Shown here: piece by piece, positions 1-64,000 of the stretch
Position numbering within the stretch: position 1 is the stretch's first letter
Layout of the letters: each line of letters opens with the position of its first letter
Virus record (IMG/VR): IMGVR_UViG_3300032174_000002
Location: 1 to 64,000 of that record
Strand: one strand, 5' to 3'
DNA from: a virus
Length of the DNA: 64,000 nt
Program-made: the position numbers and the translations under genes
Notes under the pieces: generated by a model
Told to the model about the DNA's origin: nothing
The model's database searches: none
Seen by the model: the letters and a program-made list of their open reading frames with translations, nothing else

Positions 1-1182
1 GAGCGCCAGGCTCGCGGCCGCCGCCCGCTCCATGGCCCCGGCGGCCAGGGTCAGCGCCGGTACCAGCTCGACCAGCGCCGCCGCGGAAGCCGCGGACGCC
101 GCCGCTTCGGCGGCCTGCGCCGCGGCCAGCTCTGCCGCCTTGACGCTCGCCGCGGTCTCGATCCCGAGGAGACCGGAGATCGCCTCGGCCAGCGAGAGGA
201 CCATGCCGGCGACCTTGTAGCCAACGAAGGCCCCGACCGCAACGGACAGCGTGTCCCAGTTCTGGGCCATCCACAGCACCAGCTCGCCGACCGTCTTGAT
301 CGCCGTTCCGAGCTCGCCGCCGAGCGACGCCGCCAGGCCCTCGTTCTGCTTCAACCAGTCCGCGATGCCGCCCGAGACCTCGCGGACGGCGGGGATCATG
401 GTCCCGCCGAGCACCTCCATGAAGGCGGCGAGGTCGTTCTTGAGGGCCTCGGCGCTCTCGCCGGCGCCGCGCTGCGCCGCGGCCTGGCCGTTGAGGACGG
501 CCTCGACGCCGCCGAGCACGACCTCGAGCACGCCGGCCTCGTCGCCCATGGCGTGCATGGACTTGATCGACGCCTTCTCGGTGTCGGAGAAGACGACGCC
601 GATCCGCTGCAACTGGGTGACGGTCCCGGTCTCGATGACCCGGCCGAGCTGGATGGCCGCCTGCGGCAGATCGCGCCCCATCTTGGCCGCGAGGTCCGCG
701 ACGTCCTGGGTCACCCGCTCGAAGGTGTCCTCGCCCTTGATGGCCCGGAAGTTGGTGAGCAGGTTCTCGGCCTGGAGGGCGGCCTCGTGCGAGAAGTTGG
801 TCGTCGCCTCGATCTGGTCGGCGATCTCCTGCATCTGGCCGGCGGAGACATGCGCGGCCCCGCCGGTGGCGGTGATCGAGGCCTCGATCTGCCGCAAAGT
901 GGCCTGGTAGTCCTCGGCCTTCGAGACCGCCTCCTCGAGGAAGCGCAGGCCCTCGTAGGCGCCCAGGGTCTCGAGCAGGCGCTTCGCGACTTCATCGACC
1001 TGGGAGATGTGCTCGCCGGCGGACTTGGCCCCGTCCTCGACGTCCTTGAGCCCGGCCTGCCCCTTGGCCGTGGCGTCGGCGACGCTCTGGCCCATCCGCT
1101 CGGCCGCCGACTGGGCCGTCCCGAAGGCGCTCTCGGCGCCATCGGTCGAGAAGGTTATTGGAACGACAAAATCGTCAGCCAC
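1..1182 (-). CDS. Tape measure protein, N-terminal part (cut by window edge)
   Basis: About 394 residues are visible; the rest lies beyond position 1. The protein is a long, Ala/Gln/Glu-rich helical chain (for example QSVADATAKGQAGLKDVEDG near the N-terminus) typical of phage tail-length tape measures. Its position directly after the tail assembly chaperones in transcription order supports the call. The only usable start is GTG at 1182; an in-frame stop lies eight codons upstream and there is no clear Shine-Dalgarno (SD). The start overlaps the 5' end of the HNH gene on the other strand, so that insertion may have replaced the original leader. Confidence 0.85.
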   Translation of the reverse strand, partial: MADDFVVPITFSTDGAESAFGTAQSAAERMGQSVADATAKGQAGLKDVEDGAKSAGEHISQVDEVAKRLLETLGAYEGLRFLEEAVSKAEDYQATLRQIEASITATGGAAHVSAGQMQEIADQIEATTNFSHEAALQAENLLTNFRAIKGEDTFERVTQDVADLAAKMGRDLPQAAIQLGRVIETGTVTQLQRIGVVFSDTEKASIKSMHAMGDEAGVLEVVLGGVEAVLNGQAAAQRGAGESAEALKNDLAAFMEVLGGTMIPAVREVSGGIADWLKQNEGLAASLGGELGTAIKTVGELVLWMAQNWDTLSVAVGAFVGYKVAGMVLSLAEAISGLLGIETAASVKAAELAAAQAAEAAASAASAAALVELVPALTLAAGAMERAAAASLAL

Positions 1183-1870
1183 GATCCGAATACCATTCTG
1201 CGGTTACAAAGGTCTCTACTCGGTCAGCGATCGCGGTCGCGTCCGCGCGGAGACGCGCTCGGGCAAGCTTGGCTGCTGGCCTCCGGGTCGATTGCTGAAA
1301 ACCGTCCCCAATAGGCCAGATGGCTATGTGAGCGTCCGCCTTCGGGATGCCGCTGGCGGAGTCAAGTCGTTGCTTGTTCATGCGCTGGTGCTCAGCGCCT
1401 TTGCTGGGCCACGACCGCCCGGAGCCCACTCGCGCCACCTCAACGGCGATCCTGGCGACAACCGCCGCGAGAACTTGGCGTGGGGTACCCCTGCCGAGAA
1501 CAGCGGCGATACCGTTCGCATGGGCAGGACGCCGCACGGAGAGCGGCATTACGCGGCGAAGGTAACCGATGCGATCGTCGCGGAGATCCGGCGCCTCGCG
1601 GCGACAAATGCGCTCTCTCACGATGAGATTGCGGACCGCTTCGGCATCGCACGCGGCACCATGACCAAGATCGCTGGCGGTGGTCGGTGGAAACATCTGC
1701 CGTTCACGCCGCGAACCTGGCCGACTAAGCTCGATCGGACGGCCGTGATCGAGATCCGCAGGCTCGCAGCGGCTCTCATGCCGCAGCGCCAGATCGCTGC
1801 TAGATTCGGGGTTTGCCAGCGGACCGTCGCCCAGGTGATCCACCGCAGAACCTGGGCGCACGTGATCTAG
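1007..1870 (+). CDS. HNH homing-type endonuclease
   Basis: Recognisable homology begins near 1199 with a NUMOD4-like motif (GYKGLYSVSDRGRVR). It is followed by an HNH core (LVHALVLSAFAGPRP, HLNGDPGDNRRENLAWGTPA) and a tail with two helix-turn-helix-like segments (HDEIADRFGIARGTMTK and RQIAARFGVCQRTVAQVI). This is the usual order of free-standing phage homing endonucleases. The gene is on the opposite strand to its neighbours, between tail chaperone and tape measure. No ATG, GTG or TTG lies where family members normally start (about 1170-1190). The coordinate given is the first upstream ATG; the true start is unresolved. Confidence 0.8.
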   Translation: MCSPADLAPSSTSLSPACPLAVASATLWPIRSAADWAVPKALSAPSVEKVIGTTKSSATIRIPFCGYKGLYSVSDRGRVRAETRSGKLGCWPPGRLLKTVPNRPDGYVSVRLRDAAGGVKSLLVHALVLSAFAGPRPPGAHSRHLNGDPGDNRRENLAWGTPAENSGDTVRMGRTPHGERHYAAKVTDAIVAEIRRLAATNALSHDEIADRFGIARGTMTKIAGGGRWKHLPFTPRTWPTKLDRTAVIEIRRLAAALMPQRQIAARFGVCQRTVAQVIHRRTWAHVI

Positions 1871-1878
1871 TTTCCTGC

Positions 1879-2936
1879 TTATTCGTCCTGTCCCGCGCCG
1901 GGCGCCGGCTCTGGCTCCTTCTCGGGCGGCCGGTTGGCGTGCGCGACGTAGGCTCGGTCGAGCGCCTGGATCAGCGACTCGGCCCGGGCCCACTCCTGCG
2001 ACCGGGGCTCGTAGCCGTTGTCGCGGAGCCATGCCGAGAGCGCCGGGTACCAGATCTCGCCGGTGAGCGACGCCCCGAACCCGATCGCGATCGTCCGGCA
2101 GCCGTTCAGCGCCGCGAAGCCTTGGCGGAACCGGACCAGGTGCGGCGCCATCTGACGCGCGACCGGCAACGGCGAGTCCAGCCGGCGCGCGGCGAGCCAC
2201 GCCTCGGCCTCCGCCAGACCGCGGGTCCGCTCCGGTCCCTCCGGTTGGTCCAATGCCTCCGCCCGGAGGGATTCGTAGACCTCCCGGTCCTCCGCGGCCC
2301 AGCCCTCGAGGTTCTCTCGTAGTGGCCCCCACCTCAGTTCGTCGGCGAGGGCCCCTGCAAGTTTCCCTGGTCGGCCGCCATCGCCATCTCGGCCTCGGCG
2401 TCGGCCTTGGCGAGCACGCCGAAAGTGGCACCCTGGACCGGCAGGAGGGACAGCAGGATGTCGAGGTTGGCCTTGTGCAGCGACCCATCCGGCGTCCGAT
2501 TCGGGAGCGGCGCGCCGCCCAACCGGAAGCGGTCGAAGTCGCTGATTCGATGATCGCGGATGACCTTGATGCCGATGATGGCGGCGTCCCCCTTGGGGAT
2601 CGGCGGCAGCTTGCCGTCCTCGCCGGGCGCCAGCAGTCCGTTCGCGGCGCGGTACGCTTGCTCGAGGTCGTCGCGGTACATCCGAGCAGCGATGGTGGTC
2701 GCCCGCACCCGGAACCGCCCGCCGATCGGCAGCTCGTACCACTTGCCGTCGCGCCAGGAGGCGACCATGGCGTCGAGATCGAGGATGCCGTCGCTGGGCG
2801 GCGGAGCGGCGAGCGCCGCCTCGACGGCGGCGGCGGGCAGCGGCGCGGCGGACTGGCCGTTGGCGCCGTGGATCGTGGGCGGCGCGGCCTGCGCCTCGGG
2901 TTCGGGGACTGGGGCGGGGGTGGAGATCGGTTCCAT
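1879..2936 (-). CDS. Tail assembly chaperone, frameshift long form (gpG-T-like)
   Basis: A -1 slip at 2361-2367 joins the short form to a second open frame that runs to 1879. It adds about 160 residues beginning PGKLAGALADELRWGPLREN. The downstream frame has strong coding bias but no good start of its own. In lambda and most siphophages such G/GT pairs chaperone the tape measure protein during tail assembly. The extension ends in a charged, Pro-rich tail. It stops nine bases before the end of the HNH gene on the other strand. Confidence 0.78.
2334..2936 (-). CDS. Tail assembly chaperone, short form (lambda gpG-like)
   Basis: A 200-residue protein with a Pro/Ala-rich N-terminus, then a compact domain. 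ATG at 2936 follows an AGGAGAG SD. It lies between tail tube and tape measure, the fixed position of G-type chaperones, and its last codons cross a canonical slippery heptamer. The short form should be the abundant product and the frameshifted form a minor one. Assignment rests on synteny and the frameshift architecture rather than on sequence similarity. Confidence 0.8.
   Translation of the reverse strand: MEPISTPAPVPEPEAQAAPPTIHGANGQSAAPLPAAAVEAALAAPPPSDGILDLDAMVASWRDGKWYELPIGGRFRVRATTIAARMYRDDLEQAYRAANGLLAPGEDGKLPPIPKGDAAIIGIKVIRDHRISDFDRFRLGGAPLPNRTPDGSLHKANLDILLSLLPVQGATFGVLAKADAEAEMAMAADQGNLQGPSPTN
2361..2367 (-). promoter_or_regulatory. Programmed -1 ribosomal frameshift site, G GGA AAC
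   Basis: On the minus strand the zero-frame codons CAG GGA AAC form the heptamer G GGA AAC, close to lambda's G GGA AAG. It lies nine codons before the short-form stop. A one-base backward slip enters exactly the downstream coding frame. Confidence 0.85.
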
Positions 2937-2975
2937 CGGCTGGCTCTCCTGTCGGGCTGGGGTTCGAGGAAAATC

Positions 2976-3038
2976 CCCCGCCGCCGGTCGACCCGCGAAG
3001 CGCCAGCCACGCCCGCGAGCCCCGCGCCGGCGGCGGGG
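2976..3038 (-). terminator. Hairpin after the tail tube gene, terminator-like
   Basis: A perfect 12-bp inverted repeat (CCCCGCCGCCGG at 2976-2987 and its complement at 3027-3038) flanks a 39-nt loop. On the minus strand it is followed by GATTTT. It lies between the tail tube stop (3050) and the chaperone start (2936). It could end or attenuate transcription so that tail tube is made in excess. Confidence 0.55.
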
Positions 3039-3049
3039 AGGGGAATCGC

Positions 3050-4279
3050 CTACGAGAACTTGGTCAGCTGGAGCGTGCCCACGGCAGCGCCGTCGCTCTT
3101 CGCCATGTACTCGACGTCGACCATTTCGCGGCCGGACTGCGAGAGGCCGGTGGAGGCCGGCTTCGTCGGCTGGAGCGCCGGGAGCCAGAGGTACATGCGG
3201 TGGCCCTTGCCGTCGCGGAAGCCGACGCCGATCTGGCAGATACTCGCCGGGTCCTTGCCGTCGGTGTAGATCGTCTCGGCCGCCGCGGTGTTGCGGAAGA
3301 CCTGGAGCGCGAGCTTCGCGTCGAAGCGCTTGTCGCTCGACAGGTCGACCGCGCCGAGGATGCCGGCGCCGCCCTCCGCGAGCAGCGGCGAGGCGACGGT
3401 CAGCTGGAACTTCTTGACACGCAAGGTCGGCATCAGGGTCGGGTTCGTCGGCACCGCGATGCCGGAGTTGCCGTAGCGGAAGCCCATGCCGGAGTTGATG
3501 GACGTCTTGTCGCCGAAGTTGGTGTTGCTGTTGATCAGCGGGTTGCCCGTCGGCTGGAGCGAGGCGTTGGCGAGCCGCGTGGCGATCTCGATCGAGCTGA
3601 TGCCGGTCAAGGTGACCGAGATCGTGCACTTGTTCGGCTGCGGCACGTCGAGGACGATCTGGCCGACGCCGACGCCGCCCGAGCTGTCGCCGACGTTCGA
3701 GGTGGTATTCCAGGTCTCGTACCAACTGGTCAGGATCGTGGTCCCGGTGCGGAACCGGCCGGAGTGGTAGACGGTCACGGTCGGGCCGGCCGCCTCGTTG
3801 GCCAGCGTGATCCAGTTGGTGTCGAGCACCAGGTCGGTGCTGGTCGGAGCGCCGTTGACGCGCGCTACGAAGAGGGCGGGGTTGCTGGCGAAGCCGGTCA
3901 CCAGCACCATGTCGCCGTCGGCCACGCCGGTCCAGCTGCCGCCGGGACCGACCAGCTTGTTGCCGGTCGCCGCGGCGCTGATCGTGCTCGCGGAGACCGT
4001 GAACGGCGTGCCGACGACGCCGCACAGCAACTCCTCCCAGAAGGAATCGTGGTCGCCGTAGCTGAAGTCGGCCTTCCCGGTCCCGGCCACCTTGATGTCG
4101 GTCGCCGGGTTGTCGACGACCGTGCGGTCGGCGGTGACGTTGCCGGGCTGCTCGCGCTGGAGCTCGCCCGACAGCTTAAAGGTCTCGAACGGCACGATCT
4201 GCATCGACCCCGCCGGGAGGACGTTTTGCGTGACCTCGCGGATCTTGCGCACCTGGATGCCGCTGCTATTCCCGGCCAT
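3050..4279 (-). CDS. Major tail (tail tube) protein
   Basis: A 409-residue, beta-rich protein (repeated Val/Thr/Gly strands, few Cys) of the length and order expected for a siphovirus tail tube subunit. It is encoded between the tail terminator and the chaperone pair. The start ATG follows a GAGCGAGGTAA SD. The middle segment (about residues 90-200) may be an inserted Ig-like domain, since it is rich in short beta stretches. The call is from composition and synteny; the exact tail-tube family is not certain. Confidence 0.8.
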   Translation of the reverse strand: MAGNSSGIQVRKIREVTQNVLPAGSMQIVPFETFKLSGELQREQPGNVTADRTVVDNPATDIKVAGTGKADFSYGDHDSFWEELLCGVVGTPFTVSASTISAAATGNKLVGPGGSWTGVADGDMVLVTGFASNPALFVARVNGAPTSTDLVLDTNWITLANEAAGPTVTVYHSGRFRTGTTILTSWYETWNTTSNVGDSSGGVGVGQIVLDVPQPNKCTISVTLTGISSIEIATRLANASLQPTGNPLINSNTNFGDKTSINSGMGFRYGNSGIAVPTNPTLMPTLRVKKFQLTVASPLLAEGGAGILGAVDLSSDKRFDAKLALQVFRNTAAAETIYTDGKDPASICQIGVGFRDGKGHRMYLWLPALQPTKPASTGLSQSGREMVDVEYMAKSDGAAVGTLQLTKFS

Positions 4280-4355
4280 GGGTTACCTCGCTCTCAAGAA
4301 AAAGTGATCTGACGCTTGGCTGCTCGCGCGCTTCTTGATCTCGGCGAGCGGCGTT

Positions 4356-4670
4356 CTACTTGCCGCCGGCGAGCGGCGTCGCAGCGCCGGTCTGCACGCC
4401 CTTGGCGCCGGTGTCCTTGGTGGTGGTGGCCGCGCCCTGGTCCGCGCCGCTCGCGCCCTGCGCACCCTCGGGTGCCGGAGGTGGTGGCGGCGGACCAAAC
4501 TCGACCACCGCGGAGAACCCTTCGATCGGGCCGCCGGTGACCTTCATGTGGCTCACCTTGCCGATCGGCTCCTGCGTCTCCGGGTCGCGCACGATCGTGT
4601 CGACGATGGGCGCGCCGGTCCTCTTGTCCTTGGCGATGGTGTGGACGATCTCGAACTTCGTGGTGGCCAT
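4356..4670 (-). CDS. Small protein of unknown function in the tail region
   Basis: 104 residues. The first 60 look like a folded domain (KFEIVHTIAKDKRTGAP). The rest is a low-complexity tail of six Pro followed by Ala/Gly/Thr. It lies between tail terminator and tail tube. It may be a minor tail or decoration component; no family recognised. Confidence 0.65.
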   Translation of the reverse strand: MATTKFEIVHTIAKDKRTGAPIVDTIVRDPETQEPIGKVSHMKVTGGPIEGFSAVVEFGPPPPPPAPEGAQGASGADQGAATTTKDTGAKGVQTGAATPLAGGK

Positions 4671-4695
4671 GACCGGGGTACCTTTCAGGTTTTTC

Positions 4696-5151
4696 TCAGG
4701 CGACTGCCGCCTGGTCGCTGTACTTTTCGCCGCGCACGATGACCTGGGTCTGGTAGTAGGGATCGGCTGGCGCGATCTTGATCGGCACGACGTCGACCGC
4801 GGTGACCGTCAGGTCGTCGAGCTGCAGCCCACGGTACTGGCCGCGGATCGCCTCCGCCCAGTCCGTCGCCAGGCCGCTGCCGGCGTTCCTGGGGATGCAG
4901 ACGGTGGCGGCCCAGTGCCAGGTCGAAGCGTAGTACTGGGTCGTGCCGCCCGACGCCTCCTTGCGCTCGCCGAGGTCCTCGAACGGCCAGCACTGCAAGT
5001 AGCCGGCGGTCTGCGGGTCGGTCCCGGGCTCGACGTTCAGGTCCCGGAAAACGATGAGCGGCGGGGCCAGCGGCCCCGTGGTCTGGGCCGCAGCGAAGGC
5101 GGTGAGGCGGTTGACCAGGTTCGCCTCGCAGGTGGTGAGGGAGTCAGCCAT
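4696..5151 (-). CDS. Probable tail terminator / completion protein
   Basis: 151 residues. The ATG overlaps the previous stop (TAATG). Position after a gp10-like gene and before the tail tube is that of lambda gpU-type tail terminators, and the size fits. The C-terminal part (YYQTQVIVRGEKYSD) resembles the ending of such proteins. Function is inferred from order and length. Confidence 0.65.
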   Translation of the reverse strand: MADSLTTCEANLVNRLTAFAAAQTTGPLAPPLIVFRDLNVEPGTDPQTAGYLQCWPFEDLGERKEASGGTTQYYASTWHWAATVCIPRNAGSGLATDWAEAIRGQYRGLQLDDLTVTAVDVVPIKIAPADPYYQTQVIVRGEKYSDQAAVA

Positions 5152-5564
5152 TAGGCGGCGCTCCTCGCCTTCGAGATCTCGTCCGCCAGGAGAGCTTGCA
5201 GCCAGCCGTCGGGAACCTGCGCCGACCAGTGCTCGTACACCAGCCTCCTCGCGTAGGGAACTGCCATGATGCAGCCGGCCGGCACGCCTAGCTTCCAGTC
5301 CGCGTAGGCGGCGTCGTACTCCGGCTGCCCGGCGAGCGGGTAGAAGGTCTGCTTCGGCGGCGGCGGCTCGAGCCCCTCGTAGGTGCCGACCCAAGGCTGC
5401 ACGGATCCCCGAGCCCGGCCGGTGCGAAACGGCGCGTCGTGCTCGAAGCGCAGGCCGACCGAGGTCATCAGCTTGCGGACGCGACCCTCCGCCATCCCGC
5501 GGGCGCTGGCGATGATCTGCCCTGCTGCGGCGGCGAGGTCCTGCGGCTGGATCGTGATGCTCAA
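5151..5564 (-). CDS. HK97 gp10-like head-tail / tail component
   Basis: 137 residues from a TTG start that overlaps the upstream stop (TTGA). The N-terminal half is helical; the middle holds APFRTGRARGSVQPWVGTY, which resembles the conserved centre of HK97 gp10-type proteins, followed by an aromatic stretch. It sits in the canonical slot between head closure and tail terminator proteins. Confidence 0.7.
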   Translation of the reverse strand: MSITIQPQDLAAAAGQIIASARGMAEGRVRKLMTSVGLRFEHDAPFRTGRARGSVQPWVGTYEGLEPPPPKQTFYPLAGQPEYDAAYADWKLGVPAGCIMAVPYARRLVYEHWSAQVPDGWLQALLADEISKARSAA

Positions 5565-5923
5565 GCGAGCACCGCCAGTTTGTATTCGTAAGGGGGGAAT
5601 CCCTCGAAGCCGACGCTCAGGACCTCGTACTGCTGGCCGTTCAGGACTGCGAGGTCGCTCTTGAGCGGCACGATGCCGGCGGGGAGCTGATCGGCCGGCA
5701 CCACGATCTCCTTCTTGTCGGTCTGCACCAGGTTGCCCAAGGCATCGCTCACGACCTGGGCCTGCAAGCGGCACCAGCCGAGATCGTGGTCCGTCGTCGT
5801 CGTCGCGTTGCGCCGCGTCGTCGCGTTGTACGCCCCAGCGGTGACCTTGCGGAGCGTGACCTGGCCGCCCTGGGCCTGCGCCAGTCGCCCCGCAGTCGCG
5901 GCCATGCGCTGCTGGAAGCTCAT
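5561..5923 (-). CDS. Head closure / head-tail joining protein
   Basis: 120 residues starting MSFQQRMAATAGRLAQAQGG. A helical N-terminus is followed by a small beta domain (QQYEVLSVGFEGFPPYEYKL). That ending matches the beta-barrel of phage head-tail joining proteins, which describe how the gene product seats on the connector. Order between connector and gp10-like gene agrees. Confidence 0.65.
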   Translation of the reverse strand: MSFQQRMAATAGRLAQAQGGQVTLRKVTAGAYNATTRRNATTTTDHDLGWCRLQAQVVSDALGNLVQTDKKEIVVPADQLPAGIVPLKSDLAVLNGQQYEVLSVGFEGFPPYEYKLAVLA

Positions 5924-5924
5924 C

Positions 5925-6815
5925 TCAGAGCCTCCCGCCCATCGCCCGTCGACGCCAGGTGTCGAGCGCCAGCGTGATCTCGGGGAACTGGTCGAGGAAT
6001 TTCTTCCCTGCCGGCGTCGCGAGGTAGGCCCGTGAGGCGTTGCCGTCCGACTCGCGCGAGAGCAATCCTGCATCCCCGCGGCGCGAGTAGAAGATCCCGA
6101 CGAGCGCAGTCACCGCCAAGCGGATCTCCGGCGGCTCCTGCCCCGCCGCGTAGCCGGTCGGGTACTGGAAGACCAGGTTCTTGACGCCCCGCGGCCAACC
6201 CCCGCCGGCGGAGGGCTGCCGCAGGTTGCCGTAGACGTTCGCCGAGAGCACCGGCGGGGTCGAGGCCAGCAGGAGCTTCCGCCCCCACACCTCGTAGTCG
6301 CCCGGGGTCGCCGGGAGGCCATAGTTGGACGGCGGCGCGAACGGGACCGCCGCCTGCTGCATGCTCTGCCGCCAGGCGGCGTAGAGCACCGGGAAGGCCG
6401 CCGAGGACTGGCCGGCGTTCACGATCCCGGGCGAGGCGAGCGCGACCGGGTTCGCGCCGGCGACGTAGCTCGGCGCCGTGAGGACGATCTCTGAGACCGA
6501 CGCCCCGGAGAGGAGCAGCGGCGCCCGCGGCTGGAGGCCTGCCGGGGCCGAGGCGAGGGTCACCGAGAGCGACCCGACCGAGGCCCCGGCCGTGATCCCG
6601 ATCGGCGCCCCAGGCGCCGCCGGCTCCTCGCGCAAGAAGACCTCCTGCCTGCCGGAGCCCGAGATGACCTCCGACTGCGGCGCCACCGGCCCGAAGTAGC
6701 GGTCGGTGTTCGCCTCGACGAGCGAGACGACCTGCGCCTCGAGCGCGGTCAGCAGTGTCACGTCCTGGGTGGACGGAATGCCGAGCCAGGACTGCAGGGT
6801 CGGGACGTCGATCAC
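5925..6815 (-). CDS. Head-tail connector (HK97 gp6-like) with large insertion
   Basis: 296 residues, GTG start overlapping the previous stop. The N-terminus (MIDVPTLQSWLGIPSTQDVT) and C-terminus (helical, LAVTALVGIFYSRRGDAG) resemble the halves of the all-helical gp6 connector, which is normally 90-110 residues. The roughly 150-residue middle is beta/loop-rich and appears inserted, perhaps as an exposed domain at the neck. Confidence 0.65.
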   Translation of the reverse strand: MIDVPTLQSWLGIPSTQDVTLLTALEAQVVSLVEANTDRYFGPVAPQSEVISGSGRQEVFLREEPAAPGAPIGITAGASVGSLSVTLASAPAGLQPRAPLLLSGASVSEIVLTAPSYVAGANPVALASPGIVNAGQSSAAFPVLYAAWRQSMQQAAVPFAPPSNYGLPATPGDYEVWGRKLLLASTPPVLSANVYGNLRQPSAGGGWPRGVKNLVFQYPTGYAAGQEPPEIRLAVTALVGIFYSRRGDAGLLSRESDGNASRAYLATPAGKKFLDQFPEITLALDTWRRRAMGGRL

Positions 6816-7099
6816 ACTGCACCACCATGCACCTCAAAGTCTCCATTCTGCGTATGCCATTTCCCGGCCGCCCGCTGCGCGGTCGCGGTCGGACTGGCGG
6901 AGGCCCACGGGCCATTGAACAGCTCTTGCAGCGTCGAGAAGATGCTGATGCCGTTGCTGGCCCGCTGCCATTCAAGCGTATCCGCGAGCGCCGGTGCATG
7001 GTCGCCGCCCGGGATCTGCTGGATGGTGACCGGAGCGCCGAGCGCCTGGTCGGCCAGGAGCATTGAGGCGAGAGCGAGGATGATGCGCAGAGTTTTCAT
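6812..7099 (-). CDS. Small secreted protein of unknown function
   Basis: 95 residues with a textbook Sec signal peptide: a Lys/Arg start (MKTLR), a hydrophobic core (IILALASMLLA) and a likely cleavage after ALG-A near residue 22. The mature part has one Trp-rich stretch and no Cys. A signal peptide is unexpected in the middle of head-tail genes. Both ends overlap neighbours (ATGA, GTGA), so it is firmly in the operon. Confidence 0.65.
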   Translation of the reverse strand: MKTLRIILALASMLLADQALGAPVTIQQIPGGDHAPALADTLEWQRASNGISIFSTLQELFNGPWASASPTATAQRAAGKWHTQNGDFEVHGGAV

Positions 7100-7224
7100 G
7101 AGGTCTTGATCACCCGGACATTGCCGCTCGCATCGACGCGGACCGAGCCATCCTGCGTCACCCGCTCGCCAGCCGGCGGTGCGGCCTTGACCTTGGCCCA
7201 GAGGTTGAGGAAGAGCGCGCGCAT
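7096..7224 (-). CDS. 42-residue protein of unknown function
   Basis: Starts MRALFLNLWAKVKAAPP with an amphipathic hydrophobic N-terminus; the rest is polar and Val-rich. The stop overlaps the next start (ATGA). Only this overlap and the coding bias support it. Confidence 0.5.
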   Translation of the reverse strand: MRALFLNLWAKVKAAPPAGERVTQDGSVRVDASGNVRVIKTS

Positions 7225-7231
7225 CGCCAGG

Positions 7232-7633
7232 TCACGCCTTGAGCGAGTAGCCGACCGTCCGCGCCGCGGTCTCGGTGGTCGAGGACTTGAGAGCGATGAA
7301 CCGGAAGCCGGCGAGCTTCGACATGACGTCGCTGTCGACACCGACGCAGGTGTCCGGCGCGAAGGTGATCGGCGGCAGCGCGACGCCGGCCGCGTCGAAG
7401 ATCTGGCGGAAGGCGCCCGGGCCCGCGCCGAGCGCCGTGAACGCGTCGGAGAACGCCTGCGCACCGTCGCCGGAAGCGCCCGCCCCGGCGAAGCCGTAGA
7501 GCGTGAAGCTCGTTCCGTCCATGGCGGCCGGCAGCTGGAGCGCCAGGAAGTGCATCCCGTCGGTGTCGATCACCCCGGAGTACGGCTGGCCGGAGGCGAT
7601 GACGACCGACCCGGAGCGGCCCTGCCCGGGCAT
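7232..7633 (-). CDS. Structural-region protein of unknown function
   Basis: 133 residues, Gly/Ala-rich with short beta strands (LALQLPAAMDGTSFTLYGFA) and a single Cys. Composition suggests a virion surface or jelly-roll-like fold. It is encoded next to two similar Gly/Thr-rich proteins (7637-8948), which may together form a decoration set. Confidence 0.6.
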   Translation of the reverse strand: MPGQGRSGSVVIASGQPYSGVIDTDGMHFLALQLPAAMDGTSFTLYGFAGAGASGDGAQAFSDAFTALGAGPGAFRQIFDAAGVALPPITFAPDTCVGVDSDVMSKLAGFRFIALKSSTTETAARTVGYSLKA

Positions 7634-7636
7634 GGC

Positions 7637-8005
7637 CTACCCCTCCCTCTTGACGAGCCGGCTCTTGCGCTTCGCCTCCGGGAGCTCGGCCTCCGGGTCG
7701 AACGGCGGGGGTTCCTGCGGTGGTGCGGCTGGGGATGCGCCGCCGCCGTTCGGGCTTGCCGTTGCCGGAATGGGCGGCGCGGGCGGCTCGGGGGAGCCGG
7801 CCGGCTCCGAGAGGGTGACCGCGGCGCCGGAGACGACCAGGCTGGGCCAGATGTGGCCCGGCAGCTCGACCTCGAGGCCGACCTCGAGCTTCTGCTCCTC
7901 GTGGCCGCTGATGGCGATCCGGCAGGCGCGCATGATCCTGACCCGCTGGCGGCCGCTGAGCGGCGCCGGCTTCGGTGCAGGTCCCACGGTGACGATCTCT
8001 GGCAA
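7637..8005 (-). CDS. Protein of unknown function with Pro-rich tail
   Basis: 122 residues from a TTG start preceded by AAGGGAG. The first 70 residues form a basic then beta-rich segment; residues 70-110 are Pro/Ala-rich linker; the C-terminus is basic (EAKRKSRLVKREG). No family recognised. Confidence 0.55.
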   Translation of the reverse strand: MPEIVTVGPAPKPAPLSGRQRVRIMRACRIAISGHEEQKLEVGLEVELPGHIWPSLVVSGAAVTLSEPAGSPEPPAPPIPATASPNGGGASPAAPPQEPPPFDPEAELPEAKRKSRLVKREG

Positions 8006-8018
8006 GCGTCAGGCTCCC

Positions 8019-8450
8019 TTACGAGCCCGGGGTCGGGGCGTACTTGGGGTGGGACAGCACGGCGACCGCGCTGGCGAAGACCGACGGCGAGAGCGTCGCG
8101 GTCAGCACGAGGCGCACGAACCGCTTGTAGCCGCGGTAGCCAAGCCGCGACGTGGTGCCGTGGACGTCGGAGTTGACCGCCGCGGGCGGCGCCACCGTGT
8201 TCAGGTAGTCGGCCGCGGCCACGTCCGCCGCGTCCGCCTGGGCCACCGGGTCGTTCGCCTCCTGGAGCTTGGGCGTCAGGAAGTTGGTCGAGTTGAGCGT
8301 CGTGACGGCGCCCCAGTTGAGGATGAAGAGCAGCCCCTCGAAGCCGCCGGCGACGGTCGTGTCGATCCAGGCGCCGGTGACCGTGCCGGTGACCGCCTGC
8401 GGCGCGAGCGCCGGCTTGTCCAGGATGTTGCTGTGAAGATCCCTCTGCAT
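8019..8450 (-). CDS. Structural-region protein of unknown function
   Basis: 143 residues, Thr/Ala/Val-rich. It contains GYRGYKRFVRLVLTATLS in the C-terminal third, a pattern seen in small phage virion proteins encoded next to the capsid gene. It is probably a virion component; no firm family. Confidence 0.6.
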   Translation of the reverse strand: MQRDLHSNILDKPALAPQAVTGTVTGAWIDTTVAGGFEGLLFILNWGAVTTLNSTNFLTPKLQEANDPVAQADAADVAAADYLNTVAPPAAVNSDVHGTTSRLGYRGYKRFVRLVLTATLSPSVFASAVAVLSHPKYAPTPGS

Positions 8451-8474
8451 GGCTCTCTCCTCGGCGCTCTCTCG

Positions 8475-8948
8475 TTACGGCAGCGAGTAGTGGATCGTGA
8501 CCCGGGCGTGCCCGGCGGTGGCGGCCGTGCCGGTCTGGCCGTAGGTGACCTGGTAGGTGGTCGCGGCGGCCAGGGGCGCGGCAACGATGCCAGCGGTCTG
8601 GCGGGTCGCCGAGGCCGGGTTCAGAACGCCGGAGGCGACCAGCGAGCCCGGGCTGCCGGCGGTGCCGACCTGCAGGGTGTTCGTGGTGCCGGCGTTGAAG
8701 GCGATGTCGACCGTCGAAGTGACGGTGTCGATGACGGCCCCGGCGGGGATCGGCCCCAGGATGGCAACGCCGCCGGCGGCGCCGAACGCGAGGTCGGCGT
8801 AGACGCAGAGCTGCTCGCGCACCTGGACCCGCACGCCGTCCGCCCCGACACGCTCATTGCCGGCGCCGACCTCGCGGTAGGGGAAGGCTGGGCCGGGACC
8901 AGCCCCCGTCCGGAAGCCCGCGCCGCCCTGCTGTAGGTTGCTGCCCAT
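8475..8948 (-). CDS. Possible capsid decoration protein
   Basis: 157 residues encoded immediately downstream of the major capsid gene. An N-terminal arm is followed by a Gly/Ala/Thr-rich beta domain. Small beta proteins in this slot often stabilise the capsid surface. This is inference from position and composition. Confidence 0.5.
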   Translation of the reverse strand: MGSNLQQGGAGFRTGAGPGPAFPYREVGAGNERVGADGVRVQVREQLCVYADLAFGAAGGVAILGPIPAGAVIDTVTSTVDIAFNAGTTNTLQVGTAGSPGSLVASGVLNPASATRQTAGIVAAPLAAATTYQVTYGQTGTAATAGHARVTIHYSLP

Positions 8949-8960
8949 CGGCTCACCTCG

Positions 8961-9004
8961 CTTTGTAGTTTCTCGACCTCATCCGTGGTTGGATTTCTAC
9001 AAAG
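8961..9004. repeat. Perfect 8-bp inverted repeat between capsid and next gene
   Basis: CTTTGTAG (8961-8968) and CTACAAAG (8997-9004) frame 28 nt between the capsid stop and the next start. It could form a transcript hairpin that limits read-through or protects the 3' end of capsid mRNA. Confidence 0.45.
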
Positions 9005-9008
9005 CCGG

Positions 9009-10307
9009 CTAGCTGACGCCGACGCGGAGGATGCGCATCGCCTCGCCGAGAACGACCTGGGCGCCGATGCGCTTCGACATCTTGAAGACCACGTTCGGGT
9101 GCGCGGTCAGCATGTCGCGGATGATCCGGATGCCGCGGCGGTCGACGATCCGGTACGCCCGCTGCCAGTCGGCGAAGGCGACGACGGCCGCCCCGGTGGC
9201 GAAGGTGCCGGCGCCGAAGCCGGTCGGCCCCGGCATCGCGAAGCTCTCGAACCACTTGTAGCCGGCCAAGAGGCTCGGCGCGCCCTCGCGGGTGCTGGGC
9301 TGCCACAGGTAATTGCCGATCGCGTCCTTGAGCTGCATGAGGTAGCCCGCGGTCAGCCGCGAGAAGGTCGCCACCGCGTTGGCCGCGTAGGGGGTCGGCA
9401 GCGAGTAGAAGCAGGCGATCAGCGAGTCCATCGAGATGTCGTTCGCCAGGCCGGAGGGGACGGTGGGGACCTCGCCCCCGTTCTGGTCGGAGGCGGTCAG
9501 GAAGCCCTGCGGCTCGTTGCTGCTGGCGCCGCCGCCGATCACGAAGCGCTGGCCTTCCCAGACGGCGAAGTCCAGTTCGGCATCCGCCCCGATCTCGGCC
9601 TCGAGGTCATAGAGCGTATCCTCGAGCATGGTCAGCGTCACGCCCGGCTCGGCCACCGACTCGTAGATCGGGATCTCGAGCGCCTGGTACATATTGCGAG
9701 GCGTGGTCTCGGTGTTTCGAGTCGCCGTGTCCCGCTGGGAGACGTCGGTGATCGTGAACCGCTGGGTCGAGCGCCGGATAATCCGCAGGCTCCCGGTGCC
9801 GACCGTCGACACGCGGGCATACTGACGGATCGGCGTCACCTGGAGCAGGCGGTGCAGGATGCCCGCTTCCATGGTGGGCGCCGTCAGCACGCCGCCGCCG
9901 GGGTCCGTGTCGGACGACAGCGCCTTCTTCTCCATCCCATTCAGGAGATCCCACTCCTTCGCCTCGAGGGCCTTCTCGCCCTTGCGGAGGTAACGGTCGA
10001 AGGCCTTGTGCTCCTCGTCGCTCTCGACGTACATCTTGGTCGAGCCGCCGCCGGGGATCGGGTCGCCGTGGGCGTCGAGGCGCGGCGCGCGGGCGAGCTT
10101 TTGGATCGCCAGGCTCGCGTTCTCGTTGGCCGCCTTGAGGTTGGTGATCAGGGTTTCCAGCTCGACCACCTTGACGCCGAAGTCCTGCATCTTCTTGGCG
10201 TGCTCGCCCACGTCGCCCTTGATCTTCTCGGTGTCCTCGTGCCACCTGCGCACTTCACCGACCATCTGGTTGAGGTCGTCGACCGCCTTGGTCACTGCCG
10301 CATCCAT
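9009..10307 (-). CDS. Major capsid protein, HK97 fold
   Basis: 432 residues from ATG 10307 with a GAGGAGAAA SD. Residues 1 to about 80 form a coiled-coil delta (scaffold) domain (VDDLNQMVGEVRRWHEDTEK). The HK97 fold follows, with typical segments such as DPGGGVLTAPTMEAGILH, QRDTATRNTETTPRNMYQAL, SSNEPQGFLTA and LAGYKWFESFAMPG. The delta domain would be removed by the protease encoded just upstream. Length and gene order are standard. Confidence 0.95.
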   Translation of the reverse strand: MDAAVTKAVDDLNQMVGEVRRWHEDTEKIKGDVGEHAKKMQDFGVKVVELETLITNLKAANENASLAIQKLARAPRLDAHGDPIPGGGSTKMYVESDEEHKAFDRYLRKGEKALEAKEWDLLNGMEKKALSSDTDPGGGVLTAPTMEAGILHRLLQVTPIRQYARVSTVGTGSLRIIRRSTQRFTITDVSQRDTATRNTETTPRNMYQALEIPIYESVAEPGVTLTMLEDTLYDLEAEIGADAELDFAVWEGQRFVIGGGASSNEPQGFLTASDQNGGEVPTVPSGLANDISMDSLIACFYSLPTPYAANAVATFSRLTAGYLMQLKDAIGNYLWQPSTREGAPSLLAGYKWFESFAMPGPTGFGAGTFATGAAVVAFADWQRAYRIVDRRGIRIIRDMLTAHPNVVFKMSKRIGAQVVLGEAMRILRVGVS

Positions 10308-10317
10308 AGCTTTCTCC

Positions 10318-11799
10318 TCAGAGCCTCGGCGCCATGTCTCGGACACCGTTCAGGTTCGCCACTGCGGCCGTGAGCGCCGCGACCTCTTCCGCCGTCATCT
10401 CTTCGTCGTCGCCACCGCCGGCGGTCTCCAGCTCCGGGTCGGACACCGGCTCGTCCGGCGGGTCCTCCGGCGGTAGCCCGGCCACGACCCGCAGCGAGTC
10501 GGCCGCGTCCTCGAACATGTCGATCGCCTCGAGGATGGTCTCCTCGGCGAGCTCGGCGAACGCCTCCGGGCTGCACAGCCACTGGATCGCCCGCGGCAAC
10601 TGCCACAGGATCTGGCTGATGTCGTCGAGGCTCTTGACCCCGACCACGTTGGCCTGCTCGTCAACCGGGAAGGGGACGAAGCTGTACTCCTTAAGCTTCA
10701 GCGCCTTGAGGTACTGCGCCCGCTGGCCCTGGAAGACGCCCATCTCGGTCCCACCCGGCCGCGGCCGGAAGCCGATCGAGCAGTGCGTCAAGAGGCCATC
10801 CTTGATGTCCGCCAGGGTGTCGCGGCTCTTTTGTGAGCTGCCGAACCGGGAGACGACGAGGCAGCCCTTCGTGTCCTCCTCCATGTGGCGGGGGACGGCG
10901 ACGAGCGAGTTGCGGTCGTGGTTGTAGAGGCCCTTGATGAGTGGCAGGTCCTCAAGGATCGACTGCGCGAAGGCGCCTTTCACGGTCACGTCCCGGTCGA
11001 GGTCGAGGTGCTGGAAGGTGTTGATGTAGTGGGTCGCCTCGCCCTTGCCGGAGTCCTCCTGCTTGACCTCGAACTCGACCGCCAGGCTCTTCGTCAGGTA
11101 GGGGAGCGGGCCGCCGAAGCTGGGGGTGGTGAGGTCGGGTGCGCCCTTGAGCCGGAGCACCGGCCGCCAGATCCGCGCCTTGCCGGAGTCGTCGCTGCCG
11201 ATCGACGAATAGCGCTTGTGGACCTTCGCGGCGATGGCGTCGGCCTGCGCCTGGGTCAGCGTCTTGCCGACCTGCTGCGCGGAGCGGGCGAGCGCGTTGC
11301 GGCCGCGGGCGATCGTGTCGATCGGGTAGGTGCGATCGGGGCCGGCGAAGTCGGCGTCGGAGAGCTTCTTGCGCTGCTTGCCGGAGAGGGCGGCCTTGAA
11401 GGCCGCGGCCGGGTCGCCGCCGAACGCCGTCTGCATCTTCGCCCCCCGCGCCAGAGCTGCCCGCTGCGAGTGCCAGACCGCCCGGTCGTTGTGGTGCTGG
11501 ATCTGCGCTTGCGCGTCGCCCTGGTAGCCGGCTGGCCCCATGGCCGCGGTGCGGAGAGCGTCGGCCGCGGCGGTGTGAGCAACGGCGGCGGTACGGTGGG
11601 CCTTGGCGGCTGCGGCCTTGTCGGTCGAGCTACCGGATTTCAGGGCGCGGTCGGAAGCTACCGTGGCTTCGGCGGAGCGCTTGTGCGCGGTGGCGGGAGC
11701 GGCGGCCCACTTGCCGGCGAGACGGGGATGGCCGGGCGGGACCCCCTTGAGGTCCAGCCCTTCCGCGCCAGCGAAGGCGAGCGTGGTCTGCTCGGGCAT
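10318..11799 (-). CDS. HK97-family prohead protease with long N-terminal extension
   Basis: 493 residues. The serine protease domain spans about 235-390: the His is in LYNHDRNSL (H294) and the nucleophile in LTHCSIGFRP (S341). It is followed by KEYSFVPFPVDEQANV. Residues 1-140 are an Ala/His-rich helical extension. Residues 140-205 hold a separate motif (DADFAGPDRTYPIDTIARGR) often found in phage head proteins. The C-terminal 90 residues are acidic. Typical proteases of this family are near 200 residues, so this is a fusion. It should mature the capsid lattice. Confidence 0.9.
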   Translation of the reverse strand: MPEQTTLAFAGAEGLDLKGVPPGHPRLAGKWAAAPATAHKRSAEATVASDRALKSGSSTDKAAAAKAHRTAAVAHTAAADALRTAAMGPAGYQGDAQAQIQHHNDRAVWHSQRAALARGAKMQTAFGGDPAAAFKAALSGKQRKKLSDADFAGPDRTYPIDTIARGRNALARSAQQVGKTLTQAQADAIAAKVHKRYSSIGSDDSGKARIWRPVLRLKGAPDLTTPSFGGPLPYLTKSLAVEFEVKQEDSGKGEATHYINTFQHLDLDRDVTVKGAFAQSILEDLPLIKGLYNHDRNSLVAVPRHMEEDTKGCLVVSRFGSSQKSRDTLADIKDGLLTHCSIGFRPRPGGTEMGVFQGQRAQYLKALKLKEYSFVPFPVDEQANVVGVKSLDDISQILWQLPRAIQWLCSPEAFAELAEETILEAIDMFEDAADSLRVVAGLPPEDPPDEPVSDPELETAGGGDDEEMTAEEVAALTAAVANLNGVRDMAPRL

Positions 11800-11826
11800 C
11801 CTGGCGGGTAGTGTCGTCCCGCCTGG

Positions 11827-11838
11827 TGTCTACCTCTG
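11827..11838. promoter_or_regulatory. 12-bp element shared with 26134-26145
   Basis: TGTCTACCTCTG occurs here, upstream of the protease gene, and again upstream of the Ig-like protein gene near 26.1 kb. Both copies are intergenic and followed a few bases later by CCGTC. It is a candidate phage-specific control site. Confidence 0.4.
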
Positions 11839-11852
11839 TCTACCGTCCACCA

Positions 11853-11966
11853 TTGGGGAAGAACGCGGCCCTGGCTGGGGAATAACCGCCAGGGCCTGGG
11901 GAAAGACCCTGAATCGCTGGGGAAAAACCCTGTCGGGTTGGGGAAGAACTACGCCCGCTGGGGACT
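11853..11966. repeat. Six iteron-like repeats, TGGGGAA(N)AAC, spaced about 21 bp
   Basis: The GGGG cores begin at 11855, 11877, 11898, 11919, 11940 and 11960, i.e. spacings of 22, 21, 21, 21 and 20 bp. Most units read TTGGGGAAGAAC or CTGGGGAAAAAC on the plus strand. The array covers the 3' end of the gene at 11949 and the leader of the prohead protease gene. Spacing of two helical turns puts every copy on the same face of the DNA, as in operator or packaging/origin arrays. Confidence 0.8.
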
Positions 11967-12347
11967 CGGCTGGCGCTTGACCGCCACTCGGCGCCGCCCT
12001 TCGAGCGCGGCCGCGTCCCAGGCCAGCTTGAATTCCCGGTCGGAAGCCGACGCCTTGTAGGCCATCCCGCGGCTCACGCCGACAAAGTCGCAGGCCGCCG
12101 CAACGCCCCGCCCGGCGGCGAGCTCGGCCAGGAACCGGACCCGCCAGCCGCCTGGCTCGGCCGCCTGGTCCTGCGCCTCGACCGCCGCGTCCGGGGGCCA
12201 GGTGGTGCGGAGCCAGCCCTCGATCCCGGGGATCGGGCAGCCGTGGAGCTTCCACCAGACGCCGGCGACCAAGAGGGCGGCCCTCTCCCTGGCGATGCCG
12301 ACGCGGCGGGCCTCGAGGAGGACGATGGAGAGGTCGGGGAGGTCCAT
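11949..12347 (-). CDS. HTH protein resembling small terminase / DNA-binding adaptors
   Basis: 132 residues from ATG 12347. The C-terminal half contains a helix-turn-helix-like segment (AAACDFVGVSRGMAYKASAS) followed by KLAWDAAALEGRRR. This layout is frequent in phage small terminase-like proteins. The stop lies inside the helix-phased repeat array, so it could be the array's binding partner. Another small terminase candidate lies at 23869. Confidence 0.6.
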   Translation of the reverse strand: MDLPDLSIVLLEARRVGIARERAALLVAGVWWKLHGCPIPGIEGWLRTTWPPDAAVEAQDQAAEPGGWRVRFLAELAAGRGVAAACDFVGVSRGMAYKASASDREFKLAWDAAALEGRRRVAVKRQPSPQRA

Positions 12348-12349
12348 GG

Positions 12350-12871
12350 CTACCAGGTGGTCGCTCCGCGCGGGATCGAGTCGCCGTGGGTCTCGTCCCC
12401 GAGGTCCCGGTTGGCGTAGTCGTCGCAGCGGCCGGTCTGCTCGTTCCAGTGCCGGCAGGCGAACACATCGCGGACCTCGCTCCACTTCGGATCGCGCACC
12501 CAGGCATAGGCTGTCCAGCCGGCCCGGATGGCGCCTGGGCCGATCCAGTCGTGGCGGAGCGGACCTACCGTGATCTGGCGCTCGCCGTTCGTGAAGGCGA
12601 TGTGGATCGGCTCGCCGTCGGGGGAGGATCCAAGGTCGCGTGACCAGTGCGCGGCAGCGCCCCCGCCGTGCGCCACGAAGCCGAGCCGCTCGATCCGCGC
12701 CGTCGCTTCCTCAGCGGTGAGTGGAATCAGCATGGCGAGGAGCAGCGGGGCGTCGTCGCCCATGGGGTTGTCGTCGCTCTTGTTGAAGGACTCGCCGGCG
12801 CGAAGCCGGTCGAGCGTCAACTCGCCGAGCGTGAAGACGGCAAAGCACTGCCCGGTGCAGCGGCCCCGCAT
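12350..12871 (-). CDS. Protein of unknown function
   Basis: 173 residues, ATG overlapping the previous stop (ATGA). Aromatic-rich, with two Cys near the N-terminus (RCTGQC) and a CRHWNEQTGRCDDY motif near the C-terminus that could bind a metal. No family recognised. Confidence 0.6.
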   Translation of the reverse strand: MRGRCTGQCFAVFTLGELTLDRLRAGESFNKSDDNPMGDDAPLLLAMLIPLTAEEATARIERLGFVAHGGGAAAHWSRDLGSSPDGEPIHIAFTNGERQITVGPLRHDWIGPGAIRAGWTAYAWVRDPKWSEVRDVFACRHWNEQTGRCDDYANRDLGDETHGDSIPRGATTW

Positions 12872-13140
12872 CAGCCCTCCACGAGATGGTCTGGCGACAA
12901 CTCGACGCAAGAGAGTTGCGCACAGAGATCCGCATGCTGGTCGAAGACCGCCTGCATCTCAACGGCGATCTCTTGCTGGTAGCGGCCGAGCTTGGAGTTG
13001 AACTGGTCGGCGGCGATCCGGCTCGGACTGGCACCGTAGATCAGCGGCTCGGCGAGGATGCCGTAGTAGCGATAGAGGGATCGGCCCGCGCGCCAGTTAC
13101 GGTGGCGCCAGACGGCGCGGCTGAGGGCGCGGAGTCTCAC
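12871..13140 (-). CDS. Protein of unknown function
   Basis: 89 residues, GTG start. A very basic N-terminus (RLRALSRAVWRHRNWRAGRS) precedes an amphipathic helix. Overlaps both neighbours by four bases. Confidence 0.6.
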   Translation of the reverse strand: MRLRALSRAVWRHRNWRAGRSLYRYYGILAEPLIYGASPSRIAADQFNSKLGRYQQEIAVEMQAVFDQHADLCAQLSCVELSPDHLVEG

Positions 13141-13433
13141 CGGCCGCCACCGAGCAACCGCTTCGCCGCCGCCAAGTGCCGGCCGATCTGCTGGCTCGCC
13201 AGCTTCGGGCTGATCTGGCCGGCGTCGAGCGCGGTCAGGAGGGTCTGGGCCGCAGCGATCTCGGCGTGGACTGCGGCGTGGGACTGCTCGCCGCGCGGCT
13301 CGAGCGGGCGCCGTGCGCGACCGAGGACGTGGCGCCGGTCCTCGGCTTCGCGCGCCGAGATGGAAGGATGCTGCTGGACGTCGGCCTTTCCCCGCCGGCC
13401 GGCGCTGTCGGGTCCATAGGCGTCGAGAGCCAT
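13137..13433 (-). CDS. Protein of unknown function
   Basis: 98 residues, mostly helical, highly charged in the first half. Stop overlaps the next start (GTGA). No family recognised. Confidence 0.55.
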   Translation of the reverse strand: MALDAYGPDSAGRRGKADVQQHPSISAREAEDRRHVLGRARRPLEPRGEQSHAAVHAEIAAAQTLLTALDAGQISPKLASQQIGRHLAAAKRLLGGGR

Positions 13434-13436
13434 GGG

Positions 13437-14084
13437 CTACTCCGCCGCCCTCTTCGGCGGGCAGATGCAGGAGTCGCCGAGCGCATCGCCGATCGCCTCC
13501 GTCAACTCGCGGAGGGCGCGCAGGAGATAGTCCTCCTCTGGCGTCGGGTCGAGGAACCGGATGCGCGGGTCCTCGGCCTGGCGCGCGGCGATCGCCCGGG
13601 CGTCAGCGAGGCGGTCAAGATCAACAGAGACCCGCGGATGGCTCATCCATTTCGCAAACGCTTCCCGCTCGCCCGGCGCCGTCGGATCGTAGGCGGCTTC
13701 GCCCTCCACCGCCGCCACGACCTCCTCCTCAGTGCCGCGCACCACCAGCGGCTCGTCGAGCATGGCGAGGTAGACGTTGCAGTACTCGACCTCATCGCTA
13801 GCTGGCGCGCCCAAGCCCTCGATCGACAGTACCTTTGTCCGGTCGATGGCGATCGGCTGGTCCCGGGCGTTGCGGAGCTGGACGAAGACGGGGGCCGGCG
13901 GGGTGGCCTTGCGGTTGGCGGCCAGATCGAGCACCGCCTGGCAGGTATCGCGGACCTCCTCCATCAGCTTCTCGTACCGCTTGAGATCTTCTTCGCCCGC
14001 GGCCTCGGCCATCTCGCGCAAGGCGTCCTGGCGATGCCGCTCCCCGAGAGCTTCAAGATCTTCAACCTCCCTCGTTCCTGTCAT
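13437..14084 (-). CDS. Protein of unknown function
   Basis: 215 residues. A charged N-terminal coiled coil (about 1-60) precedes a mixed domain and an acidic helical region. Two Cys near the C-terminus (SCICPPKR). ATG 14084 overlaps the upstream stop. Possibly a head-region accessory or chaperone; no family recognised. Confidence 0.65.
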   Translation of the reverse strand: MTGTREVEDLEALGERHRQDALREMAEAAGEEDLKRYEKLMEEVRDTCQAVLDLAANRKATPPAPVFVQLRNARDQPIAIDRTKVLSIEGLGAPASDEVEYCNVYLAMLDEPLVVRGTEEEVVAAVEGEAAYDPTAPGEREAFAKWMSHPRVSVDLDRLADARAIAARQAEDPRIRFLDPTPEEDYLLRALRELTEAIGDALGDSCICPPKRAAE

Positions 14085-14299
14085 GGCTGGTCCCTTTCTC
14101 GGCCGATCACCTCGGCCGCCTTCTTCCTGACCTGGTGCAGCTCGTCCTGGGTGATGAGGCCGAGCCAACGGTCTGCCTCAGCCACGCGGAGCTGAAGCCG
14201 GGCCTGATTCGCGGTCGGCATCGGGTAGCGGCCGTGCCGGTAGTTCTCGGCCGCGGTGGTCGGCGCTGGCGGGAGCCGGTCGCGATCGGCCTGCTTCAT
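14081..14299 (-). CDS. Small helical protein of unknown function
   Basis: 72 residues, basic and helical (LQLRVAEADRWLGLITQDEL). Coupled on both sides by ATGA overlaps. Confidence 0.6.
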   Translation of the reverse strand: MKQADRDRLPPAPTTAAENYRHGRYPMPTANQARLQLRVAEADRWLGLITQDELHQVRKKAAEVIGRERDQP

Positions 14300-14490
14300 G
14301 CCGGCGCTTCCTCTGGCCTCAAGACGCCGATGACGGTCTCGGTCGCCTGGTCCCGAGGCATCGCCCTGATCGCCGCCTGCTGCTCCGCGGTGAAGACGAT
14401 GCCGGGCCGGAAGAGAGCCGGGCACTCCCGCCGCAGGTAGGCCATGAGCATCGCCCGGGCCGCCTTCTCGGCCATCGTCAAGGTCGCCAC
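14296..14490 (-). CDS. Small helical protein of unknown function
   Basis: 64 residues from GTG 14490. Helical N-terminus (AEKAARAMLMAYLRRECP). Overlaps its neighbours; no family recognised. Confidence 0.55.
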   Translation of the reverse strand: MATLTMAEKAARAMLMAYLRRECPALFRPGIVFTAEQQAAIRAMPRDQATETVIGVLRPEEAPA

Positions 14491-14657
14491 CGCAGCGCGT
14501 CCGCCAGGTGGTGCCGGAGCGCGTACATCCTGGTCTGGTCGTCGCGCCGCCAGTTGTAGCGGGTGACGGCGATGTGGAAGTAGAGCATGTCGAGGAAGAA
14601 GGCGCAGGCGGCAATCGCGGTCCAGTGGGAGTTCCAGAAGCGCTCAGTCCTGGTCAC
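14478..14657 (-). CDS. Small membrane-associated protein
   Basis: 59 residues from GTG 14657, overlapping the upstream stop (GTGA). A hydrophobic stretch (WTAIAACAFFLDMLYFHIAV) could span or bind the membrane, followed by a basic tail. Inferred from codon bias and coupling. Confidence 0.55.
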   Translation of the reverse strand: MTRTERFWNSHWTAIAACAFFLDMLYFHIAVTRYNWRRDDQTRMYALRHHLADALRWRP

Positions 14658-15658
14658 GCAGCTTCCTCCTCAGCCGCCACGAGGCGCTCGGAGCAGTTGC
14701 ACGATGGATGTGCTGGCGGACCTTCGCCAGCATCCTCATCCTCGTACTCGCCATCGATCGCCCTGGTCAGCCCGTCGAGATCGGCGCAGATGGCGGAACA
14801 CGCCGTCGGACTGGCCACCCATTCCACCTCATATGCCTCGCCGTCCAGCTTACCTTGATCCACGGCGTCATTCCAGACGTCATTCTGTCCCGCGTTCCCG
14901 GCCCGGCTCGCCTCGGTCCTGGCGATCATCTCCCCGCGGTAGTCGAGCATCTCCTGGTAGCGCTGGTCGATGGCGTCCTGCATCGCCGCATCCGACATGT
15001 CCGCCCGGTCGGTCTGCGCTAGGGCGTCGATGTAGTTGTCGAGCGCCACGGCCTGCCGCTCGTTCAGGCCGATGAAGCCAGCCATGGTCTGCGCGTCGAG
15101 CACGCGGGAGATGTCCCGGCCGACGTCGTAGACGTCCTGGCCCCCGCGCTCCATCGCGGAGGAGAGCAGCTCGCGGATGCCGGCCTTCGTCTCGCCGGTC
15201 AGCGCCTGCGCCAGGTCGGCACCATGCTCGGTCAGCCAGTCGGCGGCCTCGGAGCGGATCAGGCTGTGGTCGAGCTCCACGGCGACGTGGGCCGGGAGCG
15301 TGCCGAGCGCCAGGTCGACGCCGGCGTTGTAGGGCGCCGCCAGCGGACCGGGCTTCTCTCCCGAGGCGGCGATCCCGGCGATCGCTGACTGCAGGTCGTC
15401 GAACGGGATGGCGTCGAGCGCCTCGTCGAGGTCCCCGGAGGCCAGGGCGCGCTTCAGCTGCCGGAGATCCACGCCGTCGATGGCGTCGGCGATCGCCGAG
15501 AGGAAGGCGTCTTTCAGCCCGGGAGCCGCCTTGTCGATCGCCTCCCCCAGAGCGTCGAGCAGCTCCTGGCGGCTGATCTCCTGGATGGCGCCGGCGTAGC
15601 CCTCGGAGGTCTCCTCGGTGGCGACGGAGGAGCCGGAGACGACGGAGGGGTCAGGCAC
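14654..15658 (-). CDS. Minor head protein, SPP1 gp7 / Mu gpF family
   Basis: 334 residues from GTG 15658. The C-terminal third has the family signature: YRGEMIARTEASRAGNAGQN, then ACSAICADLDG and GPPAHPSCNCSERL with clustered Cys/His. Such proteins bind the portal and take part in head assembly or DNA injection. The N-terminal 200 residues are Ala/Asp-rich helices. Position in the head module fits. Confidence 0.8.
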   Translation of the reverse strand: MPDPSVVSGSSVATEETSEGYAGAIQEISRQELLDALGEAIDKAAPGLKDAFLSAIADAIDGVDLRQLKRALASGDLDEALDAIPFDDLQSAIAGIAASGEKPGPLAAPYNAGVDLALGTLPAHVAVELDHSLIRSEAADWLTEHGADLAQALTGETKAGIRELLSSAMERGGQDVYDVGRDISRVLDAQTMAGFIGLNERQAVALDNYIDALAQTDRADMSDAAMQDAIDQRYQEMLDYRGEMIARTEASRAGNAGQNDVWNDAVDQGKLDGEAYEVEWVASPTACSAICADLDGLTRAIDGEYEDEDAGEGPPAHPSCNCSERLVAAEEEAA

Positions 15659-15833
15659 GTCGCTCCCGCATCGCGCGAGCCACAGCGCGCGCCGCCGCTG
15701 CCCACTTCATGCGGCAGGTCAGGCACTGGCAGAACAACGAATGGCCGAACACGATCGGCCGCAGCGGAGGCTCCGGCGTTGGCCCACTCTCGGCAGTCCG
15801 GCAAGGGAACCCGTTGATGGTCTGCTCAGCCAT
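15651..15833 (-). CDS. Small Cys-containing protein
   Basis: 60 residues; CQCLTC in the centre may bind zinc; basic C-terminus. Overlaps both neighbours (8 bases each). Confidence 0.5.
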   Translation of the reverse strand: MAEQTINGFPCRTAESGPTPEPPLRPIVFGHSLFCQCLTCRMKWAAAARAVARAMRERRA

Positions 15834-16053
15834 GGACCGCGAGTTCCGGCATCGGCTCGCTGAGCATCCCGACCATGCCCCACGGCCGCGCCAGGCGGTT
15901 CGCTCGATGCTGGTACCGCCAGCGCTCGCGGGGCGTCATCTCGGACAGCGAGCGAGGCACATGGACGAAGTAGATGGGCCGCCCTCGCCGATAGGGCGAA
16001 TCCTCGATCGCCAGTACCATATCGGCGAGAGTGGCGAGGAGGTCGTCAGCCAT
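15826..16053 (-). CDS. Protein of unknown function
   Basis: 75 residues. Contains IYFVHVPRSLSEMTPRERWR, a charged segment, and no Cys. Overlaps both neighbours. Confidence 0.55.
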   Translation of the reverse strand: MADDLLATLADMVLAIEDSPYRRGRPIYFVHVPRSLSEMTPRERWRYQHRANRLARPWGMVGMLSEPMPELAVHG

Positions 16054-16309
16054 CCGATGCCTCGCGCGCTCGAATGCGAATGCTGCGCAGGGCCGCCAGG
16101 ACCTCCTGCAACAGCGGCAGCCACGGAACGCCGGGCTTCGCGAAGTCGGCGGCGAACTGCCTGGCTACATCCGGCGCAACCAGGATCGTAATGGCGCCCG
16201 GCGGAAGGCGGTCGTCAACGATCACCGGGAAGCCGGCGATAGTGTACGCGACGGGGGCCGCGGCCGGTGTCGGTACCAACATCGACGGCAAGGGTAACTC
16301 AGCCGGCAT
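16046..16309 (-). CDS. Protein of unknown function
   Basis: 87 residues from ATG 16309 (a second ATG at 16282 is possible). Hydrophobic beta-rich middle (AYTIAGFPVIVDDRLPPGAI), then a helix. Overlaps both neighbours by about 10 bases. Confidence 0.55.
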   Translation of the reverse strand: MPAELPLPSMLVPTPAAAPVAYTIAGFPVIVDDRLPPGAITILVAPDVARQFAADFAKPGVPWLPLLQEVLAALRSIRIRAREASDG

Positions 16310-16736
16310 GGTGCCCCTGGCGCAGCGCGCCGACGATCTCCGCTTCCAGGTTCGACCGCGCCCACCGCAGCACTCCAAGCGCCGCGGCCCAGGTGCGCGG
16401 CACGGCATCCGCGGCCCGCTTGCCCTCCCCGTAGCGCTCGTACGCCCGGCGCAGGATCTCCCGGCAGTCGTAGCGCGATACCCCGAACATCTCCCCGCAG
16501 CGCTCGAGGACGCAGATCGGGCAGCCGACGCCGTGGCTGCACTCGACGTAAGCCAGGCGCAGGAGGACCGCGGCGATAGCGACCTCGACGGTGGCCAGCT
16601 TGGCGGCGAGCGGGTTGTCGGCGTACCGCTGGCGCAGTTCGGTCGGCGCTGCCGCGGTGGCAAGTTGGGCGCCTTCAGTCGGACCGGCGCCAATGCGATT
16701 CGACGACGGCACGCCCCATGGCGTCAGTCGGCCCAC
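16299..16736 (-). CDS. Protein of unknown function
   Basis: 145 residues from GTG. Contains a Cys/His group (ECSHGVGCPICVLERCG) that may bind a metal, followed by an amphipathic helix with YDCREILRRAYERYGEG. No family recognised. Confidence 0.55.
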   Translation of the reverse strand: MGRLTPWGVPSSNRIGAGPTEGAQLATAAAPTELRQRYADNPLAAKLATVEVAIAAVLLRLAYVECSHGVGCPICVLERCGEMFGVSRYDCREILRRAYERYGEGKRAADAVPRTWAAALGVLRWARSNLEAEIVGALRQGHHAG

Positions 16737-16740
16737 GGCA

Positions 16741-16902
16741 TCAGGGTCCGACGATGCCGAGCGCGTGCCGCTCGAAGATCAGCAGCAGCACCAGGATGAT
16801 GAAGATGATCCATCCGATCGCGGCGCGCACGGTCAGGGCGCCCTCGGTCGGGCAGTGGGCCATGAAGAAGAATGCGAGGAGGAGGATGCAGAGGTACAAC
16901 AT
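16741..16902 (-). CDS. Small two-helix membrane protein
   Basis: 53 residues with two hydrophobic segments (YLCILLLAFFFMAHC and WIIFIILVLLLIF). Short phage membrane proteins of this kind may act as holins or in superinfection control, but position within head genes does not favour either. Confidence 0.6.
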   Translation of the reverse strand: MLYLCILLLAFFFMAHCPTEGALTVRAAIGWIIFIILVLLLIFERHALGIVGP

Positions 16903-16922
16903 CGCGCAGTTCCTTTCTCGGG

Positions 16923-17567
16923 TCAGGGTCCGCCGACGCCGGCGGGGAAGGTCATGTCGGTGCCGTCGTCCATGCGGGCCTTGAGCAGGCGCCCCTCTGG
17001 CGACACCTCGGTCACGCGACCTCGCCGCGGGCCGGCCGTGCCGCCGGTCACCTCGAGCGGATCGCCCGGAAGCCAGCCGGGTCCGGCAGCGCCGTGCGCG
17101 GCTTCGGGTGGCGCCGTGCGCATCCGGCGCCGCGCCCGCTTCGCCGCCTTCCCGCCCCGGGCCTTGTCGGTCCGGCGCACCGCTCCGTCCTTGCCGACCA
17201 CGTACTGCGCGCCGCTCTGAGACCGGAACCGCTGGCCGGACGTCCGCGGAACCTTGGCGATCGCCGCCTCGATCTCGATCGGGACGGAGCCGTCGCGGCG
17301 TGGCCTCTCGGCGCTCGGTGCGGCTCGGTGGCTCACGGCGACGAAGGCGGGGGCGGCCTTGCGGAGCCGGTCGCGGGCCTCGGCTGGCGTCTCGCGGCGT
17401 GGCCTGGGGATGTACTTCTCCGGCGCTAGGCCCAGCATCTCCATGACCCGCTCGTCCGCTTGCCGGCGGTCCAGCTCGATGCGGCCCAGCGCCCTCTCGC
17501 TGGCGCGGAGCTGGGCCTGGCCGAGGCGCTCGGAGCGCTTCAATTCTGCTGCTCCTCGGGTCGCCAT
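16923..17567 (-). CDS. Basic protein of unknown function
   Basis: 214 residues, rich in Arg/Ala/Gly with a long coiled-coil-like N-terminus. The last 60 residues look like a small beta barrel (WLPGDPLEVTGGTAGPRRGR, then EGRLLKARMDDGTDM), reminiscent of KOW/SH3-like folds. Encoded directly after the portal. Confidence 0.6.
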   Translation of the reverse strand: MATRGAAELKRSERLGQAQLRASERALGRIELDRRQADERVMEMLGLAPEKYIPRPRRETPAEARDRLRKAAPAFVAVSHRAAPSAERPRRDGSVPIEIEAAIAKVPRTSGQRFRSQSGAQYVVGKDGAVRRTDKARGGKAAKRARRRMRTAPPEAAHGAAGPGWLPGDPLEVTGGTAGPRRGRVTEVSPEGRLLKARMDDGTDMTFPAGVGGP

Positions 17568-17608
17568 TCCAGCCGCCCATTACCGATATCGTAGGGCCGG
17601 GTGTACAT
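17540..17608 (-). CDS. Possible 22-residue leader peptide
   Basis: ATG 17608 follows GGTGGAG at good distance; the peptide MYTRPYDIGNGRLEWRPEEQ ends inside the next gene's start region. It bridges the portal stop and the gene at 17567. Could couple their translation or be chance. Confidence 0.35.
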   Translation of the reverse strand: MYTRPYDIGNGRLEWRPEEQQN

Positions 17609-17626
17609 CTACTCCACCCTCTCCGG

Positions 17627-19297
17627 CTAGATCCGCCCACCCGCCGCCCCGCTGGCCTTGTGCCAGCCCTGCCCGCGCTGCTTCTTGACCACCAGCCGCC
17701 GCTGGCCGCCCCTGCCGGTCTGCCACTCGTACCGCTGCCGCTCCACCATCTCTCCCGCGCCCTCGGGCAGCCGGTCCGCGATCCGCTTCCGCCGCAGGCC
17801 GTGCAGCTCGCGAAGCGCCTTGGCGGTGGCGGCCGCGAGCGCTCCAACATCGCCGCCGGCGGCGTCCGCCTGCGGATCCGGCACCGCTCTCGGGTCGCCG
17901 GGCGGCGGCTTGATTCCTGGCCCCGCTGCGAACGGCTCCAACCCGCCGCGGCGCCCGACCGTCGCGGCCCCGGACAGGTCGCGCTTGAGCGGCACCAGCG
18001 AGCCGAGGATGAAGGCCACGTCGCCGCCCTCCTGGTTCGAGACCGGGAGATCGAGCAGCGTCAGGGCGTCGTTCAGCGGCACGCCGCTCTGGACCGCGTC
18101 CTTGAGCGCCGTCAGCTTCTTGCCGATGTCGTCGCGCAGCGCGATGATCCCCGAGGTGTCGTAGGTGATGTAGCGGGTGCGCTGCTCCTCGCGGCCGATC
18201 AGCGAGAGATTGAGCGCCTCCCGGATGATGTCGATCAGCGGCATCACGGCGAAGTGGTACATCGCCCGGTGGGCCAGCTCGCTGTTTGCGTACGTCTTCC
18301 CGGCGCGGTCGAACATCGCCGGATCGATGTGGAGGACCATGGCGAACTCGTCGCGCAGGACACCGCGAGAGTCGATCCAATCCATCTCGCTGGGTTTCAT
18401 GCCGAGCGCTTCCCACTTGACGTCGCCCCCGGTGACGAACGGCAGGCCACGCTTGTCCGGCCCGACGTAGGCGTCGTAGATCTCCGAGCGCCAGGCCTCG
18501 AGGCCCTCCTCGCCCTGCATGAAGTCCTTCGCCGAGAACATGCCCGCCGGCACGCCCAGGTTCTTGGCGATCGCCCGCTGGGCGTCGACCATGGCGTTGT
18601 CGGCATCGATCCCGCGCGCCAAGACCTTCAAGGGGGCCGCCCCCCAATACGGGTTGATCGGATCCTCCATCATCGAATGGATCAGATCCTCCGCCCGCCA
18701 CACCCGCCGGTTCGCGCCGTCCCAGTAGAGGTAGCCCAGGATCCATTCGGTGGGGTGCGGGATCGGCTGGACGAAGACCGGCGACTCCGGCCACAGCTCG
18801 AGGACCTTGCCGCGGTCCCGGCCGCGGGCGTCAGGGTCGGGGTTCTCGAAATACTTGCCCCAGAGCCCGTTGCCGCCGCAGAGCATGTGGAGGACCTTGC
18901 GGTAGACGATGCGCCCCCGGCTCATCTTTGGGTTCGGCCGCTCGAGCAGGTTCTCGAGGTCGGAGTCCTCGACCGGCTCCCAGCCGCCGTCATCGGCCAG
19001 CTTCTGCTCGATCCAGGGGATGCCGGAGGCCAGCGTGGCGATGCGCGAGGCGCCGGCGTAGAAGACGCTCGAGGCGTAGTAGCCCTCCCGGACGCCCTTC
19101 TCCGTGTTCCATTCGGGGTAGATCGGGATCCCCGGCCAGAACGGGTAGGAGACGTGCCGGGGGTCGTAGGGCGCCACGACCGGCTGCGGCCAGGAGTAGG
19201 CATCGACGCCGCTGTACAGCGACACCAGGCCGCCGGCGTTGGCGCTGGCCGGGTAGGAGCCGGAGGCCGGCGGGAGCATGAGTTGGGAGCCGGCCAT
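17627..19297 (-). CDS. Portal protein, HK97 family
   Basis: 556 residues. Family features are the N-terminal wing (ASSVFYAGASRIATLASGIP), DLENLLERPNPKMSRGRIVY, SMMEDPINPYWGAAPLKVLA, and the clip/stem helices with LRDEFAMVLHIDPAMFDRAG. The C-terminal 110 residues are Pro/Gly/Arg-rich, a longer tail than usual. Twelve copies should form the DNA entry ring. It is encoded between large terminase and minor head protein as expected. Confidence 0.92.
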   Translation of the reverse strand: MAGSQLMLPPASGSYPASANAGGLVSLYSGVDAYSWPQPVVAPYDPRHVSYPFWPGIPIYPEWNTEKGVREGYYASSVFYAGASRIATLASGIPWIEQKLADDGGWEPVEDSDLENLLERPNPKMSRGRIVYRKVLHMLCGGNGLWGKYFENPDPDARGRDRGKVLELWPESPVFVQPIPHPTEWILGYLYWDGANRRVWRAEDLIHSMMEDPINPYWGAAPLKVLARGIDADNAMVDAQRAIAKNLGVPAGMFSAKDFMQGEEGLEAWRSEIYDAYVGPDKRGLPFVTGGDVKWEALGMKPSEMDWIDSRGVLRDEFAMVLHIDPAMFDRAGKTYANSELAHRAMYHFAVMPLIDIIREALNLSLIGREEQRTRYITYDTSGIIALRDDIGKKLTALKDAVQSGVPLNDALTLLDLPVSNQEGGDVAFILGSLVPLKRDLSGAATVGRRGGLEPFAAGPGIKPPPGDPRAVPDPQADAAGGDVGALAAATAKALRELHGLRRKRIADRLPEGAGEMVERQRYEWQTGRGGQRRLVVKKQRGQGWHKASGAAGGRI

Positions 19298-19441
19298 CAG
19301 ACGACCTCGAGCACCGTGGCTGGCCGGGGCGGCAGAAGCTGCGAGAAGGAAGCGGGCGGAACCATCTTGGCCGTCGAGCGGAGGGAGCGCGAGTTGCCGC
19401 GAGGGCGGCAGGCCGACGAGTCGGGGTGATGGCGCTCTCCA

Positions 19442-20242
19442 CTAGACGGCGCCATCGGGACCGCCCATGAGGAAGAGATGCTGGAAACGTGGCGTGGCTG
19501 GCCGGGGAGTTGGCCGGAGGCGCTGCATCGGGCCGCTGATAACTACGTGGGCTGCCCTGGCGAGCGCCGCGAGCGTGGCCGAGTCAAGTGGGGCAGGGTG
19601 CAGGGTCAGCGTCGCACGCTCGACCTTGACCTCCGGGAGGCTTTCCAGCCGGCGCACCTCCTCCACGGGGAGGTAGCCAGCAGGTGACGGGCCGGCAGCG
19701 CCGCAGTCGTTCCTGCGGAGCAGCGTGATCCATCGCAACAGGGCCGCCGCGTGGCGCCAGCTCTCCTGGTAGCGGGGGTCGTTCAGGTCGCCGGGGCGCT
19801 CGTAGGCGTGCTTGCGGCACGCCCGGCGGACCTCATCCAGGTAGGCGTTCGCCGCGGCCGGCATTTCCTGCGCCGCCGCGTCGTCCATGCCGCGCACGAG
19901 GAGGCGCGCTAGCTGGTGGAAGCGCGCCGCCTTCGGCATCTTGGCGCCGTAGCCCTCGGCGATCACCTCCCAGGGCGGCCGGTTGATCCCGAGGACGGAG
20001 CGCTGCCGATCGAGCATGAGGTTGCAGGCCCGGCAGCACCACTCGCCAGCGCCCCAGGGCCAGCAGCGGTATCCCCGCGCCTCTTCGCCACCGCAGGAGG
20101 CGCAGTAGGTCGCCTGGTCAAGGTCGGGGCGTATCGGGTGCAGCGAGGCGTTGAACAGGCGCCAGATCGCTCCGCCCGGCAGCTCGACATAGAGGTCGCC
20201 GCCGGGGGTGACGTAGCGGTTGGGGCTGTCAGGCGAAGGCAA
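19442..20242 (-). CDS. Zinc-finger-containing protein of unknown function
   Basis: 266 residues from a TTG start. A Cys cluster near residues 45-75 (CASCGGEEARGYRC, then CCRACN) suggests zinc binding. The remaining helical region has no recognised family. The 144 bp between this gene and the portal start hold no convincing gene. Confidence 0.6.
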   Translation of the reverse strand: MPSPDSPNRYVTPGGDLYVELPGGAIWRLFNASLHPIRPDLDQATYCASCGGEEARGYRCWPWGAGEWCCRACNLMLDRQRSVLGINRPPWEVIAEGYGAKMPKAARFHQLARLLVRGMDDAAAQEMPAAANAYLDEVRRACRKHAYERPGDLNDPRYQESWRHAAALLRWITLLRRNDCGAAGPSPAGYLPVEEVRRLESLPEVKVERATLTLHPAPLDSATLAALARAAHVVISGPMQRLRPTPRPATPRFQHLFLMGGPDGAV

Positions 20243-20465
20243 CCGGCACCTCGATCTCGTTGCCGTCGTAGAGCAGGCGCACCACGCGCATCGGGGCGCC
20301 GTAGATGTGCCAGCACCCGGCCTGAAAGCCGAAGAGGTACGGGACCATGATCTGTCGCTTGAGAGGGAGCTTGCGGAAGTCGACCACCGGCGCGCGATAG
20401 GGCGGTCCCGCGCTGCCGGTCAGGGTCCTTTCGTGGGCGGCGAGCACCGCGGCCAGGCTGGTCAT
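20229..20465 (-). CDS. Protein of unknown function
   Basis: 78 residues from ATG 20465. Aromatic-rich centre (QIMVPYLFGFQAGCWHIYGA). Overlaps both neighbours. Confidence 0.6.
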   Translation of the reverse strand: MTSLAAVLAAHERTLTGSAGPPYRAPVVDFRKLPLKRQIMVPYLFGFQAGCWHIYGAPMRVVRLLYDGNEIEVPVAFA

Positions 20466-20587
20466 CCGGCGTCCACCGCGGCCGACTCGGCCGGTTCGGA
20501 CCGCTCCGGCTCCGGGTCCGCGGAAGAGGCGGTTGGCGCCCACGAAGTGGGTGGCAAGCCCTCACGCCGTGTCGGCTGGCGGGTCAT
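20462..20587 (-). CDS. 41-residue acidic peptide
   Basis: Starts MTRQPTRREGLPPTS and becomes Glu/Ser/Pro-rich. Supported by the ATGA overlap with the next gene and high G/C at third codon positions. Confidence 0.45.
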   Translation of the reverse strand: MTRQPTRREGLPPTSWAPTASSADPEPERSEPAESAAVDAG

Positions 20588-20598
20588 CGCGTCGGGAA

Positions 20599-20817
20599 TC
20601 ATAGCACCGTCGCCGCGCCGAGGTCGGACTCGAAGCCCTCCTCCTCGGCGGCCAGGGCTTCCAGGGCCACAGACCGGAGCGGGAACTCGCGGGAGAGGAG
20701 GACTAGCAGCAGCGGGTCCCGCCTGCCGGTCGGCGCCAGGTTGTCGAGCGCCCGGAGCCGGTCGACCATGGCGGCATCCCAGGGGACGACCAGGAGGAAA
20801 CCGCGGCGGCGCTTCAT
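20599..20817 (-). CDS. Protein of unknown function
   Basis: 72 residues with hydrophobic strands (RRGFLLVVPWDAAMVDRLRA) and an acidic C-terminus. No family recognised. Confidence 0.55.
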   Translation of the reverse strand: MKRRRGFLLVVPWDAAMVDRLRALDNLAPTGRRDPLLLVLLSREFPLRSVALEALAAEEEGFESDLGAATVL

Positions 20818-21255
20818 CTACCCATGGGATGGAAGCGCGGGAAGCGGCGGGACGGGCTTCCGTTCGCTGGCGAGCTTCCAGGCCTCCTGCTGCTCACCGG
20901 CAAGCCAGTCAGGGCGCCCGGCCTGCCTTACCGCTTCCGCCGCCGTGCGATAGCGCCCTGCCTCCAATGCCGCATACTGCTCGCGCTCGCCGGCCCTGCG
21001 TTCCAGCAGTTGCGCCTGAAGCTCGGCCACTTCGGCAAGGGAGGGACCTGGCGGTGGGTTTTGGAAACCGCCGATGGTTCCGTCTGGCCGGTGCACCTCG
21101 ACGGTCAGCGGTGTCGTCGTGCTTGCCGGCACCCACGCGCCCGGACCTCGATGCAGAAAGTGCATCGCCAGGGCGTCGGCCGCCATTGCGTCCTTCGCTC
21201 TGGCGTAAAGCTCTCCGTTGATGCGGACCTCGTACGGAAGATCGTCCTTGTCCAT
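20818..21255 (-). CDS. Protein of unknown function
   Basis: 145 residues from ATG 21255. The N-terminal half resembles a small fold starting DDLPYEVRINGELYARAKDA; the C-terminal half is a charged helix that may be a coiled coil. The start directly follows the previous gene's terminator-free 29-bp gap. Confidence 0.6.
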   Translation of the reverse strand: MDKDDLPYEVRINGELYARAKDAMAADALAMHFLHRGPGAWVPASTTTPLTVEVHRPDGTIGGFQNPPPGPSLAEVAELQAQLLERRAGEREQYAALEAGRYRTAAEAVRQAGRPDWLAGEQQEAWKLASERKPVPPLPALPSHG

Positions 21256-21284
21256 CTGCCTCCCCCTCTTGTTCCTGAAGATCC

Positions 21285-21707
21285 TCACCGCCGCCCCGTC
21301 TTCGGCCGGCCCCCGGTGAGCGCCAGCACCTCCTCTGGCGATATCGGCTCGCCCGACAGCTCCGCCGCCGCCCGGGCCTTCTGCTGCGCCAGCTCTGCCA
21401 CCCGGGCACGCTCCTTGTCCTCGGCCTTGACCGCGCCGGCGACGCCCGCCCCGGCCTGCCGCGCCCGCGCCGCCTGGACCGCATCGCCCATCCATTTCAC
21501 CGATGCCCAGCCCCGCCACAGCACGATCGCGTGCGGCCGGTAGCCCGCCAGCCCGAGGAGCAGCAAGCCCCCCGAGAGCGGCCACAGCCAGGTCGCCCGA
21601 AAGGCCCAGGCAAGCCCCCAGGTCGCCAGCCCCCAGCCGGCCAGGAAGGCGGCCAGGGTGAGGGTGGCGGCACGGCTGCCAGTGGCGAGGAGGCGGGGGA
21701 AGGGCAT
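21285..21707 (-). CDS. Membrane protein with cytoplasmic coiled coil
   Basis: 140 residues. Two transmembrane helices (LTLAAFLAGWGLATWGLAWA and WPLSGGLLLLGLAGY) precede a charged helix of about 60 residues. It may anchor a process at the membrane during packaging or act in superinfection; unknown. Confidence 0.6.
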   Translation of the reverse strand: MPFPRLLATGSRAATLTLAAFLAGWGLATWGLAWAFRATWLWPLSGGLLLLGLAGYRPHAIVLWRGWASVKWMGDAVQAARARQAGAGVAGAVKAEDKERARVAELAQQKARAAAELSGEPISPEEVLALTGGRPKTGRR

Positions 21708-22231
21708 CAGATCGGCATGCGGTGGCCGGCCGCGCGCGCGTGGTCCAGACTGCGGATATGCCCAGCCGTCTCGCTCTCCGAAAGCCTGTCATTGGCGTCC
21801 GCCAGCGCTTCGAGGTGGGCGGCGTGGCCGCTCAGGCTTCGCGCCAAGCACCGCGCATCGCGGTAGTCGTCGCCCGAGGCGCGCCCCTCCCCGAGGATTG
21901 ACTCGAAGCGGCCAAGGATCGCATCGAGTTCCCGCTCGGCTCTTGCCGCAGCCGCGATCATGGCTCGCCTCGTCGCCGGCGTCGCCCGCGCCTCGGCCGC
22001 CGCGATCTCTCGCTCCACCGAGTCCATGGGAGCCTGCTCCGGTGCGGCGGCGTCCGCCGTGGTCCTCCACAGCTCGGCGACGTTTCCCCAGGCAATCAGC
22101 CTGGTGCCGCCAACGATCACGCCGAGAAACGCGCCGTGCATGTCGGAGAGGATGCGGCACTCACCCTCCACGAGCCTGCCGGCTCTCGTGTGTACCTCGC
22201 CGGCAAAGGGCTCCCGCCAGTCGTCCGTCAT
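21707..22231 (-). CDS. Protein of unknown function
   Basis: 174 residues. A small beta domain at the N-terminus (ILSDMHGAFLGVIVGGTRLI) is followed by a long Ala/Arg helix. Coupled to the next gene. Confidence 0.6.
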   Translation of the reverse strand: MTDDWREPFAGEVHTRAGRLVEGECRILSDMHGAFLGVIVGGTRLIAWGNVAELWRTTADAAAPEQAPMDSVEREIAAAEARATPATRRAMIAAAARAERELDAILGRFESILGEGRASGDDYRDARCLARSLSGHAAHLEALADANDRLSESETAGHIRSLDHARAAGHRMPI

Positions 22232-22235
22232 CTGC

Positions 22236-23720
22236 CTACCCTCCCTGCGCCGCTCTCGGCGCTGCTCGGCCGAAGCTGTAGTGCCTCGACGCCTTGGGGC
22301 TCAGCCCGGCAAGCTCGAACATCAGCCACGTAGCAGCATCTAAACGATTGGGGCTCGCCTCGCCGCGCTTGCCGGTGTACGACAGCATCTCATCTTCCAG
22401 CTTTCGGAGATGGTCGTAGGTGTAGAGCCGCTTCTTCGGGTCCCACTTCGCGACGTGGTGGACGCGCCCCTGCTCGTAGAGGGCAGACACCGGCTCGGCC
22501 CGCGCCATCTTGTTGACCGCGGCGTGGACCTTGCGGACGGGGAGGTTGATGTTCGCGCCGCGGAGCGTCGACTCCACCAGGTCGCCGCCGTTGTTCACCT
22601 CGGCCACCAGGCGGTCGCCAGCGATCTCCGCCATCAGCGCCGCGGCCGAGCTCGCCCAGGCCTCGGCCGGCATCACGCCGGACCAGTCGTCGGTGATGTA
22701 GAAGTGGGGCGGCGCCGGCTTGGCGGGAGGGGCCACGGCCCGCGCCAGACCTCGCTTGCCGGCCACGATGCCGCACTCGTCCGACGCCGACGTCGCCGTC
22801 ACCGACGGGTCCAGCCCAACCACCACCCGGTCGATCTCCTCCTCCCACCACTCGCCGTCCTCGCCCGCCGGCGCCTTCACCCGGTGAGCCGGCACTCGCT
22901 CGACTCGGTGGTCGTTGATCATGCCCCAGGTCCAGAGAGCGCCCGGCACGTCCTCGAGGATCTCGGCGGCCAACTCCTGGCGCCCCAGGCGCGTGCCTTC
23001 CATCGGTGCCACGACCTCCTCGATAAACTCGGCCGCCAGGTTGGCCTCGTTCTCCCTGGTATGGCCGCGGGTCACGATCGTGCTGGCCTTGGCCATCAAC
23101 TCGCGAAGCAGCTTGATCGGCTTCGGGGTGGTGGTGATGAGGATCTGCGGCTGGCCCTTGCGGCACATCAGGAGCAGGTTCGACCAGACCTCTTCGAGGC
23201 GCTTGTAGGCGGCGAGCTCGTCCGCCCAGAAGCCGTCGAGGTTGGGGCCGCGGAAGCGGTCCGGTTCGTCGGCGGAGAACAGGTGGGCCTTCGCCCCGTT
23301 GTCCCAGGTGATCGTTCGCTTTGTGGGCTCGTAGCGGGGTCGGAAGGCCGGGTCCGAGCAGGCAAGGATGCCGGTCGGTCCCTCGACCACGACGCCGCGG
23401 AGGTCACCCGCCGTCGGAGCCGACACCCCGAAGCGCTTCCACTCTCCCGCCTCCACCTTGTCGAGGACGGCGTTTGACCCGACTTTCGTCTTTCCCCAGC
23501 CGCGCCCGGCCAGCCACATGAGGATGAAGAACCCGCACGCCGGCAGGAACTGCCCGTTGCTCCGCTCGTCCCGGTCGAGCGTCGGGTTCCGCGGTCGTCC
23601 GGCCCCCTCCTGGCCCACCGCATGCCAGCGCTTCCGCCTCTCGGTGTCGAGAGGAGCGTTCCTGAGCATGAAGAGGCGCCAGAACTCCTGGCGGAGGGGG
23701 ATGGGGGAGAGGGCGGGCAT
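22236..23720 (-). CDS. Terminase large subunit
   Basis: 494 residues from ATG 23720. The ATPase has a Walker A variant AGRGWGKT (71-78) and a Walker B with catalytic Glu in DGFWADELAAY (D167, E168). The RNase H-like nuclease has GLDPSVT, then EVNNGGDLV and NRLDAATW, matching the three acidic clusters. It pumps DNA through the portal and cuts it. It follows a small terminase candidate at 23869. Confidence 0.95.
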   Translation of the reverse strand: MPALSPIPLRQEFWRLFMLRNAPLDTERRKRWHAVGQEGAGRPRNPTLDRDERSNGQFLPACGFFILMWLAGRGWGKTKVGSNAVLDKVEAGEWKRFGVSAPTAGDLRGVVVEGPTGILACSDPAFRPRYEPTKRTITWDNGAKAHLFSADEPDRFRGPNLDGFWADELAAYKRLEEVWSNLLLMCRKGQPQILITTTPKPIKLLRELMAKASTIVTRGHTRENEANLAAEFIEEVVAPMEGTRLGRQELAAEILEDVPGALWTWGMINDHRVERVPAHRVKAPAGEDGEWWEEEIDRVVVGLDPSVTATSASDECGIVAGKRGLARAVAPPAKPAPPHFYITDDWSGVMPAEAWASSAAALMAEIAGDRLVAEVNNGGDLVESTLRGANINLPVRKVHAAVNKMARAEPVSALYEQGRVHHVAKWDPKKRLYTYDHLRKLEDEMLSYTGKRGEASPNRLDAATWLMFELAGLSPKASRHYSFGRAAPRAAQGG

Positions 23721-23728
23721 GGAACCAG

Positions 23729-23869
23729 CTAGCCGTGATCGATGGCGACCACGAAGCGGCGAGGGTCGAGCCCGCGGCACCGATTCGAGAGGGTGGCGAA
23801 CTCGGGCGGCCAAGACCGCACCTCGTCCCTGTCCACGAACCAGTCGGTCACCTCGCGCGTGGTCGCCAT
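23729..23869 (-). CDS. 46-residue protein between terminase genes
   Basis: Starts MATTREVTDWFVDRDEVRSW; acidic and aromatic. The start overlaps the upstream stop (TGATG). No family recognised. Confidence 0.5.
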   Translation of the reverse strand: MATTREVTDWFVDRDEVRSWPPEFATLSNRCRGLDPRRFVVAIDHG

Positions 23870-24813
23870 CAGTTAGCTACCTCCCCCGGCGTCATCACCG
23901 GCGCCATCCGCTTCACGTCCACCAAGAACCTGGAATGCGCCTTGCGCTCCTCTGCCTCCGCGACCTCGGGTGCCAGCATCGCCGCCAACGCCGCCGACTT
24001 CGCGGCCTCGAAGCCGGCCCTGTAGATCCCTGCCTCCACGCTGCCGGGAGGATAGGGCAGCTCGAGCGGGCAGAGCAGCGCCTCCACGGCCGCCTTCGCC
24101 TGCGCCAGCAGCGCTTTGATCGCCGCGGCCTGCTGGTGGAGAGTCTCCTGCACCATATCGGCATACCGGACCACCAGCATCTGCAGCTCCTCGAGCGTCA
24201 GCACCGCCCGGGCCCGGACTGCGATCTTGGTCTCGGTGTCGACCAGGCGGCGGGACGTTTCGATCGTTCGCCGGGCCTCTCCTTCTGCCTGGATCGCGGC
24301 CTGCCGGCGCTGCTCGGCGGTCGCCCCGGCCTCGAGCGCCGCCTCGAGCCGGGCGAGGATGCGGACCGCGGCATCGGGGTCGCCAGCGACAGCTTGGAGC
24401 TCGTCCAGGATCTCCCGGGCCTCGAGCAGCGCGGCGCCGATCGCGGCCACGGCCGCCCCGGAGCCAGTGCGCTTCATCTGCTCCGAGAGCAGGAGGGCGG
24501 CGAGCGCCTTCTCTTCGACCAGCTGCGCGGCCTGGGGGTCGGCGAGCAGGCGCTGGTGGGCCTCCCGCAGCTCTTCCGGGATGGCGAGGGCATACTTGCT
24601 GTACGCACCCGTCTTGTAGTTGCCGTTCGCCGGCCCGACCGGGTTTCGACCGCCGTGGCGCCAACAGCGGTCCCTGCCGGGCTCGCAGGGCTTCTTGCAT
24701 GGCGTCCCGCCTGGGATGCCGCGGCGGGCGTGACCTTTGATGGGGAAGTTGCAGCGGGGGCGCCCCCCTAATTTCAGAGCGCGGTCCTGCGGTTCGGAGC
24801 CTGGATCTGCCAT
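23869..24813 (-). CDS. Terminase small subunit candidate
   Basis: 314 residues. The N-terminus carries the pattern typical of many small terminase-type phage proteins: two Cys pairs, CWRHGGRNPVGPANGNYKTG and AYSKYA. The rest is long Ala/Glu/Arg helices suited to oligomerisation. Encoded one small gene upstream of the large terminase. Confidence 0.65.
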   Translation of the reverse strand: MADPGSEPQDRALKLGGRPRCNFPIKGHARRGIPGGTPCKKPCEPGRDRCWRHGGRNPVGPANGNYKTGAYSKYALAIPEELREAHQRLLADPQAAQLVEEKALAALLLSEQMKRTGSGAAVAAIGAALLEAREILDELQAVAGDPDAAVRILARLEAALEAGATAEQRRQAAIQAEGEARRTIETSRRLVDTETKIAVRARAVLTLEELQMLVVRYADMVQETLHQQAAAIKALLAQAKAAVEALLCPLELPYPPGSVEAGIYRAGFEAAKSAALAAMLAPEVAEAEERKAHSRFLVDVKRMAPVMTPGEVAN

Positions 24814-24837
24814 CCGGTCACCGGCTGCGGAGGCGCC

Positions 24838-25035
24838 CTACGACCATTGGCGCTCGAACTCTTGCCGTCCGGGGTGGCCGGCGGCGCTATCGGCTGCGCA
24901 GTCCCTGTACCCGGCCTCGTGGGACTCATACCAAGTGCCGAGAATGCCGTAGCGGAAGCCATTCTCGCCGGCGAAGCTCAGGAAAGTATCCACCACCGCT
25001 CCTGGCGTTCGCTCGACCATGGTCACCGCGCTCAT
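24838..25035 (-). CDS. Small protein of unknown function
   Basis: 65 residues from ATG 25035, overlapping the upstream stop. Contains VDTFLSFAGENGFRYGILGT and a single Cys. No family recognised. Confidence 0.55.
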   Translation of the reverse strand: MSAVTMVERTPGAVVDTFLSFAGENGFRYGILGTWYESHEAGYRDCAADSAAGHPGRQEFERQWS

Positions 25036-25361
25036 CGCCCGAATCCAGCGCGCGGCGGCCCGATCGAGATGCCCTGCTCGAGATCCCGCAGCCGCACGAA
25101 CGCCGGCGCGCCGTTCTCGCCACTGGCCCACAGCCAGGCCAGCGATTCGTACTCGGTCAGCCAGGGCTCATTCTGTGGGTAGAAGTTACTGCACTCGACG
25201 ATCTTGCTCTGGATCACCGGCGGCGGATGGCCCGCCGCGAGGCACCGCCGGACCGTGTTGCCCCGGCTGTCGCGCTGCGTCCAGCAGGACTTGCAGGAGG
25301 CGCAGAGCGGCAGGGAGAGGTCCTTCGGAGTGGCCTTGTCGATGCGGATGGCGGGTGGCAT
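25032..25361 (-). CDS. Cysteine-cluster protein, possibly zinc or Fe-S binding
   Basis: 109 residues. Four or five Cys (LCASCKSCW, RRCLAAG, ECSNFYP) are spaced as in small metal-binding phage proteins. The C-terminus is mixed. Sits upstream of the small terminase candidate. Confidence 0.6.
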   Translation of the reverse strand: MPPAIRIDKATPKDLSLPLCASCKSCWTQRDSRGNTVRRCLAAGHPPPVIQSKIVECSNFYPQNEPWLTEYESLAWLWASGENGAPAFVRLRDLEQGISIGPPRAGFGR

Positions 25362-25506
25362 GGGCTGGACTGCTTGCCGGGTGGCTCCTTGCCCACGTGG
25401 GGCGGCTCCACGCTACCGAGGTGGCCTGCCGGAGCCCGGCGGCTCCGTGGGGTTCCGGGTGGCTCACCCGGCCGTCGTTGCCGAGGCGACGGGGACGTTC
25501 AAAGGC

Positions 25507-25536
25507 GGGGCGGCGACCCGCGCGAGCCGCCGCCCC
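25507..25536 (-). terminator. Strong GC hairpin followed by GCCTTT
   Basis: GGGGCGGC/GCCGCCCC with a 14-nt loop lies just after the Ig-like gene's stop (25550) and is followed on the minus strand by GCCTTT. The rest of the 25362-25549 gap shows nothing convincing. Confidence 0.5.
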
Positions 25537-25549
25537 TTCGCGCGTTGGC

Positions 25550-25891
25550 TCAGGCTCCCGGCGCGGGAGCGGGGGCAGCGGGAGCGGCGGGAACCGCGGT
25601 CGGCGCGGCCGCCGTCAGGTTCAGCCCAGTCGCCGGCTCGGAGACGTCGTAGTCCTGGCTCGCATCCAACTCGGCGCCCACCGTGTTGGTCGCCTTGACG
25701 TTGACGGTCGCCTTGCCGGGCGCCACCGCGACGGCCACGCAGGAGAGGCCGTCCGCGGCCGGCGTGACGGTCAGGATGTTGGTGTCGGAGCTGGACCATG
25801 CGATGCCGGTCACCGGCTCCGGCTCGCCCTTCGCGCCCAGCGGGTTGATGGCCAGGGCGTCTTCCTGGCCGACGCTCATCGGGATCGACAT
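25550..25891 (-). CDS. Ig-like (BIG2) domain protein, possible capsid decoration
   Basis: 113 residues. Residues 25-95 match the BIG2 pattern (VTGIAWSSSDTNILTVTPAA, then VAPGKATVNVKATN). An Ala/Pro tail follows. ATG 25891 has a GAGGAGAG SD eight bases upstream, so this start is preferred although the frame stays open to 26080. Such domains on phage surfaces help stick to cells or polysaccharides. Confidence 0.75.
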   Translation of the reverse strand: MSIPMSVGQEDALAINPLGAKGEPEPVTGIAWSSSDTNILTVTPAADGLSCVAVAVAPGKATVNVKATNTVGAELDASQDYDVSEPATGLNLTAAAPTAVPAAPAAPAPAPGA

Positions 25892-26133
25892 GTCTTTCGC
25901 TCTCCTCAGATTCAAGATGGTTGCGCCGGTACTGGCGCCTCCGGGCGGTCGCGCCGCCAGGGCCTCGAGATCCTCCTGGAGCTCTTCCAGGGCGAGCCAC
26001 AGAACCGTCGCGCTACCTTCCCGTCCAGGGATGGCGAAGTGCGCGGCGGCCTCGTGGAGATGGCGGTGCATTGTCGGCAACGATCATCGCGCAGTCGTTG
26101 CGGCGGCGTCAAGGGCTGAACGGAAGCCGAGCC

Positions 26134-26182
26134 TGTCTACCTCTGCACCGTCGCCGTGCAGTACTGCAGGGTCGCGGTGCAG
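26134..26182. promoter_or_regulatory. Large imperfect palindrome plus shared 12-bp element
   Basis: 26143-26182 is an inverted repeat centred on AGTACT, with 17 of 21 positions matching between arms. It starts inside TGTCTACCTCTG (26134-26145), which is identical to 11827-11838. It lies in the 110-bp gap upstream of the Ig-like region and downstream of the gene at 26195. Candidate operator or transcript hairpin. Confidence 0.45.
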
Positions 26183-26194
26183 ACCCCCCCTCCT

Positions 26195-26419
26195 TCACAC
26201 CCGCCTCTCCCTCACCGTCAATCCCCTGCGTTCCGCCACTCGGTGCGGGTGCGCTCCCACCGGCAGGTCCGCCCCGTTGTACTCCCAGGCGGCCAGCACC
26301 TCGCGGCGCCGGGAGCCGGTCAGGAAGCGGGGGTGCCAGTCGAGCGCCTCCCGCTCTTCCATCTCGTGGTGCGGCCGTAGGGCCGCGATCAGCATCAGCT
26401 TGGTCGGGATGGGTATCAT
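26195..26419 (-). CDS. Small basic protein of unknown function
   Basis: 74 residues from ATG 26419 (TGATG overlap). Contains LTGSRRREVLAAWEYNGADL. No family recognised. Confidence 0.6.
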   Translation of the reverse strand: MIPIPTKLMLIAALRPHHEMEEREALDWHPRFLTGSRRREVLAAWEYNGADLPVGAHPHRVAERRGLTVRERRV

Positions 26420-26613
26420 CACACCCCTTTGGCGAGCGGCCGCTGCGGGAGAGACTGCCACCGGGCCGCGTGCTGGACCGGCTGGCCGCTGGTGGGCGCG
26501 GTCAGCTGGATCGGGATCTTGCCGGCCTGCTGGCCGCCCACCAGGCAGGGATGGCCGCGGGTGGCTCCGCAGTGCGGGCAGGGGACGGAGAGGGCGGCGG
26601 CGGGGTCGGTCAT
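26419..26613 (-). CDS. Zinc-ribbon protein
   Basis: 64 residues. CPHCGATRGHPCLVG at residues 12-26 is the short zinc motif common in phage accessory proteins. It overlaps queC by four bases, so it may be co-translated with it. Confidence 0.65.
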   Translation of the reverse strand: MTDPAAALSVPCPHCGATRGHPCLVGGQQAGKIPIQLTAPTSGQPVQHAARWQSLPQRPLAKGV

Positions 26614-27182
26614 CGGTCCTGCCTGCACGAGTCGCACTCTCCGCACTGCGTACCGTCCTGGCGCGGCTCGTAGCAAGACCAGGTGTCGGCGATCACCACC
26701 TGAAGTGCGACCGCGAGCGCGCGGACTTCGGAGCGCAGCATACCAACGAGCGGCGCGCGGACGACAACGCCGCCGTCGAGCGCGAGGACGACCGAGAGAG
26801 CCGCCGCGAATTCCGGCCGGCAGTCAGGATAGCTCGCCTGGTCCGCGCCACTGGCGCCATACCAGACCTCCCGGGCTCCGATCTCCGGTGCCGAACTGGC
26901 CGCCAGCGCAATCAGGATCAGGTTCCGGCAGGGGATGACTCGCGGCCCGGAGGCGCCGACGCCATTCGCCAGGGCCGCCGCGGCCGGGAATGCGGCTCGC
27001 AGTTCGACTAGGCGGCTACCATTCCTGCCGCACCAGCGCTGGGCAGCTTCGCGCTCCTGTTCCACCGCCGGCTGGCCGTAGTCCACAAACGCCGCGGCGG
27101 CCAGGCGACCGGCTCGCGCCGCGATCGTCGCCAGCACTGTCGAGTCCAGGCCACCGGAGAACAGGACCGCCACGTCCTTCAT
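26610..27182 (-). CDS. queC: 7-cyano-7-deazaguanine (preQ0) synthase
   Basis: 190 residues. The N-terminus has the PP-loop VLFSGGLDSTV (6-16) and the C-terminus the zinc site formed by C170, C180, C183 and C186. QueC converts carboxy-deazaguanine to preQ0 using ATP and ammonia. In phages it supplies preQ0 for DNA modification. It overlaps the DpdA-like gene by four bases (ATGA). No folE, queD or queE is seen here, so the precursor would come from the host or from genes outside the window. Confidence 0.85.
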   Translation of the reverse strand: MKDVAVLFSGGLDSTVLATIAARAGRLAAAAFVDYGQPAVEQEREAAQRWCGRNGSRLVELRAAFPAAAALANGVGASGPRVIPCRNLILIALAASSAPEIGAREVWYGASGADQASYPDCRPEFAAALSVVLALDGGVVVRAPLVGMLRSEVRALAVALQVVIADTWSCYEPRQDGTQCGECDSCRQDR

Positions 27183-27808
27183 GGTGCGCCTCGGTAGTTG
27201 ATGACCTTCTGGTGGCGGGCACCGTCGAGCAATCCGATCGTGCTGGCGAACCGCGTCACGCTGGTGCCGTCGAAGGAGTCAGCCCCGGCGAGTTGGCACA
27301 GCCAGATGCGCCGAGCCGTGTTCACGCGCCCGACGTGGAGATGGCAGCCGCGTTTCCGCGCCAGGTCGCCCCAGGCCGGAAGCGTGCGCTCCTTCCATCC
27401 GGTGTCACCCCCGACGAAGATGCCGACGTTCGCCGAGAGGAGCGGCGCCACGTCCTGCGGCTCCATCCCGTTCTGCACCGGGACGAGCCGCCTGCCTCCG
27501 AAACGTTCGAGGCGCGGCAGCCACGACTCGGACAGCCGCAGCGAAGTGAGGCCGCCGCATACGATGTCGGGCGCCACCACGAAATCCGCCCCGGCACCGA
27601 GCAGGTCGAGCGCTCGCGAGAAGGCTCCGGCGTCGAACGGTTCGCCGCGCTGGAAGGCGGTCCAGGCCCCGTTGTCGAGGGCGTACCTCGCGAAGCCCTC
27701 CGTTCGTAGCGCACCGGTCGCCGACACCATCAGGCCCCAGCCGCACTCGCGGAGCACCGCGAGATTCCTGGCTGTGCCGGTGCGGGAGGCGTAGGGCATG
27801 AGCGCCAC
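27179..27808 (-). CDS. DpdA-like DNA guanine transglycosylase
   Basis: 209 residues from GTG 27808. It has a TIM-barrel-like pattern: FARYALDNGAWTAF, ADFVVAPDIVCGG, RLVPVQNGM, VGIFVGGDTGWKE and CHLHVGRVNTARR. The last Asp-rich part (AGADSFDGTSVTRF) is typical of the short phage TGT-like family that swaps guanine in DNA for a 7-deazaguanine. Coupling to queC supports preQ0 as substrate. Confidence 0.72.
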   Translation of the reverse strand: MALMPYASRTGTARNLAVLRECGWGLMVSATGALRTEGFARYALDNGAWTAFQRGEPFDAGAFSRALDLLGAGADFVVAPDIVCGGLTSLRLSESWLPRLERFGGRRLVPVQNGMEPQDVAPLLSANVGIFVGGDTGWKERTLPAWGDLARKRGCHLHVGRVNTARRIWLCQLAGADSFDGTSVTRFASTIGLLDGARHQKVINYRGAP

Positions 27809-28288
27809 CTACTCGCCCCCTTCCGGCGGCGGCAGCTTCATCTTCCCGAGCAGCCGCCCGGCCTTGGCGAACGCCACCCGCAGCCGATCGAGGTCCTCGG
27901 CCTGGTCGGCTTCGTAGGCTTCCCGGAGGAGCAGCAGCCCGTCCACCGCGACGGCTACGATCTCGTCCGGGGAGGGGAGGGGAGGTTCGAGGCCGAGCAG
28001 CTCGGCCAGAGCGGTCACAGCGCCGGCGGCGTCTCGCCAAGCAGGGATGCGCTCGTGGGCAGCGGCTAGAATCTCCCCGACCGGGCAACCGCTCCACTGC
28101 GCACCCTTGACACTCAGGAGCGCGCCGATCTGGTACACGATGTCGCCGGAGAGCTTCCCCGCGATCTGCGCTTTCTCCATCTCCTCGCGCGATTCCTCCC
28201 AGGCCCATCGGGCGACATCGCGGGCCTCTGCGCCGACCCGCTTTGCATCCTCGCCAGCGCTCGTGACCCACCACTCATCGAAGGTCAT
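27809..28288 (-). CDS. Protein of unknown function
   Basis: 159 residues starting MTFDEWWVTSAGEDAKRVGA, a pattern common at the start of small phage proteins. The rest is helical and acidic. Confidence 0.6.
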   Translation of the reverse strand: MTFDEWWVTSAGEDAKRVGAEARDVARWAWEESREEMEKAQIAGKLSGDIVYQIGALLSVKGAQWSGCPVGEILAAAHERIPAWRDAAGAVTALAELLGLEPPLPSPDEIVAVAVDGLLLLREAYEADQAEDLDRLRVAFAKAGRLLGKMKLPPPEGGE

Positions 28289-28647
28289 CGGACGCCCCAC
28301 CCGAGACCCTTGACCGCCCGCACGCTCGGCGCCAAGGCCAGGTAGTAGTGGTCATCCGCCGGGCGCCCTGTCGCTTCTTGGTAGAACTCGTACGCCGCCC
28401 GGGCGAAGCAGAACGAGCAGCATCCAGGCTCGGCCCAGCCACAGACCAACTGCTCGGAGTGGCTCCCGTCGAGCGTGGTCACCTCGACGACGCAGGCACG
28501 ATCCTGGGTGCAGCCGCAGCAGTAACACGCCGGCCGCGTGCAGACCGGGCAGCGGAAGCCGTTGTCGGCTGCGGAGCTCGCCTGGAGGACGGTGCCGCAG
28601 CCCTGGCAGGGGACAGGGAGCGGGTGGAAGGGGAGGGGAGCGGTCAC
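28285..28647 (-). CDS. Multi-zinc-finger protein
   Basis: 120 residues from GTG. At least ten Cys in pairs (CQGCG, CPVC, CYCCGC, CSFC) suggest two or three metal sites. Function unknown. Confidence 0.65.
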   Translation of the reverse strand: MTAPLPFHPLPVPCQGCGTVLQASSAADNGFRCPVCTRPACYCCGCTQDRACVVEVTTLDGSHSEQLVCGWAEPGCCSFCFARAAYEFYQEATGRPADDHYYLALAPSVRAVKGLGWGVR

Positions 28648-29000
28648 CGCTGCGCCTCCACGGCGGCCTGGTCCTGAATGGCGACGAAGGAGACGGCGAT
28701 GGCTTCGTCCTCGGTCAGCAGCCCCCGCTGAGCGTCATCGAAGATGTCCGAGAACCGCTGCGCCAGTTCCGCCCGCAACGCCGGCTGCGGCCCGCGGCGC
28801 TCGACGGCCAGCTGCCAGCCGCGGCAGGGTTCGCCCTCGCGCTGCGCCTCGTGGCAGCAGAACGTCTCGCCGGACAGGACGCAGAGCATGGCCACCAGGC
28901 GCGTGTCCTCGGAGAGCGAGGCCGGCGTCCCGCGGCGGAAGGCGCAGGTGGCGCAGCGCTCCGTAGTGCTGGCTCCCGGCGACGCCGGCTGGTCAGGCAT
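28644..29000 (-). CDS. Cys-rich small protein
   Basis: 118 residues. CATCAFRRG and a later FCCHEAQREGEPC form a likely zinc site; the C-terminal half is a helix. The pattern is frequent in phage small proteins of unknown role. Confidence 0.65.
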   Translation of the reverse strand: MPDQPASPGASTTERCATCAFRRGTPASLSEDTRLVAMLCVLSGETFCCHEAQREGEPCRGWQLAVERRGPQPALRAELAQRFSDIFDDAQRGLLTEDEAIAVSFVAIQDQAAVEAQR

Positions 29001-29238
29001 GCGCTCTCTCCCGCTCGACCGCGACGTCGAGCCAGCCGACGTCCGGGTCCTGCCGTAGCCGCTTCTCCCAAGCTCGGTGCAGGCCGGGGTCCGCCGCGCA
29101 GGCTTGGAGGTAGGCCTGCTGCAAGACGGCGCCGAGTTGGCGCCAGGCGGCGATCTCCTCGCGTGTCGCCTCGACGAGACGACGGGTCGCCGCGGCGAGC
29201 GGGGATTCGAGGAGGGCGGTCACGGCGTCCGCTCCCAT
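28993..29238 (-). CDS. Helical protein of unknown function
   Basis: 81 residues, predicted mostly helical, with LEATREEIAAWRQ-type segments. Overlaps both neighbours. Confidence 0.55.
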   Translation of the reverse strand: MGADAVTALLESPLAAATRRLVEATREEIAAWRQLGAVLQQAYLQACAADPGLHRAWEKRLRQDPDVGWLDVAVERERAHA

Positions 29239-29444
29239 CGCTCGGTCGCCGCCTTGCGCGACTGCCGCGCCTTCGGCTGCCGGTGGGCCGGATACCGTGC
29301 TGCCGGGAGGCTGGCGTCCTGGGCGCCGGCGAGGAGGCGCTCGACCTCACGGAGGGCGGCGACGATCTTTGCTGAGCGGCCCGGCGCCGTCACGTGGAGG
29401 GCGTCCACCTCGTCAACCAGCTCCCGCAGTTTCGTGGTGTCCAT
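29220..29444 (-). CDS. Small basic helical protein
   Basis: 74 residues from ATG 29444 (TGATG overlap). An acidic N-terminal helix (LRELVDEVDALHV) and a basic tail rich in Arg/Lys. No family recognised. Confidence 0.55.
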   Translation of the reverse strand: MDTTKLRELVDEVDALHVTAPGRSAKIVAALREVERLLAGAQDASLPAARYPAHRQPKARQSRKAATERWERTP

Positions 29445-29806
29445 CACGGCACCGTCACCCAATGTGGAATCTGCTTCCCCTCGGAGATCAGCACCAGCTT
29501 GACGCCGCCCTTCCAGCCGGAGATCTCCCGGAAGTGGCAGACCGCCAGATCCAGGAAGCCGAGGCCGACCGACTTCACCCGCTCGACATCCACCGAAGCT
29601 GAGAAGTGGGTGACCTCGGCGCCCTCGATCAGCTCCCGGGAGACGATCAGCCGGGTGCCGTCCTCGAAGTCGAAGACATGGCGGGGGTCCTTGCCTGGCG
29701 TCTCCCGCTCGCCGCGCTCGATCGCCGCGGCGTCGACCAGCTCGGCGACCGCGGCGGGGTAGCGGCCGGCGAGCAGCGTCGTCGGCTCGGGGCGGATCGG
29801 CAGCAT
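29444..29806 (-). CDS. Protein of unknown function
   Basis: 120 residues. Beta-rich (HVFDFEDGTRLIVSRELIEG) with a helix at the C-terminus. Directly downstream of the XRE regulator and overlapping it. Confidence 0.6.
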   Translation of the reverse strand: MLPIRPEPTTLLAGRYPAAVAELVDAAAIERGERETPGKDPRHVFDFEDGTRLIVSRELIEGAEVTHFSASVDVERVKSVGLGFLDLAVCHFREISGWKGGVKLVLISEGKQIPHWVTVP

Positions 29807-30057
29807 CAGACCCTCTCCGCCCGCTGCTTCAACCGCAGGCCCTCGTACCGCCCGAGAATCTTGGGCGTGCAGGACCGGCGGCCCAACTCGATGTCGGAAA
29901 TGTATGCCGGTGAGAAACCCACCAGGTCCGCGAAGTCGCGCAGGGACAGCTCGGCGCCTTCCCGCTGGCGCCTCAGCCAGGCCGGCCGGACGCGCTTGAT
30001 CTTGCCGGCGCCGCAGCATCTGCCGCACTCCTCCTCGGTGAACTTGGGTTCGGCCAT
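29806..30057 (-). CDS. XRE-family HTH regulator with N-terminal zinc motif
   Basis: 83 residues from ATG 30057. CGRCCGAGK near residue 10 precedes an HTH (LSLRDFADLVGFSPAYISDI, then ELGRRS). The ATG lies seven bases after a -10-like box, so the message may be leaderless. It could control the adjacent late or DNA-modification genes. Confidence 0.8.
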   Translation of the reverse strand: MAEPKFTEEECGRCCGAGKIKRVRPAWLRRQREGAELSLRDFADLVGFSPAYISDIELGRRSCTPKILGRYEGLRLKQRAERV

Positions 30058-30064
30058 GGCGTGT

Positions 30065-30094
30065 ACGCTAGCATATGCCGCGACGGCCGCGCAA
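30065..30094 (-). promoter_or_regulatory. Sigma-70-like promoter for the XRE gene, leaderless
   Basis: Minus strand: TTGCGC (30094-30089), 18-bp spacer, TAGCGT (30070-30065), then seven bases to ATG 30057. The -10 to ATG distance matches the promoters at 32.58 and 49.65 kb. Confidence 0.5.
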
Positions 30095-30105
30095 CCCATG
30101 TTGTT

Positions 30106-30426
30106 TCACCGGGAGGTTTCACGTGGAACGTCGGAGCCGGCCGTAGGCATCGCCGTCCGCCAGGCGTTCCGCCGCCTCCGCGGCTTGAAGTCCTCGCAGC
30201 ACCCGGAGAGCAGCTGTGGACTGTCCCAGGGCTCGCCCTCCCCGAAGACCACCCACAGCTCGGCGTTGCAGCCAGGACAGCCCGACCAGCCCCAACCCCA
30301 GCGGACCTCGACGTGCCAGCCGCATCGCCGGCAGACCAGCAGCCAGTTGTCGCCGTCGAGCGATGGGCGGCCTTCGGGGCCGTCGTGGGCCGGGACGTCG
30401 AAGCCGGGGTGCCGGCGGGGGTGCAT
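30106..30426 (-). CDS. Zinc-ribbon protein
   Basis: 106 residues. CRRCGWHVEVRWGWGWSGCP and the following GC form a four-Cys ribbon; LSGCCEDF follows. Encoded between the XRE gene and the tRNA cluster; role unknown. Confidence 0.6.
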   Translation of the reverse strand: MHPRRHPGFDVPAHDGPEGRPSLDGDNWLLVCRRCGWHVEVRWGWGWSGCPGCNAELWVVFGEGEPWDSPQLLSGCCEDFKPRRRRNAWRTAMPTAGSDVPRETSR

Positions 30427-30436
30427 CGGAGGTGGT

Positions 30437-30515
30437 GGTCAGCGCGGGAGGATTTGAACCTCCGACCCCTCGCTCCCAGGGCGAGTGCTCCGGCCAAGCT
30501 GAGCTACGCGCTGAC
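30437..30515 (-). tRNA. tRNA-Pro (TGG anticodon), unusual C33
   Basis: Acceptor GTCAGCG pairs with CGCTGAC; T-arm GGAGG-TTCAAAT-CCTCC; variable loop GGGTC as in bacterial tRNA-Pro. Anticodon stem CTCGC/GCGAG encloses CCTGGGA, giving anticodon TGG. The base before the anticodon is C rather than the near-universal T. CCA is not clearly encoded. The T33 loss leaves some doubt about function. Confidence 0.85.
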
Positions 30516-30609
30516 ATTGCCCCTGCGCCGTCTTCCCCCGGCGCTTTGACGGGCGGGCCGCCCGGGCCATTTGTCTCACCAGAGTTGCCGACGGGCTATT
30601 ACCCGCCAG

Positions 30610-30700
30610 ACAAGCACCGCGAATCGAACGCGGCTCCCTTCGCTCCAGCCCTCGGCCAGCGAGACGGATACGAGCCGTCCCTACCTCGGCCCCGCGCGGC
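30610..30700 (-). tRNA. tRNA-like element with long variable arm (anticodon arm CGT)
   Basis: Minus strand: an anticodon-type arm GACGG-CTCGTAT-CCGTC (30663-30679), a 29-nt variable region that can pair TCGCT with AGCGA, and a perfect T-arm CCGCG-TTCGATT-CGCGG (30617-30633). This is class II architecture but with a Thr-type anticodon, and I find no 5' acceptor strand matching the 3' side. It may be a decayed or atypical tRNA. Ends are approximate. Confidence 0.45.
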
Positions 30701-30720
30701 GGGACTCAGGAAGAGGCGGC

Positions 30721-30796
30721 TGGCGGGACCGGCAGGAATCGAACCTGCCCGCGGGGTTTTGGAGACCCTGCCGCCGGCCTTGGGTCATGCGATCCC
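30721..30796 (-). tRNA. tRNA-Trp (CCA anticodon)
   Basis: Acceptor GGGATCG/CGGTCCC (one G-T pair), discriminator G and encoded CCA. Anticodon arm AGGGT-CTCCAAA-ACCCC gives anticodon CCA. T-arm GCAGG-TTCGATT-CCTGC. The D-arm is irregular. Two bases separate it from the next tRNA. Confidence 0.8.
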
Positions 30797-30798
30797 GA

Positions 30799-30876
30799 TG
30801 GTTGCGCGGGCCCGAGTCGAACGGGCGACCTGTAGGTTATGAGCCTACCGAGCTTCCACGGCTGCTCCACCGCGCA
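30799..30876 (-). tRNA. Initiator-type tRNA-fMet (CAT anticodon)
   Basis: The D-arm TGGAGCAGCC and loop CTCATAA closely follow bacterial tRNA-fMet. It has the initiator mark A11-T24 in the D-stem and a weak first acceptor pair (T1-A72); CCA is encoded. The anticodon stem is GTAGG/CCTAC, so it keeps two of the three G-C pairs typical of initiators. Confidence 0.85.
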
Positions 30877-30885
30877 GGCTGAAGT

Positions 30886-31686
30886 CTACAGCATCCAGGG
30901 CTGCTCGGGGACCGCTGATGCTGCGACCGACGCCGGCGCCACGCCCTCGCGCTTCTCCGCCGCCCGCGCCTGCTCGACCGCCACGGCAAACGCCTCCGGG
31001 TGCTGGTCCTGCGCCAGGACGACGCCCGGCCGGCGCACCCACCGGCCCTTGACCTCGCCCGGCACGAGCCAGTGGTGGTACCACCGCGATGGTGCCATGT
31101 CGAAGTGGCGAAGGTCGGCGATGGTCACCCAGCCCCGGACCTCGAGGAGAGCCAGGAGCCGCAATGCCCGCACCTTCCATTCGGTGAGGCGGATCGGGGA
31201 CGAGACGCCGGCGGGGACGGTCGGAACGACGGGGGGAAGCCAGGCCGGCTGCTCGAAGTGCTGCGGCGGCCAATGCTCGAGCAGGACCTCGAGGGCGGGC
31301 CAGACGATGCGCTCCGGCTCGCCGACGACGACATCGCCGCGGCGGGACTCCCAGCCGCTGCGGACCCGCGGCGCGATCACCCGGAAGCCGTAGCCCTCCG
31401 CGACGGTCTCGAGGTCCCCGTCATGCTCCGGCACCAACAGCCCGATGAACTGCGGGCCGAAGGTCCGCGGCGCCCAGCCCCTCAGCCCGGCGCGCTCGAC
31501 CGCCTGCGCCACCAGGTGCAGGTTCGCCCGCAGCTTCGCCTCGATCCCGATCTGCACCTCGCCCTTGACGAGCAGGAGATCCCAGCCGCTCGTCTCCGGG
31601 TACGGAACCCAGCCCTGCTCACGGCAGGCGGCGGCGAAGCTCTGGCAGAGGAGGAACTCGGAGGCGAAGAGGGGGGAGCGCTTCAT
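30886..31686 (-). CDS. PD-(D/E)XK-like nuclease with C-terminal winged-helix region
   Basis: 266 residues from ATG 31686. WDLLLVKGEVQIGIEAKLRA has the D...ExK pattern of restriction-like nucleases near residues 35-55. Residues 170-240 look like a winged helix (LRLLALLEVRGWVTIADLRH). The stop is nine bases from the initiator tRNA. Target unknown. Confidence 0.6.
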   Translation of the reverse strand: MKRSPLFASEFLLCQSFAAACREQGWVPYPETSGWDLLLVKGEVQIGIEAKLRANLHLVAQAVERAGLRGWAPRTFGPQFIGLLVPEHDGDLETVAEGYGFRVIAPRVRSGWESRRGDVVVGEPERIVWPALEVLLEHWPPQHFEQPAWLPPVVPTVPAGVSSPIRLTEWKVRALRLLALLEVRGWVTIADLRHFDMAPSRWYHHWLVPGEVKGRWVRRPGVVLAQDQHPEAFAVAVEQARAAEKREGVAPASVAASAVPEQPWML

Positions 31687-32042
31687 GGGCGCCGAGGCCC
31701 CTTGAACAGCTCCTGTTGGACGGCGGGCGCCCTGGCGCTCCATGTCGCCGCATGAACCGGACAGAGATCGTAGTCCTCCCCGATCACCGTCCGGCAGCAC
31801 CAGCACAGCGGAAGATCGCACGTCTTCCCGCCGCCCACAGGCTGATCGCAAAGGAAGTCGGCCGAATGGCCGCACCGGCAGACCGGCTCCGGCTTGATCT
31901 TGCCGCAGATGAAAACCGGCCCCTCGAATCGCGGCATCAAGCGAGTCTCGGCCTCCGGGATCGGGATCTGCCCGGCGGCGCGGGTCACGTCCGCCAACGT
32001 CTCGACCGGCGCGGACGGGCAGGGGAAGTAGACGCAGGACAT
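31683..32042 (-). CDS. Cys-rich protein, zinc binding
   Basis: 119 residues from ATG 32042. CRCGHSADFLCDQPV, CDLPLCWCC and CPVH supply about eight metal ligands. Overlaps the nuclease gene (ATGA). Function unknown. Confidence 0.6.
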   Translation of the reverse strand: MSCVYFPCPSAPVETLADVTRAAGQIPIPEAETRLMPRFEGPVFICGKIKPEPVCRCGHSADFLCDQPVGGGKTCDLPLCWCCRTVIGEDYDLCPVHAATWSARAPAVQQELFKGPRRP

Positions 32043-32129
32043 GGCGGGAATGGCCGGCCCGGTTTCAGGGCTGGAGTCGAACCAGCGGGCGCCCACTCCC
32101 GGGTCCCTTCCGGCACCGGCCGAAGGCGA

Positions 32130-32510
32130 TTATATCCGATCCCCCCGCGCCCGATTTCGTGGGCCTTTCTGTCCCGCCTCGTGTCCATGCCATCCCTCGC
32201 TGCCGCATGCACTTGCGGCCGTTCTGTCCGCTTCCGTGTCCCGCCTGACGTCCAGGAACTCGGCGCACGCCAGCGCCTGGTCCGCGCACTGCCGGCAGTG
32301 GCAGAGGTGCTCGAGGACGCCGCGAGCTCGCCACCGCCAGGCGAGCCGCGGCCGGTGGCTGAGGTGGGCGATGAGCAGCGCGGGGGCCGGGTGCCAGCCG
32401 GGGTCCGGCGGATCGGAGCGACCGGCAAAGCGCGGGCCTCCGCGCCAGTATCGCCGGGCAAGACTGGCGCAGGCGGCGCGGATGAGGGAGTCGAGCTCGG
32501 GAGCGTCCAT
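32130..32510 (-). CDS. Protein of unknown function, first gene of the leftward block
   Basis: 126 residues from ATG 32510. Contains HLCHCRQCADQALACAEF, a possible metal site, and a Trp/Arg-rich first half. It starts at the divergent region; no good minus-strand promoter was found immediately upstream. Confidence 0.6.
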   Translation of the reverse strand: MDAPELDSLIRAACASLARRYWRGGPRFAGRSDPPDPGWHPAPALLIAHLSHRPRLAWRWRARGVLEHLCHCRQCADQALACAEFLDVRRDTEADRTAASACGSEGWHGHEAGQKGPRNRARGDRI

Positions 32511-32556
32511 GCCAGGCAAAGACACCGCTGCTGGCGGATTGTTTAGACAGGGGGAC

Positions 32557-32585
32557 TTGACGTTTGCGCAGCGCTGGTGTAACGT
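32557..32585 (+). promoter_or_regulatory. Sigma-70-like promoter, leaderless start
   Basis: TTGACG (32557-32562), 17-bp spacer, TAACGT (32580-32585), then six bases to ATG 32592. Transcription should start at or next to the A of the ATG. Confidence 0.7.
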
Positions 32586-32591
32586 ACCGAC

Positions 32592-32786
32592 ATGGCCACC
32601 AACCGCGACACCCATTCACACTTCTGCCCACACTGCTCGCAGCATGTACAGTGCCCGACGACCGAGCACGGCGGCCCGTGCCTCACCCCGCCGCATGTGG
32701 CGATGACCTGCAACCCGTGCGCGGAGCGGATGGTCTGGCCGGCGATCGCCGCCGCGGCCGCTCGCCGCCAGCCCGCAACCACCTGA
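32592..32786 (+). CDS. Zinc-finger protein, first gene of a rightward operon
   Basis: 64 residues. HFCPHCSQHVQCP, GGPCLTPPH and MTCNPCAERM supply Cys/His pairs for one or two zinc sites. It has no room for an SD, consistent with leaderless translation. Confidence 0.7.
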   Translation: MATNRDTHSHFCPHCSQHVQCPTTEHGGPCLTPPHVAMTCNPCAERMVWPAIAAAAARRQPATT

Positions 32787-32814
32787 CCCAGCCCGAGAGG
32801 CCGGAGGGACCGAC

Positions 32815-33402
32815 ATGGACGCATATCGCTACGAGGTGAAGTACTTCGACGCCGAGCTGAGCAGGCAGGGGAGGGGCGGCGTGCGCGTCCGCTCCTTCAC
32901 CAGCTACGATGCGGCGGCCACGTTTGCCGCCGCGAACAAGCTCTACGCCCAGCCCTGCACCGTGTTCGACCGGCAAGAGTTGGCGGCGGGCACCAGCTTC
33001 GAGGCCTCCTCGCCCTGCCAGCTCGGCGGCGACCTGGTGGCGCTGGCGCAGCGCTACGCCCCGGCGCTCCCGAAGGAGGTGCGCGCCATCCTGATGCTGG
33101 CGGCCCGGATCTACCAGGAGTCGGGCGAGCCCGACCTGTCGATCCGCTGCCAGGAGACGGCGGCCGGGATCAAGGAGGCGACTGCGCTGCCGAGGTCACG
33201 GCCGTTCGTCCCGAGCGCGGCCGCGGCGGAGCGCCGGCGCGTCGCCGATCCGTCCTATGTCCCGACGCTCGACGAGGCGCTCCGGCATCCCGACGCTTTC
33301 GTCGAGGGGATGATCGAGACCGCCGGCGAGGTGCGCCTCGGTGCCGGCCGCTGCCCGGCGAGCTTGCTGGCGCCGGTTACACCGCGCGGGAACCGCCGGT
33401 GA
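32815..33402 (+). CDS. Protein of unknown function
   Basis: 195 residues, ATG with GGAGGG SD. N-terminal 60 residues form a beta/alpha fold (RYEVKYFDAELSRQGRGGVR). The middle is helical; a Pro/Arg-rich tail follows. No family recognised. Confidence 0.65.
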   Translation: MDAYRYEVKYFDAELSRQGRGGVRVRSFTSYDAAATFAAANKLYAQPCTVFDRQELAAGTSFEASSPCQLGGDLVALAQRYAPALPKEVRAILMLAARIYQESGEPDLSIRCQETAAGIKEATALPRSRPFVPSAAAAERRRVADPSYVPTLDEALRHPDAFVEGMIETAGEVRLGAGRCPASLLAPVTPRGNRR

Positions 33403-33668
33403 TCCTCTACCACGGCGAGCGCCGCACCCCGAAGGAACTCGCGGCCATCCTGGTCAGGGAGAAGCTCGAGGAGCTACCGGCCGACTGGACGCCGGAGAAC
33501 ATCCCAGGCGAGCAGCCGACGCCGGGCGAGCGCCTGGCGGTCATCGAGCAGATCGCCAAGTACCGGGCGCGCTTCTACAAGATCCTGTCGGTCATGGACG
33601 GCGAGGAGCCGGCGGACCTCGGCGCCGCTGGTCAGGTGCTGCGCGACATCCTGGAGCCGCGGTCATGA
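33399..33668 (+). CDS. Protein of unknown function
   Basis: 89 residues from GTG, overlapping the previous stop. Charged helices (GERLAVIEQIAKYRARFYKI). No family recognised. Confidence 0.6.
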   Translation: MILYHGERRTPKELAAILVREKLEELPADWTPENIPGEQPTPGERLAVIEQIAKYRARFYKILSVMDGEEPADLGAAGQVLRDILEPRS

Positions 33669-33889
33669 GCGCCGCCTATCACTGCGACGCCTGCGGCAAG
33701 CTCGCCGAGCCCACGGATATCGTCTCCTTCGAGAATGTGGACACCTGGAAGAACGAGACGGATGGCGAGGCGTCCTGGAGCCGTATCGACATCTGCCGCG
33801 CCTGCTGGCCTCGCCCCTTCGGCGAGGTGCTCCAGGCGGCCTGCATCGGCTTCGACAAGAGGGCGCCGAGGAAGAAGGCGCGGTCATGA
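33665..33889 (+). CDS. Zinc-binding small protein
   Basis: 74 residues from ATG 33665. YHCDACGKLA and DICRACWPRP form a C2-C2 site. Basic C-terminus. Coupled to both neighbours. Confidence 0.65.
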   Translation: MSAAYHCDACGKLAEPTDIVSFENVDTWKNETDGEASWSRIDICRACWPRPFGEVLQAACIGFDKRAPRKKARS

Positions 33890-34266
33890 CCGCCCTCCGC
33901 TGGATTGGCCTCGGCATCCTGGCCTACGGCTTCCTGTGCTTCGAGTTGGGAGTCTGGTGCGGCAGCCGCCGGTTCGAGGCTCAGACTCGGGAGTTGCGCG
34001 CGAAGGCTGCGCGGGTGGCACGGAGGCTGGCCCCACTTCTGCTCCTGTCCGTGTTGCCGGCGGCTGGCTGCGGTCCGATCGCTACGCCGCCAGATCGCGG
34101 CGCCGCAGCGGTCAGCGCCCTCGCTTACGTCCGCGACGACAGATCCAATCTCTGTTTCGCGGTGGTCACCAGCAACAGCTTCGGCGGCTGGATGATCACG
34201 TCGATCGCCGGCATTCCCTGCACCCCTGAAGTGATGCGGCTGGTCGGCCGCGGGAGCATCCAATGA
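33886..34266 (+). CDS. Membrane protein with embedded lipoprotein signal, spanin-like
   Basis: 126 residues. An N-terminal transmembrane helix (WIGLGILAYGFLCFELGVWC) is followed by a basic helix. A second hydrophobic segment then ends in a lipobox LPAAGC (57-62). An in-frame GTG at 34015, preceded by GAAGG, would start a lipoprotein MARRLAPLLLLSVLPAAGC. This resembles nested i-/o-spanin arrangements but in one frame. The C-terminus (LCFAVVTSNSFGGWM) is a conserved type of phage small protein. Confidence 0.65.
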   Translation: MTALRWIGLGILAYGFLCFELGVWCGSRRFEAQTRELRAKAARVARRLAPLLLLSVLPAAGCGPIATPPDRGAAAVSALAYVRDDRSNLCFAVVTSNSFGGWMITSIAGIPCTPEVMRLVGRGSIQ

Positions 34267-34469
34267 GAAACGCAAGGAAGCAGCGCGAAGCGCGGCGAGC
34301 GCGGACGCGGCAGCAAAACGCGCAGCTCGAAGGTGACGGCGCCCTACGGGACACCATCGAGGCGCCCTCGCATGAGTCGCCGGACGAGCCCTACGATTTT
34401 GCCGCCGACGACCTGGCCTTCGACGCCGCCAGGGAGAGGAGCATGGGCCATGGCCGCTCCCGCGATTGA
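34263..34469 (+). CDS. Small charged protein of unknown function
   Basis: 68 residues from ATG overlapping the previous stop. Arg-rich first third, acidic end. No family recognised. Confidence 0.5.
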   Translation: MRNARKQREARRARTRQQNAQLEGDGALRDTIEAPSHESPDEPYDFAADDLAFDAARERSMGHGRSRD

Positions 34470-34959
34470 GACCATCCTGTCGCAGATCCGCAACCTCGAG
34501 CACGCCGCCTACCGCGCGGCGGCTGCGGCCTGCCAGACCGCCCGGCTCCACGTCGGGACCGCCGAGCGCCGATGGGAGAGGACCGAGCGCGAGCAGATCG
34601 AGCGCCGGGAGCTGGGCCTCCGCGCTGGCCAGATCGAGACCTTGCGCCGGAAACTCGCCCGGATCGAGGCGCGACTCCATGCAGCCGTCGCTCCCTGCGC
34701 CTCGTGTGGCGAGGACGCACCGGCCGGCGCCACCATCTGCCCCGAGTGCGGCGCCGATCCGGCCGCCAAGACAGCCGCCTGCTCCAACTGTGAGGGGACC
34801 GCCGAGTACGAGCGCCAGACCGGCAGGGCACCCTGGCTGACCGTGACGGAACCTTGCCGACACTGCACCGATGGCCAGGTCGAGGCTCCCTTCCTACTCG
34901 AACGGGTGCGGGCTCTCGGGGAGCCGTGGGCGATGGAAGCGGCGGGAGGGCCGCGATGA
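34450..34959 (+). CDS. Coiled-coil zinc-ribbon protein
   Basis: 169 residues. Residues 1-75 form a coiled coil; then CASCGEDAPAGATICPECGA and CSNCEGTAEY with CRHC give two rubredoxin/DnaJ-like zinc sites. Encoded just before the PP-loop enzyme and coupled to it. Confidence 0.65.
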   Translation: MAAPAIETILSQIRNLEHAAYRAAAAACQTARLHVGTAERRWERTEREQIERRELGLRAGQIETLRRKLARIEARLHAAVAPCASCGEDAPAGATICPECGADPAAKTAACSNCEGTAEYERQTGRAPWLTVTEPCRHCTDGQVEAPFLLERVRALGEPWAMEAAGGPR

Positions 34960-35759
34960 GGCTCGACCCCGAAGTCCGCGAGGTCCTCGACCACGGCGCC
35001 CTCTTCGTCGCCAACCATAGCGGCGGCAAGGACAGCCAGGCGATGCTCATCCGGCTGCTTGAAACGGTGCCGCGCGAGCAGCTCGTGGCCGTGCACGCCG
35101 CCCTTGGCGAGGTCGAGTGGCCCGGCGCTTTGGAGCACGCCGAGCGCCAGGCGCAGGATGCCGGGCTGCCGTTCCTGGTCGCTCGCGCCGGCATCTCGCT
35201 GCTCGAGATGGTCGAGCGCCGCTACAGCCGGCGGCCGGAGGTCCCGTCCTGGCCCTCCGCCTCGACGCGGCAGTGCACCTCCGATCTGAAGCGCGGGCCG
35301 ATCGCGCGCGAGGTCCGCCGGTTCGCCAAGGCGCACGGCTTCTCGGTGCTGGTCAACTGCCTGGGCATCAGGGCGGCCGAGAGCCCCCGCCGCGCCGTCG
35401 CCGCAACCTGGTCGGCAAACGCCCGCGCGACGACGCATCGCCGGCAGTGGTTCGATTGGCTGCCGATCCACGCCATGAACACGGTGGAGGTCTTCGAGAC
35501 GATCCGCGCGGCCGGCCAGCAGCCCCATCCCGCCTACGCCGGCGGCAACGAGCGGCTGTCATGCATTTTCTGCATCTTGGGCTCCGCCGCGGACGCTCGT
35601 AACGGCGCCATCCGCCACCCCGACCTGTTCGCCCGCTACGTCGAGCTGGAGCGCCGGACCGGCTACACAGCGCACCAGTCGCGCCGGAGCCTCGAAGAGG
35701 TCGCCGGCCTGACCGTCGAGCAGGCTCGCGAGCTGCATGCCGCGGAGGCTCCGCGATGA
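34956..35759 (+). CDS. PAPS-reductase-like PP-loop enzyme
   Basis: 267 residues from ATG 34956. The PP-loop is NHSGGKDSQ (about 20-28); then RQCTSDLKRGPIAREV, and a CIFC pair near residue 205. This is the adenylating alpha-hydrolase fold of PAPS reductases and DndC-like enzymes. In phages the substrate is unknown; thiolation or nucleotide modification is possible. It lies among zinc proteins and an HNH gene. Confidence 0.75.
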   Translation: MRLDPEVREVLDHGALFVANHSGGKDSQAMLIRLLETVPREQLVAVHAALGEVEWPGALEHAERQAQDAGLPFLVARAGISLLEMVERRYSRRPEVPSWPSASTRQCTSDLKRGPIAREVRRFAKAHGFSVLVNCLGIRAAESPRRAVAATWSANARATTHRRQWFDWLPIHAMNTVEVFETIRAAGQQPHPAYAGGNERLSCIFCILGSAADARNGAIRHPDLFARYVELERRTGYTAHQSRRSLEEVAGLTVEQARELHAAEAPR

Positions 35760-36028
35760 CCTTCATGCCCTACGGCACCCTGACCGACAACGCCCCGATC
35801 CACCCAGGACGGAAGCCGAGGAGCAACCGCCAGGTCTTCCGGGTTACCAAGTCGCCGATCTGCGAGTACAACCCGGCTGGCAAGAATTGGGTGGCGATGC
35901 TGTCCGACCGCTTCCATGGCCTCGCCGTCGTCGAGGTGGACGTCTACCTGCCTGGCGCCCCCTCCCTCCGGCTTTGTGATGACTGTGCTCGACGGTTCCC
36001 GCGGCGTAGGGTGCGGGCGCTGCGATGA
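35756..36028 (+). CDS. Protein of unknown function
   Basis: 90 residues, ATGA coupled. A CDDC pair near the C-terminus and an earlier Cys may bind metal. No family recognised. Confidence 0.55.
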   Translation: MTFMPYGTLTDNAPIHPGRKPRSNRQVFRVTKSPICEYNPAGKNWVAMLSDRFHGLAVVEVDVYLPGAPSLRLCDDCARRFPRRRVRALR

Positions 36029-36360
36029 AGCTGGTCTGCCTCCTGCTCGGCGGCCCGACCTACACGATCGACGGGATGCCCTTTGAGTGGCACCCTCGCC
36101 TCGGCCCCGCCCTGCTCGGCAAGAAGGGCCAGGTCCTCGCCAGCCAGCCAGGCCCGCGGCACCGCTTCTGGAAAGCGATCGATTGGTGGCGGGAACAGGG
36201 CTGCCGGGTGACGGACGCAGGGGTCTGCATCTACGAGGAGCCGCCGGCGCCGGTCTACGTACAGATCGTCGGTCGCCATTACGCCGAGGTGGCGCCCGGC
36301 CGAACGCCGGAGGATGTGCGCCGCGAATGGCTGGCGAAGATCGAACGGGAGCCGCGATGA
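36025..36360 (+). CDS. Protein of unknown function
   Basis: 111 residues. Aromatic first half (YTIDGMPFEWHPRLGPALLG) and a helical C-terminus. Coupled on both sides. Confidence 0.6.
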   Translation: MKLVCLLLGGPTYTIDGMPFEWHPRLGPALLGKKGQVLASQPGPRHRFWKAIDWWREQGCRVTDAGVCIYEEPPAPVYVQIVGRHYAEVAPGRTPEDVRREWLAKIEREPR

Positions 36361-36803
36361 TGCGCCGCTCCCCGCTCCGCCGCATCGGCAAGAAGACGGC
36401 CGCCAGGATGGCCCATGGAACGCCACGCCGTCCGCTCCCGGCCCGCAACCCCGAGCGCCAGGAGGCGAGTTACAGGCGAAACTACGCCGGTCCTCTGCCC
36501 GGCGACTACCGGCTACGTATCGTGGTGATGCCCTGTGCGGCCTGCGGGCGCCGGGCACCCTCCGAGCCGGCCCACGTCCGCGCCCGCGGGATGGGAGGGG
36601 CCAAAGGGTGCTGGAGGGACCTGGCGCCGCTCTGCGGGCCGCGGTTCGGCGACGTCGGCTGTCATCGGCTCTTCGACGGCGACAGGGCCGCCTTCCGGGC
36701 GCGCTTCCCCGGCCTCGACCTGGCGGCGATCGCGGCCGAGCTCGCCGCGGCGTACCTGGCGGAATTGGGGCTCGCGGTGGACGCTCCCCCAGCGCTGCGC
36801 TAA
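36357..36803 (+). CDS. HNH-type nuclease-like protein
   Basis: 148 residues. CAACGRRAPSEPAHVRARG followed by LAPLC and GCHRLFDGDRAAF gives a Cys-bracketed H...H pattern typical of phage HNH proteins used in recombination. A basic N-terminus precedes it. Confidence 0.7.
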   Translation: MMRRSPLRRIGKKTAARMAHGTPRRPLPARNPERQEASYRRNYAGPLPGDYRLRIVVMPCAACGRRAPSEPAHVRARGMGGAKGCWRDLAPLCGPRFGDVGCHRLFDGDRAAFRARFPGLDLAAIAAELAAAYLAELGLAVDAPPALR

Positions 36804-36815
36804 CCTTCCATCCTG

Positions 36816-37148
36816 ATGAGCGACCCCGCGAAGCCCCTCACCCCCTCCGAGATGGGCCGCCGCGGAGGCGCCCGGTCGACGGCTGCCCAGAAGGCCGCGG
36901 GCCGGCGCAACCTCCGCTCGGCGGCGAGGGCCCGGAAGCGGGCGCTCCGCGCCCAGGCCGAGGCGGCGGCCCAGATTCCGATCGGCAACACGGTCGACGA
37001 AAAGCTGGCGGCGGGGAGGGAGATGCTCGCCGGCGGGGCGTCCCTGGCCGCGGTGGGACGGCGCCTGAAACTCTCCCGGGAACGGGTACGGCAGGCTCTC
37101 GGAGAGTTTGCCGCCGAATGCCGGGCGGCGCGGCGGCGGCCGGAGTAA
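36816..37148 (+). CDS. HTH protein
   Basis: 110 residues. A basic N-terminus with RRGGARSTAAQKAAGRRN is followed by a C-terminal HTH (GASLAAVGRRLKLSRERVRQ) similar to sigma region 4. Last gene of the rightward block; ends eight bases from a convergent gene. Confidence 0.6.
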   Translation: MSDPAKPLTPSEMGRRGGARSTAAQKAAGRRNLRSAARARKRALRAQAEAAAQIPIGNTVDEKLAAGREMLAGGASLAAVGRRLKLSRERVRQALGEFAAECRAARRRPE

Positions 37149-37168
37149 CCGCCTCTCAACTCAGGCGG
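37149..37168. terminator. Short hairpin at a convergent gene junction
   Basis: CCGCCT (37149-37154) and AGGCGG (37163-37168) with an 8-nt loop lie between two converging operons. There is no T-run, so termination is weak or factor-dependent. Confidence 0.35.
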
Positions 37169-37347
37169 GATCCCCGCAGGTTGATGCTCGGGCTTCCGGG
37201 AAGGATTCGCTCGACCTTGAGCCGCCCCTGGCAGGGATCGCAGCCGGCCGGCTTGTCCCCGCACATACCGCCACGCCTCCGGCTAGCAAACCCCTCGAGC
37301 CATCGACAGCCGCAGCGTTCGCAGATCAGGTGGACGTCGGCCTTCAT
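37156..37347 (-). CDS. Zinc-ribbon protein
   Basis: 63 residues. CERCGCRW and MCGDKPAGCDPC form the metal site. Overlaps the helicase loader gene by four bases and ends its operon. Confidence 0.6.
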   Translation of the reverse strand: MKADVHLICERCGCRWLEGFASRRRGGMCGDKPAGCDPCQGRLKVERILPGSPSINLRGSRLS

Positions 37348-38093
37348 GGAGCCGCCATGAGCGATCCCTGGACCGCCGCGAGGCTCAGATCGGCGACGAG
37401 GCCGCCGACGATGCGCCGGTAGAAGCCGTCCCCCCACTCCCGCAATTCCTCATCCCCGAGATTGGTGGTGATGATCGTCGGCCGGCTCTGCGACTGCCGC
37501 TCCTCGAGCAGCGTCCAGACCCGCTCATGGCGGTTGTAGGAGAACGACTCCCGCCGGCGCAGGTCGTCGATGACCAGGATGCCGGCGCAGGCGTAGTTCA
37601 TCATCGCCTCGTCCTGGAAGGCGTCGAGGTTCAACTGGTGGGCGGGGAGCCAGCGGCCGATCCGGCCGGCGCGCAGCACCTCGTCGAACATGGCGGCCGC
37701 GATGTGGGTCTTGCCGATGTTTGAGACGCCGCGGACCAGGAGGATGGGCAGGTAGCTCTCGTCGCGCGTCCAGAACCGGAAGGCGGCCACGGCGGGCGGC
37801 ATCCGCATCCGGCTGCCATCCCAGGTCTCCCAGGTCATCCGGCAGTAGGAGGCGGGGACGCCAGACCGGCGCCGGTCGTCGCGCGCCTTGTCGGGGTTGA
37901 AGTGCATGAAGGTCGCCTCGCTCTTGCACTTCTCGCAGCCGCCGTTCGCGAGCTCGTACTGCGTCATCGCGGCACCGCACGGACAGAGTTTGCCGCTCGG
38001 CGAGCCGAGCCACCGCTCGATCCCCTCAGTGCTGGTCTCGGGACAGCGGCTCGCCACGTCCCGGTAGTGCCGGGGGGCTATCGATGGCTGCAT
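37344..38093 (-). CDS. DnaC-like helicase loader ATPase
   Basis: 249 residues. A zinc motif (C37, C39, C53, C56) precedes an AAA+ core: Walker A GVSNIGKTH (122-130), Walker B ILVIDD (172-177), and sensor 1 PTIITTN. It should load a replicative helicase, host or phage. The start lies inside the end of the preceding repeat-containing gene. Confidence 0.82.
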   Translation of the reverse strand: MQPSIAPRHYRDVASRCPETSTEGIERWLGSPSGKLCPCGAAMTQYELANGGCEKCKSEATFMHFNPDKARDDRRRSGVPASYCRMTWETWDGSRMRMPPAVAAFRFWTRDESYLPILLVRGVSNIGKTHIAAAMFDEVLRAGRIGRWLPAHQLNLDAFQDEAMMNYACAGILVIDDLRRRESFSYNRHERVWTLLEERQSQSRPTIITTNLGDEELREWGDGFYRRIVGGLVADLSLAAVQGSLMAAP

Positions 38094-39111
38094 CTCGGTT
38101 CTCCTGTGGTTTCTTGAACATGCCGGCAGCTTCCATGCGTCGGATCTCCGCCTCGGCGCGGGATGCCTCGGCGGGGCTCATCTCGCGCGGTTTGAGGGTG
38201 CCTGGCGGCAGTTGGTTCTCGCGGGGGACGTCGAAGCGGCGGCCTTGAAGGCCTGACCCCGGCCGCGATGCGCCGTTCCCGTTCGCCGCTCGCTCGGTCG
38301 GTTGGTGATCCTGGGTGTCTCCGCACCGCTTGCCGAGCCAGGTGGCCATCCCCTCGTAGGTGCGTCGCTTGGCAGCGTGGTTGCGCGACCAGAGACGCAG
38401 GGCGGACAGGCGCTGCCGCACATCGACCCCCGGATAGGCGCGCTCGAGCTCGCTGACCAGGGCCGCTCTGACGCCGTACTCCACGGCCGAGCCGGCGTGC
38501 CCCCACCGCTCGTCTGGCGCCAGGCCTGCTGAGGACGTGTCCGCCAACTCCCTCCTCGGAGCCAAGTAGTGATCGGCGAGTTTCGGCGGCTGACCAGCGA
38601 TCGGGATCCAGATCACCACGTCGGGGGCGCCCCCCGGCGGCCCCTTTCGCCGCTCAGCATCGTGCTCGCGCGCGCTGCTGCCGAGCCGAGGAGCGGGAGG
38701 GGTAAGGGGTGGGGATTGGGGGGTCTGGGGGGAAGGGGGCGGGGATGGGGGGGGTGAGGGGTCATGCCCATCTCTCCGGTGCCCTGCCGGTGCCCTGCCG
38801 GTGCCCTGCCGGTGCCCTGCCGGTGCTACGGCTGTGCCATCAGCCTGCCGGTGCCCTGCCGGTGCCCTGCCGGTGCCCTGCCGGTGCCCTGCCGGTGCTA
38901 CGGCTGTGCCATCAGCCTGCCGGTGCCCTGCCGGTGCTACGGCTGTGCCCTGGCCGGTGCCAGGAGCGTCAGCATACGGCGTCCCCGCTGAATCAAGCGC
39001 CGCCTGAAGTAGCTGGCGAACGACCTCGGCGATACCAATGCCGCGGCGCCTCGCCTCAATCTCGAGCCGGAAGAGCACCGGCTCCGGTAAGTCGAGCGTG
39101 CGCTGCTTCAT
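38026..39111 (-). CDS. Probable replication initiation protein with repeat linker
   Basis: 361 residues. The N-terminus is a short helix unit (FRLEIEARRRGIGIAEVVRQ). Residues 50-115 are a degenerate 11-residue repeat (GRAPAGHRQGT) encoded by 11-bp tandem repeats; a Pro-rich stretch follows. The C-terminal domain holds LSALRLWSRNHAAKRRTYEG and GMATWLGKRCGD, like the helicase-loader partner of other phages. Overlaps the DnaC-like gene by 68 bases. Confidence 0.65.
   Translation of the reverse strand: MKQRTLDLPEPVLFRLEIEARRRGIGIAEVVRQLLQAALDSAGTPYADAPGTGQGTAVAPAGHRQADGTAVAPAGHRQGTGRAPAGHRQADGTAVAPAGHRQGTGRAPAGHRRDGHDPSPPPSPPPSPQTPQSPPLTPPAPRLGSSAREHDAERRKGPPGGAPDVVIWIPIAGQPPKLADHYLAPRRELADTSSAGLAPDERWGHAGSAVEYGVRAALVSELERAYPGVDVRQRLSALRLWSRNHAAKRRTYEGMATWLGKRCGDTQDHQPTERAANGNGASRPGSGLQGRRFDVPRENQLPPGTLKPREMSPAEASRAEAEIRRMEAAGMFKKPQENRDAAIDSPPALPGRGEPLSRDQH
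38778..38960. repeat. 11-bp tandem repeats in a 72-bp higher-order unit
   Basis: GGTGCCCTGCC is repeated four times (38778-38821), then a 28-bp spacer. The whole 72-bp block repeats at 38850-38921 and a shortened third block follows. Since 11 is not a multiple of three, gain or loss of one unit would shift the host gene's frame. Confidence 0.85.
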
Positions 39112-39332
39112 CGGCCCGCAGCCCCCGCATCCGCCGAGCGGAGGGGCTCGACGAGATCTGGCGGGGGTGGGGCACTTCGGCTGCGTAGGCTGGCGTCAAA
39201 CTCGATGGCGTGGCGCGTGTGGATAGCGATGCAGCGCCGTAAGTAAGACTGGAATGGGACCGCCTCGAGCGCCGCAGCCTTCCGCGCGTCTGACAGGAGG
39301 TCATCGTCCAGGATAAGGGTGAACCTCGGCAT
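39108..39332 (-). CDS. Ribbon-helix-helix-like small protein
   Basis: 74 residues from ATG 39332. MPRFTLILDDDLLSDARKAA fits the strand-helix start of CopG/Arc-type proteins. A Pro-rich tail follows. May regulate the replication operon. Confidence 0.55.
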   Translation of the reverse strand: MPRFTLILDDDLLSDARKAAALEAVPFQSYLRRCIAIHTRHAIEFDASLRSRSAPPPPDLVEPLRSADAGAAGR

Positions 39333-39388
39333 GGCGTGATCTCCGCAGAAAGTAGGAAGGAGATAGTACGGCTGGCGGCGCGCCGGCG

Positions 39389-39829
39389 TCAAGTTCTAGG
39401 CCGAACCTCCGCCGCGGCCTCCTCGAGCCGCCGCGTCCGCTTCCCGCACCAGCAGACCACGGCTCCTGGCGGGAAGGCGTGGCCATCGGCGCACCTGGCG
39501 TCGACCATGGCCACACTGAAGGGCTCCCGCTTCGACGGCCGGAGGGTAGCCAAGAGATCGTCCACCGCGGCTCGCAGCGTAGGGCTGCCGCTGGCGATCG
39601 ACGCCAGGGACGGCCTGATGGGCGCGGAAGGGGAAGATCGGGCGTCCTGTGGCATCCTGCGGGCTGGCGGCTCCCGAGCCACCGCCTCGAGGAGCGGCCC
39701 GAACTCGCCGGCGCCATCGAGCAGCATCGCGAGGATCTCCGGCCCGGTCATCGAGTCGAGGGTGCCGCGGCCCTGGGCGGCCATGGCGGCGCCGAGCCAG
39801 CGCTGGACCTGGGCTTCAGCTTCGGTCAT
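39389..39829 (-). CDS. Protein of unknown function
   Basis: 146 residues. Helical N-terminus; near the C-terminus ARCADGHAFPPGAVVCWCGK forms a likely zinc site. Overlaps the upstream gene by 14 bases. Confidence 0.6.
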   Translation of the reverse strand: MTEAEAQVQRWLGAAMAAQGRGTLDSMTGPEILAMLLDGAGEFGPLLEAVAREPPARRMPQDARSSPSAPIRPSLASIASGSPTLRAAVDDLLATLRPSKREPFSVAMVDARCADGHAFPPGAVVCWCGKRTRRLEEAAAEVRPRT

Positions 39830-40583
39830 CGGGAACCTCCTTCGGCCGACGTCGCCGGCGTCGAATCGAGTCCGCCAGGCGATGCCGGACCGGCGGCCTG
39901 GTCAAGCCGTCCTCCCGCAACCAGGTGCACACGGTCGGCAGCGACACGCCCACCGCGGCGACGATCTCCCGGAGCTTCTTGCCGGCGATCCGGAGCTGCA
40001 TCACCTGGATGCGTCTCTCCCGCCTTGCCCGCGCCTCCGGCGTGTCGGCCTCCCACTGCGCCCGGCGGGTCGCCTCCGCGGCATCGCAGCGGTCCTCGGC
40101 CTCGAGGTGCCGCTTGACCGCGTTGCGGCTGATGTCGAGCTCTCGGGCGATGCGGTGGACGCTCCACCGGCGCTCACGGGCGAGCTCGCGCGCCACGGGG
40201 CCGATCGCCTCGTAGTCGCGGCCGTTGCGGCGGCCGTTCTGGATCACGTCGGCCTGGCTCTTGGTGCGGAGCACGCCGGCGCGGCGCAGGTAGTCGAAGA
40301 CGGTCTGCTGCGACGGGGCCGGATCGACGCCGGCGGCGCGGAGTCTCGCGACCACCCCGCGACAGGACAGCCGCTCCTCGACGTAGAGGCGCCGGGCCTC
40401 GAGCATGGTCCGGGCCGTGAAGCAGTTCTGGTCGGCGATCCGGCTATTCCGTTTCAGGACGCCGTAGGCCCATCCAGGGCTGACGCCGGCGGCGCGCGCG
40501 GCCGCGGTGTGGCTGCTGGTCCGGGCGTAGTTGGCGAGCACTCTGGCGCGGTGCCAGGCGCCGTAGATCGGGCGGCGGCTCAA
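39816..40583 (-). CDS. Multi-HTH DNA-binding protein
   Basis: 255 residues from TTG 40583 with SD GGAG and TTGA overlap. At least three HTH-like units: AAARAAGVSPGWAYGVLKR, WSVHRIARELDISRNAVKRH and IVAAVGVSLPTVCTWLRE. The layout recalls transposase or resolvase DNA-binding arms but no catalytic domain is present. Confidence 0.65.
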   Translation of the reverse strand: MSRRPIYGAWHRARVLANYARTSSHTAAARAAGVSPGWAYGVLKRNSRIADQNCFTARTMLEARRLYVEERLSCRGVVARLRAAGVDPAPSQQTVFDYLRRAGVLRTKSQADVIQNGRRNGRDYEAIGPVARELARERRWSVHRIARELDISRNAVKRHLEAEDRCDAAEATRRAQWEADTPEARARRERRIQVMQLRIAGKKLREIVAAVGVSLPTVCTWLREDGLTRPPVRHRLADSIRRRRRRPKEVPDDRS

Positions 40584-40813
40584 TCTTGCTCCTTCGCTGA
40601 CATGCGCCTGTAGTAGCCGCGGTTCACCGGATCGATCAGCGCGGCCAGCATCCCAAACTGGTCGTGCTTGTAGCGCACCCACGGCTGGCCGGGCTCGCTG
40701 GCCTCCTGCAACTCGAAGCCCAATACGGCGCCGGTTCGGACAAGCCGCCAGATCGTGCTTTCCTCTGTGCAGCCCCAGCGCGCCGCCACTCCTGGGTCGT
40801 CCCTGTGCGGCAT
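40580..40813 (-). CDS. Protein of unknown function
   Basis: 77 residues from ATG 40813. WGCTEESTIWRLVRTGAV may be a small winged or MerR-like helix. Coupled on both sides. Confidence 0.55.
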   Translation of the reverse strand: MPHRDDPGVAARWGCTEESTIWRLVRTGAVLGFELQEASEPGQPWVRYKHDQFGMLAALIDPVNRGYYRRMSAKEQD

Positions 40814-41040
40814 CACCTCACCTCGAGGTTGAGGCAGCGGCAGGCCGGATCGCCGCACACGCCGCCGGTGTAGTTGATGCTGTGCGCCGGACCGTGGGCA
40901 TCGCGGCGGTGACCGCAGCGGCAGACCTGGCGGTCGGTCCGCTCCTGCTCGTCACGGCGCAGGTCCTGCCAGGCTTCGAGGAGGAGCTTGCGGGCTTGCT
41001 GCACCTTTGGGTGGGCCAGGTAGGTGGCGTCACTGACCAT
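40813..41040 (-). CDS. Zinc-binding small protein
   Basis: 75 residues. VCRCGHRRDAH and VCGDPACRCLN give the metal ligands. The pattern is common in phage and actinobacterial small proteins. Confidence 0.6.
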   Translation of the reverse strand: MVSDATYLAHPKVQQARKLLLEAWQDLRRDEQERTDRQVCRCGHRRDAHGPAHSINYTGGVCGDPACRCLNLEVR

Positions 41041-41266
41041 CGGCGCTCCCTCCTGGCGCTCGGCGGCCGAGAGCGGCTGCGCAGGCCCGGCACTTGAAGC
41101 TCTCCTGGACCGCCTTGTACATCGGCGGCGAGAGGTTCGACGACTCCCAGCCGCGGCAGAGCGAGACGCGGAAGCCGTCGCGGTCCACGCCGACCGGGAG
41201 GAAGTGCGCCTTGCGGGCGCCGCGCGGCCACCACCAGCCCTCGGAGAAGGCGTCGGGCTCCTTCAC
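41030..41266 (-). CDS. Protein of unknown function
   Basis: 78 residues. Trp-rich N-terminus (WWWPRGARKAHFLPVG) and a KCRACAAAL Cys pair at the end. Overlaps the methyltransferase gene. Confidence 0.55.
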   Translation of the reverse strand: MKEPDAFSEGWWWPRGARKAHFLPVGVDRDGFRVSLCRGWESSNLSPPMYKAVQESFKCRACAAALGRRAPGGSADGQ

Positions 41267-42063
41267 TCGCCCTCCTCTCCGTGGACGGCCAGGGTTGGCG
41301 TGCGGGTGGTCTCGTCCCAGCCGCGCTCAAAGGTGGTCCCGCGGGCGCCGGCGAGGGGGAGCGCCGCCTGCCGCGTCTCCTCGATCACCCGCTGGCGCAC
41401 GCCGTTGACGAAGTCGGGATCTCGATCGAAGCCAATGAAGAGCCGATCGCAGCGGATAGCCGCGATCGCCGTTGATCCTCCACCCATGAAGGGATCGAGC
41501 ACGAGACCGCCGCGCGGCGACACGAGCCGCACGGCACGCTCCATCAGGTCGACAGGCTTCTCGGCTGGATGGTCTGTCAGCGTCGACGCGTTCCCTCCAC
41601 CCCAGGCGCAGCGCCACAGATCCGGCTCGGAGGCGCTCGCCGCCTGGAAGTCGTTGAGTTGAAGAACCGTGAAGGTTTCGTAGCTCCTGCTTAAGACACC
41701 GCCGAGTCCCATGCGCTCCTTGTCCCAGACGCCGATCGCTGGCGCGCGTCGGATGCCGAGCTTCGCCGCAGCCTGGTCGAGTTCGAGGCAGCCGCGCCAG
41801 TCGAGCGTCATCCAAACCGCCCCATCAGGCCGGAGGACGCGCAGCCACTCCCGCAGATGCTCGCGCAGCCACGCCGCGAAGAACTGCGTCTCCTTGATCG
41901 AGCGCACGGTGCGGGAATTGGCGATCGACGACTCGCCGGCGATGGCGTAGGGCGGATCGGTCACAACCGCATGGACGGAGCCGGGCGACAACTCGGAAAC
42001 AAGCTCGAGCGCCTCACCCAGGAACAACTGGACGCCGGGCTGCTCGTGGTAGAGCCGCGCCAT
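41263..42063 (-). CDS. DNA methyltransferase (N6-adenine or N4-cytosine type)
   Basis: 266 residues from ATG 42063. Motif IV DPPY is at 36-39 and the SAM site LDPFMGGGST is near residue 205, i.e. beta-class order. No target domain beyond the core is obvious. It could protect phage DNA from restriction, alongside the 7-deazaguanine genes. Confidence 0.8.
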   Translation of the reverse strand: MARLYHEQPGVQLFLGEALELVSELSPGSVHAVVTDPPYAIAGESSIANSRTVRSIKETQFFAAWLREHLREWLRVLRPDGAVWMTLDWRGCLELDQAAAKLGIRRAPAIGVWDKERMGLGGVLSRSYETFTVLQLNDFQAASASEPDLWRCAWGGGNASTLTDHPAEKPVDLMERAVRLVSPRGGLVLDPFMGGGSTAIAAIRCDRLFIGFDRDPDFVNGVRQRVIEETRQAALPLAGARGTTFERGWDETTRTPTLAVHGEEGE

Positions 42064-42803
42064 CAGAACAAAGTCCCCGACCGCCGCGCCGCCGGCTTCA
42101 CCACCTTCGGAGCCGCCCAGCCAGGTCGCCCCGTCGCCGGCGCCAGCCCCAGCTCGATCAGTGCCGCCAGGCCGATAAACGCCGCGTCGGAGGCGTCGTA
42201 GCCAGGGAAGCTGTGCACGGCCCCCCAGCGAGCCCGAGCCGCGGCCAGCACCTCCTCCTTGCCGGTTCCCGATCCGCCGCCCTTCCCGAGCGCGGCCATC
42301 TTCACGGAGGCGATCGGCTGGGACTTGACCTCCAGTTGGTTCTCGGCGCACCAGGCGAGCAGGATGCCCTCGGCGGCGCCGTAGGCATGCGCCGCTGCGA
42401 TATTGGTCGGCCGCGGCTTGTGGATGGTCGCTGCGACACCGGCGATGTCGTCGAGGACCGCCTCGATCGCGGCTCGGTCACCGGGCGGCAGCGTCCGGGA
42501 GCGCTTGTATCCTTCACGGGCCAACCGCAGGATGCGCTCCGCCGCGGTGGTCGGCTCGTCAGCTGCGGGGCTCATGTGCGCTCGGACTTCCTCGTAGGCG
42601 CAGAGGTCAGGGCGCCCAGATGCCAGCGCCTCGTCGAGCTTCTGGCGGAGCCTGATCCAGCGGACGCCCGGCGATTCCTTCCGGTTCCGGTCCGCGATCG
42701 ACCACGTTCCAACGCCGGTAAGGTCGGCGCCGCCGCCCGGGCGAGCCAAGAGTCTGGCCCAGCCGACGAAGGAGCCGCCGAGATCCAACGCCAGGATCTT
42801 CAT
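42063..42803 (-). CDS. RuvC-like Holliday junction resolvase
   Basis: 246 residues. MKILALDLGGSFVGWA opens an RNase H-like fold with the first catalytic Asp (D7); AYEE follows near residue 75 and DASDAAF supplies the late acidic pair. It should resolve branched DNA before packaging. TGATG-type coupling to the methyltransferase. Confidence 0.7.
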   Translation of the reverse strand: MKILALDLGGSFVGWARLLARPGGGADLTGVGTWSIADRNRKESPGVRWIRLRQKLDEALASGRPDLCAYEEVRAHMSPAADEPTTAAERILRLAREGYKRSRTLPPGDRAAIEAVLDDIAGVAATIHKPRPTNIAAAHAYGAAEGILLAWCAENQLEVKSQPIASVKMAALGKGGGSGTGKEEVLAAARARWGAVHSFPGYDASDAAFIGLAALIELGLAPATGRPGWAAPKVVKPAARRSGTLF

Positions 42804-43021
42804 CCGCTGCCCTCCGCCACCAGCCGGTTCACCGCCTCGATCGCCGCCCGCTTGGCTGCCTCGTGCTCTGCCTTCGCTACCTGGTTCGTCGGCTCCCGCT
42901 GCCGCCGACCCCAGGTCCGGTAGACCTCGCGCTGCAAGGGCTTGGGGACGAGGCGCCAGTGCTTGCCGCAGAGCAAGAGGTGGGACGGGACGACGGCCGA
43001 GCAGCCCGAAACATCGCACAT
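42800..43021 (-). CDS. Zinc-finger protein
   Basis: 73 residues. CDVSGCSAVVPSHLLLCGKH has the C-x4-C...C-x2-H spacing of a phage family usually found near resolvases and replication genes. Confidence 0.6.
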   Translation of the reverse strand: MCDVSGCSAVVPSHLLLCGKHWRLVPKPLQREVYRTWGRRQREPTNQVAKAEHEAAKRAAIEAVNRLVAEGSG

Positions 43022-43236
43022 CAGGTGGACCTCACCTGATCGAATTCCACGACCTCATCCAGCGACTCCGCGGCCGAAGTTATCAGGTTCGATGGATCAT
43101 TGCAGTTGCTCAAGACGACTACGCGCGCGCCATCGCCCGCGGTGCCAGGCACGTCCGAGATCAGCGCCCAGGCCCGGCCGGCGAAGTGAGCGTTGAGCAG
43201 GAGGAAGAGTTGCCTGTCGCCGGGCGAGATGCTCAC
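43021..43236 (-). CDS. Protein of unknown function
   Basis: 71 residues from GTG 43236 (GTGA overlap). Contains RQLFLLLNAHFAGRAWALIS. No family recognised. Confidence 0.5.
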   Translation of the reverse strand: MSISPGDRQLFLLLNAHFAGRAWALISDVPGTAGDGARVVVLSNCNDPSNLITSAAESLDEVVEFDQVRST

Positions 43237-43481
43237 CGCTTCCGCCTCCTGCCCGGATGAGCAGGACCACGGCGGCCCTTGCTCGGCCGCGGTCCTGCGT
43301 CGTTGTGGACCTTCGGGTGCGCGATCGCCGGAAAGGCCGGCGCAGGCTGTTCCCCGATCGGTCGCGGGATGGGCGGCCAGCGGGCACGATCCATCGCAGC
43401 GGGCGGCTGCTCGCCTACCGGAAGGGCACGCCGCCGCTGGCGGATCGGGCGCCCGTACTTGCGAGGAGGACCGGAGATCAC
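43233..43481 (-). CDS. Basic Pro/Arg-rich protein
   Basis: 82 residues from GTG. Low complexity; probably disordered and nucleic acid-binding. Supported mainly by the overlaps with both neighbours. Confidence 0.45.
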   Translation of the reverse strand: MISGPPRKYGRPIRQRRRALPVGEQPPAAMDRARWPPIPRPIGEQPAPAFPAIAHPKVHNDAGPRPSKGRRGPAHPGRRRKR

Positions 43482-43705
43482 TACCAGCTTTCCTCAAGCG
43501 CCTCGAACTCATCGCGCGGCATCTCGTAGCAGCGGATCGTCACCGCAGGCCCAGGAGTTGTGGCCGCCTCGTTACTCCCGTCCCACGCAAGCTCGGCCGC
43601 CTCAGTTGCCGCGCGGCCGGCAGCCTCGGCGGAATCGACGACGAGGTAATCGTAATCGCGGTTCGGGTGCGGCGCCACCTCCCAGACGCGGACACTATCC
43701 GCCAT
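43481..43705 (-). CDS. Small acidic protein
   Basis: 74 residues from ATG 43705. Beta/alpha pattern (DYDYLVVDSAEAAGRAATEA) and an acidic C-terminus. No family recognised. Confidence 0.55.
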   Translation of the reverse strand: MADSVRVWEVAPHPNRDYDYLVVDSAEAAGRAATEAAELAWDGSNEAATTPGPAVTIRCYEMPRDEFEALEESW

Positions 43706-43895
43706 CGCTCGGTCCCTTCTCGCGCCCACCGTTCAGCAGCTCGGTGAGTAGGGTAGCGTTCAGGTCGCTGGCTGCCGCCTGGCCTGCGCGCCGGGCCTCC
43801 GGGGAGCTATCCAGCGATTCCAGGATGGTGATCGCCGCCTTGACGCGGCCGGCGTCGTGGAGGATGGCGTGGGTGGGCTTGCCGGCCATCACCAT
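43695..43895 (-). CDS. Small helical protein
   Basis: 66 residues with KAAITILESLDSSPEARRAG. Overlaps both neighbours by 7-11 bases. Confidence 0.55.
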   Translation of the reverse strand: MVMAGKPTHAILHDAGRVKAAITILESLDSSPEARRAGQAAASDLNATLLTELLNGGREKGPSDGG

Positions 43896-44329
43896 TCCGC
43901 CTCGGTAGAATACTTGTAATCGTCGCCGTCGTCGTCACCGATCGCATTCGGCAACCCATACTTGATCGCCACCGCCTTGAACAGCGGCAGCCCGTACTGC
44001 GCGTAGCTGTCGAAGTCCCGCAGTTCGGCGTCGTCGAGAACCCACATCCACATCTTCACCGTCTCGTACATGAGCGAGGCCGAGATGCCGCGACGGTTCA
44101 GCGCCTTCTCGAAGCCGAAGGCCAGATCCTCGGCGAGTTGCGCGACGACCGCCTCCTGCGTCCATGGCTTCGGCGGCTTCGGCTCGGCGCCGTCCTTCAG
44201 CTTGAAGCCGAGCGCCTCCCAATCGGCGACAGGGAAGAAGTCGCACAGCCGCGCGTAGTCGCGGCCATCGAGAGTCTGGCTCTCCTTGCCGCCCTTGATC
44301 GCTTCCAGCACCTGTGCCTGCGTCAGCAT
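43889..44329 (-). CDS. Protein of unknown function
   Basis: 146 residues from ATG 44329. Trp/Phe-rich helices (RLCDFFPVADWEALGFKLKD, YETVKMWMWVLDDAEL) and an acidic Asp run at the C-terminus. No family recognised. Confidence 0.65.
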   Translation of the reverse strand: MLTQAQVLEAIKGGKESQTLDGRDYARLCDFFPVADWEALGFKLKDGAEPKPPKPWTQEAVVAQLAEDLAFGFEKALNRRGISASLMYETVKMWMWVLDDAELRDFDSYAQYGLPLFKAVAIKYGLPNAIGDDDGDDYKYSTEAEW

Positions 44330-44340
44330 CGGGCCTCCGC

Positions 44341-45057
44341 TCAGCAGAACCGCGAGATCCCCGTCACGCCGGGAATCGGAGCCGGCGTGCTGTTCATAAC
44401 CTCCTTCATGGCCTTGGCCTGCGCGTTCAGGGCAGGCATGGCGGGGAGGAGGTACTGCGACCGCTGCGCCGGGTTCTCGGCCACCCACTTGATCAGGGCC
44501 GGAAAGTCGGTCACCTCGGCGCTCCACGTCTTGCGCACGTTGACGCCCATCGGCGCCGGCGGCCTCGCTGCGGTCACCACCGGGGCGGCCGGCAGGATGG
44601 TCAGCGCGGCCTCGGCGGCTGCGGGTCGGCCGGCATCCTGGTAGCGTTGGGCGCGTTCGAGCGCCTCCTCCTCGACCACTCGCTGCGCGGCGGCGCGGGC
44701 CAGTCGCGCCTCGTCCTCGATCCGGCGCCGCTCCGTCTCCCGCCAGGCGCCGAGCTTCGCCTTGAGCGTCCGGCGTGCCCGCTCGAAGGCTCCGGCCAGG
44801 CGGTCTCGCAGCGCCACGTTTGCCTTCCAGGCCCGGTGGCTGGCCTCGCAGGCAGGCTCGACTAGGGCCAGGGCTTGCTTCTCGTGGTCGGCCCACTCCC
44901 GTTCCAGGGTGCAGGCTTGCTCGTGGTCCTCGGCTGTCAGAATCTCGATCTCCTTCGCGCGCTGCTCGACGGCGGAGCCTTCCGTCTCCACCTTCGCCAG
45001 GGCCTGCGGATCGATTCTGGGTGCGGGTTCTTCGACTAGGACTGCCGGTGCATTCAT
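44341..45057 (-). CDS. Coiled-coil protein of the recombination region
   Basis: 238 residues. Residues 20-150 form a long coiled coil. The C-terminal domain (VNVRKTWSAEVTDFPALIKW, then LPAMPALNAQAKAMKEVMNS) recurs in phage proteins encoded beside recombination nucleases and annealing proteins. Role probably structural or DNA binding. Confidence 0.7.
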   Translation of the reverse strand: MNAPAVLVEEPAPRIDPQALAKVETEGSAVEQRAKEIEILTAEDHEQACTLEREWADHEKQALALVEPACEASHRAWKANVALRDRLAGAFERARRTLKAKLGAWRETERRRIEDEARLARAAAQRVVEEEALERAQRYQDAGRPAAAEAALTILPAAPVVTAARPPAPMGVNVRKTWSAEVTDFPALIKWVAENPAQRSQYLLPAMPALNAQAKAMKEVMNSTPAPIPGVTGISRFC

Positions 45058-45070
45058 GGCTGATCTCCGG

Positions 45071-45823
45071 TTATGCGCGTTCCAGATAGGCGTTGCTTAC
45101 GACCTTCAGGCACACTCGGCCGACTTCCGGCGCGGCCCGTTCCGTCATCGGCTTGACCACGATGCCCTCGCGGAGATGATTCGCGCCCGGAACCTTCGAG
45201 GGTCCCTCGGCCAACGCCAGGATGGCTTCCAGATCAAATGGCGCGCCGCTGGCGATCGTAGGCACCCACGGGAGCGCTGGCGCGAGGTCGCGGGCCTCCT
45301 GCGCGTTGATCCATTCGCTGCCGCTCAGCAGATCGAAGACGGCGATGCAAGCCTCGCCCGGCTTGGAGCCGTACTTGAGATCCTGGACCTGGCCGTAGAC
45401 CTCGCAATAAACCGCGATCTCGGGATGATCGATGAGGAACCGCTTGACCTCGGCGCCGCCGGCCGTGGTGACCAGCGCCTTCCACCAGAGATTGCCCTCG
45501 TTGTAGCGCTTCCATTCAGTGCGGCTGCCGGCGTGGAAGTTCTCGCCGTCGAAGACGTACCGGCCATTGGCGCCGTGAATCTTCTCGGTCACATAGACCA
45601 GCTCGCCAGGCTCGAAGACGGCAGCGTAGCGGCGCAGGCTCTCCACGTCGAATTCGGGGACGATCGAATCGGGCGGAATGTAGGCGCCGATCGCCCGGCC
45701 CGACCAGTCCTCGGTGCGGACGCAGCAAGTGTAGCCGCTGAACACCTTGACCACGCTCAGCGTGTCAGCGTTGGGGTGGGGCAGCAACTCGATCGGCACC
45801 ACTTCGACCCGGTGATCGCTCAT
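45071..45823 (-). CDS. RNA ligase, Rnl2/DRB0094-like
   Basis: 250 residues. The nucleotidyltransferase motifs are in order: KIHG (K81 would be adenylated), the YCEVYG motif, EGIVVKP and CLKVVS. An N-terminal beta domain (residues 1-65) resembles the OB-type module of this family. It could repair tRNA cut by host defences. No kinase/phosphatase partner is seen in the window. Confidence 0.78.
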   Translation of the reverse strand: MSDHRVEVVPIELLPHPNADTLSVVKVFSGYTCCVRTEDWSGRAIGAYIPPDSIVPEFDVESLRRYAAVFEPGELVYVTEKIHGANGRYVFDGENFHAGSRTEWKRYNEGNLWWKALVTTAGGAEVKRFLIDHPEIAVYCEVYGQVQDLKYGSKPGEACIAVFDLLSGSEWINAQEARDLAPALPWVPTIASGAPFDLEAILALAEGPSKVPGANHLREGIVVKPMTERAAPEVGRVCLKVVSNAYLERA

Positions 45824-46470
45824 CCCTTGCCTCCGTTATTGTAACTATTTGCGGCCCGCCAGTTCCACACCGCCGCGGCCCCCCGGAAGATGTTCAGCGC
45901 CGCCCCGTCCTCGTCCTCGACCAGGTGATGCCGCGGCATCTCGCCGTTCCCGCCCAGCGGTACCAGGAAGCATGGACAGTGCATCAACTCGACCGGGTCG
46001 ACGTCGAGGTCGCCAGCCCTGGCCGCCTCGATCAGCAGCCCCCGGTAGCCGCCGGCAACTTGCAGGCGGTGCCCGGGCTCGACGCCATCTCCTTTCCAGT
46101 CCACGATGGCCAGCAGGTGCTGGAAGAACCGGCCGGCGTAGTCGGGCATGCCGGCGTATTGCCACGTCTCGCTGGCGAGCGGCGTCTCCCAGAGGATCGG
46201 GCGGAGCTTGGCGGCTTCCTTCAAGCGCAGGAACTTCTCATAGCGCGGGAGGACGTGCTCGGCGCCGGCGAAGTCCCAGTCGATCTCGAGGCCCGAGAAA
46301 TCGAGGTCCACGACCTTGTGCGTGGCCGTCCCGCGTTGACGGTAGAACGGGTCGAGGAAAGAGAGATCCTTCAGCATCCCCATGCCGGTGAGGATCTGCG
46401 TCACGCTCGGCAGCACTCGGCCGGCGAGGGTGTACTGATGCAGATCCTCGTTGAAGTCGGGGGCGGTCAT
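45820..46470 (-). CDS. RecB/Cas4-like PD-(D/E)XK exonuclease
   Basis: 216 residues from ATG 46470. A GTATHKVVDLDFS helix (family His), then AGMPDYAG with the Asp and AIVDWKGDG with the (D/E)xK triad. Such proteins are phage exonucleases that work with annealing proteins. Overlaps the RNA ligase gene by four bases. Confidence 0.72.
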   Translation of the reverse strand: MTAPDFNEDLHQYTLAGRVLPSVTQILTGMGMLKDLSFLDPFYRQRGTATHKVVDLDFSGLEIDWDFAGAEHVLPRYEKFLRLKEAAKLRPILWETPLASETWQYAGMPDYAGRFFQHLLAIVDWKGDGVEPGHRLQVAGGYRGLLIEAARAGDLDVDPVELMHCPCFLVPLGGNGEMPRHHLVEDEDGAALNIFRGAAAVWNWRAANSYNNGGKG

Positions 46471-46565
46471 GGTCGCGCCGGCGGTTCCTTCCGACCGAAG
46501 AGTTCGGCCACGACCCACAGCAACAGGATCGCCAGGGCCGCGAGGTGGCCGAGGGCGGCGTTCAC
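46467..46565 (-). CDS. 32-residue membrane peptide
   Basis: GTG 46565 overlaps the previous stop. One hydrophobic helix (HLAALAILLLWVVAELF) then a basic tail. Supported by GTGA coupling. Confidence 0.5.
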   Translation of the reverse strand: MNAALGHLAALAILLLWVVAELFGRKEPPARP

Positions 46566-46903
46566 CGCCTCGACCCCCGCGCCTCGCGCAGCCGCTCCTG
46601 GTCGCCGAGCAGCTTCTCCTCGGCCGACGGCGAGAGGCGCACGCAGCCGTTCTCGACCGTGACCCAGCCGTGGTCCTCCATGATCGCGATCACCTGCAAC
46701 TCGCAGCAGTGGAACTGCCGCAGGCCGATCGAGCGCGTGGCCGGCCGGCTGACCGTAGCGTTGGCGAGCAGCAAGACGATGCCGGCGAAGATGTAGCGGT
46801 ACTCGTCGCCGAAGGATGTCCCCTTCCAAGTGGTGGCGATCTCCTCCCACCGGCGCTCGGCAAGAACCTTGTGGCCGGGGATGCCGTAGACGCGATCGCT
46901 CAT
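46562..46903 (-). CDS. Protein of unknown function
   Basis: 113 residues from ATG 46903. A hydrophobic segment (YIFAGIVLLLANATV) lies in the middle; the end is charged. No family recognised. Confidence 0.6.
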   Translation of the reverse strand: MSDRVYGIPGHKVLAERRWEEIATTWKGTSFGDEYRYIFAGIVLLLANATVSRPATRSIGLRQFHCCELQVIAIMEDHGWVTVENGCVRLSPSAEEKLLGDQERLREARGSRR

Positions 46904-47280
46904 CGCCAATCCTCCTTGAACGCGGCGAGGCCGCCCAGCAGCTCGATCACCGCGGCGAGCTGCTCGCGCACCCAGGCCTCAACCAGCGCCTTCACCTCGG
47001 CCGTTGTCAGCGCCTCGAACTTGGCATCGCGCCAGACCAGGTGCTCGCCGCCGGCGAGACGAAGGAGGATGGAGGCATGGGCGCTCGGCGTTGGGCCATA
47101 AGGCCACGAGCCGACCTTGCCGGTCCTGCTGTCGAACGTCATCGCCCCGCCACCCTCTGGTCCCGGCCAGTACCGGGTGCTGATGCTCAGGAGCGGCCCG
47201 TCATAGTCCTTCTTGCCCTGGCAATCGTCGGTCCAACTGGCGGCCGGCCGCAACTCGGTGATCGCACTCTCGCCGCTCAT
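46900..47280 (-). CDS. Protein of unknown function
   Basis: 126 residues from ATG 47280, which overlaps the upstream stop (TGATG). Mixed N-terminal half with Gly/Trp and a helical C-terminus. No family recognised. Confidence 0.6.
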   Translation of the reverse strand: MSGESAITELRPAASWTDDCQGKKDYDGPLLSISTRYWPGPEGGGAMTFDSRTGKVGSWPYGPTPSAHASILLRLAGGEHLVWRDAKFEALTTAEVKALVEAWVREQLAAVIELLGGLAAFKEDWR

Positions 47281-47661
47281 CAGATGACCTCCTGGACCGG
47301 AGCCGGAGCCGGAGGCAGCAACGGCGGGATGGTGAAGGGGTCCGACATCTCTAGCGCGACGTTCATGAAGCCGATGAAGCAGGGAACGCATCCAGCGGAA
47401 GGCGCGCGGGTGGCCGCAGGCGCGGCAGGTGATCGGCGGCGTCCACCGCTCGATCCCGGCCGCGATGCGCCGCGCCTCGAACGAGGTGCCGATGCCGGTC
47501 ATGATGGCGTCGGAACAGCGCTGCGAGCAGACGCAGGGCTCGATCGGCTCGCCGCGGCAGCCGCAGTCCACGCCGCTGCAACAGAGGATCGGCTCGAAGT
47601 CCGGTACGGGGCGCCCGCAGCACTCGCAGGAAGCGATCGGGCGATGGGCGGGAGGCGTCAC
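47280..47661 (-). CDS. Multi-zinc protein, frame broken once
   Basis: From GTG 47661 the reading frame encodes at least ten Cys (CECCG, CCSGVDCGC, CVCSQRC, CRACG). Near 47395 the strong codon bias switches to the +1 frame. That frame continues FIGFMNVALEMSDPF and stops at 47280 overlapping the next ATG. Removing one base of a CCC run restores a 126-residue protein. Confidence 0.6.
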
Positions 47662-47957
47662 GAGTTGCACCACCTGATGAACGACGCGTGTAGCCAGTAG
47701 ATGCCCTCGCACAGCTTGAAGAGGAGCGCGAGGAAGGTGACCACGCCGAGAGCGATCATCATGGTCCAGCGGGGCATGTAGAGCGCCATCCACCAGCCCA
47801 TGTCCGGCTCGGCCCCGGAAAGCTTCATGATGACGCCCAGGCCCTCGGTGCCGATGAATACAACGGCGGCGAGCGCGCAGAGCACCACCTTGGCTGCGAC
47901 GCTGATCGCTCGCCCGGCACCGAGGTAGAGCGACAGGAGGAATCGCTTGACTGTCAC
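47658..47957 (-). CDS. Membrane protein, two to three helices
   Basis: 99 residues from GTG 47957. Hydrophobic segments near 15-40 and 60-85 (VVLCALAAVVFIG, MMIALGVVTFLALLF). Unknown role. Confidence 0.6.
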   Translation of the reverse strand: MTVKRFLLSLYLGAGRAISVAAKVVLCALAAVVFIGTEGLGVIMKLSGAEPDMGWWMALYMPRWTMMIALGVVTFLALLFKLCEGIYWLHASFIRWCNS

Positions 47958-48223
47958 GGCTCCTCCTGGTTCGGCCCGAAGTGCATCGTCTCGCACTCGC
48001 CGCACAGCCACGCCCGGCCGCGGAGAAGCTCGGCCCGGCTGGCGTCTCTCCCGAGCCGCTCGGCAAGCGCGTAGTCCGCGGCCGATCCCTGGTAGATCAG
48101 CGGCTCGCCCAGGGCGGCAGCCTTCACGCCATGCTCGAAGGCGGCGCGCGTCCGCTGGTGGAGTAGGGTTCCGTCCTCCTGGCGGAAGGGCAGATCCTTC
48201 GCCGTGAAGTGGTCGGCCGCCAT
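47954..48223 (-). CDS. Small protein with C-terminal CxxC
   Basis: 89 residues from ATG 48223. Charged helices and WLCGECETMHFG near the end. Coupled to both neighbours. Confidence 0.55.
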   Translation of the reverse strand: MAADHFTAKDLPFRQEDGTLLHQRTRAAFEHGVKAAALGEPLIYQGSAADYALAERLGRDASRAELLRGRAWLCGECETMHFGPNQEEP

Positions 48224-48504
48224 CAATCCGCCTCCCAGTTCTCACGTTCGTAGAGCGATTCGGCCGTCTCGCCGGCTACGACCTCGCCGGCCACGCCCGG
48301 CACTGCAGGAATTTCCCTCGCCCGGATGACCGGCTCGTCGCTCATGAGCACGACAGACTCCGGTTCCTCGGTGCCGTCGTAGTCCGCGCCCCACTCGACG
48401 GCGATCGCCGCGCGCCAGGCGAGCACGGCCTCCGCGAACGAAGGCGCCTCGACGTAGCGCTCCTGGCCATCGAACAGCACCAGGTAGAGCTTGGCCGCGC
48501 TCAC
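48223..48504 (-). CDS. Acidic protein of unknown function
   Basis: 93 residues from GTG 48504. Starts with a beta/alpha unit (KLYLVLFDGQERYVEAPSFA) and ends acidic. Coupled to the large upstream gene. Confidence 0.6.
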   Translation of the reverse strand: MSAAKLYLVLFDGQERYVEAPSFAEAVLAWRAAIAVEWGADYDGTEEPESVVLMSDEPVIRAREIPAVPGVAGEVVAGETAESLYERENWEAD

Positions 48505-49526
48505 GGCGTCGGCCTCGCCGTGGCGAACAGCCCGCAGATCAGCTCGTAAGGAGGCCCGGCCGCGATCTCCTCCAGCGTCTTCCCGCAGCCGGCCTGCACC
48601 TCGGCGCGGATCTCGGCGGCGCTGTAGCCAGACTGCATGCCGATGGCGATCAGGCGCTTGACTTGGCGCTCGGAGATGACGCCGGAGCTGTGCCACTTCG
48701 CGCGCGCCGGCTCCCACCGCTCGACCGGGATGAGACGGTCGGCCGGCAGTTCGTCGTCGCTGCCCGGCTCGCGGGCCGCCGCCGAGGGCGCGCCGTTCGC
48801 CGTGGCGGGTCCTGCCGGGGGGCTGGCTGCTGCGGCCGGCGCCGCCGCCTTCCCGTTGGCCGCCGCCGGCGTCCCCACAGTCCGCGGCGCCGCACCGTCG
48901 GTCCCGTCCAGCCCCTCCGGCAGGTCCTCGATGTCCTGGTCGAAGATGTCCGAGGCGGCCGTGCTCGACTTCGCGCAGTCCACCCGCCCCCGCTTCGTCG
49001 CCATCTTGAGGACGGTGTTCGCGATGTCGGCGGGCTCGACCCGCACCTGGTCGATCTGCCAGGGACCGCGCTCCCCCTTCATCCACTTCCGCCGCCGGCG
49101 GTCGGCCGGCGTCTCGTTCCACTCCTGCTGGCAGACCGCCTTCCGCCAGCGATACTTCTCCTCGTCGGAGGAGCACTCGCCGACGCCCTCGCCGACGATC
49201 AGCCCGGAGGCGATCGCCCGCGCCCGGACGTGGACCCGATAGTGGACCCGCTCCGGCAGGGCGCTCAGATCCTCGATGGTGATCTCCGGCGCGAGCTGGA
49301 AGGTGACCATGAGCTGCTCGGCGCCTGGCTGCCAGAGCGAGGGCTTGAGGCTGCCAACGATCTTGCCGTAGTGGGTCCCCTCCTGCATCACTTCGCGCAT
49401 CACCTGCTGGACGAGGCGAGTGCGGGCTACGACCTCCGCGACGGTCAGGCGCTGCTCGCCGCTGTGCCGGAGCGGGACGAGGGCGCCGGTGGGCTGGGGC
49501 TGCTCTTCGACGGTGGTAGTGGTCAT
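48501..49526 (-). CDS. Conserved phage DNA-metabolism protein, first in leftward operon
   Basis: 341 residues from ATG 49526 (AAAGGA SD). The N-terminal domain carries QQVMREVMQEGTHYGKIVGS, KPGAEQLM-like LWQPGAEQLMVTFQLAPEIT, and GEGVGECSSDEEKYRWRKAV, a pattern widespread in phage recombination operons. An Ala-rich linker (about 215-265) joins a C-terminal helical domain. It may act in recombination or single-strand DNA handling; not proven. Confidence 0.7.
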   Translation of the reverse strand: MTTTTVEEQPQPTGALVPLRHSGEQRLTVAEVVARTRLVQQVMREVMQEGTHYGKIVGSLKPSLWQPGAEQLMVTFQLAPEITIEDLSALPERVHYRVHVRARAIASGLIVGEGVGECSSDEEKYRWRKAVCQQEWNETPADRRRRKWMKGERGPWQIDQVRVEPADIANTVLKMATKRGRVDCAKSSTAASDIFDQDIEDLPEGLDGTDGAAPRTVGTPAAANGKAAAPAAAASPPAGPATANGAPSAAAREPGSDDELPADRLIPVERWEPARAKWHSSGVISERQVKRLIAIGMQSGYSAAEIRAEVQAGCGKTLEEIAAGPPYELICGLFATARPTP

Positions 49527-49574
49527 GGCTGGGTCCTTTCGAGGCGCCCACGCACCGGCCAGCGCCCAGCCGCA

Positions 49575-49603
49575 AGAATAGAGCGGACCGTGCGCTCTGT
49601 CAA
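49575..49603 (-). promoter_or_regulatory. Strong sigma-70-like promoter, leftward
   Basis: Minus strand: TTGACA (49603-49598), 17-bp spacer, TATTCT (49580-49575). Start expected near 49568, giving a leader of about 40 nt to ATG 49526. Confidence 0.8.
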
Positions 49604-49629
49604 GCGATGCGACTCTCCGTTGCCTTGAC

Positions 49630-49658
49630 TTGACAACGCGGACGAACTTCCCTACCAT
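49630..49658 (+). promoter_or_regulatory. Sigma-70-like promoter, rightward, leaderless
   Basis: TTGACA (49630-49635), 17-bp spacer, TACCAT (49653-49658), seven bases to ATG 49666. Back to back with the leftward promoter; the two -35 boxes are 26 bp apart, forming a compact switch. Confidence 0.75.
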
Positions 49659-49665
49659 CCCGGGC

Positions 49666-49905
49666 ATGGCAAACACCTCCTCACCGCGGACCGACATCGC
49701 CAGGGCGCTCCGGGTCGCACGGGCGCGCCTTGGCATCGAGCAGGCCGAGATGGCGGAGCGCACCGGATGCAGTGCGTCCATGGTGTCGCTGCTCGAACGG
49801 GGTATGCGAGCCCCCAGCGCCGAGCTGCTGGCCGCCTACGCAGCCACCGCCGGCGTCCCTCTGTCGGAGATGCTCCGGTGGGGAGAGGAGGCGAGCGCGC
49901 CATGA
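49666..49905 (+). CDS. Cro/CI-type HTH regulator
   Basis: 79 residues. The HTH is VARARLGIEQAEMAERTGCS with SMVSLLERGMRAPS. No dimerisation domain, so Cro-like in size. Transcribed from a leaderless promoter divergent from the replication operon, which it probably controls. Confidence 0.85.
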   Translation: MANTSSPRTDIARALRVARARLGIEQAEMAERTGCSASMVSLLERGMRAPSAELLAAYAATAGVPLSEMLRWGEEASAP

Positions 49906-50180
49906 GCCGCACGCCGATCAACGATCTCGCCGAGCTGCTCCACAAGGAGGTGCTGCCGCGGATCTACGGCAAGCCCGTCCAGTTCGTGATGCTGGTCTTC
50001 ACCGACGAGCCGGAGGGAGCGGGAGGCGTCCGCGCCGACTGGATCTCGACCGTCAAGCGCGAGGACGCCAACACGGCCGTCGCCGAGTGGCTCCAGCGGA
50101 TGGACCCGGAGATGGCCAAGCGCGTCTTCGACCGCCTGTTGCAGCAGAACCTTACCGGACCCGAGAGGGTCCAGGGATAG
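49902..50180 (+). CDS. Protein of unknown function
   Basis: 92 residues, ATGA coupled. Mixed fold with RIYGKPVQFVMLVFTDEPEG. No family recognised. Confidence 0.6.
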   Translation: MSRTPINDLAELLHKEVLPRIYGKPVQFVMLVFTDEPEGAGGVRADWISTVKREDANTAVAEWLQRMDPEMAKRVFDRLLQQNLTGPERVQG

Positions 50181-50199
50181 CCGAAAGGAGCCAGCCACG

Positions 50200-50853
50200 A
50201 TGACCACCAGGAAGAGAGCGAGGAAGCCGCCGGCAGCGAAGCCAGAGCCCGCGAAGGAAGCGGCTGAGGGACCGACAATCGAGTCGCTGCGCGCCGACGC
50301 GACCAGGCTGTCGGGCCAACTCCTGGCGGCGCAGGCCCGCGTCAAGGCGATGAGAGAGGCGCTCATCTGGTGCAGCGGCGCCAGCGACTTCGCGCCGCCG
50401 GACTACTCGGGCGCGCCGGAAGGAGGTCCGCCGAAGACTCCGGCCGGGAAGGCATATGAGGGATGGGAGAAGATCTGCCGCCCACTCCTCGCGAAGGAAG
50501 CCGCCGCAGCACCGGAGCCGGCAGCCGCAGCAGCGCCCCCAGAGCCGGAGAAGGCGGAAGCCGCCGCGCAGCCGGCCGAGGACGAGGCGAAGCGCCAGGC
50601 CGCGCGCGACGAGTTCAACCGCGCCTTCACCTTGAACGCCGAGGTCCGCATCGACTCCATCGTCGGATCGGAGCCGGCCCGGAGCCTCGAAGGCGACCTC
50701 CGCTCCTACATCGCCTTCCTGGAGCGCAAGTACGGGATGACGGTCCATGCCATCGACTACCAGAAGCGGCCGCGCGGCGAGTACATGCGGGCTACCACTA
50801 CGTTGCTGCCGGAGAAGAGGCGCAGCGGCAACTGGTTCGCCTTGGCCGGCTGA
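50200..50853 (+). CDS. Ala-rich linker protein
   Basis: 217 residues with AAAGGAG SD. Two folded parts (about 25-85 and 130-217) are joined by an Ala/Glu/Pro linker. The last part (LRSYIAFLERKYGMTVHAID) looks globular. No family recognised. Confidence 0.6.
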   Translation: MTTRKRARKPPAAKPEPAKEAAEGPTIESLRADATRLSGQLLAAQARVKAMREALIWCSGASDFAPPDYSGAPEGGPPKTPAGKAYEGWEKICRPLLAKEAAAAPEPAAAAAPPEPEKAEAAAQPAEDEAKRQAARDEFNRAFTLNAEVRIDSIVGSEPARSLEGDLRSYIAFLERKYGMTVHAIDYQKRPRGEYMRATTTLLPEKRRSGNWFALAG

Positions 50854-50856
50854 GCC

Positions 50857-51280
50857 ATGGCGGAGCCCCGCATCATCACCGCCTTCGACGAGATCGCCCA
50901 GCTGGCCATCCGGCTGGGCGTCGTGCCGCTCAACGCCCGGCCGGGCTGCTGGGAGTTCCAGGTGGACGAGCATTGGTGGATCGCGGTCAACGGCCACCGC
51001 GAGTCGCTGAAGTGCTCGAAGGGTGTCGCGGTCGAGCCGTTCAACGCTTACGTGGAGTTCAACGGCTGGCCCGCGGGCAGCTTCAACCCGGCCGGCGGGA
51101 TCATGGCGGCCGGAGAGGCGGCGAACGAGGATGCCTTCATCGCGGCGCTGCGGGCTGCGGTTCCGGCGCTACGACGCCCAACGCCGGCGGATGGCCGAGG
51201 TTCCGACCTCCCTGGTGCCGGCCTCTGCTGGCGAGGTGCGGGAGTTGATCGGGCGGCTGTTCGGAGGCGCCGGGCGATGA
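50857..51280 (+). CDS. Protein of unknown function, frame broken once
   Basis: From ATG 50857, about 100 residues read well (DEIAQLAIRLGVVPLNARPG). Near 51150 coding bias jumps to the +1 frame, which ends RELIGRLFGGAGR at 51280 overlapping the next ATG. Deleting one G of GGG restores a 140-residue protein. Confidence 0.55.
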
Positions 51281-51525
51281 GAGCGGCGAAGGATTGGGAC
51301 TGGCGCAGCCGGCACGAGCGCATCCTGGCCCTCCTGGGACGCAACGCCAACGCCGGCGTGGATGGCGTCGCGACCGTGCGAGAGATCGCCCAGCAGCTCG
51401 ACGTCGGCTATCAGCTCACCCTCCGCGACCTCTGGGCGCTCGCTTCCCAGGGCAAGATCACGATGAAGCGCCGCGAGCGGGACGGGCGGCTATTTCCTTC
51501 GATCCGACAGGAGAATGCTCTATGA
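51277..51525 (+). CDS. Winged-helix-like protein
   Basis: 82 residues. HERILALLGRNANAGVDGVA, then REIAQQLDVGYQLTLRDLWA, fits a winged helix. ATG overlaps the upstream stop (ATGA). Confidence 0.6.
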   Translation: MRAAKDWDWRSRHERILALLGRNANAGVDGVATVREIAQQLDVGYQLTLRDLWALASQGKITMKRRERDGRLFPSIRQENAL

Positions 51526-52189
51526 AGGACAGCGATTCCGGGACGCAGAAAGGCCTGCTGCGCAGCCGCCAGACCCTCGAAGCGGTTATGGCGTTCCTCC
51601 ACGAGGTCAAGTCGTTCGACATCGCGCCGGTCAAGATCGCCTTCGACAAGGCGCGGCGGCACTGCAAGGCGCTCGGCCAGGATCTCTTCGAGGCGGACAT
51701 GGCCTCGCAGCTGCGGGCCGGCGGCCCACCGGCCGGCCCCTGTTCGAGCAGGAAGCCGAGGAGCGCGCCGCGGCCGACCGGGCCGAGCTGGTACGGCAGG
51801 CGACCGGCGATGCGCCTCCCGATGCCGTGCCCGAGGCCGAGAAGAAGAAGCGCGGCCGACCCAAGAAGCGGGCGCCCGAGGGACCGCCAGCCGAGGATGC
51901 TGCGCCGCCCGAGGTCACCCCGGAGCCGCCGGCCGAGGAGCCCCAGGCCTCGGAGCGCGCCACGGTCACCTATGAGCTGCGCCGCGACACCAACATGGGC
52001 GGGGCCACCTACGCCTGCCGCCTGGTGAGCCGGGGCGGCCCTCCCGTTCTGACCGGCCTGTCTCGGCCGATCGAGCCCCGCGAGCTGGCGGCCATGACGC
52101 TGGAGAATCTTCCCTCCCTGGCCTACGACGAGACGCCCGAGATGCTCGGATGGGCGGCGGGGCAACTGCGGGCGATCGAGCCCGGCTGA
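51522..52189 (+). CDS. Protein with AT-hook-like segment, frame broken once
   Basis: From ATG 51522 the first 65 residues read in one frame (LEAVMAFLHEVKSFDIAPVK). At about 51740 bias moves to the -1 frame: LFEQEAEERAAADRAELVRQ, KKKRGRPKKRAP (an AT-hook-like GRP core) and a C-terminal domain. Adding one C to CCCC gives a continuous 222-residue protein. Confidence 0.55.
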
Positions 52190-52199
52190 GCCGGTAAAA

Positions 52200-52235
52200 T
52201 CCCGCGCCGGTTGTAAAAAGCCGGCGAGATTCCGA
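52200..52235 (+). terminator. Hairpin between two genes
   Basis: CGCCGG and CCGGCG pair around TTGTAAAAAG, with AATC/GATT extending the stem. It lies between the stop at 52189 and ATG 52248. No T-run; an mRNA processing or stability element is possible. Confidence 0.35.
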
Positions 52236-52247
52236 TGAGGTGAAGCG

Positions 52248-53105
52248 ATGCAGCGATACACGCAGGAGTTGATTACCAGCGTCGGACACCCAGAGGATGG
52301 ACACACCGCGCAGGCAACCGTCGAGCCGGTGATGGTGCCGCGGCCGGCCGGCGAGTGGGTGCGGTTCGCCGACGTACCCCTGGCGACGATCACCGCACTC
52401 AACATCGCCGAGCGCGACTGCGAAGCGGCCGTCGGCAAGGCGACAAACGCCGAACGCGAGCGCGATGCGGCCCGCCAGTCCTTCGCCGACACCGAGAATG
52501 CGCGCCTCGCTTTACTCGCCGAGTTGCGCATCGTCCAGGTCGGCAGGGACACGGCGCAGCGTGAAGTGGTGCGTGAGCACGACGGCAGGGTCGCGGCTGC
52601 CCGCGAGCGCGACGCCGCACTGAAGCTCGCCGAAGAACGCTCCCTGGCGGCAGGGATAGCCGAGGAAGCGCTACGGAAGGATGCAGCCGTCATCCAAGCC
52701 CTGAACGCGCAGTGCGAAGCGGACAGGGCCAGGGCAGGCGCCGCGGAGAAGGCGTTGGAGACAGCGCGCGCGGACCGGGACGTCCTCACCCGCATGCTGG
52801 CCGAGACTCGCGCGGACGCCATCCTGCTCGCGGCGTTCCCGCGCCTCCGGGAAGTCATCGCCGGGCCTAGTGCCGCGCCGGTAGAACGGCCAGGCGGCGG
52901 CTGGAGCTACGACATGGAAGCCGCGCCGCGAGACGGCAGTTCCAGGGACACGATCGAGTTGGCGACGGAGGAGGGCGTCCTGGTCGGCTTCTGGCACCTC
53001 AGTCGCGAGTGGCTGGCGCCGCGCAGTCTTGCGCCCTTGCCGACTCCGTACGCCTGGCGCCGCGTGCGAATTCCACCGCGGCCGGCCGCCACCGAGGGGA
53101 GCTGA
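52248..53105 (+). CDS. Coiled-coil protein of unknown function
   Basis: 285 residues; SD GAGGTGA. Residues 60-200 are a long Ala/Glu/Arg coiled coil. The C-terminal 70 residues form a small domain (WSYDMEAAPRDGSSRDTIEL, VGFWHLSREWLAP) resembling the DUF551-like fold found in phages. Confidence 0.65.
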   Translation: MQRYTQELITSVGHPEDGHTAQATVEPVMVPRPAGEWVRFADVPLATITALNIAERDCEAAVGKATNAERERDAARQSFADTENARLALLAELRIVQVGRDTAQREVVREHDGRVAAARERDAALKLAEERSLAAGIAEEALRKDAAVIQALNAQCEADRARAGAAEKALETARADRDVLTRMLAETRADAILLAAFPRLREVIAGPSAAPVERPGGGWSYDMEAAPRDGSSRDTIELATEEGVLVGFWHLSREWLAPRSLAPLPTPYAWRRVRIPPRPAATEGS

Positions 53106-53108
53106 GGC

Positions 53109-53342
53109 ATGGAGATCACGCTCCGCAGCACCAGCAAGATCGTCACCGTCAACGGTAACGTGCAGGCGCGGGTTTGGGAGGGAGCGACCGCTTCGGGAAC
53201 GCCGATCACGGCCCTGGTGACCCGGATCGTCGTAGCGGAAGACGCCGGCGCCGAGCGGCATGCCGAGTTCGAGCGCGAGCTGCAAGAGACCGCCGCGCCC
53301 ACGGGCGTGAACGAGGCATTCCCTCTCCGCCTGATCCTCTGA
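53109..53342 (+). CDS. Small beta-rich protein
   Basis: 77 residues; MEITLRSTSKIVTVNGNVQA and a charged end (AERHAEFERELQE). Pattern seen in small phage proteins of unknown role. Confidence 0.6.
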   Translation: MEITLRSTSKIVTVNGNVQARVWEGATASGTPITALVTRIVVAEDAGAERHAEFERELQETAAPTGVNEAFPLRLIL

Positions 53343-53548
53343 TGCGCCGCTCCCCGAAATCCCGCTTGCGCCGCCGGCGCCAGGACCCCGGCCCCAAGCC
53401 GGTCGTCTTGGAAGACGGCGACCCGCGCATCGTACCTGACTGGACCGGGCAATGTACCGTCTGCGGCAACTCGCCCATCGTGCCGCTGACCGGCCTGTGC
53501 GGGCCCTGCACTTGGGGCGAGGCCGAGACGGCTGGAGGAAACTGGTGA
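53342..53548 (+). CDS. Zinc-ribbon protein
   Basis: 68 residues, TGATG coupled. A basic N-terminus precedes CTVCGNSPIVPLTGLCGPCT. Next to the LexA-like gene. Confidence 0.6.
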   Translation: MRRSPKSRLRRRRQDPGPKPVVLEDGDPRIVPDWTGQCTVCGNSPIVPLTGLCGPCTWGEAETAGGNW

Positions 53549-53874
53549 CCGAGCGCGTCATGACCCCTGGCCACCTCCTCGCCGGCCCCGCGGAGGACCA
53601 CTACGTCCTCCGGGTCGTGGGCGACATGGCGGCAGAGGACGGCATCCAAGACGGAGACCTCCTGGTGCTGCTGCGGGCCGAGGCGCGCCCGGGCGACGTC
53701 GCCGCGGTGCTGGTCGGCGGGGACTGCTACCTGCGCCGCTACTTCCCGGAGGGCGCCACGGTCAGGCTGGATGCGCTCGGCCGCGGTAGGCCCGCGATCT
53801 CTGTCCCGGCCGCGGATATCAAGGTCCAGGGCGTCGTGGCCGGGCTGATGCGGAAGTACCGGAGGGGAGCGTGA
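53545..53874 (+). CDS. LexA/UmuD-like S24 domain lacking catalytic residues
   Basis: 109 residues from GTG 53545. The fold is clear: HYVLRVVGDMAAEDGIQDGD, LLVLLRAEARPGDVAAVLVG, DCYLRRYFPEGATVRL. The usual GDSM Ser is absent (GDMA) and the EATLKRF-type Lys is Arg (YLRRY). There is no N-terminal HTH. It may pair with host LexA or a phage repressor as an inactive partner. Confidence 0.7.
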   Translation: MTERVMTPGHLLAGPAEDHYVLRVVGDMAAEDGIQDGDLLVLLRAEARPGDVAAVLVGGDCYLRRYFPEGATVRLDALGRGRPAISVPAADIKVQGVVAGLMRKYRRGA

Positions 53875-54065
53875 GGGCCCTCTCCCGCCTCGCCAGGCAT
53901 CTCGGCAAACGGACGCGCTGGTGCCTGTTCGTGGCAGCGAGCGCGGCCACCGCCAACCGCCTCGGGACCTGGCCTGCGCCAGCGGACTGCGCCAGCCGCG
54001 CCGATGAGCTCGAGGCCGAGTATCAGGAGCGCTTCGGCAGGAAGCGCAAGAAGGGGGCTGCTTGA
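53871..54065 (+). CDS. Small basic protein
   Basis: 64 residues from GTG, coupled to both neighbours. A short helix (RLARHLGKRTRWCLFVAASA) and a charged end. Placed just before the HerA-like gene. Confidence 0.5.
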   Translation: MRALSRLARHLGKRTRWCLFVAASAATANRLGTWPAPADCASRADELEAEYQERFGRKRKKGAA

Positions 54066-55789
54066 CCGTGAAGTTGCATCTCGCCGCCGACCTGGCCCTA
54101 CCGCTCGACGCCTGCACGCAGACCTTCCTGGTGGTCGGCAAGCGCGGGAGCGGCAAGACCAACACCTGCGGTCGGCTCGCCGAGCAGCTGCATCACGCGA
54201 AGCTGCCCTTCGTCGTAGTCGACCCGGTGGACTCGTGGTGGGGCCTCAAGGCGGCGCAGGACGGCCGCGGGCCCGGTCTCGACGTCTACGTCTTCGGCGG
54301 CAGCCATGCCGACCTGCCGCTCGAGGCGACCGGCGGCAGCTTGGTCGCCGACGTCGTGATCGAGAACCGCATCTCGGCCATCCTCTCGATCAAGCACTTC
54401 AGCGGCCGGGAGCGCTCCCGTTTCGTCTCCGACTTCGCCGACCGGTTGTTCCGCAAGAACGCCGGCGAGCCGGTGCATCTCTTCCTCGAGGAGGCCCACG
54501 AGGTGGCGCCGCAGCAGATCCCGAAGCGCGAGGGCGCCGAGGAGATGCTGGGCCGGGTGACGCGGATCTGGAAGCTCGGCCGCTCTTCGGGGATCGGCGG
54601 CTCCGCGATCACGCAACGGCCGGCCAGCTTGTCGAAGAACATCACGACCCAGGCCGAGATTCTGATCGTGCATCGCCTGATCGGCCCGCAGGACGTGGCC
54701 GCCATCAAGGAGTGGATCAAGTACCACGGCGAGAGCGAGGAGATCCTGCCGACCCTCTCTGGCCTCAAGACCGGCGAGGCGTGGGTGTGGGCCCCCGACT
54801 TCCCGGAGAGCGCGCCGATCGGGCTGCGCCGGGTGCAGATCCTGAAACGCGAGACGTTCGACTCCTCGGCAACTCCTACCGGCCACCGCGTCGAGCCGCG
54901 GGAGTTGGCGCCGGTCGACATCGCCGGCATCAGCTCGAAGATGGCGGCCACGATCGAGCGAGCGAAGGCCGAGGACCCGAAGGAGTTGCGGCGGCGGATC
55001 GCGGAGCTCGAGCGCGCGCTGGTGGTGGCCGAGAAGAAGGCGGCGGTCGAGCCGATCGTCACCCAGCGCGTCGAGGTGCCGGTCCTGGCGCTGGACATCG
55101 CTGTGCGCCTGACCCGCGACGCCGGCGCCATCCAGGCGGCGGCCGAGGGGATGGCGAGGACGGCGGCCGAGATCGCTGCGGGAGTTCAGCGAGCGCAGGC
55201 CGCAGGCGAGGCGGCCACGCGCCGGCCCATCGCGGCACCAGCGCCCGTCCGTGCCGCGGTCCCGCGGCAGGCACCCCATGCGCGCGCCACCCAGCCGCGG
55301 CAGGGAGGCCCCGCACCTGCCGAGAACGGTCGCCTCCCCGTCGGCGAGCGCCGCATCCTGACCGCCATCGCTCAGTACCCGGAGGGGGCGAGCCGCGAAC
55401 AGCTGACCATCCTCACCGGCTACAAGCGGTCCTCGCGAGACACCTACCTTCAGCGCCTCGGGGCTCGCGGCCTGGTCGACGCCGCCGGTGGCGGCATGCT
55501 GATGGCCACCGGCGCAGGCATGGCCGCCCTTGGCGATGACTTCGAGCCCCTCCCGACCGGAGCGGCCCTGCAGTCCTACTGGCTCGACCGGCTCCCGGAG
55601 GGCGAGCGCCGCATCCTCGCCATCCTGATCGGCGCCTATCCGCGGGCGGTGCAGCGGCCCGACCTCGACGAGGCGACTGGCTACAAGCGCTCGAGCCGTG
55701 ACACCTACTTGCAGCGGCTGGGCTCGCGCCGGCTGATCACGGCCGCCGGGCCCGGCGAGGTGCGGGCGAGCGAGGGGCTGTTCGGATGA
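54062..55789 (+). CDS. HerA/FtsK-like ATPase with duplicated winged helices
   Basis: 575 residues from TTG 54062. Walker A is GKRGSGKT (26-33), and Walker B with acidic residues is LFLEEAHEVAPQ near 145. A Gln/Arg-rich sensor (ITQRPASLSKNITTQAE) follows. The C-terminal part holds two near-identical units GYKRSSRDTYLQRLG (about 20 residues of each repeat identical), probably DNA-binding winged helices. Such pumps move or segregate DNA; in this context it may serve replication, partition or a defence-like role. Confidence 0.78.
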   Translation: MTVKLHLAADLALPLDACTQTFLVVGKRGSGKTNTCGRLAEQLHHAKLPFVVVDPVDSWWGLKAAQDGRGPGLDVYVFGGSHADLPLEATGGSLVADVVIENRISAILSIKHFSGRERSRFVSDFADRLFRKNAGEPVHLFLEEAHEVAPQQIPKREGAEEMLGRVTRIWKLGRSSGIGGSAITQRPASLSKNITTQAEILIVHRLIGPQDVAAIKEWIKYHGESEEILPTLSGLKTGEAWVWAPDFPESAPIGLRRVQILKRETFDSSATPTGHRVEPRELAPVDIAGISSKMAATIERAKAEDPKELRRRIAELERALVVAEKKAAVEPIVTQRVEVPVLALDIAVRLTRDAGAIQAAAEGMARTAAEIAAGVQRAQAAGEAATRRPIAAPAPVRAAVPRQAPHARATQPRQGGPAPAENGRLPVGERRILTAIAQYPEGASREQLTILTGYKRSSRDTYLQRLGARGLVDAAGGGMLMATGAGMAALGDDFEPLPTGAALQSYWLDRLPEGERRILAILIGAYPRAVQRPDLDEATGYKRSSRDTYLQRLGSRRLITAAGPGEVRASEGLFG

Positions 55790-56017
55790 GGCTCGTCGAC
55801 GAGCAGTACGTCAGCCCCGCGGAGGCCCGCGAGCAAGGGGAGGCGGCCGCCAGGCGCCAGGCCGACCTCGAAGAGCCAACCCTTACACCTCTCCGATGCC
55901 GAAGACGAGGAGCGCGCCTTCAACCCGCCCGCTGCACGCGCCTGGAATGCCGGCTGGACCCGGGAGAGACTGCGGCAGCTGGCAACGCTTACCGGGCCGA
56001 AGAAGGCACCTGCATGA
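55786..56017 (+). CDS. Small protein, frame broken once
   Basis: Starts MRLVDEQYVSPAEAREQGEA. Near 55880 coding bias moves to the +1 frame (HLSDAEDEERAFNPPAARAW), which stops at 56017 over the next ATG. Deleting one C of CCC gives 76 residues. Function unknown. Confidence 0.55.
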
Positions 56018-56202
56018 GCACCCGCCGCCTCGCCTTCCCGGCCCATCTCGCCGGCGTTCCCGTGGTCGACCTCCGCCACCTGCGCGAGTCTCGCCAGCCG
56101 GTAGCCGCCTACCTGGTCGGCGCCGAGCACCGCGGCGAGGGCGCCATGCTCCTGGCCCACCTGCGCGGCACGCTGCACGTCCACCCCGAGGCCAGCCGGT
56201 GA
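56014..56202 (+). CDS. Small protein of unknown function
   Basis: 62 residues from ATG 56014. Contains LRHLRESRQPVAAYLVGAEH. Ends in a GTGA overlap with the HNH gene. Confidence 0.55.
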   Translation: MSTRRLAFPAHLAGVPVVDLRHLRESRQPVAAYLVGAEHRGEGAMLLAHLRGTLHVHPEASR

Positions 56203-57092
56203 ACGGTCGCCACTGGACGCCGCTCGAGGACGGCCAACTGCGCCGGCTCTATCCGGTCCTGCCGCGCGTCGACCTCGAGCGCTTCTTCCAGCGCCGCATG
56301 ACCGCGATCTGGACGCGGGCGGCCGTCCTCGGCTTGAGCCGCGGGAAGTGGACGGAGGCCGAGAAGGCCGCGCTGCGCCGCCTCTACCCGACCCTCCCGG
56401 CTCCGGATCTCGAGCGGTACTTCCGCCGGCCCATGGGCGCCATCTCGCAACAGGCGATGAAGCTCGGCTGTCAACGCCGACCGCCTGGCGGACGCTTCGG
56501 CCCCGGCCATCCCACATACCGCTGGAACGCCGGCAAGAAGATCGGCTCTCGCGGCCGCACGGCCGAGACCCAGTTCAAGCCACGACAGATCTCGAACACC
56601 TGGGTGCCGATCGGGACCGTGGTCATCGACACCGAGGGCTACCGCAAGATCAAGGTATCCGACGACCGCACCGTGCCCTCGCGCTTCAACTGGCGGTTCT
56701 GCCACGTCCTGCTCTGGGAGCGCCACCGCGGCCCGGTGCCGCGCGGCCATGTCGTCACCTTCCGTGACGGCGACCGCTCCCACATCCGGATGCCGAACCT
56801 CGAGCTGATTACCCGCCGCGAGCTGCGGCGCCGCAACAGCATCCACGCCCTCTACCCGCCCGAGCTGAAGGCGGTCATCTACCAACTCGCCGGACTCAAG
56901 CACCGGATTACCATCAAGGAGAGGAAGCTACGCCATGCCCAAGACAAGAACGCTGGAGGACCTCCGGGAGCTGCTATTCAGCGCCGCCGAACGGCTCGAG
57001 AAGGCGGACGGCGACGCCCTCGAGGCCGAGTTGAAGCGCGCCAAGGCCACCGGCGAGATCGGCAAGGTGCTGATCGCAACCGGCAGGCTTGA
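56199..57092 (+). CDS. HNH endonuclease with tandem SANT-like repeats
   Basis: 297 residues from GTG 56199. Two repeats of a Myb/SANT-like unit (WTPLEDGQLRRLYPVLP and WTEAEKAALRRLYPTLP) precede an HNH core: WRFCHVLLWERHRGPVPRGH, VVTFRDGDRSHIRMPNLELI. The last 50 residues overlap the next gene and are low complexity; the frame may be read through an unseen stop. Standard phage homing-type protein. Confidence 0.75.
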   Translation: MNGRHWTPLEDGQLRRLYPVLPRVDLERFFQRRMTAIWTRAAVLGLSRGKWTEAEKAALRRLYPTLPAPDLERYFRRPMGAISQQAMKLGCQRRPPGGRFGPGHPTYRWNAGKKIGSRGRTAETQFKPRQISNTWVPIGTVVIDTEGYRKIKVSDDRTVPSRFNWRFCHVLLWERHRGPVPRGHVVTFRDGDRSHIRMPNLELITRRELRRRNSIHALYPPELKAVIYQLAGLKHRITIKERKLRHAQDKNAGGPPGAAIQRRRTAREGGRRRPRGRVEARQGHRRDRQGADRNRQA

Positions 57093-57234
57093 GCTGGAGC
57101 ATCTCCGGCAGACCGGGCGAGAGAGCGTACCAGCCAAGTTCCTGGGCTCGCGCACGGCCGCCCGGGTCGAGCAGGAGAGCAACGGCCCGCGCGCCCTGGC
57201 CGCTGCGCCGCCGGCGGGAAGACGGCCAGCGTGA
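56935..57234 (+). CDS. Helical protein of unknown function
   Basis: 99 residues from ATG 56935 with GGAGAGGAAG SD. Helices LEDLRELLFSAAERLEKADG and a basic tail. Overlaps the end of the HNH gene. Confidence 0.65.
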   Translation: MPKTRTLEDLRELLFSAAERLEKADGDALEAELKRAKATGEIGKVLIATGRLELEHLRQTGRESVPAKFLGSRTAARVEQESNGPRALAAAPPAGRRPA

Positions 57235-57272
57235 AACCTGTGGGAACGCTTGATCCTGAAAGGAACCCGTAC

Positions 57273-59243
57273 ATGACCGAACCAGCCACCAGTCCCGTCG
57301 GCCAACTGCTCCCGATCACCCACCTCCACCCCAACCCCTGGAGCAAGCGCCGGAAGAGCGCCGCGACGGCCAAGGAGGACGCCGAGCTCGCCGCCAGCGT
57401 CCGCGAGCTGGGGATCCTGGAGAACCTCCTGGTGCGCCCGCTCCCAGAGGACGCCGCGAAGGAGTTGAAGCTCAAGGACCCGGCCGGTCACTACCAGGTG
57501 GTCGCCGGCAAGCGCCGCCTGCAAGCCGCCCTCGACGCCGGGCTCGACCTGGTGCCCTGCACGGTCCGCGACCTCGACGACCACCGGGCGCGCGTCATCA
57601 CCATCTCGGAGAACCTGCACCGGCTGGACATCCACTGGCTCGACGAGGCGCAGGGCGTCGCCGGGCTGCTCGAGGAGTTTGGAAACCAAGAAGCGGTCGC
57701 CGTCGAGCTCGGCCGCTCGGTTGGCTGGGTGGCGCGCCGCAAGCGCCTGCTCGATCTCTCGCCGGCCTGGCTGGCGATCGCCGAGGACCCGGAGGGGCAG
57801 CCCGAGACCTCCATGAAGGGCTTCGCCGCGGCCTGGGGAACCGCCCACTTCGAGCAGATCGCCATCCTCGAGACGGAGGCCCAGGACGACATTCTCGAGC
57901 CGCAGATGCAGTGGCAGCTCCGGGACGCCCGCACCGCCGGGCAGCTGGCCCAGCTGATCGCCGCCCGCACTCGCGCGCTGTCCTCGTTCCCGTGGCCGTT
58001 GAGGGACGCCGAGCTCTACCCGGCGGCCGGCGCCTGCTCGACCTGCCCGATGCGCTCGTCGCAGAATCCCGGCCTCTTCGACGACCAGGAGGCGGCCGAG
58101 GGCGGCAAGCCCACCAAGAAGCCGCGGGGCCACGGCGCCGACCGCTGCCTGAACCCGAAGTGCGCCGACGAAAAGGCCCGGCGCTTCGTCGAGCGCCGCC
58201 ACGCCGAGCTGAAGGCGGAACACTCGAAGGTGCTGTTGATCAAGGGCGACGGCCACGACGCGCGCCAGGCGCCGGCGGGGGCCATCAACAGCTGGGAGGT
58301 CCAGAAAGTCAAGGAGGGCGACAAGGGCGCCGTGCCGGCCGTGATCGCGTCGGGCCGGGACGCCGGCCGGGTGCAGTGGGTCAAGCCGCCCTCCTCGGGC
58401 CGCGCCGAGAGAGCCGCCACCAAGGCCGCCGGCGGCAAACCGGAGAAGACGCCGCTCGCCGACCGGAAGGCCGCGCTCGCCCGCCGGCGGATGGGCCACG
58501 CGATCGATGCCATGAAGGCCGCGATCGTCCAGCAGCCGGCGCCGGCGCTCGAGGTCTGCATCCGCTTGGCGATCACGGCCGGGACGAAGCAGGCGAACGA
58601 CGCGACCGGCGGCTACCACTACGGCTTCGACGAGCTGCTGCCGCGGTGCGAAGGGAACACCGCCCACGAGGCCCGGCGGCTGCTGCTCGCCGGCACCGGC
58701 CAGAACGATACGATCGTGGGGGAACTCGAAGACCGGGCAGACCGCGAAGAGAACGCGGCGGCCAGCCATCGCGATCGCCGCGACACCTCGGCGCGTGTGT
58801 GGGAATCCTTTGTGGCCCTCGGCCAGTTCACCGGGGGCGTTGACGCTACCGCCGAGATGCTCGCCGCTTACCTCTGGGCGCGCGTTCTCCCGACGCTCTA
58901 CGGCCGGATGACGCCGACCGGGATGCCGGATCACGTGAAAGTGGCCTACGCTGAGGCCGAGAGGACCGCCGCCCTGGTCGGGCTCAAGGCCAAGGTCTAC
59001 CTCGAGCAGGCCACCGTAGCGTTGCCCGATCCGAAGGGCTGGGCGAAGGAGGAGGCCGAGGAGGCGGCGAAGAAGCCGGCGCGCGAGCCCAAGCAGAAGA
59101 AGGCCCCTCGTGCGGTGCGCGAGAAAGCCAAGAGGGAAGCCATGCCGCCGATCACTGATGAGGCCGCGCGGCTGATCCACTCGCTCCACCCGCCGGCGAA
59201 GGCCAAAGGGAAGGCCGGCCGCGGTAAGAAGGCGAAGTCGTGA
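57273..59243 (+). CDS. ParB/Srx-like protein with zinc region, 656 residues
   Basis: ATG 57273 has SD AAAGGAA; the frame is open to GTG 57231. The N-terminal domain (1-130) fits ParB: DAELAASVRELGILENLLVR, YQVVAGKRRLQAALDAG, TISENLHRLDIHWLDEAQ. An HTH follows (AVELGRSVGWVARRKRLL). The middle has CSTCPMRSSQNPGLF and CLNPKCADEKA, a Cys pattern in large plasmid/phage ParB relatives. Lys-rich C-terminus. Could bind DNA for partition or regulation. Confidence 0.8.
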   Translation: MTEPATSPVGQLLPITHLHPNPWSKRRKSAATAKEDAELAASVRELGILENLLVRPLPEDAAKELKLKDPAGHYQVVAGKRRLQAALDAGLDLVPCTVRDLDDHRARVITISENLHRLDIHWLDEAQGVAGLLEEFGNQEAVAVELGRSVGWVARRKRLLDLSPAWLAIAEDPEGQPETSMKGFAAAWGTAHFEQIAILETEAQDDILEPQMQWQLRDARTAGQLAQLIAARTRALSSFPWPLRDAELYPAAGACSTCPMRSSQNPGLFDDQEAAEGGKPTKKPRGHGADRCLNPKCADEKARRFVERRHAELKAEHSKVLLIKGDGHDARQAPAGAINSWEVQKVKEGDKGAVPAVIASGRDAGRVQWVKPPSSGRAERAATKAAGGKPEKTPLADRKAALARRRMGHAIDAMKAAIVQQPAPALEVCIRLAITAGTKQANDATGGYHYGFDELLPRCEGNTAHEARRLLLAGTGQNDTIVGELEDRADREENAAASHRDRRDTSARVWESFVALGQFTGGVDATAEMLAAYLWARVLPTLYGRMTPTGMPDHVKVAYAEAERTAALVGLKAKVYLEQATVALPDPKGWAKEEAEEAAKKPAREPKQKKAPRAVREKAKREAMPPITDEAARLIHSLHPPAKAKGKAGRGKKAKS

Positions 59244-59608
59244 GCGGCATTTACTCCGCGACGGCGGGCCAGCGGGAGCGAGTCCTCCTGGGCGTCTCGC
59301 TGCTGATCTTCCTGCTCGGCGGGATCGCCATCGGCTTCGCCGGCGCGGCGGTGATCATGGGCCACGGAAGCCGCCAAGCGCCGACGGTGAAGGCTCCCGC
59401 AGTCGCGCCGGGCGATTGGGGCGGCGCGCGCGTTACGCTCAGCACCGGCGAGCAGGCCCACGGCTTCAAGGTGTCCGGCGCCACGGATACCGTCTTCGTC
59501 TTTACCTTCCCCGAGGGCAATAACTGCCTCGTCCGACTCCAGCCGGCCCCAGGCGACCGGACGGCTGCCGCTGCCATGGCCTGCACCTGGTTGAAGGCAG
59601 CCCCGTGA
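59240..59608 (+). CDS. Membrane-anchored small protein
   Basis: 122 residues from GTG. One transmembrane helix (VLLGVSLLIFLLGGIAIGFA) then a beta-rich external domain with two Cys (NNCLVRLQ, MACTW) that may form a disulfide. Confidence 0.65.
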   Translation: MSGIYSATAGQRERVLLGVSLLIFLLGGIAIGFAGAAVIMGHGSRQAPTVKAPAVAPGDWGGARVTLSTGEQAHGFKVSGATDTVFVFTFPEGNNCLVRLQPAPGDRTAAAAMACTWLKAAP

Positions 59609-59868
59609 CGCTCACCTGCACCGTCTGCGGCTTCGAGATCCCGGACCCTCCCGGCCGGAAGTACCTGGTGGTGTTCCCGCTGCCCTGGGGCGGCATCCGG
59701 ATCGAGGTCGGCTGCGACCCCACCACGAGGTGGACGCCAGCGGCGCGATCGCCGTCTTCTCCAGCGCCGGCTGCTGCAACACGTGGCTGGACAACGTCTG
59801 GCACCCGCACCTCGCCGGATGCCAGCACGACGACCCGCGGGGAAAGGCCGTCAGTCAGGCCGTCATGA
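59605..59868 (+). CDS. Zinc-binding protein, frame broken once
   Basis: From GTG 59605, TCTVCGFEIPDPPGRKYLVV reads well. Near 59725 coding bias moves to the -1 frame (HHEVDASGAIAVFSSAGCCN, LDNVWHPHLAGCQHDD). Adding one C to CCCC joins them. The original frame happens to stop at 59868 over the next ATG, so the true end is unclear. Confidence 0.5.
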   Translation: MTLTCTVCGFEIPDPPGRKYLVVFPLPWGGIRIEVGCDPTTRWTPAARSPSSPAPAAATRGWTTSGTRTSPDASTTTRGERPSVRPS

Positions 59869-60554
59869 CACCCCGCGATCCTGCCGCCTTGGTGGCCGCC
59901 TGCCGTGTTCCCTCGCACGTCCGGGAGGCAGAGGCAGGCCCCTGGCACCTCCGTCGTTTAACGCCCATCCCGGAGTTCCTGGCGCTCTACGATGGCCTGG
60001 TGCCCCCGCTCGCTCCCTATGCCGACTACGTGGCGCTTTTCCGCCACTCCCTCGCCACCATGCACCTCGAGGGTTCGCCGGGCGAGGTGGTGATGGAAGA
60101 TAGCCCCAGGGAGCTGCGCCGCCACCTGCCGCTGCTGATGGCCGCCCGCGGGCGCGTCCTCGTCTCCGGCCTGGGGCTCGGCTGCGTCGTCCGCGGGCTG
60201 CTCTCCCTGCCGGAGGTGGAACACGTCGACGTCGTGGAGATCGACCGCCACGTCGTCGAGCTGGCCGGCGGGGAGTTCGCCGGGAGTCCCCGTTGCACTC
60301 TCCGGTTAGGCGATGCGCTCACGGTCAAGTGGCCGCGCGGCGCCCGCTGGGGCTTCGCCTGGCATGACTGCTGGGACGAAGGCGGCCACCTGGCGCTGCT
60401 GCACGCGAAGCTCCTCAACCGCTACCGGCGGATGGCTGCCAGGCAAGGCGCCTGGGGGATGCCGCGGTGGTTCCGGCGCCGGGCTTGCTGGATGCTCGGC
60501 TCGCCGCGGCGCCAGCGCGGCAGGTCAGCCGCGGAGGGCAGGCATGCCGCCTGA
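59865..60554 (+). CDS. SAM-dependent methyltransferase-like protein
   Basis: 229 residues from ATG 59865; the frame stays open upstream. GRVLVSGLGLGCVVRGLLSL and HVDVVEIDRHVVELAGGEF give motif I and the acidic end of strand 2; a later HDCWDEGGH follows. The pattern is like spermidine-synthase-type folds. The substrate is unknown; a DNA or small-molecule methyl acceptor is possible. Confidence 0.6.
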   Translation: MTPRDPAALVAACRVPSHVREAEAGPWHLRRLTPIPEFLALYDGLVPPLAPYADYVALFRHSLATMHLEGSPGEVVMEDSPRELRRHLPLLMAARGRVLVSGLGLGCVVRGLLSLPEVEHVDVVEIDRHVVELAGGEFAGSPRCTLRLGDALTVKWPRGARWGFAWHDCWDEGGHLALLHAKLLNRYRRMAARQGAWGMPRWFRRRACWMLGSPRRQRGRSAAEGRHAA

Positions 60555-60741
60555 TCACCGCCCCGTCTCGCGCCGCCGCAACCCGGTGCGCTTCCTGCCC
60601 TCCGACCCCGAGGAGCGTCAGGCCGAGATCGCGAAGGAGGAGGCCGCTATCCGCCGGCAGGTCGGGACCTGGGGCCTTGACCTTCAGGACCCGGCAGGGG
60701 ATGGCGCGGCGATCGGCAACCCGTCGCCGAAGAGGTCCTGA
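60544..60741 (+). CDS. Small protein of unknown function
   Basis: 65 residues from ATG 60544. Basic N-terminus, then EERQAEIAKEEAAIRRQ helix. Overlaps neighbours. Confidence 0.55.
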   Translation: MPPDHRPVSRRRNPVRFLPSDPEERQAEIAKEEAAIRRQVGTWGLDLQDPAGDGAAIGNPSPKRS

Positions 60742-61175
60742 TGACCAGCCGCCCGCACCGCAGTCTCGCCCGCTCCCTCGAGGCACTGGCCAGCGAGTAC
60801 CGCCTCGGCGTCGTCGAGCTGCTCGCGAAGACGGGGAGCGCGAGCCCCTCCGAGATCCAGGCCGCACTGCCGCATCTCTCGCAACCCTCCGTCTCCCGCC
60901 ATCTCCGGACCCTGCTCGATCGCGGCGTCGTCGAGCAGTCCCGAGACCTGGCCTCCCGCAACCACTGCGGGCTGCGCTACCGGCTGGCCGCCGAGGCGTT
61001 GGATCTGGTGCTGGCGCTGCGCCGCCTCGCGAACGAGATCGAAGCCGGAATCGTCGCCGAGTACTTCCCGATGGGCGTCGCCGACGTCGCGGAGCGGCAC
61101 CGGCAGCAGACCGCCGCTGCCGAGCTCGGGGCCGGGCACACGCGGGGCAGCTCGCCCCAGGAGCCGCCGCCGTGA
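60741..61175 (+). CDS. ArsR-like winged-helix regulator
   Basis: 144 residues. LEALASEYRLGVVELLAKTG, SPSEIQAALPHLSQPSVSRH and LLDRGVVEQSRD form a standard winged helix. No metal-binding Cys pair is seen. It may control late genes at the end of the rightward operon. Confidence 0.75.
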   Translation: MTSRPHRSLARSLEALASEYRLGVVELLAKTGSASPSEIQAALPHLSQPSVSRHLRTLLDRGVVEQSRDLASRNHCGLRYRLAAEALDLVLALRRLANEIEAGIVAEYFPMGVADVAERHRQQTAAAELGAGHTRGSSPQEPPP

Positions 61176-61348
61176 AGCCGCTCACCGTGCTGACCTACGA
61201 GATCGCCGGCCGGCGCAACCGCGCGCTGAAGGCGATGGACCTCGCCGGCGACGACCTCGAGCAGGCGCGCCGGCTGCACGACCGGGCGCAGGCCCTGCTG
61301 GACCGCGCCATCCGCGAGCCGCTCGAGCGAGTTGAGCGGCCATCATGA
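61172..61348 (+). CDS. Small helical protein
   Basis: 58 residues from GTG overlapping the regulator stop. LKAMDLAGDDLEQARRLHDR and following helix. Coupled on both sides. Confidence 0.55.
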   Translation: MKPLTVLTYEIAGRRNRALKAMDLAGDDLEQARRLHDRAQALLDRAIREPLERVERPS

Positions 61349-61533
61349 GCGATCGACTGAAGCTCGTCCGGCCGGCGTTCCAGGTGCCGCAGCCCGATCG
61401 GTTCACGACATACCACCATGACTGCGGGGGCTGCCCGCGCGTGGATGGCTGCCGCGTGCCCGTGCCCGAACGCCAGCGTGCCGGCGAACAGGGCTAGGAC
61501 CGCGACCAGCATCGCGACTCCCAGCTTGCGCAT
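61195..61533 (-). CDS. Secreted small protein, 3' end uncertain
   Basis: ATG 61533 follows a strong AAGGAGG SD. The first 25 residues are a signal peptide (KLGVAMLVAVLALFAGTLAF, then GHGHA). The visible frame runs 112 residues but loses coding bias after about 40, where it overlaps plus-strand genes. A run of five C may hide another frame break. Confidence 0.45.
   Translation of the reverse strand: MRKLGVAMLVAVLALFAGTLAFGHGHAAAIHARAAPAVMVVCREPIGLRHLERRPDELQSIAHDGRSTRSSGSRMARSSRACARSCSRRACSRSSPARSIAFSARLRRPAIS
61345..61497 (+). CDS. Small Cys-containing protein
   Basis: 50 residues from ATG 61345 (ATGA). YHHDCGGCPRVDGC may bind zinc. Last gene of the rightward block; its 3' part is antisense to the gene starting at 61533. 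Confidence 0.5.
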   Translation: MSDRLKLVRPAFQVPQPDRFTTYHHDCGGCPRVDGCRVPVPERQRAGEQG

Positions 61534-61600
61534 CGTCTCGTCCTCCTTGGTTGGTCGACCATGTCGGGGATCGGCGCCCCCGGTTCACCAGATTCTCAGT

Positions 61601-61857
61601 CTACTTCAGCTCCGCGGCGGTTCCCATCAGGCAGCTGGCAATCGCTCGCGCCTCGCCCTTGCGCATCAGGACGGGCGTGGAGATCTGCGTGCTCGTCTCC
61701 GGCTTGCCCTCCTCGCCGGCGTCTCCGGTGATGACGTGCATCACCACGTAGTCGCCTGGGCGAAGCGCTCGCCGATACCGATGGAGCAGCGATGGATGTC
61801 GAGCACGGCGCCATCGCCGGTCGCGTGCCCTGCGGTCAGATCGAACCTCGCGTTCAT
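61601..61857 (-). CDS. Small protein, frame broken once
   Basis: ATG 61857 has an AAGGAGA SD. MNARFDLTAGHATGDGAVLD reads to about 61760; coding then continues in the -1 frame (GDYVVMHVITGDAGEEGKPE) to 61601. One extra C in CCC gives 85 residues ending SCLMGTAAELK. Function unknown. Confidence 0.55.
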
Positions 61858-61922
61858 GCTTCGTCTCCTTGTACGCGGCCGTCACGGTCGCCGCGGAACC
61901 GTCGCGAGCTGGAGCGCTCGCC

Positions 61923-62813
61923 CTACCCCGGGAACGCCAGCCAGGCGATGACGCCCATCAGGTTCCCGGCGGTGTTGACGTGCTGCCAGGACTTGCCGGA
62001 GACGGTGTCCTTCACGACCACCGTGAAGCCGGCGTCGGTCGAGGCGTTCAGCTTGACTGAGTGCCCGGCCGCTCCGTTGTCCAGCACGGTCACGAACACC
62101 TCCGGGATCTGCGGGCCGAAGAACCAGAACCAGCCGACGCCCGGGAACATGGTGACCGCCTGGCCGGCCCCCTTCCTGCCCGATCGGCCGGCCGGCTCCT
62201 CCCAGTGCGGGATGCGGACCTCGAAGCGGCCGCCGAGGAGCTTGAGGACCTGCCCCGCCTCGGCCTTGCCACGCTCGCTCTGCGGCGCCTGGTCGGGATG
62301 TGCCACGTCCCATGCGTAGAGCTCCTCCTGATGCTGGGCGGCCGCCGCCTCGCTGGCCTTCTTGGCGTCGTCGAAGCCGGCCCCGGAGGCTCCCGGAGGG
62401 CCGCCGGCCAGTGTCGCGAGGTGGTCCCACAGCGCGGCGCCGTTGAAGGCGACGTACTTCGCGACGGCGACGTCGTCCGCGGTCACGGCATACTTGCCGA
62501 CGAGATCGGCGTCGAGCCCTAGGGGGTTCGACGGATCGTTGGCCACCGCGGACAGCGGGTTGGCGGCCGCGGCGCCGCTGAGCCCTTCGTTGACGGTATC
62601 GCCGTAGACGTGGCCCTGGAGCTCGGGGACGCCGAGCATGGCTGCCACGGCGGCGTTCTGGGCTGTGACGGATTCCGGCGTGCCGTCGGTCGCCGGCACG
62701 ATGATGGATGGGTCCCAGGACTTCGCGACGCGCCCCCCGCCGGCGGAGGCCAGATAGAGGACCTGCTTGCAGCCCTTGGCGACGGCGTACCCACGAACGG
62801 TGCGGATGGACAT
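61923..62813 (-). CDS. Possible virion protein of unknown function
   Basis: 296 residues from ATG 62813. Gly/Ala/Val-rich, with a beta-rich C-terminal part (VFVTVLDNGAAGHSVKLNAS, TVVVKDTVSGKSWQHVNTAG) suggesting a surface or fibre-associated domain. It lies in the rightmost leftward block, which is probably late genes. Confidence 0.6.
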   Translation of the reverse strand: MSIRTVRGYAVAKGCKQVLYLASAGGGRVAKSWDPSIIVPATDGTPESVTAQNAAVAAMLGVPELQGHVYGDTVNEGLSGAAAANPLSAVANDPSNPLGLDADLVGKYAVTADDVAVAKYVAFNGAALWDHLATLAGGPPGASGAGFDDAKKASEAAAAQHQEELYAWDVAHPDQAPQSERGKAEAGQVLKLLGGRFEVRIPHWEEPAGRSGRKGAGQAVTMFPGVGWFWFFGPQIPEVFVTVLDNGAAGHSVKLNASTDAGFTVVVKDTVSGKSWQHVNTAGNLMGVIAWLAFPG

Positions 62814-62854
62814 GATTGGCTTTCTCCCTCTCCGCTCGACGAGCGGGTAGTTGA

Positions 62855-63121
62855 CTAAGGCTCTGGCGGCTTCCACTGGCCGCGGCCGCGCATTGGCGCC
62901 AGCGTGCCGGTGTCCGCGAAAGCGCCGAGCCACTCGATCAGCTCGCGCGCCAGCTTCCTGGTGAGGTGCATCCTGCCGTCGCCCTGACCCAGCCAGATAC
63001 AGTAGTCGGTCGCGAGGGACGACTCCTGAATGGAGCATGCCGCGCCCGAGGCGTCCTTGAAGTCAGACCGCAGAAAGCCGCGCTCAGTGGGCTTTGCGAG
63101 CTTGATCGCGCGGCGGCTCAC
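62855..63121 (-). CDS. Conserved small phage protein
   Basis: 88 residues from GTG 63121. RGFLRSDFKDASGAACSIQE, SSLATDYCIWLGQG and RMHLTRKLARELIEWL match a small protein type common in tailed phages. Role unknown. Confidence 0.7.
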   Translation of the reverse strand: MSRRAIKLAKPTERGFLRSDFKDASGAACSIQESSLATDYCIWLGQGDGRMHLTRKLARELIEWLGAFADTGTLAPMRGRGQWKPPEP

Positions 63122-63957
63122 GGCACCCCGCTCCGCCACTCCGGCGTGACCGCACCGCGCGCGCCGAGTACCCGGCCATACACCGCCCCGAGAGCTCCGG
63201 CCGGCGCCGGCTCCGCGAAGACCTGGACACTTCCCTGCCACGTGATGCGTCCGGTTCTGACGGTGTCCTTCGCGACGTGGATTTCGGCCCCCAGGCCGGC
63301 CGCCGTAGTCGAGTAGGTGTAGGTGGGGCCGCCGCCGATCCGCCAGCCTTCCGAGAAGTGGGACAGCTCGAGGAATCCAGGGCGCTCCTCCGTGAACACC
63401 AGCCTGGCCTTCCCGGTCGTGTCGGAGAGCAGCACCTCGGCGTTGCCGCGCACCCTGAGGTGGCCGGTCGTGTCCCGGCACTCGAAGGTCGCGTGATCCA
63501 GCGGGTCCAGCTTGCAGGGGATGGCGCCCGGCCCCCAGATCCGGTGCTCGCCGGCGGCCGGAGCCGGCAGGCCGGTGTCCTTGTGGATCTGCGCCTCCTG
63601 ATCGGGCGTCGCCACGCGCACCTTGACCGGAGCGGCATCGGTCGGTCGGTCGTTCTCGGCGAGGGTCTGCGGCGGCCCGCCGAAGGGGTGGCGCAGCGAG
63701 CGCTTGCCCTTGACCCTGGACTGCGGCACCTCCGCCGGCGCCCCTCGCGTCGGCAGCTGCGCCCCCTGGACGGCCTTCGCCGCGCGCCCCAGGGCGATCG
63801 CCGGCCCCGCGACCGACTGCAGCTCTCCGTGCCACTGCCGGTAGGCGAGCCCGACCACGACCAGGACGCAGCCGAGGACGACGATCGCGATCAGCCGGAT
63901 GGGGTGCAGGAGGATGGTGCCCAGGGCGTGCAGGGAGGAGCGCAGCGGGTTGTTCAT
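63118..63957 (-). CDS. Membrane-anchored protein with large soluble domain
   Basis: 279 residues from ATG 63957. One transmembrane helix (LIAIVVLGCVLVVVGLAYR), a linker, then a beta-rich domain with a Cys pair (IPCKLDPLDHATFEC). Could be a virion or cell-envelope protein. Couples to both neighbours (ATGA, GTGA). Confidence 0.65.
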   Translation of the reverse strand: MNNPLRSSLHALGTILLHPIRLIAIVVLGCVLVVVGLAYRQWHGELQSVAGPAIALGRAAKAVQGAQLPTRGAPAEVPQSRVKGKRSLRHPFGGPPQTLAENDRPTDAAPVKVRVATPDQEAQIHKDTGLPAPAAGEHRIWGPGAIPCKLDPLDHATFECRDTTGHLRVRGNAEVLLSDTTGKARLVFTEERPGFLELSHFSEGWRIGGGPTYTYSTTAAGLGAEIHVAKDTVRTGRITWQGSVQVFAEPAPAGALGAVYGRVLGARGAVTPEWRSGVP

Positions 63958-64000
63958 GATGGCGCCGGCGGCGGAGCTTCCTTCGGTCGCGGATCGACAA
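63954..64000 (-). CDS. C-terminal end of an unseen gene
   Basis: Only 15 codons, ending PKEAPPPAPS and a stop overlapping the next ATG. The rest is beyond the window. Confidence 0.4.
   Translation of the reverse strand, partial: VDPRPKEAPPPAPS

What the first reader, a model, noticed from the sequence alone, without database searches (positions are those of the whole stretch)
11853..11966. Helix-phased 21-bp repeat array between HTH gene and capsid protease gene
Six copies of TGGGGAA(N)AAC occur at 20-22 bp spacing, two turns of DNA, so all face one side. They span the 3' end of a small-terminase-like HTH gene and the leader of the capsid protease gene. Possible roles: pac/cos-type packaging site, replication iteron, or operator for late head genes. 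Spacing and identity are seen; function is inferred. In the minus frame it also encodes a heptad-like FPQ repeat, but coding bias does not support translation.
Basis: partly seen in the sequence, partly recalled or inferred. Interest (0 to 1): 0.72.

Follow-up and report, generated by a model that had tools for sequence, protein, structure and literature searches.

The report
Phased repeat array beside terminase-like gene
An uncultivated phage and its one known relative both carry, in a single gap between two head genes, a row of five to six short DNA words spaced two helix turns apart, best read as the docking strip for a DNA-binding protein, most likely the one that marks the genome for packaging.

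Summary
The array is real: five copies of GTTNTTCCCCA (minus-strand reading) at 11949-11854, spaced 21-22 bp, plus a decayed sixth at 11959. It is the only such chain in the 85-kb genome and exceeds all Markov controls. Decisive new evidence: a relative (G001/L004; head proteins 79-86% identical) has the same array in the same gap. Site by site the word cores are 94% identical, spacers 33%, synonymous sites 60-71%; the spacing is kept. That is the footprint of a protein-binding array, not of a gene or an RNA. Two GGTANACA words and a perfect 9-bp inverted repeat abutting the protease ATG follow, in both genomes. The adjacent 132-aa gene has a TerS-type DNA-binding domain (PHROG 4044, E=2e-4), but at its C-terminus, and another gene occupies the usual TerS place before TerL. 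Best reading: a packaging-recognition (pac/cosB-like) site bound by that protein (about 0.45); next, an operator for the head genes (about 0.25). A replication origin is unlikely: a better candidate lies at 38.8 kb. Similar arrays in unrelated phages are at chance level. Binding and genome ends could not be tested.

The parts
11939..11949 (-). binding word copy 1, GTTCTTCCCCA (overlaps the stop codon of the HTH gene by one base)
11918..11928 (-). binding word copy 2, GTTTTTCCCCA
11897..11907 (-). binding word copy 3, GTCTTTCCCCA
11876..11886 (-). binding word copy 4, GTTATTCCCCA
11854..11864 (-). binding word copy 5, GTTCTTCCCCA
11959..11964 (-). decayed copy 0 (TCCCCA) inside the 3' end of the HTH gene; a better copy (TCTTCCCCA) in the relative
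11827..11844 (-). pair of GGTANACA words 10 bp apart; G to C in both copies in the relative
11800..11826 (-). perfect 9-bp inverted repeat CCAGGCGGG-N9-CCCGCCAGG ending at the base before the protease ATG; possible cut site, operator or translational hairpin
11949..12347 (-). 132-aa protein with TerS-type HTH at its C-terminal end; proposed binder of the array
   Evidence: PHROG 4044 E=1.9e-4; model and viral structure neighbours
10318..11799 (-). prohead protease (Peptidase_S78)
9009..10346 (-). major capsid protein (HK97 type)
22236..23813 (-). terminase large subunit
23869..24813 (-). rival candidate for the small terminase by position (314 aa, weak HGGxSTG-domain match, conserved in the relative)

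Best explanation
The array is a set of five to six binding sites for one DNA-binding protein, two helix turns apart so that all face one side of the DNA. It most likely works as the packaging-recognition site of the phage (pac- or cosB-like): the TerS-type HTH protein encoded just upstream (11949-12347), acting as a multimer, docks its DNA-binding domains on the GTTNTTCCCCA words and marks this single place for the terminase, which starts or ends packaging nearby, possibly at the conserved inverted repeat before the protease gene. Shown: the sites, their phasing, their uniqueness in the genome, and their word-by-word conservation in a relative. Inferred: that the neighbouring protein binds them, and that the outcome is packaging. 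Separate confidences: protein-binding array about 0.9; neighbour is the binder about 0.55; role is packaging about 0.45.
For: Cores of five orthologous sites 47/50 identical, spacers 10/30 (p=9e-9), synonymous positions 60-71%. Words unique to this locus in the 85-kb genome and in the 41.6-kb relative record, as expected for a packaging site. The neighbour gene matches a TerS family in both genomes, and many of its nearest viral structures are named small terminase. Distant relatives without the array have TerS before TerL instead. Published packaging sites also hold repeats in or beside terS: SPP1 pac (PMC4737164), lambda cosB R1-R3 (PMC4856287, PMC6739421); P22 pac lies in its TerS gene (PMC9611059).
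Against: The site is 3' of the gene and some 10 kb from TerL, in the middle of the late operon. The 132-aa protein has its DNA-binding domain at the C-terminus and no obvious ring-forming domain after it; another gene (23869-24813) sits in the usual TerS place. PHROG 4044 also weakly matches another HTH protein of this genome (E=0.0033). Structural matches are all above E=0.05. No genome end is visible: the record closes as a circle. Only two genomes carry the array, and the distant-relative absence is uninformative alone.
Confidence: 0.45

Rival explanations
1. Operator or enhancer for the head genes: a phage regulator (the 132-aa HTH protein or another) binds the phased sites upstream of a secondary promoter and tunes expression of protease, capsid and later genes, with the GGTANACA pair and the inverted repeat as promoter-proximal elements.
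For: The array lies directly upstream of the protease-capsid genes; two-turn phasing is typical of activator arrays (general knowledge); the last site ends 55 bp before the ATG; the downstream block is conserved too.
Against: No sigma-70-like promoter (the scan would miss other promoter types); no second copy of the word array elsewhere in the genome.
Confidence: 0.25
2. Replication origin: the words are iterons bound by an initiator.
For: Same-orientation direct repeats of about 20 bp are the usual form of iterons (general knowledge).
Against: No replication gene nearby; local GC is 66% and the gap is not among the most AT-rich stretches; GC-skew extremes of the record lie near 20.9 and 72.8 kb, not here; a tandem-repeat block inside ORF 38026-39111 next to a DnaC-like loader fits better.
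Confidence: 0.08
3. Partition (centromere-like) site bound by a ParB-like protein of the phage.
For: The phage encodes a 670-aa ParB-like protein at 57231-59243; centromeres can be direct-repeat arrays.
Against: That gene is 45 kb away (about 39 kb the other way round the circle); ParB sites of this domain type are usually palindromic and the word is not (general knowledge).
Confidence: 0.05
4. RNA element or coding repeat: the array acts in the transcript as a leader structure, or is translated as a seven-residue FPQ repeat.
For: The period of 21 is seven codons; the protease frame is open across the array in the relative; the inverted repeat folds over the protease start.
Against: RNA fold of the array z=-0.99; no Rfam match above cut-off; spacings differ by 1 bp between genomes, which shifts the frame, and the window has an in-frame stop. 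The small hairpin at the ATG could still be a translational element on its own.
Confidence: 0.05
5. Neutral tandem duplication with no function.
For: Tandem repeats are common; unrelated phages show TTCCCCA arrays as often as the reversed control pattern.
Against: In the relative the cores are held at 94% while spacers drift to 33% with spacing kept; neutral decay would not spare the words.
Confidence: 0.04

Closest known systems
SPP1/SF6 pac region (direct repeats spanning the start of the small terminase gene; PMC4737164)
   Same: Direct repeats at a small-terminase gene, one site per genome, proposed TerS target.
   Different: SPP1 repeats are at the 5' end and promoter of terS; here the array is at the 3' end, before the protease gene, with shorter words in strict 21-bp phase.
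Lambda cosB (R3, R2, R1 sites bound by TerS next to cosN; PMC4856287, PMC6739421)
   Same: Several copies of a TerS word beside a possible dyad cut site.
   Different: Lambda has three R sites (with an IHF-bend site, from general knowledge) next to a known cosN and upstream of terS-terL; here five to six evenly phased words, no mapped cut, TerL 10 kb away.
HK97 cos (15-bp TerS site with a specific G and an A-tract; PMC11331095)
   Same: G-plus-A-rich recognition word in an HK97-type head system.
   Different: HK97 has one minimal 15-bp site; here five to six words, and the TerS-like proteins are not shown to be homologous.
Plasmid/phage replication iterons (general knowledge)
   Same: Same-orientation direct repeats at about 20 bp.
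   Different: No initiator gene next to it; another locus in this genome is the better origin candidate.

Membership tests
pac/cosB-like packaging site | In or next to a small-terminase gene | tested here: inconclusive
   Adjacent gene matches TerS PHROG 4044 at E=1.9e-4, but domain order is unusual and a second candidate precedes TerL
pac/cosB-like packaging site | One site per genome | tested here: met
   Array only here in 85 kb, and only here in the relative's 41.6-kb record
pac/cosB-like packaging site | Conserved site in related phages | tested here: met
   47/50 core positions identical in one relative
pac/cosB-like packaging site | Bound by TerS | not testable with these tools
   Needs a gel shift or footprint
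pac/cosB-like packaging site | Genome ends or cut at or near the site | not testable with these tools
   No reads; the assembly closes as a circle
Replication iterons | Located at an initiator gene or AT-rich origin region | tested here: not met
   No replication gene adjacent; repeat block by the DnaC-like loader at 38.8 kb instead
Operator of a regulon | Copies upstream of other operons | tested here: not met
   No second array in the genome; a dedicated single operator is not excluded
Operator of a regulon | A promoter next to the sites | tested here: inconclusive
   No sigma-70-like promoter, but the host and its promoter type are unknown

The most novel reading that the evidence does not exclude
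The block is a composite cos-like site inside the head operon: a phased row of TerS-like words (cosB-like), two GGTANACA words and a perfect inverted repeat that is the cutting site, so that the packaged chromosome begins or ends between the TerS-like gene and the capsid protease, recognised by a small protein whose DNA-binding domain is at its C-terminus.
Probability: 0.17. Interest if true: 0.5.

Novelty: new member of a known kind. Interest (0 to 1): 0.36.

Why it matters
How small terminases find their genome is unsettled: wrapping around a ring, channel binding and lateral interdigitation have all been proposed, and several pac sites bind their TerS only weakly in vitro (PMC9611059, PMC11331095, PMC7672466). 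Five to six near-identical, helix-phased and clearly constrained words next to a TerS-like gene would be a clean substrate to test whether such a protein engages several equally spaced sites at once. If it is instead an operator, it would show how a phage sets head-gene dosage within a long late operon.

Tried and rejected
(1) Wider occurrence: a three-copy pattern scan of IMG/VR gave five contigs: the relative and four unrelated phages with TTCCCCA arrays. A shared site class was considered, since L007's array is about 600 bp upstream of a TerS gene and L006's directly follows a small gene of unknown family, but the reversed control pattern also gave five hits, so this is chance level. (2) More relatives: HTH, capsid and protease searches of viral contigs and genomes gave only G001 plus weak (30-47% over short stretches) matches; the phage and plasmid collections held none close. 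(3) DNA similarity of the gap to phages: nothing meaningful. (4) RNA structure and Rfam: no support. (5) DNA hairpin GGCCCTGGC...GCCAGGGCC around copy 4: not kept in the relative, so incidental. (6) A-tract bending: the middle base is free and most tracts are interrupted, so not the conserved feature. (8) Searches used wrong frames and are void.

Full report
Setting. The window is part of a virus record of 85,090 bases, 70% GC. The record has identical 127-base ends, so it closes as a circle of 84,963 bases. The late genes run on the minus strand: TerL 23813-22236, portal 19297-17627, a Mu F-like head protein 15658-14654, a 132-aa HTH gene 12347-11949, prohead protease 11799-10318 and HK97-type capsid 10346-9009. 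The finding sits in the 149-base gap between the HTH gene and the protease gene.

The observation. On the + strand TGGGGAANRAC stands at 11854, 11876, 11897, 11918 and 11939, with TGGGGA alone at 11959. Read in the direction of the genes, the word is GTTNTTCCCCA. A chain of five identical 7-mers at 20-22 bp occurs nowhere else in the genome; sixty order-1 Markov genomes reach 2 or, twice, 3. Other spacings in the same genome give 2-3, except for a separate 11-bp repeat at 38.8 kb.

Conservation. One close relative was found in the viral collection (IMGVR_UViG_3300032180_000020, G001; loci L004/L010): portal 86%, capsid 81%, protease 79% and HTH protein 74% identical. It has the array in the same gap. 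Anchored on the words, the ten fixed positions of five orthologous sites agree in 47 of 50 cases, the middle base in 1 of 5, and spacer positions in 10 of 30. Synonymous third positions of the neighbouring genes agree in 60-71%. Core versus spacer gives p=9e-9 and core versus synonymous p=5e-5; sites within one array are not independent and this is one pair of genomes, so the p-values are guides only. The spacings are 21,21,21,22 in the window and 21,21,22,22 in the relative: words and phase are kept while the spacer letters are not. A row of protein-binding sites evolves in this way. A reading frame would be broken by the 1-bp difference, and the window has a stop in the frame that is open in the relative. 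The RNA fold shows no excess.

What else is conserved. Between the last copy and the protease ATG both genomes hold two GGTANACA words 10 bp apart (G in both copies here, C in both copies there) and CCAGGCGGG-N9-CCCGCCAGG, which ends at the base before the ATG. The inverted repeat is 26/27 identical, but about 5% of 27-column windows in this stretch are as good, so its conservation alone is not remarkable; its perfect symmetry and its position are the reasons to list it. It would form a hairpin of about -14 kcal/mol over the start region. It could be a cutting site, a promoter-proximal operator or a translational hairpin; the data do not decide.

The neighbour gene. The 132-aa protein matches with support only TerS PHROG 4044, over residues 70-114 (E=1.9e-4; both homologues match). 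A caution: another HTH protein of this genome (39816-40682) also matches that family weakly, among many HTH families. The model (mean pLDDT 67.5) is all helical, with an HTH at about 68-102 and a long helix to 124. The best PDB neighbour, phBC6A51 (2ao9), is not significant (E=4.9). Viral-structure neighbours over about 57-66 residues at 1-2 A include many proteins named small terminase, all at E above 0.05. Against a plain TerS label: known TerS proteins carry this domain at the N-terminus, here it is at the C-terminus; and a gene with a weak HGGxSTG match stands where TerS usually stands, before TerL. In distant relatives TerS is before TerL and there is no phased array in the stretches read. 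I therefore write 'TerS-like'.

Mechanism. Five to six near-identical, non-palindromic, same-orientation words at two-turn spacing call for a protein that offers several identical DNA-binding domains on one side, such as a ring or a row of monomers. A TerS-like protein encoded next door fits, and a single site per genome fits packaging. Published packaging sites of a similar kind are the SPP1 pac repeats around the start of terS (PMC4737164), P22 pac within terS (PMC9611059) and lambda cosB with R3-R2-R1 (PMC4856287, PMC6739421); HK97 TerS reads a G and an A-tract in a 15-bp site (PMC11331095). It should be said that in SF6 the repeats were not found to direct TerS binding (PMC4737164), so repeats beside terS are not proof. 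The place, 3' of the gene and 10 kb from TerL, is unusual, and no genome end could be seen. I put packaging at 0.45, a dedicated operator for the head genes at 0.25, and the other readings at 0.04-0.08 each.

Controls. Four unrelated phages carry TTCCCCA arrays of similar period, one about 600 bp upstream of a TerS gene. The same pattern reversed also gives five hits, so they are not counted as evidence. A replication origin is better placed at 38776-38961, inside ORF 38026-39111 beside a DnaC-like loader.

Verdict. A real, constrained, helix-phased binding array, of a known kind, in an unusual position and with an unproven binder. Interest is moderate.

Noticed in passing
38697-38961: G-rich run followed by an 11-bp/72-bp tandem repeat (CCGGTGCCCTG) inside ORF 38026-39111(-), which begins with a ribbon-helix-helix-like stretch, next to a DnaC-like helicase loader (37344-38093): a lambda O/P-like candidate origin.
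   Followed up: partly
26610-27182: QueC-like gene (Pfam PF06508, E=4e-38), possibly for 7-deazaguanine modification of phage DNA.
   Followed up: no
54062-55789: 575-aa HerA-like ATPase on the + strand that matches a PHROG named terminase large subunit (E=4e-18), in addition to the TerL of the late operon.
   Followed up: no
57231-59243: 670-aa protein with a ParB N-terminal domain.
   Followed up: no
window 1-127 and record 84964-85090: The record's two ends are identical over 127 bases, so the genome closes as a circle of 84,963 bases.
   Followed up: partly
23869-24813: 314-aa gene before TerL with a weak HGGxSTG-domain match, conserved in the relative (41%); it may be the true small terminase.
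   Followed up: partly
L007:11718-11766 and L006:525-573: Unrelated phages with TTCCCCA arrays at 21-bp period; in L007 about 600 bp upstream of a TerS gene, in L006 right after a small gene of unknown family. The reversed control pattern gives as many hits.
   Followed up: partly
30436-30513 and 30799-30876: Two tRNA genes, tRNA-Pro(TGG) and tRNA-Met(CAT).
   Followed up: no
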